From: Rhodamnia argentea
Taxonomy: Eukaryota; Streptophyta; Magnoliopsida; Myrtales; Myrtaceae
Direction: 5' to 3'
NCBI RefSeq assembly: GCF_020921035.1
Contig: NC_063150.1
Location: forward strand, 8,928,001-8,992,000
Length of the DNA: 64,000 nt
Positions 1-64,000 of the stretch are shown one piece after another (position 1 is the first letter of the stretch; every line of letters starts with the position of its first letter). The position numbers were made by a program, and so were the translations under genes. A model generated the notes under the pieces. It was not told the origin of the DNA and did no database searches. It was given only the letters and a program-made list of their open reading frames with translations.

Positions 1-1018
1 CGATGTACCGTATACCATCTCGCTGTTTTCGATCGGCCATAACAGTTAACTTTAGAGACGTTTTCGTACGGACGGTTTAAACTCATTTAATCACGCCGGA
101 ATATCTTCCGTCCTCACTTGACTAGCCTTCGCGTGGATTCCTATTTTCTTTTTCTTTTTGAATTACTCGTTTCGCCACAAGCGATGTCTTTGGATGCACA
201 TGTCTTTGCCAAATCTGGCGAGAGTTGCCTCGCCTGCGGCCAAGAAGGCCCTAGGTGAGGGCTTTTGAGGCCGCGATGGCCTTGCCTAGGGCCACCGTGG
301 CCTTGCCGGCCGCAGGCTAACCTGCCCTTGCCGGTGGCCAATGAGGGCTGGTCGGCCCTTGTCCACCGGCCGGCGAGGGTTGCCGGCTACCTTCGCCAGC
401 CAATGTGAAAGAAGAAGAACGGAATGATTAAAAAAGAGAAAAAAACAATTAAAAAAATATTAAAAAATGTGTTTGAAGAGTAGGAATAGATCATGTGTGT
501 GAGGCAAACTAACATCTCACGCCTTATGGAGCAAGAACGATTTGGTCTTTGATTCTATGTAATGAAAGATACCGATCATGAGCTGTTAATAGTCGTGGGT
601 TGAAGTGTGACTTACGTTAATAAATGTGACAGATTGCTTGACATTTTTATTCGATGCCGTCCCATTTTTTAGGGCAAGCACCAGAGAAAAGCACGACCAA
701 ATTTCTTGGCTCCAATTAAATAATGGGATTAATATATTTCAGGTATCACCGTCTTCTTCTTTGATTTGCTTCTTGCCCTAATGATTGGACCCCTACCAAG
801 TTAATAATTCAAATCAACTTTTCTTTTGGAAAAAAACAGCTTTGGGCAATAGATATTAACATCGAGCATGTGCACGATAGGTACGGCATTATATGCGCAC
901 AATTAATTTTTGTTTTAAACATGCGCAAAACTGCGAAAAAAATCGCCCTTTGTGTAAGATCTTGGTAATTTCGGGCAAGCAAAAAGAAAAAACAGAAAAA
1001 GAAAGAAACATAAAGTCA
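1..1018. other. Intergenic, with a GC-rich repeat core near the left edge
   Basis: No gene is supported here. About 190-410 is a GC-rich stretch of imperfect repeats built on gccggc/gagggc words and followed by an A-rich tract. It resembles the GC-rich cores found inside foldback elements elsewhere in the window (about 10360-10660, 24550-24860, 25360-25570, 30790-31150, 32050-32230, 56030-56170). The rest is AT-rich spacer with no coding signal I recognise. Confidence 0.5.
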
Positions 1019-1287
1019 GGGTGCACATGACAATATTTATGGAGTATACTTTCTACTAAAAGTGCTTGGGGAGCAGAAATCCGTTTAGTAACGTAACTTT
1101 CGGAGCGGAAATCCGTTTAGTTACGCAATTTCATTTTTCTACTTCTAGAGCATCGTTTTACTTCAGAAATAATTTTGGAGCCACTTGAAGAAGTTAAAAA
1201 AAAAAATATTACTTATCTCCAAAAGTAACAAAATCAACTTCCGTCCGTAAATTGATTTTTAGAGCATAAGTGTTACCATGCGCGCCC
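1019..1287. mobile_element. Mutator-like MITE, about 269 bp
   Basis: The ends form an imperfect terminal inverted repeat: the left end starts gggtgcacatgacaatattt, and the reverse complement of the right end starts gggcgcgcatggtaacactt. The 9 bases flanking each side (ataaagtca and ttaaaggcc) agree at 6 of 9 positions, as expected for an old Mutator-type 9-bp target duplication. There is no coding capacity. Confidence 0.55.
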
Positions 1288-4200
1288 TTAAAGGCCGCAC
1301 TGCATGCATTCATGCATGGGATCCCTTGGAGTGGAGGGAGTTCTCCACTTGCACTATTAATTAGCTATTAAAAGAATCATAAACTAATTCAAGATTATTA
1401 ATTATTTATTGCATATATATATAATATCTGGCGTTAAGGAAAAAAAAAAAATCAAGAATGCAAGTGGATCGGTCTCAGGTAGATTTTTGTTTGTGCGTGC
1501 CAGCATCCTTAATCTTTTCCTTAAGATGATTATAATCAACCCCGAATCTCACTTATAATTGATGAAAATCGCGACCCTATCGCTGTAAAGAGATCGATTT
1601 AGGCCGAGGAACAGCACGATCTGATTACGAGACCGTGGATCACGACCAGAACTCGAAAGGGGTATGACCCATTTGCCAAGTGAACGTGGACCCCTGCTGA
1701 TTAATCTTAAACAAGAAGAGGTGGACAGACTTCTTTGATGACTTGGGTCAGTTAGGGTTTCTTTCTTATCTGGCCTTTTTGTTTAGGGGTCAGTGAGACG
1801 GACCGATCGAATCGAGAACTGCCCGGATCCGATCGGACCGAACTAGCCGATTCGGTTAGATTCACAGGAGTGCTGGTCCGATTGCTAGTAACAAAGGAGA
1901 ACCGGATTGAACCGATTATTATTTTCTTATTATTTCTCAAATGCAAACATAATAATTCACTTGTTTTTTTTTTTTTTACTTTTTAAATATAAATTTAATT
2001 TTAATTAATATGCGAAAATAAAAATTCGTATTGCTCGCTCTTACTAATAAGTAATAACCCACCGATTCCATCAGACCAGGTCGTTCTGTCCGATCCGATT
2101 TTCGAAAGAGATTGGACATGATCGGATCGAAAACCGATCACTCTTTATTTTTGTATCTGGCTGAAACAAGGAAAATTGGAAGGGTCCACGTAGTTGTTGT
2201 ATATACAAGCAACAAGCTGGCTCTCCCTAAGATGGCAGTGTATGGTTTGAAGTTTGATGACTCGGGAGAAAAAAATAAAATAACCATAACCATAACCAGC
2301 CTACTCCCATAAATATGTCATTGCTGTGCGCACCGCAAAGGCGACCTGGCACACGCACAGCTCAGCAACATGGTCCCCAAAGATGATGAGAAGGAGCACA
2401 CTCCGAGATGATGCTGGCCTGCTTCGACCAAAAAAGATGATGCTGGCCTTAGCCATTAGCTGGATAAGGGCCAAAAACATAAAGTTGTACTTGCACGTTA
2501 GGGTTTGCACAAATCATTCATTTTCTAGGGGGGGGGACCAAAAGGGGAAACCGAGCAGCTGAATGGAGATATTGCGAAAGGTTCGGGTTGTTTCGGGCGG
2601 TCGAGAGAACAAAGATCATCGAATTCGATTCGGCACGAGGCTAGTGACGAGAGAGTGATCACTTACGGATTCTCTCATGCAAGGATGAAGTAGGGGGGCG
2701 AACTTGGTCCGCTGGTCGTGGATTGACATTTAACAGGAAATGGGTAGCTCGTATGATAAACTATGGACAGTTTGTTGGTGAAATCTCTTTGTACGGTCCT
2801 TAGGTAACTTCTCCACTGTACTTCATCCATTAGTAGAGGGAGTTGAATTTTAATGGGGGGGGCACCCATCATTTTTTTTTTAAGGACAACTTGCGTTTAT
2901 GATTGCTAAAAGCGACACCCACCTAAATTACGGTGGCTATCCACTGTACTTGACTCTGTCGTCCATTAGTTGAAGGACTTGAATTTCCAGGGGGGACCAC
3001 CCTGGTCCTAAATGTTTTTTTAGGACAATCTTCAGTCATAAATGATGAAGGTGAATGAAACCCACTGGTCAGTATCACCTCTGTTCTTCAGATTCATTGT
3101 CATGTAGCCACTCATTTTCACCTTTAGCCCAATGGCTGGGGGGCCATAGACTCCATGGATGTTGTGGAAAATTGAAAAAAAAATAAAAATGGCTCCCTTT
3201 TTTGTTGTATTGTATCATGGTTCTGGTCAAATGATGTTTCAACTTTTCTTAGTAGCAACAGCAGCCATTGAATCAGGCATATGTTTATAATTTTTTTTTC
3301 CCTCAGTAATGTACAATTGAGAACAATATTAATATGGGTTTACAGTAGCTTTAAGGATACATTGTCAGGGACTCAGGGGGCAGTGAGAATGTTGTCTGTC
3401 TGAGTCCGGCCCCCACACACACTATCTATGAACTTGGCGAGGCATGCTGTGATTGTGTGAATGGGAGTTTTGCACAGCTCAAGCGGCCAGTTTTGTCCTC
3501 TGGAGGTTTTCTTTGTTTGTCCCTTTAGAGGGAAGACTGTCAAACCAGAAAATGAAACTTTTTCCTTCCTATTGCTTTTCCCATAAACCAATCCCTGGAT
3601 CAGACTAAATTGCTAGTCTATTTTCTCCTCCACTCCACCATCAAAATCATAAGATTTCATCACCCACTTCATCTTCAATTGGGGTGTTTGACCATCACAT
3701 GCATAGTGTTTGTTTTTTGGCCGAACTCCACATGCATAGTTTAATGCAGCCAAGGAAACCCAAGAAAAAGATTTAAGATTGAAGACGTTTGTGCACAACC
3801 CAACAAAACCTGTCATTTGTTTAATGCCGTCTGGTCTGATTTTGCATTTTGCCCAGACGAGCGAAAATAAAAATTCGAGACTTTTTCAGTGGATTTCTGA
3901 TGGACAGTCGATGTCCATGACAGATCGTGATGGAGAATCAAATCTCAATGAGGTTATGGTAGCTCTTTTACATGCACAAATTCATTTGCCTTCTCTTTTA
4001 CTGTATTGATGGGAAGCTGTAAGAGCACCTACCACTGATAACTCCACCCCCTCTTCTTTGTTTATCCCCAGGACACAAACCAAACCAACTCATCTCTGAT
4101 ATTCCTTTATTTCCCGTTTTCTCTTTGCAACAAACCTCCCCACCTTCCCTTGCGTTTCTGGGTCTCAGAGAAAGCTACATTTCAGCTTAGATTCAATCTC

Positions 4201-4869
4201 ACATTAAGCTTGCTGATGGGAAAAACCAGGTTTTGCATTGTGCATATATAATTGGCTTTCTCGAACAAGCCGTGGCTGATTCAAGTTTCTTGAAATGTCT
4301 TTTATGAGCTGAAAATGGGTTGCTTGGTTTCCTTTTGGAGAGATCTATGATTGTGGGATTGAGCTCTCCTCGCAAGATTAAGTGTTTGTCGGAGATCTAG
4401 AAGTCTGGATGTGAAGCCCCTCTGAGAAAGGTGAGAAATTGATGAATTGTCTTTCCTCGTTTTAGCCTCTGTCGTGTCAATTTTTGTGCTGGTTCAATAG
4501 CAAAATTTTCTTTTGTTTTAGGATGCTGGTCAGATTGTCAATAAGACACATTGATAGGAATGCTAGTTTCGTCTTTATCTTCTGCAGTGTCTCGATCTAA
4601 TGATGACATTGACAAGCCGGTGTAGGCTTTTGCTTTCTCGTTTGTGGTATTGATTAGCCAATCACTTTGCAGTCTTTCCGGTGTTTTAGGAAATAAAAAT
4701 GTGGGCATTTTGATGACTGCCATTATGACTAGGCGTAGCTTCTCTGATGCTCTAAGATGCCTGAAACTATTTGTGAATCTGGAAATGGAAGTTGATGATC
4801 CTACTAGTGCAAGGCTGCGCTTTGAGGAAGTTGCTAAGTTCTTTTACACATTTTGTAGGCACTGAAATT
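1288..4869. other. Intergenic and 5' leader of the receptor-like kinase
   Basis: No gene is supported between 1288 and about 4050. A diverged tandem duplication with a period near 128 bp lies around 2813-3010 (shared words ccactgtactt, tccattagt, ttgaattt, ggacaa). From about 4050 the sequence is probably promoter and 5' leader of the kinase. An acceptor-like ttttgtag ends at 4860, ten bases before its ATG at 4870, so the leader likely contains an intron. The ATG is preceded by several short upstream ORFs. Confidence 0.4.
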
Positions 4870-7800
4870 ATGGCCGCAGATCTCAATGCTGAATTATCCA
4901 AGGATACTGCCATTTTCAACCTTAAGGTTTGGCAAGTCATAGGAATCGTCGTGGGTTTGTTTATCGTAATCATTCTCTCAGTATTATCGCTGTGCTTAAT
5001 GTCGAAGAAAAAATCGAGAAGAACGCCAGACAAACTGCCCCTCAGCCAGATTCCGACTGTTTCGAAGGAAATCAAAGAAGTTAGGGTGGAGCAAGTGTCA
5101 ACCAGTGCATTCGCTCCCCGCGATGGCATCCTTCTCACTATTCAGGACAAATCCAGTGACAAAGAATCGGATAAAGTGCTTGTGCATCTTGGCATGGAGA
5201 AACTGTACAAAGGAGATAATAGCAGCCAGTCCGGGTCATTTCATCATGTGGACAGAGATGGTTATGGATCCCAATCAGGAGACGAATCAAACTCGGGCAT
5301 TGCAACTGTTTTCAAACCTTCTTCGTCACACCCAACAACCACTCCTTCACCTTTGTCTGGTTTGCCTGAGTTTTCGCACTTGGGCTGGGGTCACTGGTTT
5401 ACGTTGAGGGATCTTGAGCTAGCAACAAACCGGTTTTCCAAGGAAAATGTCCTTGGTGAGGGAGGTTATGGAGTTGTTTACAGGGGCCGTCTTATTAATG
5501 GGACTCCCGTGGCAGTTAAGAAGCTTCTGAACAACCTGTAAGTTTACATTTTCAGTACAACTCATAGGGTTGACACTATTTGTTTTTGGTCCCTTTAACA
5601 TTTGACTTGGATTCCTAAGGAAATTTGTTTTTTCAAACTCTATGTGATAGGGGCCAAGCAGAGAAAGAATTCAGAGTGGAAGTCGAAGCCATTGGGCATG
5701 TGCGCCATAAGAATTTGGTTCGTCTTCTTGGGTACTGCATTGAAGGGACACATAGGTACTGCTCCTCTTCATGGTGGTTCGAGTCTTCTGGTAGATTACG
5801 ATCTCCAGTGTACAATAAGTTGAAGTATGGAACCACTGTGCAACCAAAAAGTGCAATGTGAAGGAAAATTTGGTGGAATAACAAAAGCGCTGCATGTAAG
5901 ATCAATAGTGGAGAAATATTGAACTGAGAACGTTGCTTTAGGCGTGATGGATTATGGATAAGCTGGTAGCTCATACTAAAAACAATTAAATACTATGCCA
6001 TCATTACGTAGAACCCAATTTACTTCACCAAATAAGACAGAATCCATGTTCGCATCTGAGTAGCACAGTAGCTTGATTTTGCTTCAACTATAATGTGGTT
6101 TCCTTGGTGCTAAATTGTACCCGTTGTGTGAAAACTCATAGGATTTTGGTGTATGAGTATGTCAACAATGGGAACCTGGAGCAGTGGCTTCACGGAGCTA
6201 TGCGCCAGCAGGGATATCTCACTTGGGAAGCTCGAATAAAGGTTCTGCTTGGCACAGCTAAAGCGTAGGTTCATTCTGTATATCTTCTACAAATTTCATG
6301 TGGTTTCTTTCTAGTTTTAAGCTGAAGTTCATGATTTTGCAGTCTAGCTTACCTTCATGAAGCCATAGAGCCTAAAGTTGTTCACCGAGATATTAAGTCG
6401 AGCAATATATTGATTGATGATGAATTCAATTCCAAGGTATCTGATTTTGGTTTGGCCAAGTTGCTAGGTGAAGGGAAAAGTCATGTCACAACTCGAGTTA
6501 TGGGAACTTTTGGGTTAGTTTCCTTCTTTCCTTTTATTCTATGACAATATAGTCAGTCATCCCTCACATAAGAGATCTTTCTTTTTTTGACAGTATAGTC
6601 ATTCTTCCCTCGCATGCCCGATCTTCCTTTTTTCCCCAAGGAAAAATTGGACTTAATTGGTAAAACTATTTCCGTGATTGACTCTTCATCTTAATTCTAT
6701 CAGGTATGTGGCTCCTGAGTATGCAAATACTGGCCTTTTAAATGAAAAGAGCGATGTCTACAGCTTTGGTGTGCTTGTACTTGAAGCAATCACTGGTAGA
6801 GATCCTGTTGACTATGGACGTCCAACCAGTGAGGTACACAATCATGCCATTGGAATAGCATATACAAATTGTCTAAAATTTCTCAAGTTTTTGACATGCA
6901 TAATATGCATGTTTCAGCTGCTTCTGGCAAACTGATTCTAGATTTTTGGTTGTAAGACATTGTTTTTCTAGATCACTTCCTCTCTGTACTGCAACAGCAA
7001 TACAAAAGTTGCGACTGTACCGGCTAACAAGGTGATCATGTGTAAACTATGTTGGAGAACACATATAAGGCTTTGGAAAGCCAGTTATTTCTCGATTCCA
7101 GGATGCTTTTGAGAAAAAGCATAGTAAGCCTCTGGAGTTTTAGGGGCTTTTGCATAGCAATAGGAGCTGTCTCCTGCTTCCTTGTCATCCTTGAAGTAAT
7201 TGATCATCCTTGTTCATACTTTCTATTAGAGAACTGTTCAAAATAATTGACTGCATGTTCGAGTCAACTGGCCAAGTCTTAGTCTACAATGTTGTATGTC
7301 GTATATTATGTTTTGATCTTCTAGAAAGAGTCGATGGACTCTTCTATTCTAGTCTCCCCGGTCACTGAAGGTGGCGGCCTGCACTCGGCCACTCTCCCCT
7401 TGCCGGGCCAAGTCCCCCCTTGCTTTGCTTATGGATAAGCCGTAGTTGTAGTTGTCCCTCAAAATGCGGAAACCTATACAGTTTGAGTGCGAATAATTGA
7501 CCGTATGTTCCACTATCTACTATACATTTCTCCAATTAGAAGTTTGTTGGGTCAAGTTTTGCCATTAGCATGCCATTGTGTTAGACTTGGATTTATGAGT
7601 TCAGTTGGTCTCTTCCATGCTTTCTACAATTTGCTTGGGGGAACTCTTGTAGGGTACTTGCTCTTTTTAGGAATTTATGTAGACTGACCTCGTGCCAGTT
7701 TATCTGCAAAACTTCGTTCAATTTTCACTTCATCAATTTTAGGTGGTTTCTCTGTATTTGCCTGTGCTGGTTGATTCGTATAAATAAGGTGCTATTACCT

Positions 7801-9329
7801 TGGCGTAACATTTCATCAGTTACAATTGGTTGCATCCTGCTATCATATGGCACATGCGGTTCTCTCTCAAAGCCTAAGTTTGTCAATAGCTGTTTTGCTT
7901 CTTCATTTGTCACATTCACAAAAATGATACGTCTGCAGTAAATATATGATAGTTTCCTGCAAAAAAAGTCGCCTTCTGAGAAAATTTATGTGGCCTAAGA
8001 ATTTAGTGACTCTGGCTATCCCTAGTGGTAGAACTATATCTGTAGAGTCTTCTGTTCAGCATTCCATTTTTGAAGTTCTCTGCTCACTTTGTCCACCCCC
8101 ATTAGCATTAGATTGCAAAAATCTGTACTTAAAAGTTACTGATATTTGCTTCCAAAAGGGTCTTTTATCATCGCACGGTGCCTTTATATTCTGCATCCTC
8201 ATTTCTTTTATTGTGCTTTCAGCAGTCCTGTTTCATCTCTGTTGAACTACTTAATGAACATTTCCATCCTGACAAGTCTGATCAATAAGTCATTATTTTT
8301 CAGGTGAATCTGGTTGATTGGTTGAAAATGATGGTCGGCACCCGCCGGTCAGAAGAGGTGGTTGATCCTAATATTGAGGTCAGGCCCCCAACTAGAGCCT
8401 TGAAACGAGCCCTTTTGACAGCTTTGAGGTGCGTTGACCCAGATCATGAAAAGAGACCCAAGATGGGCCAAGTTGTCCGAATGCTTGAATCTGAGGAGTA
8501 TCCAATACCAAGAGAGGTAGCCGTTCTGATTATGTTTACCTCTTTTCCAATTGGATCTTGTAGATCAAATTTCATTGTAGTGGACCTCTCAATGACATCC
8601 ACTCCATTTTCCTGCTGCTCCCTTCACGGTCTGCATTTCCCTTCAGTAATGCATAGTAAGAGTGTTTTGTAGAGTTCCCATTGTCTCATATCAACTTGAC
8701 TGCCTCATTTCAAGTACCCTTATCTCAGATGTCCCATTTCATGGGGCATTTCTATTATTCGAAGCATTGTCCAAACTCCTTGACTGGAGATTGATTGTCA
8801 TTGATGAAACACACATATTGTACTCCGAGCTGAGAGTAAGAGATATACTTCCTCACAGCCACACAACACCTCAGCTAGGGATTGATACTTTCAAGTGAAA
8901 AAAGATACTATCCATAGGGTGACGGCGACGGTATGCTGACCTACTCACCAAATCTTCAGCTTGGTAACCTCCATAGTGCGCATCACAAGATGTGTCCATC
9001 AATCTCTAGTTTTGCTTCCAGCTGATCCTTCTTCTTCCGACAAGCATCACAGTACTAAATTCTATCACGTACCTCATGCAAAGCATTCCCGTCGGAACTT
9101 CCATCAAACGCTGCACTTTTCCAATCCATACATCTCATCGGATATCAAGACATTGTTCCAGTTTTGTTCCTCCTAAGAAGTATCGCATCCGTGGTTTCAG
9201 GATAGAAGGCACCGCAGAACTCAAGGAGGTGGCAGCATAGAGATGGATTCCCAAAGGGAAAACTCCGACACGGATCGGAGCGACTGCCCAGGTTCAAGAT
9301 CAGAGAGCAAAGCGTATCTGCGAACGTGA
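4870..9329 (+). CDS. Receptor-like serine/threonine kinase, At2g42960/At3g59110 type
   Basis: Joined exons 4870-5537, 5651-5755, 6142-6264, 6343-6513, 6704-6833, 8304-8516 and 9201-9329 give 512 codons plus stop, all with GT-AG junctions in phase. The protein has a short N-terminus without a signal peptide or ectodomain, one membrane segment (about residues 20-44), a basic stop-transfer KKKSRR, a Ser-rich juxtamembrane region, and a protein kinase domain. Visible kinase parts are the glycine loop LGEGGYGVV (195-203), VAVKK with Lys217, HRDIK (313-317), DFG (333-335) and GTFGYVAPEYA. The catalytic set is complete, so activity is expected. The length equals that of the Arabidopsis family of membrane-anchored RLKs with a minimal outside part, whose substrates I do not know. 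The tail is rich in Ser, Arg and Asp. The start was chosen because the ATG directly follows a leader acceptor. Intron 5 is long (1.47 kb). Confidence 0.92.
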
Positions 9330-10163
9330 AAGAAGCGGATCTACACGAACTGCTTGTCCCATATGGGGAACCCAGAGCTGAGGCAGTATTCATGATACTT
9401 CTCTTCCCCATTTTCCCAATGAGATGGTGATTGTTAGGCATGTGGTTTGGGAAGGGACATGATCATTCTTTTGTTTTTTCGTTTTCGGCTTCTACTTCTT
9501 CTTTGCTCTTTTGTTTTTTTACTTTTTGTAGGTGATGAATGATTGTTGCCTGTGTGTGGAAGTGGAGTATTGTGAAGAACCTTAGCATAGAGGGTGTGTA
9601 CAGATTGATTGGCATCCAAAGATCGATGGATTAAAATGCTTCATTAGTCCTTTGTTGGAAAGAGAAGATGGGAGTTAGTACGACGTACCGATAATGCTAA
9701 GGTTGTCGAAAATGATCAATCAACATGGTATCTGTATGTTTTAATAATTTAGAGGTACAATGCAAGCTCATGAGATTATACTTTGGTCAACGTTTACATT
9801 CCCAATGCAACAAGTTATGCTTTGTTGTTTCTGTATAAGTAGATAAATCCCAATGACTATCAATCGTGCAACTTAGTTATATGTCCATCTTTTGACTTTA
9901 TATCCTGCATAAAGTGAAGGATACTGGGAAAAACATGACAATGATTTACCCAAATTGTCCATATATCTCGCACAAAATGGTGATCGGAAGTTCTTGTGCA
10001 TTTCATCATAACTTTCCATATGGCAATTCGATAAAAAGTCAAGGAATTTATATTTGCTGCATGGAATTTTGCCAACAAACAATATGTCAAAAGTCATTCA
10101 ATTCAAAAGGGGATAATTATTGTAAGTCATAAAACTTATCAACTTTGTGCCTTTTAAGTCTTA

Positions 10164-10922
10164 GGCAACGTTTGGTTCGGCTTTGGAAATGAGGTTTGAG
10201 AAAATGCAAATGCTAAAAACCTAAATCCCTTTGGGAAAAATAAATTGCATTTGGTAAAAAAATTTCTTGCAAATGATTTTTTTTTTGGGTCCAACTTGCA
10301 AAGGGAGGGTTGCATTTTTTTATTACTTTTTTGTTAAAAAATCTTAAACCTTCGTTGGAGCCGGCGAGTCGGATCCGACGTTGGCGGCCATTGCTTGAGG
10401 TCGCCCAACCTTGGGCGGTTCCTGGTGAGGGTCACACGGCCCACGCTACCCTCGCCAGGGTAGCGTGATCTTTTGTGAGTGGTTGCAACCTAAGGCAACC
10501 CCTTGTGGAGGTGTTGCGACCTCGATCAGAACAGTCTAGGTCATGACCTCAAGAGGCCCTCGTTGGGGTTGCGCGATCCTAGGTGAGGGCCGCTTGAGGT
10601 TGCAGGAACCCAAGCGACCAATTCCTAAGGAGGTGTGACCCCAGGTTATTGTCGGCCTCACATTGACCAAATCTGGTCTTGCCGAGGATATGAATAGTAA
10701 CAAGAAATGCTGAAAGATGAACAGTAACAACAAAGGCAAAACAGAAAAATGAAGAAAAAAATAGTGAGGTTAGTTTTGGAAAAAAAATCATTAAATCCTA
10801 CAAATGACATCCCGCTAATGCTAAAAGCAAAAGCAGGTGTAGGTGGGGACCTATCTTGGGCTTTCAGCTTTGCTAAGACCAGAATTTAGCCAAATACCGA
10901 ATTGAAAGCTGAACCAAACGCC
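10164..10922. mobile_element. PIF/Harbinger-like or related MITE with GC-rich core
   Basis: The left end is ttaggcaacgtttggttcgg; the reverse complement of the right end is ttaggcgtttggttcagctt. The two share the GGC...GTTTGGTTC terminal pattern common in Tourist/Harbinger MITEs. The subterminal regions are AT-rich and the core (about 10360-10660) is GC-rich. TTA and TAA abut the two ends but are reverse complements of each other, so a clean target duplication is not shown. No transposase is present. Confidence 0.5.
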
Positions 10923-11483
10923 TAATTTTTTCCCCCAAGGACTTGTGGCGTGCCTTGAACTTTGAAGGCTGAAAATCCCTTAGAACAGCTGAATCAAATT
11001 TAAGTCTTTCAATTTGTAAATTTGATCCAGATGAGTCAAACGAGACCAAAAAAAATCTAGTTGAGTCAAGAAGAAAGGAATCAAAGTGCATGAAAATTGT
11101 AATAAATAAACAGAAAAAAAAAACTCTTGAAATTGAACTATACGAAATTTACAAGTCTTAGGACCAGTAAATTAACAAATTAAATTCAAACAATAATTGT
11201 GTGCTTAATAATTACTTTAAAAACTCCGAAAAACAATCATGAGAGACCCGCTGTTAATTTAGATTAAACTGTAAATGACACAACACCTGTATGAAAAATT
11301 AAATTCCAAGCTAGCATATTTGCTTGGAACACGAGCCAAAATTAGGAACATTCAACTGTATTTTGACGGGGTTTCTTTCTCACGTTCTTCCTCGACTATA
11401 GCCGCATTATTACAACGCAAAGAACAAACAGAAAGGAAAGAGAAAAAGCATGGGCACTGTGAACAAACAAAATGGATCTGCCA

Positions 11484-11504
11484 CTCTCTCTCTCTCTCTC
11501 TCTC
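11484..11504. repeat. (TC)n microsatellite
   Basis: Uninterrupted CT dinucleotide run upstream of the GSK3 leader. Such CT/GA tracts are frequent in plant 5' leaders. Confidence 0.9.
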
Positions 11505-12457
11505 CATGTCTCGTTTCTTGATCGCCATTAGAGCCTCCGTTTGACCACTGGTTCTCGGCACTTACAGCACAGGTAGCTGGTTCGTTTCGATGTAGCTGTC
11601 GTTCCGTTTACGCATTGTTAGCTCTTTCGAGCGAGTTCAAGCTTTGAGCTTGGATTGGATCGGACTGACCTTCTTTTCAACGCTTTTCGGAAACGATTAT
11701 GGGGGCATTTTGCGCTGATGAAGGTTCGTCCTTTTTCGGTCTTGGTTTTCGATGCTCGGTCTTAATGCGCTTGCCCTGTAGTGTTCTTGGTTGAAAGTTG
11801 TTTGCTTTCATTCTCTGTCCTCTTTAAGTATACTTTTCGTGGGAGGCGCAAAATCACAGGGTTTCGTTTTGTTGCTTTGGTGTTTCATGTCATTTTTGTG
11901 GTGCCGTTGTTGTGTTCTGCTAAGGTAGTTCTGGAGTACCTATGACAGGTACCCCTGATCTCAACAACTCAAAAAAGCTCACGAAGTGGCAAATTTGATA
12001 AATATTTGGTTCACATTGAATGAAAACATGTAAAGTTTCTTAAAGGGGTGTCCTTTTCACTTTGGAGTTATTGTTATAGACATCAGGTTAGATTTACCTT
12101 CCTATTAGTAATTTCACTCTTGTTCGTGTTAGACTCGGGTCCTGTTTGGTCAGAAAGCTGCGGAAATGCACTCGTGGTCACTAGTGATCACTGATCATTG
12201 GGTTGAGTTGTAAATTCCAAGGGCTTGGACACTGGAAATAGTTTCTCATTACTTAGCTAGAACAGTATGTCGCCATTTAGTAGGGATGAAGGTGGGCAAG
12301 GGATGGTGCATGTTAATTGCTTTCTTTCTCTGTGAGTTCCTCTGTAAGACTAAAGATCTTTGTTGATCTTGTTGTTCCAATTTCAGCAGGTCGATGAACA
12401 AAGCCGCTTTGTACAGGTAGAAAATCTACAAGCTTAAGAGGAAGCTTGTGGGAGCAA

Positions 12458-16725
<4,268 letters not shown>

Positions 16726-17685
16726 TGAAATGTGAAGTGTACCTATAACGACTGTTGTTTCTCTATTTTAAAGTTATGATTTCTCATGTCTTGTGTGTCC
16801 TATTCTAATTTATGTTCTTTTCTATGTGCAGCTTTTGTTGTTAGATACCTGTTTTACTGTATCACTTGGTCCAGACAGGACCAAAGTTGCCTTCTGTTTG
16901 ACATGTCCACGATGAAAGATTGTCATATCATTGTCATAGTAATTTGAAGTCTCTTTTGATTTGTTTTTCTATTGTTGAAAGATGGGTGAGACTTGGGATC
17001 ATTTTTCGTTTTTCGTTATTCTAGAATGGAATAGGGTTGATAGAATTGAAGATGTCTCACAAGAACTGATGAATAAAAATGCAAATTGTCCTCTAAAGCA
17101 CAATACTGTTGATCGAAATGGAAGTGTAGGTTCCAGAAGTACTATGGGAGAAACTGCACGATTCTGTTTGCTTGGCAAGCCAATCTCTCGTGCATGAAAG
17201 CACAGCTCCTTTAGCTTGATATTGGTCATCTGTTCCAGTTTGAGCATTGACAATAGGAGATTCGCTGCCTCTGTATGTTTTGGGACATGGATATGCAGCC
17301 TTATCAAGCCACGCACACTCACAAGCAGTAAAACTGCAAGATCGGCTGAGTAGACTCCATAGTCCTTGATGCTCATTGACGTATACAGAACTTTTCGGTG
17401 GCTAGCTTCGGTTAGTTTGTAACACTAGCTTACTCGAGTTCGCTGAGAGTGTGTAACCGAGTCGTTTGTATCATATAGATGTGGTTATAACCACACAGTA
17501 ATAGCACTGTGAAAATTTGCCTGGCTCGTCTAACGGTACACCTAATTTAGAAATATTGCACTTTATACATCGAGGACTCGAAAGAATATAAAACTGAACA
17601 TCTAAATGCTCATCTACATCTGACCCCAGCCATACTCTTCTCAAGCACCCCTGTGATGTCCAGATGATGTGCAAAAAATCTATAG
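16726..17685. other. Convergent 3' flanks of GSK3 and the ABCG gene
   Basis: AT-rich, no coding signal. It should contain the 3' UTR and poly(A) sites of both converging genes. No gene is supported. Confidence 0.5.
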
Positions 17686-20600
17686 CTACATTTGAGGGGG
17701 CGAGTTGTGCTTCAGGACGACAAAGAAGAGGAAGGCCAGGCAAGCAAATAAGAGGGACATCACGGACAAGATGGCCATGTCGGTTCCTGTCCTGTCATAG
17801 CTCAAACTTCTCACCGAAGCCAACCTATCCCATACATAAGAACCGTCTGGCAGTTTTGGGCAACTGCAATCTGATGCGCACTCTTTAGTGTTGCAGTAGA
17901 AACTGATTGAAGTCATCACATTCATAGCATATTGGAAAGGGTTGCTCCAATACATCCACCGGTAGAACCTTATGTCTGATAGCACAACGACTATTCCAGA
18001 AGCCGAAACCCAAAGTGATGTCACAATCGACACAGCAAATGCAGCCAGTGTAGGCACTGGTGCTAGGAAAGTGATCATCATTCCGAAGTATGTCATGCAA
18101 ATTGTGAACACAAAGAGCACAGTCCAGTACATCATGAACTCATGGATGGAACCAGTTCCAATTCCAGCCATAACATTCCCGATTCCTGCTAATGTGAGTG
18201 TTGCAATGAAGAAGTACGGAATTTCTGCCAGTGCCCACGACAGTGGATAAAAGATAGGATGGTACATCCCTGCCCTCTTCTCTCTAAAGTACACTAATCT
18301 GTCTGTGCCAATCTGAGGAATGACATTATTTGCTGATATGACTCCTATGAGAATTGCTTGCATATATATATAGAGCGAGCGCGAAGTCAGGCCATATACG
18401 TCCTCATATTCAATCTTCCAATATAGGGAACCCATGAGAAGACCAATCATGATGCACCCAGTTAGTCTGCCAAATGTGTATTGTACATTTCTCCACAGGA
18501 ATCTTTGAGTTCTGAGCAGTACCATTATGGCTTGCAGTGTGTGTGGAGCAGGATAAACAGAAGACGAAACCATGTAATTCCTATCCTCAGTTAAACTCTT
18601 TATGCTGCGAATTTCTCTGTTGTTCACTTCATGCAGGGAACTAGCTTGGTAGGCCTCTGCAAAATTTATCATTGGTGCCGCTCTCCTTTTTATGCCTAAT
18701 CCGAGAGTTGCCATGACAAAACCAACTGGACTCGCTCTTTTGGAATACCAGGGAAATTTTGGAACTGATAAGAAATAATCTAGCAGGTCACTGCAGTCGG
18801 GTCCGATTGGGCCAAAGAATGCTTGCTGCCCTTCATGTGTCAAAATTAGGGCCAAGTCGAAGAAATCAAGTGTGCGAGCATTAGGGTGTGCTAAAGTGGC
18901 AACAATAACACGCCCTGAATTGGAAACTTGAGATAGAATGTTGAGGATACTTGACGTACCTCTGCTGTCCAGTCCTGATACCGGTTCTTCGAGAAAGAGA
19001 ATACTTGGATTAGCAGCTAGTTCAACAGCAATGGTTATCTTTTTGGCTATCTCAAATGTTTTCCCAGTAGCATCACCAAGGGAACCAACTAGTTGATTTG
19101 AGTAAGGCAATAGATCAAGTTGGTCAAGGACTAGCTCCACATGGATGCGACAATTCCCAGAACCGATTGTTTGACCAAGACGGAGTGCAGCGCTGAAATG
19201 AAGGGTCTCACGCACTGATAGATAAGGTTGGTGTGCATCGAGCTTCTCTACATAGCCAATAAGTCTAGAATAGGCAGGACCCTTTTGCCAACTTTTTGCC
19301 TGGAGGTTGCCCTTGAGGCTGCCAATTGAAGGTGCCCTCCCAGCCAGGCATTTCAGAAGAGTAGATTGACTTCCTTTCGAACCGCCCATTAAAGCAAGCA
19401 TGTTCCTAGGCCTAGCGTAACCCGTGATGTTGCTGAAAATTGAAGTACCCTCTTCCATGTCTTCATCGTACCTTATTTAGGGAGAGTAGGGTGTTAGACA
19501 GTGTGCAAATGGATAAAGCAAGCACACTCATACAGTCAACATTGCATGGAAATACGTGGAAGGAAAATTCCATGAGGATAGGATGTACCTCATGAATGAT
19601 AGATCCTCAAAAAGGAGAGTTATTGGCTCTAGTGGAATGCCTGGTCCATTCTTCTCCATATCAACCCTGAACTCCTCTATCCATTTTTCAACTCCGCCGT
19701 TGTCCCTTATTTTTCCGTATCTTTGTCGTCCAGAGTATCTGGAAGCTTTGAAACTATCGGTTTGTCCATTGGGACTTTCCAGTGACTGAAAACCACTCTC
19801 CATGTCCTCTTTAAGGTTTCTGATTGTCGGCGACCATCTGATAGAGGGCAAGGATTGGCTGGGTCCTGTGAATTCTATCCTCTTTAGCCCTAGTAATCCG
19901 AGGAAGTTGGCGATGAAAGTCCACCCAATAAGAACGATGTAAGGTAGCCAGCGCTTTTCGGCATCTTCAGATAGCTGATAGAATGCGAGGTACACTTTTC
20001 CAACGGTCATGTTAGGGAATTGATCGCAGAAGGCAAGCTGGCTTTGGTAACTGGAGCAAGGATCTTGATAGTCATTTTGAAATTGAATCCTGCAAAATAA
20101 TACGTTGGCCCAGTGGATTGGGTTCACCTGGACTAGCCATTTCCAGTATACCGGCACATTGGATGGGTAAATCACAAAACCACTGAACAGCAGGAAGATT
20201 GAAACTAGTAGGCCTGCCAAAAAGATGCAATTTTTGTCAGCTATTCTCACTTGATGCAGGATTTGTTTAAACAATGCAAAATGACCTCATAAGCATTGTG
20301 ATTCTGATTCTTTAAGGAGATGATATACCTGCCAGGGCATTCCCAACTTCTGGGATCGCGGAAATGGCACTGAGAAAGAAAAATACCGACGATCCAAAGT
20401 ACGCGACCAAGAATAAGAGCAGTAAATACTGGAAAAATGGTGCTCCATTTCCTGTTGATGATAGCCCAGCCAGGAAATAGACACTAACTGTATATGCTGT
20501 TGCCTGCAAAAGGCAATAGATATGTTGGAGTTTTATCTAGGTTCGCAACGATATCTAATTTGAAGAGGAAACAAACTAAGTGTGGTACTTCTATTAGGGT

Positions 20601-23600
20601 CTGCGGTAGGTTGACTACACAATGGGCGATGACATATGAGGAGACCCTGTAAAATCTCTGAGCCTTGTGCTTGTAGAAGGTTGGCCTCTGGAGCAAATAC
20701 AGAGGAAGCTGCACCAAATTTATGAGCGTAATGCTCATGGTGGATACGAATCCAAGGGCCCTTACTGAGTTCATCTGCTGTTGGTTGTAATTGCCGCCAA
20801 GCTTGTAGAATAGTGTTCCCGCAAATAAGCCCAGTACAATTGCCTGCAAAATGAACATATCTGCCGCTCATTTCTTGAATGAAGCAAACTTCACGCGAAA
20901 AGCGGATCTTATGTAGTTTCGGTCGTTCTGTGAACTTGGCTCTCTGTACTAGAATCTTCTGATAGCATAAGTTTGTGACCTGGAAAAGCCTCAGTTTAAT
21001 AAAAGCATGTAGCCTCTTCGTGATCTTGATTTGCCTCTTGATGAGTGTTTGAGTAGATTTCCACCATGTCTGGACGAACGGCCTCTGGAATTGCTTCCAT
21101 TGAGCTTGGTACTCATCTTCCTGCATGGTGAGAAATCATTAGCTGTTGTGACCAGGCTAGTCATCTTCTTTCTTTATCTCATGCTCAACTTTCTCAAGTT
21201 TCTTTTTTCATCCCATCCATGATACTTTTTTTTCATCGCATTTATCTTGCTGCCTCCCAACCCTCTTAGAAAGGAAGACAAAAAAGCCAAAGTTGCAAAA
21301 GATGTCTCTCATACCTCTTCTTTGTAACGCTCAACTTGGAGACGGATATGGCCTCTTGCTTGCTTTAGCATGGAGTATACGTGTGAGGATCGCTCATGTT
21401 GCATCTTTTGGGGTCTAACTGAGAGATATTGCATCTCATCGTTGTTTATGGATATCGCAGTCACCACATCCCCGACCTGAACTCTTCCGGTGCTTTCAAT
21501 TCCCCCTGAATGCCCTATTTTGCTTGATAGCTTGGCAACCACCAATTCTGCAGCAAAGTAACAATAGTCACCCATCTCTTAGGCTTCCTCAAATGTCCGA
21601 CATTCGACTTTAGCCTGTTAACTTGGCATATATTGGTTCATTGACATGAACAGGCCTAATAGTTATGTCTTGCAACATCTAGAGCGGCTTACCTGTCTCT
21701 TTTCTCGGCTGCACATCCACTGTGCAATGGTACTTAGATGGTGTCTTGAGACTCAACCCAAGTCCCGGCTCGCTCTCTACCCAGTAGGTATGCTTTACCT
21801 CATCTTCATGCACAATCCTCAGTATGTCTTTGTGGTGATCTGAAGCGTTGTAGCACTCAATAAGCTCCTCTAGAGTCAAGGATGTCGCTCCTGGTGCCAC
21901 ATACTTGGACCCATCTCCAGCTGCTATGTCTTCAAGAAATTCATTTGATTCCACAAGCAATGGTTTTATGTACCTGCTTGTGATGTCAGTGACATAATGT
22001 TAGCTCTATGTTGGCAAAAATTGTCACACCGCTTAATAGTATGTCCCAAACTCAGATGCATACTAACCCGAGTTTCGTGAAGTATGGGATGGCGTCATGG
22101 CGAGTGCCTTGGAAGAGAACATGGCCATTGCTCAGCAGTATAACTCGGTCGAAAAGATCGAATATCCCTTGGGAGAGTTGGGTCAGCGACACAATTGCAG
22201 ATGATTGCTCAATTCTGCTGATGGTGCGTAGGGTGTCCACCAGGTCGTAGGTGGCTGTGAGATCAGAACTTGAAAATGGTTGGTCATAAATCATGACGGA
22301 GTATGTTCCGAGTGCCAATTCAGCCGTTGTGAGCTTCTGGCGATCAAAATCGGAGAAGCCTTCTCCGGTGAGCTTGTGCTCGACTTCCTTCAAACTTAGA
22401 ATTGCTAAAACATATTCCAGGAACGGATCTTGTCCTTCCACAAGTGCATGTGCAAAGAATTTCCTCATCTGAGGAGTGAAGTTCTCTGGCCGGAGACCCT
22501 GGGTGCAATCCCTTGCAAACTCAAGTGTCTCTCTAACCGATAAAAATGGAATGTGTCTGCAGATTTCCAGAAAAAGTGTTAAGGACGTGACCGTGTGCTT
22601 ATCAAAGACTAGACAAAATTTCAATCGCAAGCCTCGCCTAATCTGCACAGAATGTCGGTGTTCAGGCGATAGAGGACTCACTCGTTAAGTTGGCCATTAA
22701 CGTACGCAATGAATCTGCTAAGGCATATATCAGTGACGGATTTGTCGTTGTACATCACTGAGCCTTCCAAACTTGAGTTTGGAGTTACTTTAGCTCTGCC
22801 TGCCAGGATTTCTAGGAGGGTGCTCTTTCCGCTTCCTGCAGAATTGTATATCCAATGGATCAGTCACTTGACAGAAAAGTTTGCTACTATCAACATTACT
22901 TGGCTTATCGATTTTAGAGGTGGCCTCTTTAGATTTATCATTTCGACAGGTATCATTGCTGTACTAGAGGAAATTTTCAGCTACCTGGAGGTCCTAGCAA
23001 CAGAGTCATCGAGCCCGGCATGATGTACCCGTCCACTCCCTCCAGGACACGCATCAAAATCGAGCTTTTTCTCTGAAGTATAGTCTTGACTGGCCCAAGG
23101 AGGCATCCCATCAATTTGTTCCCGAAGGTTGCATAGCCTCCCGAGGAGATTTCGCAGTTTCTGGAATATCTAATGCCGAAGAACCGAACCACCTGCAAGA
23201 CAGTTCGATTTTTGCTGAACCTTAGATACTGCTTACGTTGGTTAACTGTCGGAATGATGTATGTTTACCTTATGTTCATGTTCTGTTTCCGGCAATTAGT
23301 TCTGTATCGTAATGGCATTATCATTTTGGGTACATCCCATGTGTAGTCAGGAATGATCATTAGCCTTTTTTTTTTGGTCAAAAGAAACGATCATTAGCTC
23401 GCTATGCATATTTTCAATGGAAAATGACATGGCTATCAACAATATATACTGGGTTTTTCGTTTTATTTTGGGTAATAAAACGAGGGATAATAGTCCAAAA
23501 AATTCTAAACCTATTATACCGCAGCCAATTCAGTCCTAAACATTTAGTTGGGCCAATGTAGTTTTCAACCGTTTGGAGATTTGTCAATTTAGTCCTAAAT

Positions 23601-26600
23601 TTTTTGATAATTTGTCAATTTGGTCTTTTTTGCCAATATAAGTTTAGCACTAAATTGACAAAACTTCAAAAGATTTAGGACTAAATCGGCAACTTCAAAA
23701 TGTTTAAGACTAAATTGAAGTATTTGAAATATTTAGGACTAAATTGACAAATCGTCACATGGTTCGGGACTAAATTAGCACAAGTAAAAGGTTTAAGACT
23801 GAATGGGCAAATCATCATAAAAAGTTCTAGCACCTTTTGGGAAATTTTTCAGACAGAACCTTGTTTTCATTCCATGTATGACGTATGAATGAGTGGACAG
23901 CCATCTGAAAAGGATAGGTGAAGATCTTAATCAAGGGTCAACTTGAACGTCAATCTCTTCTTGTATTTGATATGGTCGACTGAAGGACCCAAAAAATTAG
24001 TGTCAAAGCTTGGGGCCTGATATGGAAAAGTCTATCACAATCAGGAAGAGAAAAGGACAAATAGAGGAGCTCCGGCCAAACAACAAGTAAGATTCTCCAA
24101 TTTTTCGTATCACGTCAGCCGGCTATGATCATGACTTTATGTTTAGAAATTACATGTTTCTTATGTTGGTGACGAGGAAGTAGGAAAATGTTTCTAAAAA
24201 GTCCTAAGCCTATTTTGGGGAAAAATACATTTTTAGTGTCAAAAGTTGTGTACGGAAATCACTTTGGTGCCAAAAGTTTCAATCCGATCACTTTAGTGCC
24301 AAGTCGGAGATAAAAGGATCATTTTGGTGCTTACGGCGAGAATTTTCGGCCAAAATTGCTACGTGTCATTAATAATTATTTTTTTAAATAAAAAATGACA
24401 TTTTAAAAAATAAATAAATCCACGTGGACTTCTGCACTTTAAAATAAAAAAAATTCAAATTTAAAAATTAGATAAAAATTAAATTCATTAAAAATAAGCT
24501 AATTTTTTTAAAAAAAAATTAAAGCTAAAAAAAAAAATTTGGTGGAGAACTAGGCAGCGAACCTTAAGCCCCACCATTGTCAGTAATGCTAGTGGTGATG
24601 GGGCATGGCCCGCGGGAGTAGCCGAGCCTCGGCTAGGGGCCGACGACCCCTGCCAACCGCGGGCAAGGGTCGCCGGCCCCCGCCGAGGACCGCCACTTAG
24701 GAGGGGGGGTTGGTTGCTAGTGGCGGCCCTCGGCCGGACCTAGGCGAAGGCCGGCGACCCTTGCTCGATCTAGGTGAGGGCCTCGCCTGCCGGCCATGCC
24801 CCACCACCGCTAGCCATTGCCGGCGACGTGGGGCGGGGGCGGCGAGGGCTATGCAAAGCCCTCACCGCCTTCAAACATTCACCCTTTTTTTTTTTAAATT
24901 TTTTTTAATTTTTAACCTAAATTTTCAAATTATTTTGAAAAAAACAATTTGTATTTTTTTTTATTTTTGTAAGCTAATCAAGTTTTTATTTTTATTCTTA
25001 GTATTGTTTTATTTTTACCTTGTTATATCTTGATTGGACCTCGCCATTGCCACGTCAATTTCAAATAATAATAAAATAATGCCACATCGGATTTCTAGCG
25101 GAACAAATTGGACTTGTCACTAAAACGATCATTTTTCAAAAAAACTTGGCACTAAAGTGATCCAACTGAAATTTTTGGCACTAAAGTTATCTACATACAC
25201 AACTTTTAGTCCTAAAAGTGTACTTTTCCTACCTATTCTGCTTTTACCAATTCAATTCTAAATTTTTTACTTTTGTCAATCGCTGATCTTAATGCCAACA
25301 GTCCTGCGTGGACAATTTTTAATATTTTTATTTTATTTCTTTTTCTTATTGTAGTCGGTGAGAGTCGTCGGGCCTTCGTCGGCTGTAGGTGAGGGCTGGG
25401 CAACCCTTGCCCAAGTTTGGGCCTGGATGCCTTGCCTACAGCTGCGATGGCCTCGCCCAAATCTAGGCATGGTTGCCTTGCTGCAGTTGCGATGGCCTCG
25501 CCCTAATCTAGGCAAGACCGAGTGAGGGCTCGATGACCATTGTCTAGTGGCTGGCAAGGGCTTGATGATCTTCACTGGTCACATTATGAAAAAAAATAAA
25601 GAAAAGAAAAAATGCATAAAAATAAATAAATAATCGAATAGATTAAAATATTATTAAAAATTATCCACGTCAGATCTGGCCGTGCTACGTAGGCCGGTCG
25701 GCGCCCACATCGACGATTTCGGACCAAAATTGATCGGATGAACTCAATTGGCAAAACAAGAAAAAGATTTAGGACTCAATTGATAAAATTAAAAGGTTTA
25801 TGACTGAATTGACAAAAGTGCAACATTATTAGGATTTTTGTGATAATTTTTCCTAAGAAAGTATCGTACTTTTCAATGATGTTCTTATTGTTTGTAATAG
25901 GAAGGAAATATTTGCTGTTGAACTTCGTAAAGGGTGGTCGAGATCACTTCTTGATTCTTCTTGATCTATATGGCATCAATCAACGTTCTTATTCAAGCTT
26001 AAACATATGAACTATTTATATAGAGAAGAGACTGTAGTCTGTAACGCATGTCATTGCATGGTTTATGTATGGCATGTAAAAGAACATAAAGAGAGAGTCA
26101 CGCTGTATTTCACCTGCTGCGGGATAGGGGGTGTGATCTTGGCCATGTCCCGCAAATAACTCACGAAACCATCCTTCAGCAAGTACTCCATTCCCATAAG
26201 CTCCTCCGACTTCTTCCTCGCGCTCTCATCTCCTTCGTCTCTGATCTCTTCCATGTCGCCTCCGACGTCTCCGGCAAACGCTCTTCCAGCTTCGCTCCTC
26301 AAACCGTTCCTCTTCAAGCTCTCGTACATCCTCAGCGCCACTTGCCTCGCGGTCTTGGGCGACGCGCTCTCTATCTTCCTCCGCACGTCTGGGGACGACC
26401 GGCCCAAGAACCTCGCTGCCCCGCGGGGAGTCACGGGCGTCATCGGGGCTGCGCTCCCCGGGGCTGGCAAAGTGATCACGCTGGCGGCGTCGCTTCTCAC
26501 CGTGTGCTCACTGGGGAAGGAGGGCCTCTGCGCATCGACGTTGTTCGTGGCGCTGCCTTCTTGTGCCCACCACATCATGTTCGGCTGCGGGCTCACCGGA

Positions 26601-26614
26601 GAATTGTTTGCCAT
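17686..26614 (-). CDS. Full-size ABCG/PDR-type transporter with a PDZ-like insertion and degenerate ATP sites
   Basis: Eleven exons on the minus strand, in transcript order: 26614-26114, 23192-22985, 22835-22682, 22556-22068, 21973-21693, 21547-21315, 21120-20980, 20843-20589, 20503-20329, 20213-19589 and 19471-17686. Every junction keeps phase, giving 4848 nt (1615 residues), longer than typical plant PDRs (about 1450). Order: Ser/Pro-rich N-terminus (1-167); NBD1 with intact Walker A GPPGSGKS, a signature degraded to GEGFSDFDRQ and Walker B IYDQP (Gln for Glu); PDZ-like domain (about 512-618); TMD1; an extracytoplasmic loop; NBD2 with Walker A GGSKGSQST (no Lys) and Walker B LFLEEP; TMD2. 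The TMDs look complete. The half-transporters resemble oomycete PDR proteins more than usual plant PDRs. Exon 1 was joined because its CAG|GTG end and the next TTGCAG|GTG start are both phase 0. Function and substrate are unknown; ATPase activity may be weak or absent. Confidence 0.85.
23480..23870. repeat. Foldback repeat, 'tttaggactaaattg' family
   Basis: The left half repeats words such as tcaatttagtcctaaa and the right half their reverse complement tttaggactaaattgaca, so the whole can fold into one long imperfect hairpin. The same family recurs at 24183-25854, 27423-28986, about 30510-31440 and 39099-39502. The ends are uncertain here because no target duplication was seen. Confidence 0.65.
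24183..25854. mobile_element. Mutator-like foldback element, interrupted by a second one
   Basis: The ends read ggaaaatgtttctaaaaagtcc on the left and, reverse-complemented, aggaaaaattatcac on the right. Flanks gaggaagta (24174-24182) and aagaaagta (25855-25863) match at 7 of 9 positions, consistent with a 9-bp duplication. The outer element belongs to the tttaggactaa family. It contains a second element (24218-25231) and, to the right of that, its own GC-rich core near 25360-25570. Confidence 0.6.
24218..25231. mobile_element. Nested foldback element, 'ggcactaaagtgatc' family
   Basis: Long terminal inverted repeats of roughly 90 bp: both ends, read inward, run gg(a)aaaa.tacattttta... and then carry actttagtgccaa and gatcactttagtgcc words. 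Flanks cctattttg (24209-24217) and cctattctg (25232-25240) match at 8 of 9, a likely 9-bp target duplication. A GC-rich core at about 24550-24860 is bordered by A/T homopolymers. It is inserted into the left arm of the element at 24183-25854. Confidence 0.7.
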
Positions 26615-26865
26615 TTTTTCGGCTATGGAAAGATGGAGCGTTTCTGAAACACCAGAGGTTGAAGCTAGTCTTTCTTTTGGTGTCTTGACAAGCAGAGAAG
26701 ACGACGGTCCTTAAATGACCCAAGGAAACCTCAAATGTGACTTTTTTTTTTTTTTTGGTCGGATCAAATGTGACTTAAACTATAGTCATGTTGGAATGTA
26801 AAGTATTAAAACTTGTTTTATTTGTCTTCACTATATTGAAGTTGCTAAGCCGTCCTTGTTATGAT

Positions 26866-26870
<5 letters not shown>

Positions 26871-26906
<36 letters not shown>
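26871..26906. repeat. (GA)n microsatellite
   Basis: Uninterrupted GA run of about 36 bases upstream of the ABCG start codon (CT-rich on the transcribed strand). This is a common feature of plant leaders and promoters. Confidence 0.9.
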
Positions 26907-26909
<3 letters not shown>

Positions 26910-27180
26910 CAACTCCAAGTGAATGAGTCGCCACGTGGAAGATGTGGGAATGAGTAGGGACAAGAAGATGGAAATATTTTGGTCACATGTGACATCTTTA
27001 TTTGTCTGCACTATATTGAAGTTGCTTTCTATTTTTGTAAGGGGGAACCAATACATAAGATGAGCCAAAGGTAACATTCATAACTTTGAAGTGTAAAGAT
27101 GCAAATAGTATTGATTAATTCGGGGGAAAAAAATGTAAATGGCAATCAAAATAGTGGCCGCAAACATTCACTTTTAGTTT

Positions 27181-27380
27181 GGGCTTCATTTGTTTCACAA
27201 ACGACAAATGATTCACTTGACATAATTAACTAATGAAATGTTTTCACTATCAATAATAATTTGTATCTAAACATTTTCGTAGACTATGAAATTTTTTTAA
27301 TTCATTCATTTTTGTAAGTGATAAAAGCGATTATTTATAGAAAGTGATTTTTGAAACATTCCATGAAACAAATGAAGCCT
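27181..27380. mobile_element. Short MITE, about 200 bp
   Basis: Left end gggcttcatttgtttca; the reverse complement of the right end is aggcttcatttgtttca. AT-rich interior. The termini are related to those of the element at 27711-28817. No exact target duplication could be set. Confidence 0.6.
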
Positions 27381-27710
27381 GTCAAAAACATTTTGGTTGC
27401 AAAAATGGCTTAGTAAATTGGTGGGAAAATTGTCCAAAAAGTTCTAAACTTATTGCATTTGTGCTAATTCAATCCTAAACTTTTCAATTGTGTTAATTTA
27501 GTTATAAACCTTTTGGCAACTTGTCAATTTTAATCCTAAACAATTCAATCCTATATCTTTCAATTATGCCAATTTGGTCTTAAACCTTTTAATGATTTGT
27601 CAAACTAGTCTTAAACCTTTTCATGAATTACCAATTTAGTCCTTTTGGCAAATTACTCAAATAATAGGTTTAGGACTAAAATGGCAAAACTTCAAAAGAT
27701 TTAGGACTAA

Positions 27711-28817
27711 TGCTCCGTTTGTTTCGCGAAAAATATGATCTTTCCGGAAAATGTTTTCTGGGAAAATGACTTCATTTTCTGATTTTTGGCAAAAACTTGA
27801 AAAAGTTTCGGAAAATATTTTCCATTTTTTGGTAAGAAAATTGACAAAACTAAAGTAAAAGCAAGCTATATACTTTAGGTCATATAGCCTGGTCCTTGAC
27901 AGTGTTAAGAGTATTTTCCTAATTTGTATCATTGATGATAAATTCCATGAAGCAGTAGCACTAGAAGTGCATTCTCGAGGTCAGGTTCTGTCCTTTCGGA
28001 CCCTCCTCGCAGTTCTCTCGTAGGAGAACATGAGAATAGCCCGGCCTGCAGTGATATCACGAAAATCACGCTGCGAGGAACACTTTTTGTCCCCGTCGAC
28101 GATGCTCGGAGCTTTGGCCCCGCCCCGACCTATGATGCGGCCAACGTTCACCGGGAAGCAGGTGGTCCCCGTTGATCGCGCCGCGGAGGTCTCGCAGCAC
28201 CTCCTAGAGGCCACCTTCGGCGGTGACTCGCAATCGGTCGTCGAGTGCCTCACCGACCCACTCGTTGACGTCAACTACGTCGGGGTGATGAGCCTCAAGA
28301 CCGGGAAGGCCGACGTCGTCCCGCACGGCGAGTCCGCCGCCGAGCTCCACGTGGAGCACGAGGAGTTCGGGACGGACGTCACGGCTCTGATCCTCACTAT
28401 AGCTTTCCTTGCTCGAGCCCGGAGCCACCGGCTACGGCCATGGTCGGCGATCGGCCGAGGGAGAAGAAGGAATACTAAAAAACAATAAAGAAAAAAATAT
28501 GAAAAAAGAAAAAAAATAAAGAAAGTAAATTAAAAAAAAATTTATCCAAAAAATAAAAAATAAAAATTTTGAATTTTGAAAAAACAAATAAAAAAACAAA
28601 AGAAAGAAAAAAAATAATTAAAAAGAAAAAATAGTTGAAAGAGAGGAGGAATGAAAAGTGCGGAAAATGTTTTTCTCTTCTCAAAATGAAGAAATCATTT
28701 TCCTTATTTTTAGAAGGTTTTTTTGTTGACCGGAAAATATTTTCCGTTGACCACTCATTTTCAGCCCCCCAAACACCGGAAATTGGAAAAAATATTTTTC
28801 GCGAAACAAACAAAGCC
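27711..28817. mobile_element. PIF/Harbinger-like MITE with captured gene fragment (Pack-MITE)
   Basis: Terminal inverted repeats of about 25 bp (left tgctccgtttgtttcgcgaa; right, reverse complement, ggctttgtttgtttcgcgaa, both continuing aaaatat) and a TAA duplication on both sides (27708-27710, 28818-28820) fit PIF/Harbinger. Subterminal gaaaatattttcc words are repeated. The centre holds an ankyrin-gene fragment (28090-28410) of much higher GC than the surroundings. No transposase, so the element is non-autonomous. Confidence 0.75.
28090..28410 (+). pseudogene. Captured fragment of an ankyrin-repeat protein gene
   Basis: The translation in one frame contains GKQVVPVD, AEVSQHLLEAT, DPLVDVNYVG, and EFGTDVTAL. 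These match, in order, the N-terminal part of a plant ankyrin-repeat protein family as I remember it. The match stops near TAL, just where the next ankyrin repeat should continue. There is no intron, and the sequence is GC-rich (unlike its flanks). An open frame spans 28030-28488, but both ends run into transposon sequence, so it is judged a captured fragment rather than a gene. Parent gene not in this window. Confidence 0.65.
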
Positions 28818-29590
28818 TAAATTTGCAAAATTTTAAAAGGTTTAGGACTAAATTGGCATAATTGAAAGATTTAGATCTGAATTGACAAGTTGTCAAAAGG
28901 TTTAGGACTGAATTGGCACAATCGAAAAGTTTATGACTAAATTAACACAAGTACAATAGGTTTACGATTTCTTTGGTAATTTTTCCTAAATTGGCGGGGA
29001 AAAAAGGACTTCATTAGTAAATTATTGACATTGCGCATATGGAGCTTCTTAGATCCAATTATTTTTTTTTTCTGACCAAAAAAAAAAAAAAGATCCAATT
29101 ATTTTCCTTTTTCGGACAGTAAGCGGATATATTTTGTGGTGAGATTTTGATGACTCCGATGTGAGGCAAAACCCTTCGAAATACTTCTTTGAGTTTAAGA
29201 TATGGAAGGAGGAAGATGGTCACAGGAATAACTTTGTTAAACATCACTAGGTGTAATAACACTTGTTTACTCAACACCTATGCCGACCCATGCGGTGGAC
29301 GGCAAAGTGGCCGGGCCATATTCAACAGCCAATAACATTCTTTCATGTCGTTTGGTAAATGAATTATTTAAATCGAATTCAGTAAACATCTGCAGCCGTC
29401 GTGGCTTAAGTATGAATCAAGCATGAATTTGTTCTACATGTCCCTTTCATGGGACGAAAGGCACATATAAATCTCGGTCGGCCATGATTCGGTTCCTACC
29501 TCTATGGATTAGTGAGAAATAGTTTGATCTGCAGCTACTGCAGTTGAACTCCCTGTTCCTGATTTGATCTTTTACTCTATGTTTATTCTG

Positions 29591-29987
29591 GGTAAAAGGA
29601 CATCTCAACCGATAATATTTGTGTACGACGCTCACTTTAGTGCCAATATATTTTTTTGAATCATTTAAGTGTCAATTTTTTTGAAAAACGATTATTTAAG
29701 TGCTAAATCTGTAAGGTCGCTAGAATTTTTCGCCGTTGGCACTATAATGATCTTTTTTTTATTCAATTTGGCACTAAAGTGATCATTTTGAGGATTACTC
29801 AAGTGCTAATTTTTTTGAAAAATAATTATTTAAGTGCCAACTTTAGTAAGGTCGCCGGAATTTCTCCTCGTTGGTACTATAGTGATCGTTTTTTTTTTTC
29901 GATTTGGCACTTAAGTGATAAAAAAAATATATTGGCACCAAAGTGAGCGTTATACACAAATATTGGCACTTGAAGTGTATTTATGCC
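29591..29987. mobile_element. Foldback element, 'cactttagtgcc' family, 397 bp
   Basis: Inverted arms: left has atatttgtgtacgacgctcac then tttagtgcc; the right arm, reverse complemented, has atatttgtgtataacgctcac then tttggtgcc. Flanks tttattctg and ttcactctg match at 7 of 9. It is related to the element nested in the ABCG intron (24218-25231). Confidence 0.6.
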
Positions 29988-30509
29988 TTCACTCTGAACT
30001 CATTCAGGTTAGGTCTCACCTTACAAGCTATGATTCCATTCCAATCAACTACCTTAGGGGCACATTACAATGTGGCCATGAAGGCCGTTACGATGGGCGG
30101 TGATGTTTTCTTCCCGTTAACTATGGAGATGAGTCAGGAACAACGATTGACAGCGGCACACCACTAGACTAATCTTCCTGGGACGTATATGACCGGCTTA
30201 TGAAAAAGGGTACATCTTGATTCTCCTACATTTCCGTCCCTTAAAATTTTTGCCCTACTAGTTTTCTATCTTTGTTCGATAACTTTCATCAGATTTATCG
30301 CCTGGAGTAGAACTACATACTGATGAGGATCAGTTTAGTTGGAAATAGAACACCACAAATGCTAAAACTTACGTATGTCACTCGCTTAAAAGTGATAATT
30401 TCTTTTTTGGATCACTTGACTGCCATAGCTTATGTACGGGGCTTGCTTGAGGCTGTAAATTTTTCTTCAATAGCTTGAGTGCCATATAACTTTGCAATTG
30501 ATTGGGAGG

Positions 30510-31440
30510 ATAACCGCAAAAGTCCTAAACTCATTCCAATTGTTCTAATTCAGTCCTAAGGTTTTTTTTTTTTTTTTGCATTTGAATCTTAAACCTTTTG
30601 CATTTGTTCCTATTCAGTTTATCCGATTAATTTTGGCTGGAAATTGCTGATATGAATGTCGGCTGTCTTACATGGCACGGTTGGCACCGATGTGAATAAT
30701 TTTAGATAGTATTTATTTTTTTGAAATTATTTATTTATTTTTACTTGTTTTCTTTTCTTTCTCATTTTTTTTTCTTCCCTTCCTTTTCCTCCTGCTGGTC
30801 ATTGGACATTGGCGACCGGCCGGAGGTGAGGGTTGGGAAGTTTGATCTTGCCGGCCTCTGGCGAAGCTTGCCCCGCCGGCCACTAGTGAAGGTGAACCTC
30901 GCCCGCCTCTGGTGAGGCTCGACCTCACCGTTATTGGGTGAGGTCGATCTCGCCAGCCCATGGCAAGGGTTGACCTCATCGTAACTAGGTGAGGTCGGCC
31001 TCACTAAGCCATGGCAAGATCTTGCGAGGTTGAGCCTTGCCCGGTGACGGTCAAGTTGAGCTTATCCAGGGGCGGACGAACATCGTTAGCGGCTAACGAG
31101 GTCGACATTGCTGGCCCTCACCTATGGTCGATCATCGAGGTCCGGCGACCGGCTGCGGGAAGAAGGAAGGGAAGACAAGAAAAAAGAAAGAGAAATGAAA
31201 AAAAAAAGAAATTAAAAAAATATTAAAGTATTATTAGAAATTGTCCATGTCAATGTCGGTTGCGTCACATAGGATGATTGACGTCCATGTCGGTGATTTC
31301 CAACAAAAAATTGCCGGATGGACTGAATTGGCACAAATACAAAATGATTAAGACTCAATTGACAAAAATAAATGCTTATGATTGAACTAACACAATTGCA
31401 ATAGATTTAGGATTATTTTGATAATTTTTCTCCAAATAAT
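30510..31440. repeat. Foldback element of the 'tttaggactaa' family with GC-rich core
   Basis: The left arm has aaaagtcctaaactcatt and ttcagtcctaa. The right arm has the complement (tagatttaggattattttgat). Between them lie T-rich tracts and a GC-rich core (about 30790-31150) of gaggtcgacctcgcc-like imperfect repeats. No clear target duplication. Confidence 0.6.
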
Positions 31441-31718
31441 CACTTCAGTGAAACTTTTAATAACATTCATCACAATTGCTATGTCACATATGATTTCCAA
31501 CACTTTGGTGAAGGCCTTTAAAATTTTTCAGGATATAAATAATTGATTAAAAGTTATGACACTTAAGTGAATTTTTTTTTAGAAATTATGACACTTAAGA
31601 AATTTCTTTTAAATAAAAAGGAAACCAAAGAGCTTGAGTTGAAAAGTGCCATAAAAAGGGAGGGACTTTTTTGCCTTCCCCTCCCCAACCCCAAACCCCC
31701 CAAAAAAAACCCAAAAAA

Positions 31719-31736
31719 CACACGCGCGCGCGCGCG
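31719..31736. repeat. Short (CG)n tract
   Basis: Alternating purine-pyrimidine run of CA then CG, flanked by an A/C-rich stretch. A candidate for Z-DNA only on composition. Confidence 0.7.
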
Positions 31737-31799
31737 AGCGATGAAATCACTCTTCATTTTTCTGCGTTTACGTGTAGGGCTTAGCCTAAATTAGTTATA

Positions 31800-32452
31800 G
31801 GAAAAATTTCAAATAAAGATTTGAAGTGCTCTCGTTTTCTTAAATAATGGCTTAAAGTGGATCATGTTTCAAATAAGGGTTTAAAGTGCTCAAGTTATTT
31901 CAAAGAAAGGCCTGGGTGAAGAGCATTTTCATCCTTTTCTTTTTTAAGTTTTTTTCCTTTTCTAATTTTCTTTTTTCTTTTTGCATTTACTTTTTAAAAT
32001 TTTTTTTCCTTTTCTAATTTTCTTTTTTTCTTTTTGCTTTTTTTTTTCCCCTTCCCAAGCCATTGCTGGCCTCAGGTTGCCCTTGCCTAAGCGGTGTTGG
32101 GCTACCCTCGCCCGGGCCGGTGTCGGGAGAGGGCGACCCTAGGCAAGGCATTGGGCTACCCTTGCCCTCACCCGACTTTGGCTCGGGCAGGCACGGCCCT
32201 CGCTTGAGGTCGGCGATGGCCTCGAGAGGGGAGGGGAGAAAAAAGAAAAGAAAAAAAATAAAAGGTAGGAAAAAAGAGAAATAAAAAAATTAAATTAAAG
32301 GCAAGAAAAATAGAAAAAAATTCAAAAAAATAAAATAAAGGACAATAAAGCCCTTTCGGCTTCTCCACGCCCTTATTTAGAAAAAAAGACCCACTTCATA
32401 CCCTTATTTGAGAAAATAAGGGCACTTTAGGCCCTTTTTTTGGAATTTTTCC
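31800..32452. mobile_element. Mutator-like MITE with GC-rich core and perfect 9-bp duplication
   Basis: The 9-bp target duplication ttagttata is perfect (31791-31799 and 32453-32461). Inverted ends of about 64 bp start ggaaaaatttcaaa on the left and ggaaaaattccaaa (reverse complement) on the right and stay alignable through ...gcttaaagtg... words. Interior: T-rich tract, GC-rich core (about 32050-32230), then an A-rich tract. No transposase frame. Confidence 0.85.
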
Positions 32453-32814
32453 TTAGTTATATGATAGCCCCTCACAATTACAACATTGTTGTGAGAGAAG
32501 CCGTCCGAGGTGGAGAATGCCCTCAGCCACTGACCTGTATGATAAGTCAACCTATCTAATTATGAGCTATGAAATGGTTATCTCCTAGGCGACCTGATAT
32601 ACGTTTAGGATCTTTCCATGAGCTAATAACTGATTCCAAAATAGATTTGTTAACTCAAGACTCGAGTCGGACTATTTTACATTTGTTTTGATTCACTAAA
32701 CTACAACCATAAACATGCCAACACTTGGAGAGTTTAAGGTTTTACTTTCTATCTTAGTTTTGTTAAACATATTTATAATTTTTTTTATAATTTTTTGATG
32801 TGACGGTAAAAAAT

Positions 32815-33560
32815 GCCTGTCGCTTTTGTGTTGAGGTCACTCTGTCACGAGATCAACGGCTGTTGTCTCTAGCAGTATTACTTAGAGGTTGGTGAATAGA
32901 TGATTTTAAAGAACTTGGTAAATTAATACAGAATTTGAACTATTAAGTTTAGAACTAAGAGTTAACGGATAGAGAAAATTGCACACAAAATTTCTAGTGG
33001 TTTGCTTTAGATCAAGCCTACGTCCACTCTCCACGCCGATAGTCACCTGGCTATATTTCACTAGTCAATCTATCGGAGGTCACAATGACTGATGGCAATC
33101 GAGTTGATAGACCACACTATCTCACACTCAATCACTCTAACAAAGCCTCAAAAGGATTATAATTTATAGCTCGAGAAAGACAAGTGTGTAGTGTCGAAGC
33201 TCTCTTTGAACTTTCGAATTTCAAATTCTGGGCTCTCTTTCTCTTCCGTATCTCAGTCTCCTTTTATACTCTTCCACTTTCAATCTACCTATTGGACAGT
33301 CTTCAGAGTATTATTCTCCTATCAACTAGTTGAACAGAGTTGCCAAAAAAAAATTTAAGTAGCCATTGAAAGATGAGATCGGAATCGGTTGTTGATTTAG
33401 TCGCTCTTACCACTAAATCTAGGTTTTCATAAGTAGAGTTATTCATTTGAAAATAAATCTTTTTTCTCCAATCAATCGGGATGTCTTGCAATAATATTTG
33501 CATCATGAAACAATCTTCAAATTGAAATCTAAGCCGGATCACTAGCCATTATGATAGAAG
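32815..33560. repeat. Possible LTR-retrotransposon remnant
   Basis: The wording gaggttggtgaatagatgatttt, followed by an A-rich stretch, then cctacgtccactctccac, resembles plant LTR sequences I have seen. No LTR pair, primer-binding site or reverse-transcriptase frame was found, so this is tentative. Confidence 0.25.
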
Positions 33561-34399
33561 TAATTTTTGTCTCAATGTGAGTTTGATACTTAGTTGTCCG
33601 CATTTGAATTTGAATATGAGTCTAACTCTAAATCTGAGTGTGATACTCAAAATAGAATATGACTCTAAGTATGAGTGTGATACTCAAAATTGAATTTGAA
33701 GTTATCAAATGCCTTGAGAATAGTTGTGTTCTAGTTCCTTAACATATATAGGACTTGACTTATGAAAATATCCATGCGTCATTTAAGATAACATCCACGA
33801 AATTACTGCTTTAGGCTATAGTTGCATAGAGTCTGAAAGTATAAGCAGCATTGATATCACCTGTATGCATACGAATGCTCAGATGCATTTATCAAATTTA
33901 AAAATATCAAGGATTGTTTATCAGCTTCAAAATCTATTAAGAAGTTTTCTCAACAATGGCCACATCACATCCTTCGTTATGTCCCGTTATATTATACCTT
34001 CTTAAAGTACCAAACATAGCTCGACTAATTTAATTTCATGCGATGAGAATGCGAAAACTACAAAACTTATGGACCCTCCATGCAAGGCCAGGCCACTCAT
34101 AGTTAGAAACTGCCTTGGGGACTGGGTGAATCATGATGGTACCGCAGAAAAGTGCATGTGTTCCTCAGTCCTCACTTACAAGTGAGAAGAACATCCACCT
34201 TTATTGGGTGGCTGCCTGCTTTTGGAACCTCTGGCTCTCCGGAAATGCTTCAGAACTACTTTTTTGTACTTGTTTTGGCCCAACAGCAACTGAAGAGAAC
34301 GAAGCTAGAACTGACTCTGCAGAAAGGCTTGGCCTTCCCAATGCAAATTCCCACACAACCCACATCTGACAAACTCCAAATATTCTCCTCCAGACTTTA

Positions 34400-34423
34400 C
34401 TCTCTCTCTCTCTCTCTCTCTCT
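34400..34423. repeat. (TC)n microsatellite
   Basis: Uninterrupted CT run about 160 bp upstream of a TATA-like box of the polygalacturonase gene. Confidence 0.9.
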
Positions 34424-34582
34424 TGCATGACCAAATTCTATGCGCACGCTCCACTAATCTCAGCCACCAACCAAAGCCAATCCTGTGGTGGAATTGGTCG
34501 GTCCTGTGTCATTATTGTAATCCTCGCACGAGGACCGACCCTTCAGAAAAGTAACCTCCCCACTAACCAGATCATTTCCTAG

Positions 34583-34588
34583 TATAAA
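34583..34588 (+). promoter_or_regulatory. TATA-like box upstream of the polygalacturonase
   Basis: tataaaac lies in a good context (agtataaaacccgg). It is about 460 bp before the ATG, so it implies a leader of more than 400 bp; a nearer AT-rich alternative (tttaaatatc, near 34974) cannot be excluded. Confidence 0.4.
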
Positions 34589-35045
34589 ACCCGGCTTTAA
34601 ACTCCCGGCAGTCTCTCAACCACCATACTCTGAACTCCCGAAAACCAGCCACTGTGCATATGTATGCATGTGTGCGCGTGTGGAAGAACAACCACGCAAC
34701 TTGTCCTAGTGCCCTCATCCCAAAGTGGTCATCACTCTCAGACTCTGTATAGCTCCACACAACTTGGTTTTCTTTCAGGACTTCCCAAAACGTGGGTTCA
34801 TCTTTGTTACGGCCACTTTGTTCAGTGCAGAAAAGCACAAACCCCTGTCATAATCTGAGTCAGGATCCTTGAATTCGAGGAATTATTGAGCGTGAACTCG
34901 AATTTGCGGCTACTGCTAAGCCCTAGTGGGAGAAAAGAGCCTGTTCTAGGATAGTGATAGTTCTGTGGCCACTTTAAATATCTACACATTCCTCCCATCA
35001 CCTTAATCACTCCATCTTTCCCCTGGTTTGCAAAACCTCTTCACC

Positions 35046-37164
35046 ATGACACACTCGCTAGCTTCTCTTGCTGTGTTCACTTTCTTGGCACTCTCCTTGT
35101 TGCTTCCTCCAATTGATGGCAGGACTCACAGACACCACACGGAGAAGAACCATTTGCCTGCCGTGTCTCAGATCTCGGTGCCGCCCTCTCTGGCGCCCGA
35201 GCCCGGCAATGCTGCGAGCCCCAGTTACAATGGCAGAGATGCAGATTCCGACTCCGTGTTCGACGTGCGAAAGTTTGGTGCCAAAGGCGATGAAGTGACC
35301 GACGATACGGATGCATTCAAGATGGCCTGGGACGCGGCCTGCGGTGCTGAGTCGGCCACCCTGCTCGTCCCTCGCGGCCATTCCTTCATGATACAGTCCA
35401 CCATTTTCACAGGGCCTTGCAAAGCCAACTTTGTTTTCCAGGTAATTGTTGATGATGTCCTCTATGAAGAAACGGATGTTGCCCTTGGCAGCAAGTACTC
35501 AATTTATCTAACACTGGCCGCGTATTTGAATTCACGCTTCGCAGATTGACGGAACTATAATGCCACCGGACGGGCCCGACTCGTGGCCGCAGGGCATAAG
35601 CAAGAGGCAGTGGCTGGTCTTTTACAGGATCAATGGAATGTCAATGCAAGGAGGTGGGCTAATAGATGGGAGAGGAGAGAAATGGTGGAATCTTCCTTGT
35701 AAGCCACACAAAGTAAGCTAAACCAGAAAACATATTGACAACACAAAGGCAGTGCCTTTAGAAGCTAGCAGAAATCTCTATTTCTCTTGTACTTATACAT
35801 TAATTTTCTAGTACATACACTCATATTATTTGCATAATGGAACAGGGAATAAATGGAACAACCATGCCTGGTCCTTGTGACAGCCCAGTTGTAAGTCAGA
35901 AGCACTGCAAGTTTTCCGGACAAGATTCGTTTACCTTGTCGAGGAAAAATTTATTAAGTTATGATTGACCTTTCTGTAATGCAGGCCATCAGGTTCTTCA
36001 TGAGCTCCAACTTGACAGTTCAGGGACTTAAAATCAAGAACAGCCCTCAATTCCATTTCCGGTTCGACGGCTGTCGGGACGTCCTCATCGAATCGCTCTC
36101 CATCAAGGCGCCTTATCAGAGTCCAAACACAGACGGAATTCACGTAGAGAACACTAATAACGTGGGAATATACAATTCGATGATCTCTAATGGTAACATG
36201 CTCAATCAGAAGTTTCGGAACGAATGGGCTTATCCTGTCACATTATCACAACATTGGATTAAATACAAGCTGTTTCATTAATCGACTGGCATTTGTAGGT
36301 GACGATTGCGTATCCATCGGAACGGGTTGCTATGACGTCGATATAAGAAACATAACTTGCGGTCCTAGTCATGGAATAAGGTACAGCAAGTGATGATATG
36401 ATAAAACCTGCATCTGAATAGTGCTTCAAGCTTTATGAAAAAGCAAGAATTAACACTTAAAAGGTGCGAATAATAGGCGACAAAAGGTACAGATTAGTGG
36501 TGATTTAAAATTTTGAACCGCCTTTTTCCTTTACAGCATAGTTGTCTCCCTCCATCTAACTCCTAGCCACTATTGTTGAACATCAGTTCATATAACTTAC
36601 GACTTGGGGGCTTCAATGTATGTACTTTGCTCCAATTATCAGTTTCCTTTTCACTCGTGCAGCATCGGCAGTCTCGGCGTTCGCAACTCCCATGCCTGCG
36701 TCTCGAAAATCACCGTGACAGATTCCGTGATCAGGCATTCGGACAACGGGGTTCGAATCAAGACATGGCAGGGCGGTTCGGGCTCCGTCTCTCACGTGAC
36801 CTTCAACAACATCCACATGGACACGGTTCGGAACCCGATCATCATCGACCAATACTACTGCCTCGCCAAGAAATGCGCCAACCAAACCTCGGCGGTCTAT
36901 GTTGCCGACATCTCCTACTCCAACATCAAGGGCACGTACGATGTCCGAAGCCCGCCGATGCATTTTGGGTGCAGCGACGTGATCCCGTGCACCAACTTGA
37001 CGCTCTCGGACATCGAGCTGCTTCCGGCGCGAGGGGAATATGTCCTGAACCCGTTTTGCTGGAACGCTTATGGGACTATGGAGACACTCACAATCCCACC
37101 AGCTATGTGCTTGGTAGAGGGAATGCCAGAGAAGATAATACAGACTGATGTTGATCATTGTTGA
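35046..37164 (+). CDS. Polygalacturonase, glycoside hydrolase family 28
   Basis: Exons 35046-35441, 35545-35712, 35846-35890, 35985-36192, 36299-36380 and 36663-37164 give 466 residues. Hydrolyses alpha-1,4 bonds of homogalacturonan in the cell wall. The N-terminus has a hydrophobic signal peptide (about residues 1-25) ending near IDGRTHRHH, then a Ser/Pro-rich spacer, then the right-handed beta-helix. All four GH28 motifs are present: NTD (251-253, in SPNTDGIH), GDD (273-275), GPSHG (294-298, with the catalytic-site His297) and RIK (331-333). Cysteines near the end (CSDVIPC and the C-terminal half) fit the family. It resembles the Arabidopsis At1g48100 group, with a final IIQTDVDHC tail. The start was set at the ATG in ttcaccatgac; six upstream in-frame codons lack an ATG. 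Likely active and secreted. Confidence 0.94.
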
Positions 37165-39098
37165 TCCATGTGGGGTTAATATATATGTTATTGTTTAGAC
37201 TAATGGAACATCAATTAAGAAAGATTAATAGGTTATAGTGGTCTTTTGCTCTTAATTAGATTCGCAAATCGTATAGCACGTCCAAAGTTTTTCGACTCAA
37301 GTATAAATCGCATGCTTATTGTTTAGGTCAATTGTCGAAGGCATGCATTGAACGGTGCAACATGGGAGGAATTCTATGTTTTCACATGCGTCCTAGAACG
37401 AGGTCTAGGGTCAGATATCCATAGGAAAATGACATTGTGACATTAGCATGCAACTATCCCATGCTGAAAGAGAATTTCCCATGATCCTGTGGGCAACATT
37501 CAGCCTATACCAAATGGCTATAGTAGTTGGGCCCTAACCAAAATTAGAGAAAACCTAATTTACTAACCTGACCGATTGACATAGATTTCCATGACTAAAT
37601 AAATCAGTAAACCGTCACACGGTGCGATCATATGTTTCGACAATAGATCGACTGTAAGTCGATATTTTATGAACGAGTGCCTAAAGTGATGTAATTACAT
37701 GAAATTCCAGTGTTTGCAGCCGAATAATTTCGTGTGTTGCATATAACTTGTCGTCCGATGTATCCAAACCGATGAGTACAACAGCGATGCGACATGTTCG
37801 ACTTATGTCTTTCTAATCAATCTTAACCTAAGTACTTGTCAGGTAATCATATTTTGTACTTAAGTAGAGAGATGCTCAAACATGCAAGCAAAAGAGGATG
37901 GAGACGTGGATAGACCACTACAGAAGAAATTGCGGAAGGAGATTAATAACATGCATGCGGGATTGGCTCTATATGTTGAATGGGGAGGTGGGGGAATAAT
38001 TTGACTTTTTTTTTTGGTTGGGGAGGGGGGGGCGGGTTGCAAAGGGCAAAAGATAATTGCATACGTTGCCAAAAACAAAATGAAGAATGGACCAATGTGG
38101 GCTCTTATTTGGAAAAATTCTTGAGCTGGGGACCATAAAATAAAGAGCCACCTCTAGGAATCGAAAAGAACATTAAATTGAATTTGTTCCTAATAGCAGT
38201 TGGTCCTAGAGCCATGTCAGATGACGCCACAACCCTAATTTTAGCTGCTGGGGACTAGTGAATGGCCAACTGGGGACAGAAAAATCATTACGAACAATTG
38301 AAGAGAAAAAGGTAAAAGGGAGAGCTTTTGGGCTCTTTGCCGTTCGAGAGGGTGACAAACCTCAGAATGTGAAGTCCACTTGTGTTGGTCTCTAGTTGTT
38401 ACACCGGAAATTGAAGTGACCCGAACTCCCCCAGGGAGTTAATTCAGTATGTGAGTTTACTCAAATTGTTCGTTATGCCTAGCAAGCCGCTATCCGTTTC
38501 GGTTTTGGAAAAAGGATCCGGCAGCACCCGCTCCTCGCCGGAAGTATTCCCCCCCCCTCTACGAGGTCGAGTTTGACGAGCCCGGATTCTCCGAAGAGGC
38601 CATCGACGTGTCCATGTGTTGTGTCTCGGAAGTAACACGAGGGTCCCGACACAATAATCACTACATTGCATCTCGACAGCGACGACAGGGCAGCCGATGC
38701 AGCTATCATTTGCTCGGTTTCTGTGCTGACTTAGAGCGAGCGAGTTTTCACTTATCATTGGCGCTGTGACGACCCATAATAGGAGTGGGAATAATCTGAA
38801 AAGCGTGAGAAAAGTTATGGTCTACCTAGCTAGAGAAGATGTAAATATGGAGGTGAAATGAGAGGAGGTTAAAAGGGGGGGAGAGAGATCAAAACATGAC
38901 CAAAATAGACATTCCACTCCAGTTAAGTCCACTCAGAAGATTTGGGGCATGGACGAAGTCCCAAGTGCTCAAGGACGGCTTGCGCTTTTGTGGGGGTCTA
39001 CTCAGAACTTGAGGCTCAGACTATCCCTCTCCCCCTCTCTCTCTCAAGTCTACACACGAAAAGCAAAAGAAAGCCAAAGGTATGCATACGCATTCTGC

Positions 39099-39502
39099 GA
39101 GATAATTGTCTAAAAAGTCCTAAATCCTTTTGTCAATTTCCCAATTTAGTCTAAACCTTTTGAAGATTTGTCAGTTTAGTCATAAATTTTTGAATTGTGT
39201 CGACTTAGTTTTAAACCTATTATTTGGATAATTGATTGAAAGTACTATATTGACCAATTGTCAAAAGGTCTAGAAATATATTAGTAAATCATGAAAAGGT
39301 TTATAACTAAGTTAGCACTATATTGACCAATTGGCAAAAGGTCTAGGAATAAATTAGTAAATCGTTAAAAGGTTTAAGACTAAATTGGTACAATTAAAAT
39401 GTTTAAGACTAAATTTGTCTAATTGAAAAATTTAGGACTAAATTGGTCCAATTGAAAAATTTAAGACCGAATAAATTGAGGACTTTTTGGATAATTTTTC
39501 CC
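39099..39502. mobile_element. Mutator-like foldback element, 'tttaggactaa' family, 404 bp
   Basis: Flanks gcattctgc (39090-39098) and gcattcttc (39503-39511) match at 8 of 9. The ends read gataattgtctaaaaagtcct and, reverse complemented, gggaaaaattatccaaaaag. The arms are inverted repeats of aatttagtc-type words. This is the shortest clean copy of the family in the window and lacks a GC-rich core. Confidence 0.7.
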
Positions 39503-40810
39503 GCATTCTTCTATAGCGATGACTTGAGACCAAGAAAAGGGCCGGTCGATGCACGAGAGAGACCTTAGTTTATGTCAAAACTAACAGCTCCACTCACAGC
39601 CACAGCCAGAAGACAGCTTTTCCTTATTTTAATCTCAAACTGGGATTATACTCAGACGTGTTCAAGGTATTGCATCTCATCTTGGTACTAAGTTTAATAA
39701 AAGAGACCAAGATCGAGGAGATGGAGGCGGACAGAGGCGTCAGCTTCACCATAGTTAGTGCCAAAGATCTCTAAAAGCGATCGACTTTGTCAGAATATTC
39801 TCCACATCAGATATCAAACTCGATGATGATCCCCATTTTTATAATTCCATTTCATAAAAGTAAGAATACTCTACAAGTGAGAATTCGTGTTCCTGTCTTG
39901 CTTATTCTAACAATTTATTGTTTATTTCGTGTTAAGGCAAGTCGAGCTGACGAATTTTGGAAGGTCTACGACCGGACCGAACGCCGCGGAAAAGTAACCT
40001 GAGTCGGGTTCGGGACGGTTCCGACCTTGCTTGGCGACTTCTTGAGGTTCAGCCGACCCAGCTAGAAGCGATGATTGCCTTACTCGATGTATGAGTAATG
40101 TTGAAGATGTAGAAGTACCAACCTCCTGGAAAAGGGGCTTTGCTTAAATGCTGCAATGTTTTCGACTGGAAGGGGGGCGACGGCATCGAAGCAAACCAAT
40201 CAATCCCTAGCAGACTTATCCGGTTACTATAACCTGCTTCCATTGGGAATGCAGCAAACCCCACGGTCGTCTTCTCGCTATCATTCCCGTCACAAGATCA
40301 ATCCACTTCTCCATCACAGATTAACAAAAGCCCCGCAAACTTGTCCTCAATCCTTTGTACCACGCCAGAAACTTGACATATGAAACTGAGACTTTTACCA
40401 CCTTCAGATGATAGTAAGAATGATACATAACCATTCCCAGTTAAACTACACCAGAACAAACCGGTACGAGACCAAGCAGAGTTCCATCATAGATCTCTTA
40501 GCTATCAAAAAGAAGGGGAGCAAATATAGAACACGGTAATTAGGTGCACTGGCTCTTTCCAGTCACTTCCACGCCTCAAATGCAATAATACATCATAGTT
40601 TGAGCAAGACTGATGATAGCATGCATGCCGGAACACGTCGGTATTCCAAAAGTGTAGACAACATATTCTACTATGACAATAGTATCGACCTACGAGCAAA
40701 TATGTTCAGATGCAAGCAAATCAGGCCTTTATTGACATCCCCACACAAAGATCACTTACATTTGGAAGTGATCGAAACCCTTCCGACAAACATCAAGGCA
40801 AACAAACACC

Positions 40811-40940
40811 GTCCCACAATAACTTTTTTTTTTTTTGGTTTTTCTGTTCTGCGTGAACAAACAAGCGAGAATGGCGTCCCACAATAACTTTTTTTTTTTT
40901 TTTTTCGGTTTTTCCATTCTGCATGAACCGACTGTGCATA
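40811..40940. repeat. 65-bp tandem duplication with poly-T
   Basis: Two copies beginning gtcccacaataac at 40811 and 40876. Each is followed by a T run, then ggttttt...ttctgc.tgaac. The T-run lengths differ between copies. Confidence 0.75.
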
Positions 40941-41019
40941 AACATTCCTTCTTTACACCCATCCACCTTCACACTGATGGCAAACCAAAATAAAATGGGT
41001 GGATGTTCTAAAGCAACTG

Positions 41020-43925
41020 CTAACCAAAAGCAGCAAGAGCCTCCAGCAAGGAGGCAGCAAATTGCATTTGGGTCTCCTCATCTACGGTGAAGAAGAGAGG
41101 CACATGGACAAAGAGGGATTTGATTCTGTTTTCCTCTGCAAAGCGAAGGGAATGATAATAGATGTAGTTGCACACAAATCTACCGGCATCATCGGAAATC
41201 ATGAAGTCATAACCCTTCCTTGACAGGGCCTTTGCTATCTCCTGAATGGGTAGAGAGGTCTGCACGAAGTAGAACAACACAAAAGCATTCCATGTCAAAT
41301 ACATGACATTAAATGATCCCAGTATTCACACAGCAGGATACTTGAAGCAAAAATTAATATCATAACCTCAGCTTTAAAGATTAGATACTGCAGCAGTGTG
41401 AGTAGGAAAATGAAAAAGAATACTAGAAAAGAATCATCATGAAGTCCAAATGATCCACAATCATTAATAATACATCTGACAAGAAGAATTGCTATCCATT
41501 CAACGGAAAACTGCCATTCGAACTTGAGGGCAACTTCTGTCAAACTAAGGCAGTTAAGTATGAATAAGTGCGACCAACTAGTTGATCACAAACGAGAATG
41601 CTTCACTCGATATGCCTCACTCGATATGCCGCCACCAGGAAAAAGAAATAGAGCTAGAAATGAGGATAACCTAGAAAAAGTTGACTTCACACTAGCAAAG
41701 GACATTTGTTAGGTGGTTCTGGATATAATGAAAAGACGACCTTCAGAGGCTCCTGAGAAGACACAACTTCATGACAAGAACATGGGTTAGGTAAAGGAAA
41801 ATTTAAAACACCCAAGCCCAAAGAACTTAAGGGAAGATCTTCATTGTTTGGCTCTTATTGAAGACAAGCCATCTAAATAGAGAGCGATTGTGCAAGAAAA
41901 TCTATGTAGTGGACCCACTCAGCAGGAAAACACTTGCTGTCACTGTTGCAATACAATTAAGAATCACCACATGCAAGGGAACTTTCAATTTTTAGCTTAA
42001 CTTGATAGCAAAGCTAGCTGGAAGAATCAACATGAAGGTGAATCCAAGAACACCAACAGCCATTAGTCAACCATACACTATTTGCAATCATTGTTTGCAT
42101 TTTTTTCCATACGAAGAAGCTATTTCCTGAACTTTTTTGTCTAGTCATATTTCATGGAGTATTAACCAAACTGAATGTTCACCAACTTGCTTTTTGAATT
42201 TTCCGTCGATGCAATATCTTACTATTAGAACTCAATTTTAATGATTTTGTGTCCATTAACTTTAAATGTCCATGCCCTTTAAACCAGCAAAAAATAAGCA
42301 TATATTGAACTTGATTCTTAAGTTACTGATTTTGTGTTCATTAACTTTAAATGTCCATGTCCTTTAAACCAGCAAAAAATTAGCATATATTGAACTTGAT
42401 TCTTAAGTTAATGATTGCAGAGTAACAGACCCAGAAGAAACAGGAGGAGGTACAATATTATCTTTTTAATGGCTAAGCAAGATCATTAGTCAAAGGCTTC
42501 TTCGAAACCTTAGTCTGAATAGATGTTTGAAAAGATACAGTCCGGTCGAGTCGCTTCAGCAAACAGCTCACACTATGCTCAGTAAATGACAGCGTAAACG
42601 GTTCCCATCCGCAAGAACTCAGGAAACTCTTGAACAAGAAATAATCTAAAGCAAGAAACATAGGAACGCGAGTGCTATGAAGATATAATGGAAAATCATA
42701 ACAGTTGGAATTAGGGAAGCTCCCAAGGTAGAACACACCACCCTGCCAAACTTTGTATAGGTTTCTTCAAGATGAAACTAGTATGGATGATTCATAATTA
42801 GGTAAACACAGAGGAATACAAAAACCCACAAGAGACTCCTTAAGTACAAAGTAGACAAGAGTAGTTGATTGTTGGGAGAACATTACATCTATGCAGAGAC
42901 ATGACAACAAATGCAGGAAAGGATTTGGATGTTTAATACCATCAAAGAAACCAAAATGACCCCATGAGTTATTTCGGGCACATATCACAGAATCGGCAAC
43001 GAACAGTATGCAAATATATGCTCCAATTTGTTTCAATCACAAAAACACATCCTGCTACCGAGTCATAAATTACATGCATCTTCTCTATTTCAATAGAAGA
43101 ACTAAGAACATACATCCATGCTAAAAGTACAGAAATTGCAGCTGACTAACTTCAGTCCAACATAAACAAAGAAGGAACCAAAAAACAAAAAGAGAAGAAA
43201 ATCAGCTCTACCTCACGTGTTTGAGAAATATCACCGTCTGCAGGGATAATGGGGACTTTCTGCAAATTATAAAGAATCAGAAGGCGTTGAACAAACAGTA
43301 TAACTTATGAAGGACGAACCCTAACAAAACATAGGCACAAAAGAAGGAAAGCGTTATGTGTATACACCTGAGGCTTCCATCCCATCTCATCCGGACAGCG
43401 AAAAGTAGCTTCATTGACAGCTTGATGCTCAATAGCAAATTTTGTGGCACCACTATTGACCCCAAAATGTACCTGAAGATCGATATCAGAGAATGTATGT
43501 TGACAACACACAATCATTTAAGTTCTGAAGATTCCACTAATGCGACTCGGCAAAGGCTGGGATGGGATGTGTTGTGAAATAGTGTTGTTGATAAATGATC
43601 ATGGAAGACCAAAAAGAAATTAAAACAGACAAGGTATTTCGCGGGTGAAGCAACTCACCAAGATAACTCGTCTCGAATTTGTTAGTTCGGAATCATTTTC
43701 CTCTAAGGCCGATTGTAAAATCTTATAGAGAGGAGCCACTGCCCCCTGTCCAGCTGTCTCGAGAATGCTGCAACTTCCAAGAGTCAATCCTTTTGGCATA
43801 CCCCTTTTATTCATATACTCTCTTAGATTGCTCACAATTGTCTCTGTTGGGTTCTCAGGAACCCCATGGAACTTCTTAAAACCAGTTATGTGAATTGTCA
43901 CAGCTGGAGGCCCTTCCGAACCCAT
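41020..43925 (-). CDS. PCP: Pyroglutamyl-peptidase I (pyrrolidone-carboxylate peptidase)
   Basis: Exons in transcript order 43925-43659, 43472-43368, 43259-43212 and 41259-41020 give 219 residues. All are phase 0 and open. The enzyme removes N-terminal pyroglutamate from peptides (C15 cysteine peptidase, cytosolic; no targeting sequence seen). The catalytic triad is visible: Glu104 (FAIEHQAVNEA), Cys170 (AGRFVCNYIYYHS) and His192 (SLFVHVP). The N-terminal substrate pocket TGFKKFHGVPENPTE fits the family. The third intron is long (about 1.95 kb) and carries an 85-bp tandem duplication. The 5' leader probably extends toward 44850, where a (GA)n tract lies. Size and residues are normal, so activity is expected. 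Confidence 0.94.
42243..42412. repeat. 85-bp tandem duplication inside an intron of the peptidase gene
   Basis: Two copies, 42243-42327 and 42328-42412, start gattttgtgt.cattaac and differ at only a few positions. They contain aaaccagcaaaaaat and gcatatattgaacttgattc. The high identity suggests a recent duplication. Confidence 0.8.
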
Positions 43926-44817
43926 TTTCTTGCAACTGAATTATAAATTAACAATTCGTTATCGCGTCGAGATAGAAGCTCACCTTCAAACACCTGTTTT
44001 GGATGGAAGATACCATTAGTAGACTATCACTTCAGCAGATACAATCTCAGATAGAAAATGACGCTAAAAACGCGCTCCATCCTATACTTTTGCCCGATTT
44101 ATTTAGACTATAATGAAGCACCAGTCAAGCACTTCCTTGAAAAGTAGTTGATCGCAAATTCAAGTGACAAAAAGATCTCGCAATAATCTGTCTAAAACTC
44201 GCGCGCCATGAGATTACAGCATAGCTGCAAGACATGGCGTGCCAACTCTAAGTCCAGCTGCAAAGTCTATCAATTAACGGGCAAAGTCAATGATGGTGTT
44301 CAATCTAGCACTATCTCAATATAGTCTACTAGAAGCTCTGTTGATACACTGATTCAGTAACTGTCATCAGCGGGAAACCCAGGAAATGTATGAGAGCAAC
44401 ACACCCAACTATCACCTCGAGACAACAGAAAGAGAAGACCTATTTGGAGCATAAATTGATTAAATTGACGGACCACGCCAGAAACAGAGAGAATCGTCAA
44501 AAAGCTATCTTTCTTCCGACCAACATGAACCCCAAAACTTATCGGTCCAATCAGAGTCCTGACAGATCGAACCCAATCGCCCGTCGCCCTTCGCTGATGA
44601 CCCAAATGATCGGGCAAGCTCAAACCGCGAGACCCACCTCAAAAATTTCAAGACTTGAGACGACTATCCCTATAAGGATTGAAAAGTTAAACAGCAAAGA
44701 TAAGAACAACGAGAACCTGTAACCTTCAGGCCAAGGAGAGAATGATTGAATTGAAAAGGCCGGTCTCTATCTTATCAGAGAGCGAAGATGGTTTTCAACT
44801 CTGGAAACCGAGACGGA

Positions 44818-44842
44818 AAGAGAGAGAGAGAGAGAGAGAGAG
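44818..44842. repeat. (GA)n microsatellite
   Basis: Uninterrupted AG run (CT on the peptidase's strand), probably in the promoter or leader of the pyroglutamyl-peptidase. Confidence 0.9.
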
Positions 44843-46376
44843 GGGATTCAGCACAAGAAACAAAGAAAAATCGGAGACGGATGCTATCCTAATACAAGGA
44901 ACGTGCCGCTGGTGGGTCACTGTCAAAAGGACGAAGAAGAGCGTCTTGTTTTTGTGTTTGTTCTGGTATGGAATGGACCCATCGTTCGGGTTTGCGAAGG
45001 CGTGGCGTCGATTTCTCTTACAAATCTGTCTACATTTTCTTAAAAAATTGTCGTTCTAGCGCTGTACACCTTCTTCCATCAAAATGGTGTTTTAAATTCT
45101 CCTCTTCGAAGAATGATCAGATGAAATATCAAGGGAAAATGGTAACCACAAAAAAAGAAAAATGAATTATTTTCGAGCATCCAAAAAGAATCCGTTCTAG
45201 TAAAATCGCTTTGAAAATCGATTCTATATAGGTTCTTGGATTCTTATCTCTATTGTTCGATTAAAAAGTTGTGATTTTTAATGTGGCAATTGTGCAGGTT
45301 AGAAGAAGTTTGTGCCGTGTGGTTGGCGTGCAATCATTTCAATAAGAATTAGCAAACATGAATTGAAACATAGCCTTCAACTTTTCCTTTCTCTTTTCTC
45401 CTTCTTCTGGTTCAAAAGCTTTTAATAAAATGTACGAGCCCACCCAACATGATTATTGATGATTGATAGACCGACTTTTGTTAGGTGATTAGGAGAAAAT
45501 CTATTAAGCCACTTCTTTATACCAGTGCATTGTTGCTTTTTTAGAGGTTATCTTTTAGTAATTTTTAAATATGAAGTGACCATGTGGTAGAAACTTCGTT
45601 GAAATAGGTGTGAATGTTAACAAGATGGCTTAAGAGAACCAGAAAGGGCCGAACTTTGGAATTTCTTGCCCACAGAAAAATCTTGCTCGAGACGTAGATT
45701 TGTTGAAGTTGAAAGGAGGTGACATCCTAAATTGGTTTGTTTCTTGTAATGATATTGATCTTTGAAATCCACATATTCGGTTTCAGATTGGTACTCTTAA
45801 AAACCGACTAGGTTTTAAATTCTTGATCCGAGATCTATCCATTTCGAGACCCGTCACTTCTACCGATTCTCGACAACCGACCCTAAGAACAATATTGAGC
45901 TATGAGCATGATTAAAGTGAATGGATATGGACCATATTTGAAGTGAATTAAAGGAAAATGGGAGCCAATTTTACAAGAAAGGTGAGATCTTCGTGATCAA
46001 TGTTTGTATCTTGCTGTGATTTGAGATAAGCTCAAGTGGTTTTATTGAATTTATATGTGAATAATGGAGAAGGCAGAGTGGGATAAAACCCACTTATACA
46101 AGCTAAGTATGATAACAACACTTTGACTTAACAGATTATGACAATCAACAAAAGGAAATTCAACACCTCCGACCGATAGCCGGTATCCATTCCAAAACCA
46201 TGGCCACAACCCGCAGGATCACAGTCAGGTCCGACCCACGGATTCCTCCTTTCACTTCGAGGCTTGAGCAATCTGCGAATTACCGAAGGAAAAAAAAAAA
46301 ACAGGGTGAGGAACCCTTTTTTCTTGAAAAATTTGTCAACTTTCCTTTGTCCGAAATACAAACACGACAGAAAGGC

Positions 46377-46849
46377 TCAAGCTTTAATCAGACCATCTGA
46401 TGTAGATGTCATTTTGACTCCACTCGGAATCTTCAATGGCGGGACCGATAGCTTCACTCTCGACCGTGAGTTCTTTCTCTCCGATACATGTTTCCCATTA
46501 TCTACTTTGTGCAACCGTAGCTCTACTATGAAGATGGAAAATTTTACAAGTCGCGTTGCTTCTTCTTTATGATGCTCAAATGGGTGTGCTTTAGGATCAA
46601 TAACAAGTGGCTGCAAGCGAGTAAATCTTTCTAGAAGAGGACATATCTGTAGTTCAGATTTTGGAACTTTTTGAGTAGTTTCAGAGAACCCACATGAGCA
46701 GATCGGATGATAGGCATGAGCTTGCCAATACATGTAGAGATTTTGAGCAATCTGGGATAGAATTTCAGTCTTAAGTAGTGCTGGTGAATGCATCATTTCA
46801 TATGCTTTGTCTGCCACAAGAACTCCCTGATTTTGAAAAGAGATGAAAT
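46377..46849 (-). other. Unrecognised coding-like exon (possible gene remnant)
   Basis: An open frame of about 146 codons on the minus strand ends at 46377. It is preceded by a good acceptor (aaaatcag before ggagttcttg near 46840). Its composition is protein-like, with phrases such as YWQAHAYHPICSCGF, LERFTRLQPLVIDPKAHP and EEATRLVKFSI. I do not recognise the family. No upstream exon was found, so it may be the last exon of a broken gene or a remnant. A GC-unremarkable neighbourhood gives no further clue. Confidence 0.35.
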
Positions 46850-47910
46850 GCGTGTTACCGGTGTGCTAACAATGGATTGAACAGGACAGGATTAATTGAG
46901 TCAACGTTGGCATTTAATAGCTATACTATGCATATATCATAATATCTGCATCAATTAGACAACTATTTGTAGTTGTTTTCAGCAAATCAATGGAATTCTA
47001 GGCTGTAAAAAGCTGATGAACCTAATGAATTTGCTTAGGACAAATAACATTGTGTTACTAAATAGGAAGATGCTTTTAAAGAAATGGATTTTGTGCTTGG
47101 CTAGCAAGTTTGTATGGTTATCACTAGGAGTTGATTCCTGAAGATATCGGAACAATAGAGCAGAGGAATGTTCTCGGACATGTGAACTGAGTATCTATTC
47201 ATGGTGCTTTTAGGTTCCGAAAATTTTCCTGCATGCAATTTTCATCGGCATTGTATTATATATGGAGGTGCTACAAGTCTCTGCAAAAGATTTTGTGGTC
47301 CAAAACTGTGCATACTCCAGAGGTTGAAGCTTCAGCCAGGACCTGCAAAAATTGGTACAGTAAACAAATTTGGAGGTATAAAAGATCAAGAGAAAGATTG
47401 AGGTGCAGATCCTTTTCAATCAGCCTTGACACCTGAAGAAGTATCCACATTAAAATTGCATGATGGTAAGCCGTAACGCGGTGAATCCTATTTTTCTAGC
47501 CTATTGATTGATTGGATGAATTATACTAGAACTATGGTCAGCAATTTATTTTCTTTCATGATTTGAAGTTTGAACTACTGCATTGTAATTGAACTTCTTG
47601 GGTTACCTTTTAAGATGTTGGTGACTAGGCAACTCACAGATTTCACTGGAGAAGCAGCTCATGACAGCTTACAGCCCGAGGGAACTTCTTTACAGTATGT
47701 TAAGCCTCCTCCTGACAAGAGCGTGGCCGCTTCGGCAAAATCCATTTCATCCCTGCAACAAGTGTCTTCCTGCAGCTTCTCTGTAAAGGGTGATGGAGAA
47801 TCATCACTCTGCATTGCAGTTATAGTAGCTACAGGTGAGCTGGCAAAGAGAAAGATTTTTCCAGCGCTCTATAGTGGCTTCCTTCCTGAGGTATAATGCT
47901 GTTTGAGAGA

Positions 47911-48208
47911 TTGGTGCACTTAAGTCGGTATCTATCATGGTGAAAATCCATATGGCTTTTGTTGTTGTCAACTCTTCTTAGCGGGAAGAGCTTTGCTTTT
48001 GTCCTCTTTCTGTTCATTTTTTTTTTTTGTGTCAGTAACAACTGTATCTTTGTTCATTAATTGGTGCACTTAAGTCGGTATTTATCATGGTGAAACTCCA
48101 TAAGGCTTTGTCGTCGTCAACTCTTCGTAGCAGGAAGAGGTTTGCTTTTGTCCTCTGTATGTTCATTTTTTGTGTGTCACTAACGACTATATCTTTGTTC
48201 ATTCATTA
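47911..48208. repeat. 150-bp tandem duplication in an intron of the G6PDH pseudogene
   Basis: Copies start ttggtgcacttaagtcggta at 47911 and at 48061 and run through tcatggtgaaa, tttgcttttgtcctct and tatctttgttcatt. They differ by scattered substitutions and a T-run length change. Confidence 0.8.
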
Positions 48209-50574
48209 GTTATTCTACTTTTCTCAAGTCTCTGATTTTGTATGTCATTTATTCTTCAGCTATTTATTACATATTGGCTGTCACACAAAAGAGGAATCAA
48301 AAAGATGTTCTTGGTGATAAAATACAAATGAGATTCCTCTATCTGTTCAAGTGGATTGTTGCCTGCTTTAACTAGACCACCTTATAGGAAAGTAGGGTAT
48401 AATAAGACCCTTTTGTGAGCAGAATTGAATGAAGTTGTAACTCTAAAGTTCTTTTGTTTTCCGTGCATACAGAACGTCTATATTGTTGGTTATTCAAGAA
48501 CAAATTTGACAGATGAAGACCTGAGATCGATGATATCTTCAACTTTGACTTGCCGAATTGATCATCAGTATGGCACTTTAACCTTGCAATGCAAATTTTT
48601 ACTTCTTGTTCCTGTTAAGAAAGTTTGTTTATAGGATGACATTCCTGACAAAATTCGAGCTGATCTCTTGATTAGAGCTTTCTCAAAATTACTTAGGAGG
48701 CTCATTGTTCGCTGGTTTCAAACTGTCCTGATAGTTTTTTAAGCCACCATCAGAATCCCTCCAATAGTACGGGAGAGATTCGACTTTTCTCAAAAGACAT
48801 ACAGTGTTTTTCTATCTCAATCAGGGCTGCAAATCCAGTAATATCTTATAAAGATTAGGTTACTCTTACCATGGTTGTTACATTTCAGTTTTTCCTCGTA
48901 AGCTATTGTGGTCTGGATCCTTCACTGACCGTCATTGCATGTATGCATACTGTTCTAGGCAAAACTGTGCAGAGAAGATGGAAAGTTTCCTTGGAAAAAC
49001 ATTTTATCTTATGACGGATATGACAACAAAGAAGGGATGTCAAAACTTGATGCCAGGATGGAGCTGCTTGAGGTAAAGTTGGATAGTGTAGTCTTTTGGA
49101 CTTCTTCATGTTCTTATGGACCTCATTTTACTTTGGTTATGTAAATTCACTTTCTTTGACATTTATTTAACAGCTTATCTACCTCAGGGGAACTCTGAAG
49201 CAAACAGGATATTTTGTCTGTCTGTGCCACACGAAGCACTAGTAGATGTCACATTAACCCTTGCAAACTATGCCCAAACCCAGAAAGGCTGGAATCACTG
49301 AAAAACCATTTGGTTTTGATGCACCATCTTCTAATCGGCTGTCGCAGTTTCTTCTTTCTAAGTATGAGGAGAATCAAATATACAGGTACTGATTACATTC
49401 ATCTTCTATTGCAGATATGTGCATTGTATTCCTTATAGTGAGAATGCAAGGAAAGGTTTTCCTATTATGAACTTTGATCAGTTTATGTTGTTTTAGGATC
49501 GATCATCTCTTAGGAAGGAACTTAATTGAGAATCTTACAGTTTTAAGGTCCTCCAATCTAGTATTCGAGCCGTTCTGGAGCCGAAAATACATACATCATG
49601 TACAGGTAATATATAGTTTTCTCCATTTGCTTCATACATTGAAATTTCTTGGGATGTGGCCATGCGCTAGAAGTAGTCATATGCCATCGAATGACTTTGC
49701 AGGTCATCTTATCTGAAGATTCAGTTGTGGCAGCAGGAAAGTATGTAATGATCGTTGTATGTTAGACTTGAATATGTAGGTCCCTAGTAACTTTCACCCT
49801 TGTGCAGGTACTTTGAGGGTTATGGGATGATCCGCGACATTGTACTCAGTCATATCCTTCAGATGGTAGCATTGTTTGCCATGGAACCCCCAGTAAGTCT
49901 TGATGGTGAGGATATTCGAAATGAAAAGGTACATTGGCAGATTTGCATGCTATCCACCTAATAAGAGCCATCTGTACATGCTGATTTAGGATCTTCTTGT
50001 CCAGGTCAAGGTTCTGAGATCAATACGGAGGTTAGAGCTCAATGGTGCGATTCTTGGTCAATACATAACTACTTCTGGAATGTTGATCTATACCTGAATG
50101 ATTGGACACCGACGTTCTTTGCTGCCGCACTTTTTATCGATAATTCAAGATGGGATGGTGTGCCCTTCATGGTCAGGACTGGCATGGGAGTGATCAAGTA
50201 CAGTTCAGACTCATTCATAGTTGCTTTGTAGTGATTGACTTTTCTTTCTACGCAGTGGAATTAGAGACGAACCTTCATCGCTTAAAGGTTTGTGAACTTT
50301 GCTTTTTTCGTATTTCTGTAATGTTGGTCCATCATTCTACACCTCAGTGATATATTTGCTGTGACGATCCATGTTTTGCAGGGTGGAGATACGCATACAG
50401 TTCCATCATGTTCCCGGATTTCAACGAAATCTTTCAATTTCTTATTTTACTATGTTCAACTCTATGTATTCCTCTATGGTCAAGGGTTCATGATTACCTT
50501 ATTCCACTTAAATCATTTACTTGTAACTATTCAATATCCTCATAAAAATGGGAGGGGCTGATTGAGATTGTTTA

Positions 50575-51125
50575 AGCAATTCACGTAATCGTTGGTCTCT
50601 ATCGATTGAAAGGCAGGGCGGTATAGCCCCCAATCAAGGGAGTGCATATTTGATTCCATCCATAAATGGATTTTCTAACCTATGAATTCGAGTCTCAATA
50701 AGTATTGGAGTTCTTACTTGGGAGTGGTGAAGGGAGAGCCCCAATTGGTAGAAAAGAATATCGAAATGCTTCCATTTGTCTCATACACTATGGGGATGGT
50801 AAGAAGAGATATGTTTTACATTCTAGAGGGTCTATAATTGGAGATACCATTGTTTCTGGTATAGAAGTTTCTATAAAAATGGGAAATGCCTTACCTTTGA
50901 ATGCGTTTTGAACTATTGATTTACGTAATTGGAAGTAACCAATTAGGTTTACGATGAAACCTAGAAATCGATCAATTCGACGGAGTTTTATACGTATACG
51001 AGTTTGGGGGGCAGGCCAAAATTGAAGTAAATCATATGGAACATTTTCTTCGGCATCCAGGGGCGATCTCGTAGTTCCTATGGGGTGCAGACGATGGGTT
51101 GGTCCATGTATTTTCTTTCTTGGGT
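50575..51125. other. Plastid-derived DNA (rpl2 pieces) inserted in the G6PDH pseudogene
   Basis: About 50721-50754 encodes [10 protein letters not shown], from the C-terminal part of plastid ribosomal protein L2 (second exon). It is joined directly to 50755-50892, which encodes [21 protein letters not shown] and KMGNALPL from the end of the first exon. That in turn runs into the start of the rpl2 group II intron (tttgaactattgatttacgtaattgg). So the order is exon 2 piece, exon 1 piece, intron start: a rearranged plastid fragment in nuclear DNA. The flanking 50575-50720 and 50985-51125 look foreign too, but I could not assign them. Substitutions (KKRY, SRGS, GIEVSI) show it is no longer functional. 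Confidence 0.75.
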
Positions 51126-51646
51126 ATATCTGGGGCATAATCTAGACCTCGCCACTATTGACGACTTACCTGATGAAGTCATCCTACTCAAAGTGAACAA
51201 TAAGATGCCTGGGTTGGGAATGCACTTAGATGCTTCTGAACTCAATTTGTCTTACAAGGACAAGCAAGTCCTGGATACAAGATCTCTCCACACTGTACCA
51301 TTCTAGTTCACTTCATGATGATGGTTTTGGCATGGATCGTGTTAGGTATAACGTTGAGGTGCCCGATTCATAGGAGCATCTTCTCCTCCATATATGGAGG
51401 CAACCATCTGTTCGTGAGGAGCGACGAGCTTGCGGCCGCGTGGAATACACGCAATCCGGTTCTACAAGAGGTAGACCAGAGGAATATTGCGCCGGAGATG
51501 TACGAATTGGGCAGCCGAGGTCCCGTCGGAGCTTACTATCTTTGGGCCAAACACGGGGTTCGGGGGTCGACGACTAGTGAGCTTATCCATCCCAGAGGTG
51601 CCCAACAAGAGAAGAGGGTAAAAAAGAAAGAGATGCCCTCTTGTTG

Positions 51647-52948
51647 ATGTATATGATCAAATGTGAACCCTGCGGAAGTTGCAGCTTCAGTAAAAATTAA
51701 CAAGTACCCACGTTTGGGCAGATACTGTTGAAGTTTGTTTGAAAAGCAAATAAAATATTACATTTTTTTGCATTCCACGTAGGATGAAAGGTAGAGAGCA
51801 ATTTACTTTATTAGTTCAAAGGCTGATATAGTCTTTTAAAGAAAGAAATGAGCAAATGGGTTATACCCCATTATACTCGCGTGTGATTACGCGATTATTA
51901 GATGCATTTTGCACACTTGCATTGGCTCTATTCAACAATTATATTTTATTATTTATTATTTCGAAATTATTATTATAAAAATAAATTTCGTGACTCTTTG
52001 GAACAGTGCGACTGTTCATGGACATAAGACACTCTTACATCTTTTGGAAGGTTTATGTCTGTTGAGATATAACTATAAAGCTGGCACTCTTGTAACCTTT
52101 GGAGTGTTTATGTATGTTTGGAAATAACTAACATGAAAAGGTGTGATTGGATGTACAGTTTTGAACATGAAGATGTACGTCCGAACTATCCGTTATTGGA
52201 CACGAAGAGTTGCAATTTTTTTAAATAATAAAAAGACTGCTTTGAACAATGAAAAAGTGCATGAGAATTAATACTTTTTCGAATGCGAAAAAATATGTTC
52301 TTTTCTCATTATATATTCAATTATTCTGCTCATTGTTCTCTTCTGCTAATTTCAATTTTCTTCTTTTCCAAATAAGAAAAATACAGCCTTCGTTTCCAAT
52401 TGTTTTTTAGAAAGTTCTCGAGGAAGTATTAGAATTGCTATTTAATATTTTCGCTTGAGACTCTATTGTATTCTAAAGGATTTTTACCGGTAACCATTAG
52501 CAATAATATGGGATAAATAATTCTTTAAAAAAAATTTCTATCACGTCTCAAGAGTCGGATTCTTTTATTCATTCCATTCGATCGTGTTTTTCCAACATAC
52601 ACGAGGGAATGAAGCTGGTTTGACCCAAAGTGAACGGAGGAAGTGAAGTGCAGACCAAAGAGGCCAGGTCAGTCAACGGTTTGACCGCATTTATCACTTG
52701 GCGACGTCACTCCATTGCAGGAGTGCTTACGTCACGGGCAGTGACGAAGGGAAAGTTGGTCTTTTCTTGCTACTGCCACGGGCAGTGCGAATTTACCACG
52801 GAACTCTCGGTTCCCACGCGTCAACGATCCACTTTGCCATGGTCTTTTTCGTTTTTTCACAACCTTCGCATGGCCTCGTAGCCCTATATCAAGGAGTCAA
52901 GCTTTCCATACATATTTCACAGCTACGTTACAGTGAAAGAGAGAATCC
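51647..52948. other. Spacer between the G6PDH pseudogene and NIMIN
   Basis: AT-rich spacer to about 52600. An imperfect duplication with a period near 64 lies around 52023-52140 (cactcttacatcttttgga... and cactcttgtaacctttgga...). The last 330 bp is the NIMIN promoter described separately. No gene is supported. Confidence 0.45.
52620..52746 (+). promoter_or_regulatory. NIMIN promoter cluster: W-boxes and three TGACG (as-1-type) motifs
   Basis: W-box cores TTGAC(C): 52620-52625, on the minus strand 52672-52676, and 52681-52686. TGACG cores: minus strand 52705-52709 and 52730-52734, plus strand 52742-52746. The last two are 12 bp apart, the as-1 arrangement bound by TGA factors. A TATA-like tatatcaa sits near 52886, about 60 bp before the ATG at 52949. 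Known: NIMIN genes are salicylic-acid-induced through TGA/NPR1 and WRKY factors. Confidence 0.6.
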
Positions 52949-53335
52949 ATGGATGGTGGAGACAGAAAGAGAAGGAAGATTGGGAGTGAAGAGGGAGGTC
53001 AAGACGGGGACGGTGGTGATAGCGCAGGTGAAGACGAGAAGATGGAGACGTTCTTCGCTCTGATACGGAGCTCGAAGGAGGTGCTTCAGAGCGTCGCGAG
53101 AGAGACCGCCCGCCAGAGAGCGAGGCTGGACGAGGAAGAGCGGGCGAAGAAGGTGGCGGTCTGGACTCCGATGTTCCGGCCGGAAGATTTCGCGGGAGAC
53201 GACAAGTCTCTGAGTGGGAGTGTTTCTGGAGTTCAAGCTGGCCCTTCCAACTCCAAAGAAGAAGAAGAAGATGGGAAAGCAAAACGAGAGAAGCAAAAAG
53301 AAGACGATGACTTGGATCTGAAGCTTTCTCTCTAG
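52949..53335 (+). CDS. NIMIN: NIM1/NPR1-interacting protein (NIMIN-like)
   Basis: A single exon of 128 residues, typical of the family. Seen, in order: a basic Lys/Arg block KRRK (7-10); an acidic stretch; the METFFALIRSSKEV segment (32-45), the NPR1-binding-type hydrophobic motif with Phe-Phe; the WTPMFRPEDF motif (72-81) with EDF; an acidic, Lys-rich tail; and the C-terminal EAR repression motif LDLKLSL (122-128). Known: NIMINs bind NPR1 and TGA factors and dampen PR-1 expression. The promoter contains W-box and TGACG elements, consistent with this job. The start is the first ATG after a TATA-like box. Which NIMIN type (1, 2 or 3) is not certain; NIMIN2-like is my best guess. Confidence 0.85.
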   Translation: MDGGDRKRRKIGSEEGGQDGDGGDSAGEDEKMETFFALIRSSKEVLQSVARETARQRARLDEEERAKKVAVWTPMFRPEDFAGDDKSLSGSVSGVQAGPSNSKEEEEDGKAKREKQKEDDDLDLKLSL

Positions 53336-55288
53336 TCAATTCAGTGAGATCTCCTTTGAGATTGCAACTTAATATTGAACAAGTTCGAATCTTTTGCTAA
53401 CTCCATCCTGGTGGATTTTTAAGGCTCGTTCATCGTCCGCATTTAATGAAATGCGAACGAGTCTTCTCGATATGTACCTTGTGGTGGCCACTTGACTCGA
53501 TTTTTATATGCTTCCATTCTTGTTTCTGTGTTTGATTTGTGCATTTTTTTTTTAAGGGAACCCGTGTCAATAATAGTAACAACGGTGAAGATGGTGATAA
53601 TGACATCAATCCTACTAAGAATGGAAAAATCAAAACGAGGTGTAAGGCAAGAGAAAAGGAAGAGGTAACAATAGAATTCTGTTCTAGATTATGAGGCTGA
53701 GCAAGAGCTATATTTCAATTTGGCCTCTGCATATAAGGCAAATTTGGGGTCCATTGAGAACTTTCACACACTATTTATAAGGCATACTTTTTTTTTTTTT
53801 TTTTTTTAATTGTGATTTGACTTGTTAAACTGATGGATGAAAATGGGTTGAATCCAAACTGACCCATTTGAACCATATCCATTTATTTATTTTTTTTATA
53901 TGAAATGATCTTTAGAGATACATATAGACCTAGACCCGACTCAAACCCATTTTCACGTAACAATTTAACATTTAGGGTGGGGTAGGGGATTTCTAGTTCA
54001 TAATAGTAGCTTCTCATGAACAGGGCCATATCAAAAGATTTGATTTTTTCCTAAAGTAAGGTCATAGTAGTAGCTTACCATCAACCGGTCCACAAATTTC
54101 TTTTTTTTCCCTAAAGTGTGCGGCGTATACATAGGGCATTTTTTGTCCCTGATCTCTCTATGTTTGAATGGCCTATAGGAGAGAGGCTCACCCGGTCATA
54201 CCACTATAGGGCCCAATCATCTTATTAAAATAAAAATAAGGAAGTTGACCTTAAGTTGACAAGACAATCATTGATTTCTTTTATAACCCCAACTTCTTTA
54301 TTTTACTTCAACTTCAATTGGACCGATCTTCAAAGAAAGACCAAATCTTCCAATCGCTTATGTCAGATCTGGTTCCTCTGTTAGAGGGTTAGATCATTCA
54401 CCTATTGGGACAGTAGCTTCACTCCTGGAAAATAAGAAATGAAATGCTGCTTTGTTCACAAGAAAGAGATTCAAATCTCCAATGCGATACCTAATCCTTG
54501 AAAAAATTATACCCCTCCTTTGCTTGAGGGACCAAAGTCCTATTCACTTTATTAAACTTATCCAACCTTTTGCATTGAGCTAGGTACTGTTTGCACCAAC
54601 TTTAATATAATGCACATATACTTGTATTACATCCAAATAATTTCTTAATGTTGATCTTATCTAACAGTAAAAATACATGGACCTCGTACATATAAATCGA
54701 CCGAAACATTGATGGACCCCGTGCGAGACCTACAAAATTCATTGGTCGAGATGGATTTGGACACATGCAAATCAAGACAATTCGCTACATATCCACCTTG
54801 TTCCTAAAGCCCTGAACTTTGAGGAGCACTGAAAGGTCTTTACTGCTTCATGCAAGAACTTTGGAGCTTCTTCAGAGGCAGATTTTCACTTCTACATACG
54901 AAAGTAGAAAAGAAAAATAGTTGATATCAATTTTTTGAAAGCTTTGAGTCTCATACAAATTAGTTAAGACTCCACTGCGCCTAAGATATCGCGTCATTAT
55001 TCACATGAAAAGGACCCGCGATAAATTTAGATGGCGTGATAAGAGTTATCGCATAGACTTAATCTAGGTGGACCAACACCATATTGCTAAATGAGCCGGT
55101 AGATCTATACCGCGCCAGGGACCGGCGTGTTCCTCAATCTTATGTAGATGGCCACCATCATGGCCATGACCTACTTCCAGATCATCCTTCTCCTTAACCA
55201 TGGATCAACAAACATGTCACCCGCAAATGCTAACTGAGCTTTTCAATAACCGTGTCAGCTCCTGGCGCGCTAACGAAGACCAGAACTG
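53336..55288. other. Spacer, nothing recognised
   Basis: AT-rich sequence with a long T run near 53787-53810. No open frame shows family resemblance, and no transposon ends were recognised. Confidence 0.5.
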
Positions 55289-55600
55289 TTGGCAAAAGAA
55301 CCCAATCTGCGGATCTTAGAATCCGCAATCACGATCCTCGTCTTTGTCGCATTCTCGATAGCAAAACTACGTCTTGCCTCCTCTGCCCGACAACCTGCCG
55401 ATGGGCGCGCGACAGGTGCTCGCCCCGCAGGGTCTTCACGTCCTTGATCTCGACGGACTCCACGTAGAGCTCGTCCAGCCCGCAGCAGCGAGACGGCGTC
55501 CGGGACGTCGGACCCGAGCATGAAGCCCTGCACGAAGTCGGCGCACTTCTGGAGGTTGCTGACGTCGGGGTTGTCCCGCCTCGTCTTGAGCTCGAAAATT
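55289..55600 (-). pseudogene. PNO1: Fragment of PNO1 (KH-domain 40S ribosome-assembly factor)
   Basis: On the minus strand the translation gives ELKTR, NPDVSNLQKCADF, GFMLGSDVPDAVSLL, then (after a one-base insertion, in another frame) LDELYVES and KTLRGEHLSRA, and again in the first frame FAIENATKTRIVIADSKI and LGSFAN. These match plant PNO1 around the KH domain. The N-terminal and C-terminal parts are missing: the match starts at ELKTR and stops after FAN. At least two indels break the frame, and a TAG appears in the second. No introns are seen across this stretch, so it may be a retro-copy or a truncated duplicate. Codon use is strikingly GC-rich. Confidence 0.75.
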
Positions 55601-58093
55601 TGTGAAGCGAGCGATTTTACCTTCTTTTTCTTGATAGCTTTGCGTTGCAAATCGAAGAGTGGAAGCCCGGTCGGCGCCAAACAGAAGAGGAGGAAGAAGA
55701 GAGAGAGAGGAGGGAAGGAAAAATGCAGTCGGGTTCTCGGACCCGGATCCGGAAATATTGGGTTTTCGTGATGGGTTGGGTTTTATTTCTGAGCTGGGGT
55801 TTTCTCATCTATATAAATTTGTTAGTCTAAAATTTCAATGCGAAAAGAAGGAAAATTTTCAAATAAATGCCCAAAATGGACATTATTTAAGTAGGGCTTG
55901 AAGTGAACATTATTTTAAATAAAAATATAAAATATCCTCATTTTCTTGAGTAAGAATCTGATCAAGGGCATCTTCGTCATTTATTTTTTAATTTTTTCCT
56001 TTTCTCTTTTCTTTTTCTTTCCATTTCGCCGATGGCCGCCAAGCTACCTGCAATGCCCAAAGAGGGCTGAGCGAGGGCTGCTCTTGCCTGACGGTGAGGG
56101 TCGCCTCGCGTAGGCCCTCGTGAGGTGAGGCTAGGGCAACCCTCGACCAGCCCCCTCCAGGCATTGGTAGTGGCCGACCGCCGTGTAAAACGTCATGACA
56201 TCAGACAGGCCAACCCATCATTGTTGCTGCGGTGATATGTAAGATAAACGCATATATCGGTTGGTTCACTATCAAACATTGTCATGGGACACATCTAAGA
56301 GGACATGCATATATCGGTTGGTTCACTATCAAACATTGTCATGGGACACATCCAAGAGGACATGACATCCCAGAACGAGGGTTCCACTTAAATATTTTGA
56401 ATTCTGAATGTGGTTGGAGAACATTGGTTCCAGCAGAGGGAGGGAGAAATCATCACACAAACTCCTTTTATCACCCATATGTAGATAGAACCGATCGCAT
56501 TGCACGAAACAGGCGAAGCCTGTAACTTTCTATTTGGAGTCCTGTGGGGATTCAACCATAATTGTAAGGTATCATTAGCCCAGTCCAATAAATGAGTCTA
56601 TACAACATCCTCCCATTTGCTCAGGACCATGCGATGAACCATCCGACGCAAAAGACGAATGACTATGCAGCAGAAGGCATTATAAGCAATGAGATAAGTT
56701 TCACCACACTTAAGCAAGCAGAATCCATCATGTCTGTTTCTCAGATATCCTGAGAAGAAACAGAAGATAGGAACATTTCTTTAACCTGCAGTTCTAGGTT
56801 TAAACATCACTGATGCATTTTACAAAAAAATCCTAGAGGTCGATCATGAAGTTGCGCCTACTGAAATTATCTGAAGCATCCAACATTTTGCACTGCCTTC
56901 AAAGTACCATTGTTATCCACAAAAAGTTTCATAGCAAATAAAGTAGAAGTTCTAGCCAACTAACAGGAAAGACTCAAAAACTCTGACATTAAGAAACAGA
57001 TAACATAGATAATACTCCAGCACTTGATCACTCCAAGGTGAGACTGAAACAAAGATCAGGAAGGTCAAGAGTCCACTCACTGCAGCGGCAGAACATCTGG
57101 CATCTTCCAAGAACATCAAGGTCGAATCAGTAGCATCACCTGGAAAAGGAGGAGAGTTAATTTCAATGAAAAGGGAAAAGCAACAAAGTTGACGCGTTGG
57201 ATATGTTAGAACAAATGCACAATACCAAATGATACAGCATGGACGCCGCCTGTTCTCCAAGATTCCATGGGGCCAACCAACCTACTTTTGACCAGCTACT
57301 CTGATATTTCGAAGATTGTTGCAACTGATACTTCCATAACACCCCGGAGGCTGGTGCATCAACAAGTGATAACGTGAAAGTAGGAAGACTTAAAGACTAG
57401 AAAGATGTGGGAGGTGTCATCTTAGGTTTCTGGGGCAAAACCACCATGCCAAAGTACAACCAGAGCAGACAGTACAAACTCTAGCTTCCCAATTTCAATA
57501 CCCTTTGCTGGCAACAAAGTCTATTTGCTTAAAGCTTAGATACCCAATATGAGACCTTGATTTGTTTTCCTCTGTTGGTTGATGCCGGTGTAGTCCTCCA
57601 ACCAATTCTGGCATCTAGCCAATTCATCTTCGAATTTTTCATGTCACTGAAAGGAAGCAGTTCGCAGTGAACAGAGGATATATAGATGGTATAATTTCCA
57701 CTTATATGTATCTTTAAGCATAATTATGCATTGATTCGTGCATTTCTAGGTAAGATTTGAAATAAAAGAAGTTGCACACATTATGCAAGATCCCCATCAA
57801 CAAAACCTGCCTCAGACATTGTGTGAACAAAGAAGTTGGTATAGGTCAATCAATTCATATTCCAATTTCCTTTTTAGAGAGTCCATAAGTAATGTTCAAT
57901 TCCGTACCCATCCAAGTCTATTATTCTGCCAATAGGGTATAGACACAATACCTACACGTTGGCACCTGGCATGCTCAAATTTCAGAGCAAAGAAGGATTG
58001 CCTCATCTCATCTTTCAGTTGAATGAGCCAGGATACGCAGTAAACTTTAGCTTGGGTATAATTCTCTCCTAATAGCATCAACATTAAGAGTCA
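55601..58093. other. Spacer with repeats, upstream of the 3' end of the PPR gene
   Basis: About 55850-56170 contains the left arm of an element related to 31800-32452 (ggaaaattttcaaataaa...) and a GC-rich core, but no right arm. A 57-bp tandem duplication is at 56250-56363. A frame of 102 codons at 56952-57260 (minus) was not recognised. The last part is probably 3' UTR of the PPR gene. Confidence 0.45.
56250..56363. repeat. 57-bp tandem duplication
   Basis: Copies at 56250-56306 and 56307-56363 start gcatatatcggttggttcac and end aagaggacat. They differ at one base (acatctaag and acatccaag), so the duplication is probably recent. Confidence 0.9.
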
Positions 58094-60211
58094 TCACCAA
58101 TAGTCTCTGCAGGAACAGGAGCCATCCTTGAAATGGTGGAATCTGTTCGCATCCCGCAAGATTATCTCTCTTCTGGTGACTTTTGCAATTAATTTGATTG
58201 CAGAATGACAGTCACCACAAACTCGAAGATTCTTCATTACTCGGATAGGCATGCCTTCTGGTATCTTCAAAAGCCCAAAAGCTACAGCAAGTTTTTCACT
58301 GTGATACCTTAAGCTATGCACTTTTTCTTCCTCATCGATGTCATGAAGCACAAAGCTACCATCAGGAGAATAACCCGCTTGTCTCAACAACACACCCAAT
58401 TTCTCCAGCATTCTCAAGATACCAACATACTCAGGATGGCTCCTAGAGTCTCCTCCAGTAAACATATGTACTTTCTTTTCCACTTCAATCCAGCTACAGC
58501 CAGGTGACTTGATTACACTCATTGACCTCATTTTTCTCCTTAAATCTGCAACATCAGTCCACTTACCTTTTGATGCATAAAGATTTGACAACAAGATGTA
58601 AGGTCCAGCATTCTCAGGTTCCAGTTCTAAAAGTTTCTTCACTGCAACTTCTGCCAAATCCAAGTTCATGTATGTCCTGCATGCACCTAGCAAAGCACCC
58701 CAAACTACAGCATCAGCTTCCACTGGCATCCCCACTATTAGATTCATGGCCTCATTTAACCTGCCAGCCCGGCCAAGCAAATCAACCATGCAAGCATAAT
58801 GTTCAGTCTGGGGCTCCACTAGATATTTGCTCTTCATCGAATCAAAAATCTCTAGCCCTTCACTTACCTTCCCAGTGTAGCTACATGCTGAGAGAACTCC
58901 CACAAAGGTAACTTCATCTGGAGGAATCATTGAAGAGCACATCTCTTTAAATACTCTCAAAGCCTCTTCTCCTAAACCATGTTGTGCATAACCTGTAATT
59001 ATAGAATTCCACATGACCACATCCTTAACACCAAACCGATCAAACACCAGTTTTGCTCCTACAAGGTTTCCACACTTAATATACATTGTGATGAGAACTG
59101 AGGTAACATACACATCAAAGTCAAAGTGGGACCTGATCAACTGGGCATGAACCTGTCTGCCTTGATCAAGACATGCCAAGCTGGCACAAACAGATAGGAT
59201 ACCAATTAAGGAAGGAAAGCTCGGTCTGACCCCCTCTCTCTGCATCATAGCAAACAAGTCCAACGCTTCCAAGTCAAACCCTTTCCGCTCATACACCTTA
59301 ATCATTGCACTCCATGTTCCATCATCCTTCTCTCTCATCATATCAAATACCTGCCTTGCTTTAACTACCTCCCCACTCTGGCCAAATCCAAGGATCATTG
59401 CATTACAGGCAACAACCGACTTCACTGGCATCGCATCGAAAATTTCTGAGGCCTCCTCTATCCGCCCACACTGGGTATAGCCCATCAGCATTGCTGTCCA
59501 GGACACCTCGTTCTTTTCTGGCATCACTTCGAAAAGCTTCCTAGCAATGTCCACCCGATTATTCTGTGCATACCCAGTGATCATGGCCGTCCAGCAGATT
59601 AAATTCCTATCCGGCATCTCATCAAAAATTTCCCTCGCTTCATCAAGGTGTCCTCCCTGACAGTACCCTCCAATCATATTAGTCCTAGCGACAACATCCT
59701 TGAGAGGCATCATATCAAAGAGCTGACGGGCCTCATCAATCCTACCATCTTGAATCAAGCCCCCCAACATCACAGTCCATGATACAACATTCTTCTCAGG
59801 CATTTGCCAAAAAAGCAATTCAGCCGCGGATATCATCCCCTCCTGCACATACCCCCTCACCATTGCCGTCCACGAAACAACATTGCGCTCGGGCATCACA
59901 TCAAATGCTTTTCTGGCTTCATCGATCATCCCATTCTTAACGTATCCAGAAACCAACCCATTCCACGAAACCGTGTTCCTCTCAGGCATTCTATCAAACA
60001 GCTTCCGCGCTTCATGGGGCCTGCTGTTCTGGAAGTACCCGGCAATAACCGCGTTCCATGATGCAATAGGCTTCTGAAGCAGTTGGTCGAACACCCTTCG
60101 CGCATTATCAATTTGTCCTAGACGCGCGAGTCGGGTGATATGGGAAGTGCCGGAGATCGCTGCTTGAGTACAGAAAGCACGACATGGGACCGTTACGAAC
60201 TTCGTCCGCAT
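58094..60211 (-). CDS. Pentatricopeptide repeat protein, PLS-DYW subclass (At1g56690-like)
   Basis: A single exon, 705 residues. The N-terminus (MRTKFVTVPCRAFCTQ) is positively charged and lacks acids, as expected for an organellar (likely mitochondrial) presequence. It is followed by tandem PLS-type PPR motifs with recurrent VSWNGLVSGYVKNGMIDEA, MPERN and VSWTAM units, then E/E+ motifs and a C-terminal DYW domain. The DYW domain carries HSEK (the HxE zinc-site motif, in YHSEKLA), CGDCHSA and the terminal CSCRDYW. Known: DYW proteins bind organellar RNA and carry C-to-U deaminase activity; this one appears complete. It is close in arrangement to Arabidopsis At1g56690. The intronless structure is usual. 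The start is the first in-frame ATG, and the protein ends exactly in DYW. Confidence 0.95.
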   Translation of the reverse strand: MRTKFVTVPCRAFCTQAAISGTSHITRLARLGQIDNARRVFDQLLQKPIASWNAVIAGYFQNSRPHEARKLFDRMPERNTVSWNGLVSGYVKNGMIDEARKAFDVMPERNVVSWTAMVRGYVQEGMISAAELLFWQMPEKNVVSWTVMLGGLIQDGRIDEARQLFDMMPLKDVVARTNMIGGYCQGGHLDEAREIFDEMPDRNLICWTAMITGYAQNNRVDIARKLFEVMPEKNEVSWTAMLMGYTQCGRIEEASEIFDAMPVKSVVACNAMILGFGQSGEVVKARQVFDMMREKDDGTWSAMIKVYERKGFDLEALDLFAMMQREGVRPSFPSLIGILSVCASLACLDQGRQVHAQLIRSHFDFDVYVTSVLITMYIKCGNLVGAKLVFDRFGVKDVVMWNSIITGYAQHGLGEEALRVFKEMCSSMIPPDEVTFVGVLSACSYTGKVSEGLEIFDSMKSKYLVEPQTEHYACMVDLLGRAGRLNEAMNLIVGMPVEADAVVWGALLGACRTYMNLDLAEVAVKKLLELEPENAGPYILLSNLYASKGKWTDVADLRRKMRSMSVIKSPGCSWIEVEKKVHMFTGGDSRSHPEYVGILRMLEKLGVLLRQAGYSPDGSFVLHDIDEEEKVHSLRYHSEKLAVAFGLLKIPEGMPIRVMKNLRVCGDCHSAIKLIAKVTRREIILRDANRFHHFKDGSCSCRDYW

Positions 60212-60622
60212 ATGAATCTACAAGACGAAGTTCCAAGACCGTAAAAGTTGGGAGTTTTTTCTCTCTTTCAGCCGATGCGTGGTTTTTCCACTTACCTAAG
60301 CATCGATTAACTTAAAATGCAGGTCTTGGCCCGAAATAGTTAAGCTCGCTACCCAGATGAGATCGACTGAACGGTCTAGCGGACACAACACGAGCTCCAT
60401 GCATGGGCCGATATTTTGATGGAGAGGACTTCGGACTTCGACCCTTTTTTTTTTTTTGGGTCGAAGACTTACAGGTATTTTTTTTTTGGTCGAAGACTTC
60501 GAGGGTTGATTAGGCATGAAATGGCTTTTTTGCTAGATGAACTCTCTTGAGTCTTCGACACTCTCTACTGCTAGAAATATTTACTTCCTCGTGACGGAGA
60601 AAACACAAAACACCGTGCAAGT

Positions 60623-61079
60623 CGGATTGTTTCGTAAAAAATAATGAATTAGAAAATATTTTATTAAAAATAATTATTTATATTGTTTATAAAAATGAAT
60701 GAACAAAAATTATTTTCACCATCTACGAAAATACTTAGGTATGAATTATTTTTTTTATAACAAAAACTTTGTTCATTGACTTATTGTTTGAAGAGATACA
60801 AGTAACAATTTTTAGAAAAATATTTTTCAAACAATTCATTTTTCGTAATTCACGAAAAATGAATGATTTAAAAAATATTTTCTCAAAAATATTCGTTTGC
60901 ATCTCTTATAAAAATAAATGAACGAAAAAAATACTTCCTTTGTTAACTAAAATATTTAGATTTAAATTTGCCAATAATGAAAGCATTTTACATTGACTAA
61001 TTATTTCAATTGATATAAACGATTATTTTTACTATAATATTTTTAAATTTTTTCATTTTTTGCGAAACAAACGAAGCTC
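60623..61079. mobile_element. MITE with 'cgtttgtttcg' ends
   Basis: The right end, reverse complemented, reads agcttcgtttgtttcgcaaa; the left end has ggattgtttcgtaaaaaata. The interior is rich in aaaatattttt and aatgaatgaac repeats, like the arms of the element at 27181-27380 and the ends at 27711-28817. The left end is degraded. Confidence 0.5.
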
Positions 61080-61080
61080 A

Positions 61081-61335
61081 AGTGTCATAATTTTCGTACA
61101 GCTCGCTAAGTGCCATAAATACTTTTTCTTATCACCATAATGGTATGACTTCTAAAAATTCACAAACTTTTTCAAAAAAAAAAAAAAAACACCACAATGT
61201 TGGAAATTCAACTTGCCATGAAACTCGTAATGACTGTTTTCAAACAATTACGACATTCGAATGATTAATTGGAAGTCTTGGCCCTCAATTGATTAAAAAA
61301 AATTATAACACTCAAATGAACACCGTATAAAAGTT
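61081..61335. repeat. Foldback repeat, 'gtcataa' family
   Basis: The left side reads aagtgtcataattttcgtac; the right side, reverse complemented, reads gggtcataacttttatacgg. Similar wording occurs near 31450-31600. It is a small foldback element. Confidence 0.45.
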
Positions 61336-62096
61336 ATGACCCCTTATCCTCTCGTGACGCAAGTCTCTGAAGAGATTGTGCAAACAGAAATGAACGGGAG
61401 ACCTCATGTTTTTTGGAGAGCTAAATAGCAATTCCATAATCTTTTTTCTTTTTTGGTCCAAAATAGCAATTCCATAATCGAATAACTGAAAAACTGAAAT
61501 ATAACTCGACCTGTACATGTCACGGTAATGGTTACAGTTAATACCTGTAAAGCCTGTGATTCTTGAAGTCGAGGCATGGAGCTTCCTCTAAAATTAATGT
61601 ATGGGCACCATTGAAGAAACACATTGTGAACGACATTACATTCACGCCACTTAACCGGAGAAGAAACGTTCGATTCAAAACAGTACAAAACTACAACACC
61701 CATGTCTAAGAAAGCAAAAACCATAGACAAGCACAACATAAGAACCTTGCAGGAGAATAGCAGACTCACAACAGACATATTTCTTGGCGACTAATCACAT
61801 CCATCCATGAGCACTTGAAATACGTGACTACAAGTGATCCTAAAGCATACATATGCTCTCGCATACTCCGACTCTTCCAGTTCGCCACTTAAGATGCTTC
61901 GCCACCCAATTTAGCTTCAGCAAGGAACTAAATCTGTCTAATCACTGCTCAGCGAAGCAATCTTCTTTATTCATCCATTAACTGTTTTTACAGGCAATGC
62001 AAGGTTACCATCTTCTCATAGCTATAAGGTGAAAAATTGCTACAATAAAGCACAGGGAAGTGTGGTGTGCACTCAATTGTGCTTCACCCGAACATA

Positions 62097-63673
62097 TCAT
62101 CCTCGGCAAAAAAAATTTAGTGGAGTTCGTGGCGTTGAATAAGCTGTGGACAATATTTTCGAGGCTATAAGGGAGTTAGCAGCTTCTGTGTAGTGAATGC
62201 CATCCCAACTGACGTATTGGGATCCATTAGTGCATGCCTCACAGCCAGGTGTACCACAGGTGACCCTGACATTGTAGTTATATGGAGGTCCTCCATTACC
62301 ACAGCAAGTCATTAGTGGACTCAAGAAACCTGCAGAGGGATATAAGTGGTCATTGCTTCCTGAAAATGATTGCTAGATTCACATTCAAAATGGCTTGCTG
62401 ATGGTAGAATCTTATTAAATTTAAAACCAAAGAAGGATTAGGAAAAACCAGCTACATGCATTGCTTGGATGAGCAGTTACCATCATTACGCTAATATACT
62501 GCTTTTTGAAAAATCGGAAAACTCTCACTAGCTTTTCAAATGATTCAATGGAAAAGAGATGGGTGACACTAACAAGCTTACCATATTTAGAGGCGCTAGC
62601 AATGAGATCATATTTGATGGAATAGATGTCAACGTATGTGATAGTAGCATCAGCCAGCTCAGATCCTATCTCTTGGCAAAATTTCAGTAGTCCTTCATTG
62701 AAAATTCGGGCAGCAGAATTATAACTTGAAAGACACCCATTTCCATCCAGATCCTCTTTCTGAACTAATGAAAGTTTTTGAGGAAGACAACCCAATGGTC
62801 CAGTATTATGTAGCCAAAAGTTTCTCGCACCTTGGTCATACAATGTCTGCATAGATTGTTGGATATAGATACTGATAAAAAGCACTCTGGGCATCATTTA
62901 GCAAAAAGCTTCTGCTTTCCATAATTAGATGTCCATAGATGACATGTCGCCGTGCAGGTAACAAGAGTACCAATACTGGCGCGAGTCACATCAGACTTGG
63001 GGATCAAAAATTTCAGGCAGCATTTGCTGGGCTTACCCAGTTGAATAAAAACCAACAACTTGAGAAAAGAAACTTAAGAATATTATTAAGAAATTCTTAA
63101 GATAATCTATCCACTTAAGAGCATGAACTCACCTTAATAGCAGTCTTAATTTCTGCAATGATAGATGGAACGCTTTGGATCACCTCTGAATAGGTGAGAT
63201 TTTTGGAAAATGAATCTGCAAGGTCGTTCTGCCCAATGTCGATCATGTAAAGTGCTTTGCTAAATTCATCAACGCTCAAAGGAACTTTTGAACCTGCAGA
63301 TTATTTAATCATACATGGTCATCATTCTGTTTGAACAATTTAATTTTCTTTTCTGAACTTTTGTTTATTGAGGGAGACAGCAGCACAGTTACTAATACCA
63401 AAAAAGAGTATCGCTTTCATCTGCAAAGGTTAGCTAATCTACCGAGGGAACCATTGAATCGATGAGTGAATTCATTATTCACACCTGCGGATGCCAGTTC
63501 AGTGATGCGTCCCTTGAAATGGAGAAACTGCATGACCTGAATGTTCAGCGAAAAAGGAACATATTTAGGGAGTGTTGACGAGCCTACAACTGCAAAGTTT
63601 GCGCCATTTGTGAACTTGGACCCCGCCAGAGAGTCAAGGTAAGGATTGAGAAAACTAGTATTCAAACTTTGGC
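62097..63673 (-). CDS. GDSL esterase/lipase, 3' part (5' exon outside the window)
   Basis: Exons in transcript order 63673-63485, 63293-63133, 62846-62582 and 62329-62097, spliced in phase; the frame is open to the stop at 62097-62099. Seen: [34 protein letters not shown] (GxND, block III), [10 protein letters not shown], and the C-terminal [11 protein letters not shown] with the block V Asp and His of the catalytic triad. Ends NFFCRG. It belongs to the plant GDSL SGNH-hydrolase family, related to the At1g09390 subgroup as I recall it. The block I GDS motif and the signal peptide would be in a first exon beyond position 64000. Likely secreted and active, but the 5' end is not visible. The intron before 63673 extends past the window. 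Confidence 0.9.
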
Positions 63674-64000
63674 CTGCAAGATTAGACATATTGGCCAACA
63701 AAAGAATTTTCAACCCCTACTTTATCGGCATGAAAGTTGTATGCAACAAGCATTAAAAGGAATTTCACGACTTTGTCCCTTATAACTTCCATCCTTTTAG
63801 TTAGCTTATACATAATATACCAGTCATTTCACATAAAGTTATCACCCAACCAAATGTATTACCGCTTCCACTAAACACATACAACATCAATGTTCGGAAA
63901 GCTGAACTTAAATGGCAAGCTAGTAACTATGCTCTGCAAACTCTTGCTATGTCAATCTCTAAACATGCTCTCTTCTCTGTTTCCTAGCCCCTGTTTGTCA
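63674..64000. other. Intron of the GDSL gene running off the window
   Basis: No GDS block or signal peptide was recognised here on the minus strand, so this stretch is taken as intron. The missing first exon is expected to the right. Confidence 0.5.

Follow-up and report, generated by a model that had tools for sequence, protein, structure and literature searches.

A full-size ABCG gene of Rhodamnia argentea with degenerate-looking ATP sites and a probable PDZ-like insert between NBD1 and TMD1

In plants, PDZ modules are known mainly from the Deg and Ctp proteases. The hallmarks of a PDZ domain are a carboxylate-binding loop of the form X-phi-G-phi and a G-x-GD turn, and a basic residue is usual ahead of the GLGF-type loop. 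Among ABC proteins, SUR1 is an ABC-fold protein that acts as the regulator of Kir6.2; the SUR proteins belong to ABCC, retain one competent site and are not known to contain a PDZ domain. In the Pdr5-type proteins, one composite ATP site is degenerate and the other is canonical (PMC7756269). In PMC4598015 the terms 'ABC transporter G family' and 'PDZ domain' are used of different proteins; the PDZ protein is ZKT, a plant molecular adaptor. ZKT is a plant protein with a PDZ-type module, as the protein described here would be, but it is not presented there as a membrane ABC protein. Among the literature matches listed, no title or opening of an abstract reported an ABCG protein with a PDZ-like domain.

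The stretch of DNA analysed here (the window; 64,000 nucleotides of Rhodamnia argentea contig NC_063150.1) contains an ABCG gene of 11 exons on its minus strand, running from 26614 to 17686 and encoding 1,615 codons plus a stop without interruption. Its exon borders were placed by hand from open frames and GT/AG sites, and the result was then translated. Pfam finds ABC_tran in two stretches and ABC2_membrane in two stretches, which gives the layout NBD1-TMD1-NBD2-TMD2, the order of full-size ABCG (PDR) proteins, and hydrophobic segments lie in both TMDs (six at residues 659-923 and five at 1387-1612). This domain order is the same as in the PDR genes of the same genome and in Pdr5 and CDR1; the window protein differs from them by about 100 residues before TMD1 and by altered catalytic residues at both ATP sites. 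The features are as follows.

26114..26614, minus strand: exon 1, the N-terminal 167 residues; open frame from the chosen ATG and a GT donor
22985..23192, minus strand: exon 2, start of NBD1; GT/AG borders, frame kept
22682..22835, minus strand: exon 3, NBD1; canonical Walker A GPPGSGKST across the exon 2/3 junction (22994-22819)
22068..22556, minus strand: exon 4, NBD1; degenerate signature EGFSDFDR at 22363-22340 and Walker B VMIYDQPF at 22297-22274
21693..21973, minus strand: exon 5, end of the NBD1 linker; PDZ-like insert from 21792, GLGLSL at 21765-21748
21315..21547, minus strand: exon 6, most of the PDZ-like insert; GRVQVGDVV from 21488, IRLQVER to 21327
20980..21120, minus strand: exon 7, start of TMD1; Pfam ABC2_membrane at residues 645-857
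20589..20843, minus strand: exon 8, TMD1
20329..20503, minus strand: exon 9, TMD1
19589..20213, minus strand: exon 10, end of TMD1 and linker toward NBD2
17686..19471, minus strand: exon 11, NBD2, TMD2 and stop codon
NBD2 motifs in exon 11: GGSKGSQST at 19386-19360, Q-loop GYVEKLDAH at 19257-19231, signature region ATGKTFEIAKKI at 19071-19036
NBD2 motifs in exon 11, continued: Walker B ILFLEEP at 19002-18982, H-loop VATLAHPN at 18903-18880
Protein residues 512-618, from exons 5-6: PDZ-like segment
Motifs within this segment: GLGLSL at residues 521-526, ELVVAKLSS at 545-553, GRVQVGDVV at 565-573, SSHVYSMLKQ at 598-607, IRLQVER at 612-618

The preliminary description had assigned exons 5 and 6 of an ABCG gene to 21315..21973, and this assignment holds, with exon borders at 21973-21693 and 21547-21315 inside an uninterrupted gene model. 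Both exons have GT/AG borders and are coding in the annotated frame only, at 0.286 and 0.275 bits per codon, and both lie outside the training set; the nine other exons, all within it, score 0.231-0.466. Skipping was considered as a way in which transcripts could escape the insert and was ruled out, since dropping exon 5, exon 6 or both breaks the frame. Exon 1, which stands beyond a 2.9 kb intron and is supported by its open frame and donor site, without a homology match, scores 0.466 bits per codon and is itself part of the training set. Among its 167 residues (26114-26614, minus strand) are Ser-Pro and Thr-Pro pairs (SPVSPQ, PMTPVTP), potential phosphorylation sites. By eye, several AT-rich stretches of the type taggactaaattgacaaa, near-repeats of one another, are seen in both orientations in intron 1 (23193-26113, 2,921 bases) and at 27430-27700; those of intron 1 and beyond the gene are apparently repeat debris. 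Elsewhere in the window, the minus strand at 58094-60217 carries a 707-residue open frame with pentatricopeptide-like repeats and the ending ...CSCRDYW, which we take to be that of the DYW-type organelle RNA editing factors.

We compared the ATP-site motifs of the protein with those of other ABCG genes in the same genome, using 30 loci (29 plus the window gene) that were fetched from 82 match rows. In NBD1 of the window protein, Walker A (GPPGSGKST) is intact, but the signature has changed to EGFSDFDR and VMIYDQP carries Gln in place of the catalytic Glu; the three ordinary PDR NBD1 sequences (L039-L041 only) all keep (I/L)SGGQ and MDE. NBD2 is altered more widely: the Lys of Walker A (GGSKGSQST), the Gln of the Q-loop (GYVEKLDAH) and the signature (region ATGKTFEIAKK) are all changed, the Asp of Walker B (ILFLEEP) is replaced by Glu while the catalytic Glu is kept (LEEP), and the H-loop reads TLAHP where others have T-x-HQP (for example, TIHQP), so that the aligned His is changed and a His stands one place later. 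In the 29 other loci, the Walker A Lys and the Q-loop Gln are kept in all 28 that cover them, and the Walker B Asp-Glu pair and the H-loop His in all 29. Combined across the two halves, site 1 keeps GPPGSGKST next to YDQP and faces the signature region ATGKTFEIAKK, and site 2 consists of GGSKGSQST, LEEP and TLAHP facing FSDFD. A complete ATPase site, with Walker A Lys, Walker B Asp-Glu, H-loop and the opposite signature, is thus found at neither of the two positions, and both composite sites look degenerate.

Strong decay of one composite site is a feature that the protein shares with Pdr5; the other site is canonical in Pdr5 (PMC7756269) and has decayed as well in the window protein. Because the site that is canonical in the Pdr5-type proteins is the more damaged one here, ATP hydrolysis by the window protein appears unlikely, and binding of nucleotide at NBD1 is possible. 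Unusual ABC proteins can retain some activity. The gene had been described beforehand as an ordinary transporter; with the catalytic motifs degenerate at both composite sites, the label 'transporter' is itself doubtful. It could still be a full-size ABCG transporter that works despite unusual ATP sites, in which the PDZ-like insert regulates or localises the protein through the tail of a partner; this is close to the preliminary description, which proposed that the insert would let a plant ABC transporter bind C-terminal tails. The complete NBD1-TMD1-NBD2-TMD2 layout with hydrophobic segments in both TMDs, the intact Walker A of NBD1 and the Walker B Glu kept in NBD2 are in keeping with this, as is the functional state of Pdr5 with one degenerate site (PMC7756269). 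However, the changes of Lys, Gln, Asp, aligned His and signature in NBD2, which hit hardest the very site that is canonical in Pdr5, make a working transporter unlikely.

The linker between NBD1 and TMD1 is 189 residues long in the window protein, as compared with 81 residues in each of two ordinary PDR proteins encoded in this genome, when measured between landmarks chosen by eye ('GYIKP' at the end of NBD1 and 'TWWKSTQ' at the start of TMD1, with the equivalents in the PDR proteins also a matter of judgement). In the phmmer alignments, 167 query residues stand against 68 in CDR1 and 164 against 70 in Pdr5. The surplus is therefore about 94-108 residues overall, and 94-99 relative to CDR1 and Pdr5, which bears out the earlier proposal that an insert lies where ordinary PDR proteins have a linker only. 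A MAFFT alignment with the two PDR proteins scattered the gaps, and the excess residues did not fall into one block. The genome yielded a single instance of the insert; no second copy was detected at E<=1 in searches that covered the 346.66 Mb assembly.

A PDZ-like domain had been proposed for this insert on the strength of a series of motifs, and all of them are located, in the quoted order, at residues 521-618 of the rebuilt protein; the X-phi-G-phi loop is present as GLGL (521-524) and the G-x-GD turn as GRVQVGD (565-571). Pfam gave no PDZ match (PF00595, PF17820, PF13180) for the whole protein or for a 139-residue piece at E<=1, nor for four fragments at E<=10, so that the PF00595/PF17820 profile search suggested in the preliminary description came back empty. 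There was likewise no PDZ match in the PDB by phmmer, and the NCBIfam search of the insert returned one line only, VV20781_fam at E 0.062, far below its cut-off. Standard search programs pre-filter weak matches, and the HMMER pre-filters discard them; profiles were therefore compared directly, with a PDZ profile made from 13 hand-entered eukaryotic PDZ sequences, of which eight were scanned and all eight match PF00595. With hhalign, residues 506-625 matched this profile at 82% probability over 72 columns with a score of 33.5, collinear from GLGL to RLQVER. None of 100 shuffles reached this score (shuffle maximum 19.6). When the protein was cut into 13 consecutive pieces of 120 residues, the 11 clear of the insert scored at most 13.2, and the two overlapping it scored 27.3 (481-600) and 16.4 (601-720).

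The same profile was aligned to 1,113 segments, namely the ORFs of at least 60 residues from the window and 35 loci in pieces of up to 120, plus three pieces of the window ABCG protein. The top five (34-55) come from five of the six places (L001-L006) at which a PF17820 profile search hits the same genome, and the insert ranks sixth; scores of 33.0-33.5 belong to the insert, the exon-6 ORF and exon 6, and no unrelated segment exceeds 23.0. Of the six PF17820 loci, L002 alone is absent from the best 15 of the 1,113. All 12 half-profiles place the insert above its reversed sequence (37-84% versus at most 2.4%), four of them aligning the exon-6 part only, and a profile of the eight checked sequences alone gives 74% and a score of 31.8 against a shuffle maximum of 18.0. 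In an hmmsearch with a 10-sequence PDZ profile, the exon-6 ORF came first among 789 window ORFs, with an E of 3.2e-6 (E for one sequence) as compared with 1.6e-3 for the next ORF and 2.7e-3 for the best of 200 shuffles; the whole protein reached only 5.8e-4 with the same profile. The PDZ signal sits in exon 6, since the exon-5 part alone (506-545, which includes GLGL) scores 14.2 at 2.5% probability. AlphaFold2, given exon 6 alone without the first strands, returned coil and one helix (pLDDT 43.7, pTM 0.23), a model of too low confidence to count for or against the domain.

As relatives of the window ABCG gene, L001-L006 were ruled out, with no tblastn match at E<=0.01. Three of these loci (L001, L002 and L004) lie within about 30 kb of one another (G000:C1:31.68-31.71 Mb), and L002 has a stop inside its match. 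The motif GSPADRAGI(Q/R)TGDVV in L001 and L004, which we presume to be of the Deg/HtrA type, suggests tandem Deg/HtrA-like genes.

Taken together, what stands of the proposed domain is a collinear profile match above chance, borne mostly by exon 6, and what does not is a contribution of the exon-5 part on its own. We consider it likely that the insert has a PDZ-like fold, and it is for the missing score of the exon-5 part that we do not put this higher. The domain is called 'PDZ-like' because the Pfam and PDB sequence searches were silent and the fold model is of low confidence. With eukaryotic PDZ domains of the PSD-95, syntrophin, nNOS and GRIP type (hand-entered sequences), it shares the order GLGL, ELVVAKL, G-x-GD, VYSMLKQ and IRLQVER; it differs from them in falling below Pfam detection, in a longer loop ahead of the last helix and in its setting inside a membrane protein. 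It also differs in a spacing of 18 residues from GLGLSL to the strand that follows (ELVVAKL) and in the absence of a basic residue among the nine (HTYWVESEP, 512-520) that precede GLGL. These last two features, together with the lack of detection by Pfam, would suit a fold that serves as a structural spacer, or as an intramolecular clamp between NBD1 and TMD1, and has no peptide ligand; the GLGL loop and the G-x-GD turn speak against it, the points on neither side are decisive, and we regard this as a distinctly unlikely account of the insert. It is very improbable that the likeness arose by chance in some other small domain or a disordered loop: the silent Pfam and PDB searches, the low score of the GLGL-containing exon-5 part and the AlphaFold2 model agree with chance, but the empty shuffle count, the agreement of all 12 half-profiles and the rank of the insert directly behind five PF17820 loci, well clear of the best unrelated segment, do not.

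For both halves of the protein, the best-scoring relatives of solved structure are the fungal PDR proteins CDR1 and Pdr5, with CDR1 the best; exon 11 resembles the C-terminal halves of the two (E 2.9e-59 for CDR1), and the closest NBD identity is 35-39%. A tree built from 31 NBD rows attaches NBD2, from outside, to 17 rows taken as PDR NBD2 by their signature (98/91), and NBD1 to the single PDR NBD1 row (99/93). The NBD2 and NBD1 branches measure 2.25 and 2.67 changes per column, and such long branches may, as the program warns, join falsely. Without the NBD1 rows (29 rows, unrooted), NBD2 falls outside the 17 sampled PDR rows (99/97) and outside 11 half-size rows (98/92); it stands between the two groups in an unrooted tree, which leaves the nearer group undecided. 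The gene would accordingly be either an old PDR relative or a fast-evolving gene. No relatives were confirmed in the viral, bacterial and archaeal record collections, a scope outside which plant orthologs lie, and orthologs may well sit unnoticed in plant databases.

An intact frame of 4.8 kb at such divergence argues for selection. A decaying ABCG copy, released from catalytic constraint and turning into a pseudogene, with the PDZ likeness partly a product of drift, is in our view very improbable. It would account for the very long branches, the motif decay and the failure to find a paralog with the insert in the genome, but hardly for 1,615 codons that are all intact, a full set of splice borders, a codon bias in all 11 exons (nine of them within the training set) or an insert that outscores all 100 shuffles, which drift would not produce.

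We therefore favour, at a probability of about one half, a retained pseudo-ABCG that serves as a membrane scaffold bearing a PDZ-like domain, or as a sensor of nucleotide; this reading and its rivals partly overlap, and not all of them are mutually exclusive. In such a protein, pumping by ATP hydrolysis would be absent, and the full-size NBD1-TMD1-NBD2-TMD2 frame of the PDR type would provide a membrane platform. The PDZ-like domain of about 100 residues, placed at the cytosolic side between NBD1 and TMD1, would dock a partner beside the membrane by its C-terminal tail or an internal strand. NBD1 may, with its intact Walker A, still bind nucleotide and alter how the NBDs are arranged. The exposure of the PDZ-like module may also depend on nucleotide at NBD1. 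The working principle proposed here, an ABC frame used as a regulator, would by analogy be that of SUR1 and SUR2.

More tentatively, and with the odds against it, the gene could represent an old line of plant pseudo-ABC proteins that has so far gone unrecognised: full-size ABCG proteins that lost both ATPase sites, gained a PDZ-like docking domain and became nucleotide-sensing membrane scaffolds, forming a PDZ-based assembly point at the membrane apart from the Deg and Ctp proteases and from ZKT. Work on plant ABCG proteins treats them as ATP-driven exporters. If a conserved ABCG member lacks catalytic sites and has a docking domain, transporter surveys would be counting non-pumps among the pumps. 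Such a member would also provide a testable example of a PDZ-like domain in use by a membrane protein of plants, and would open a route to its partners through their tails.
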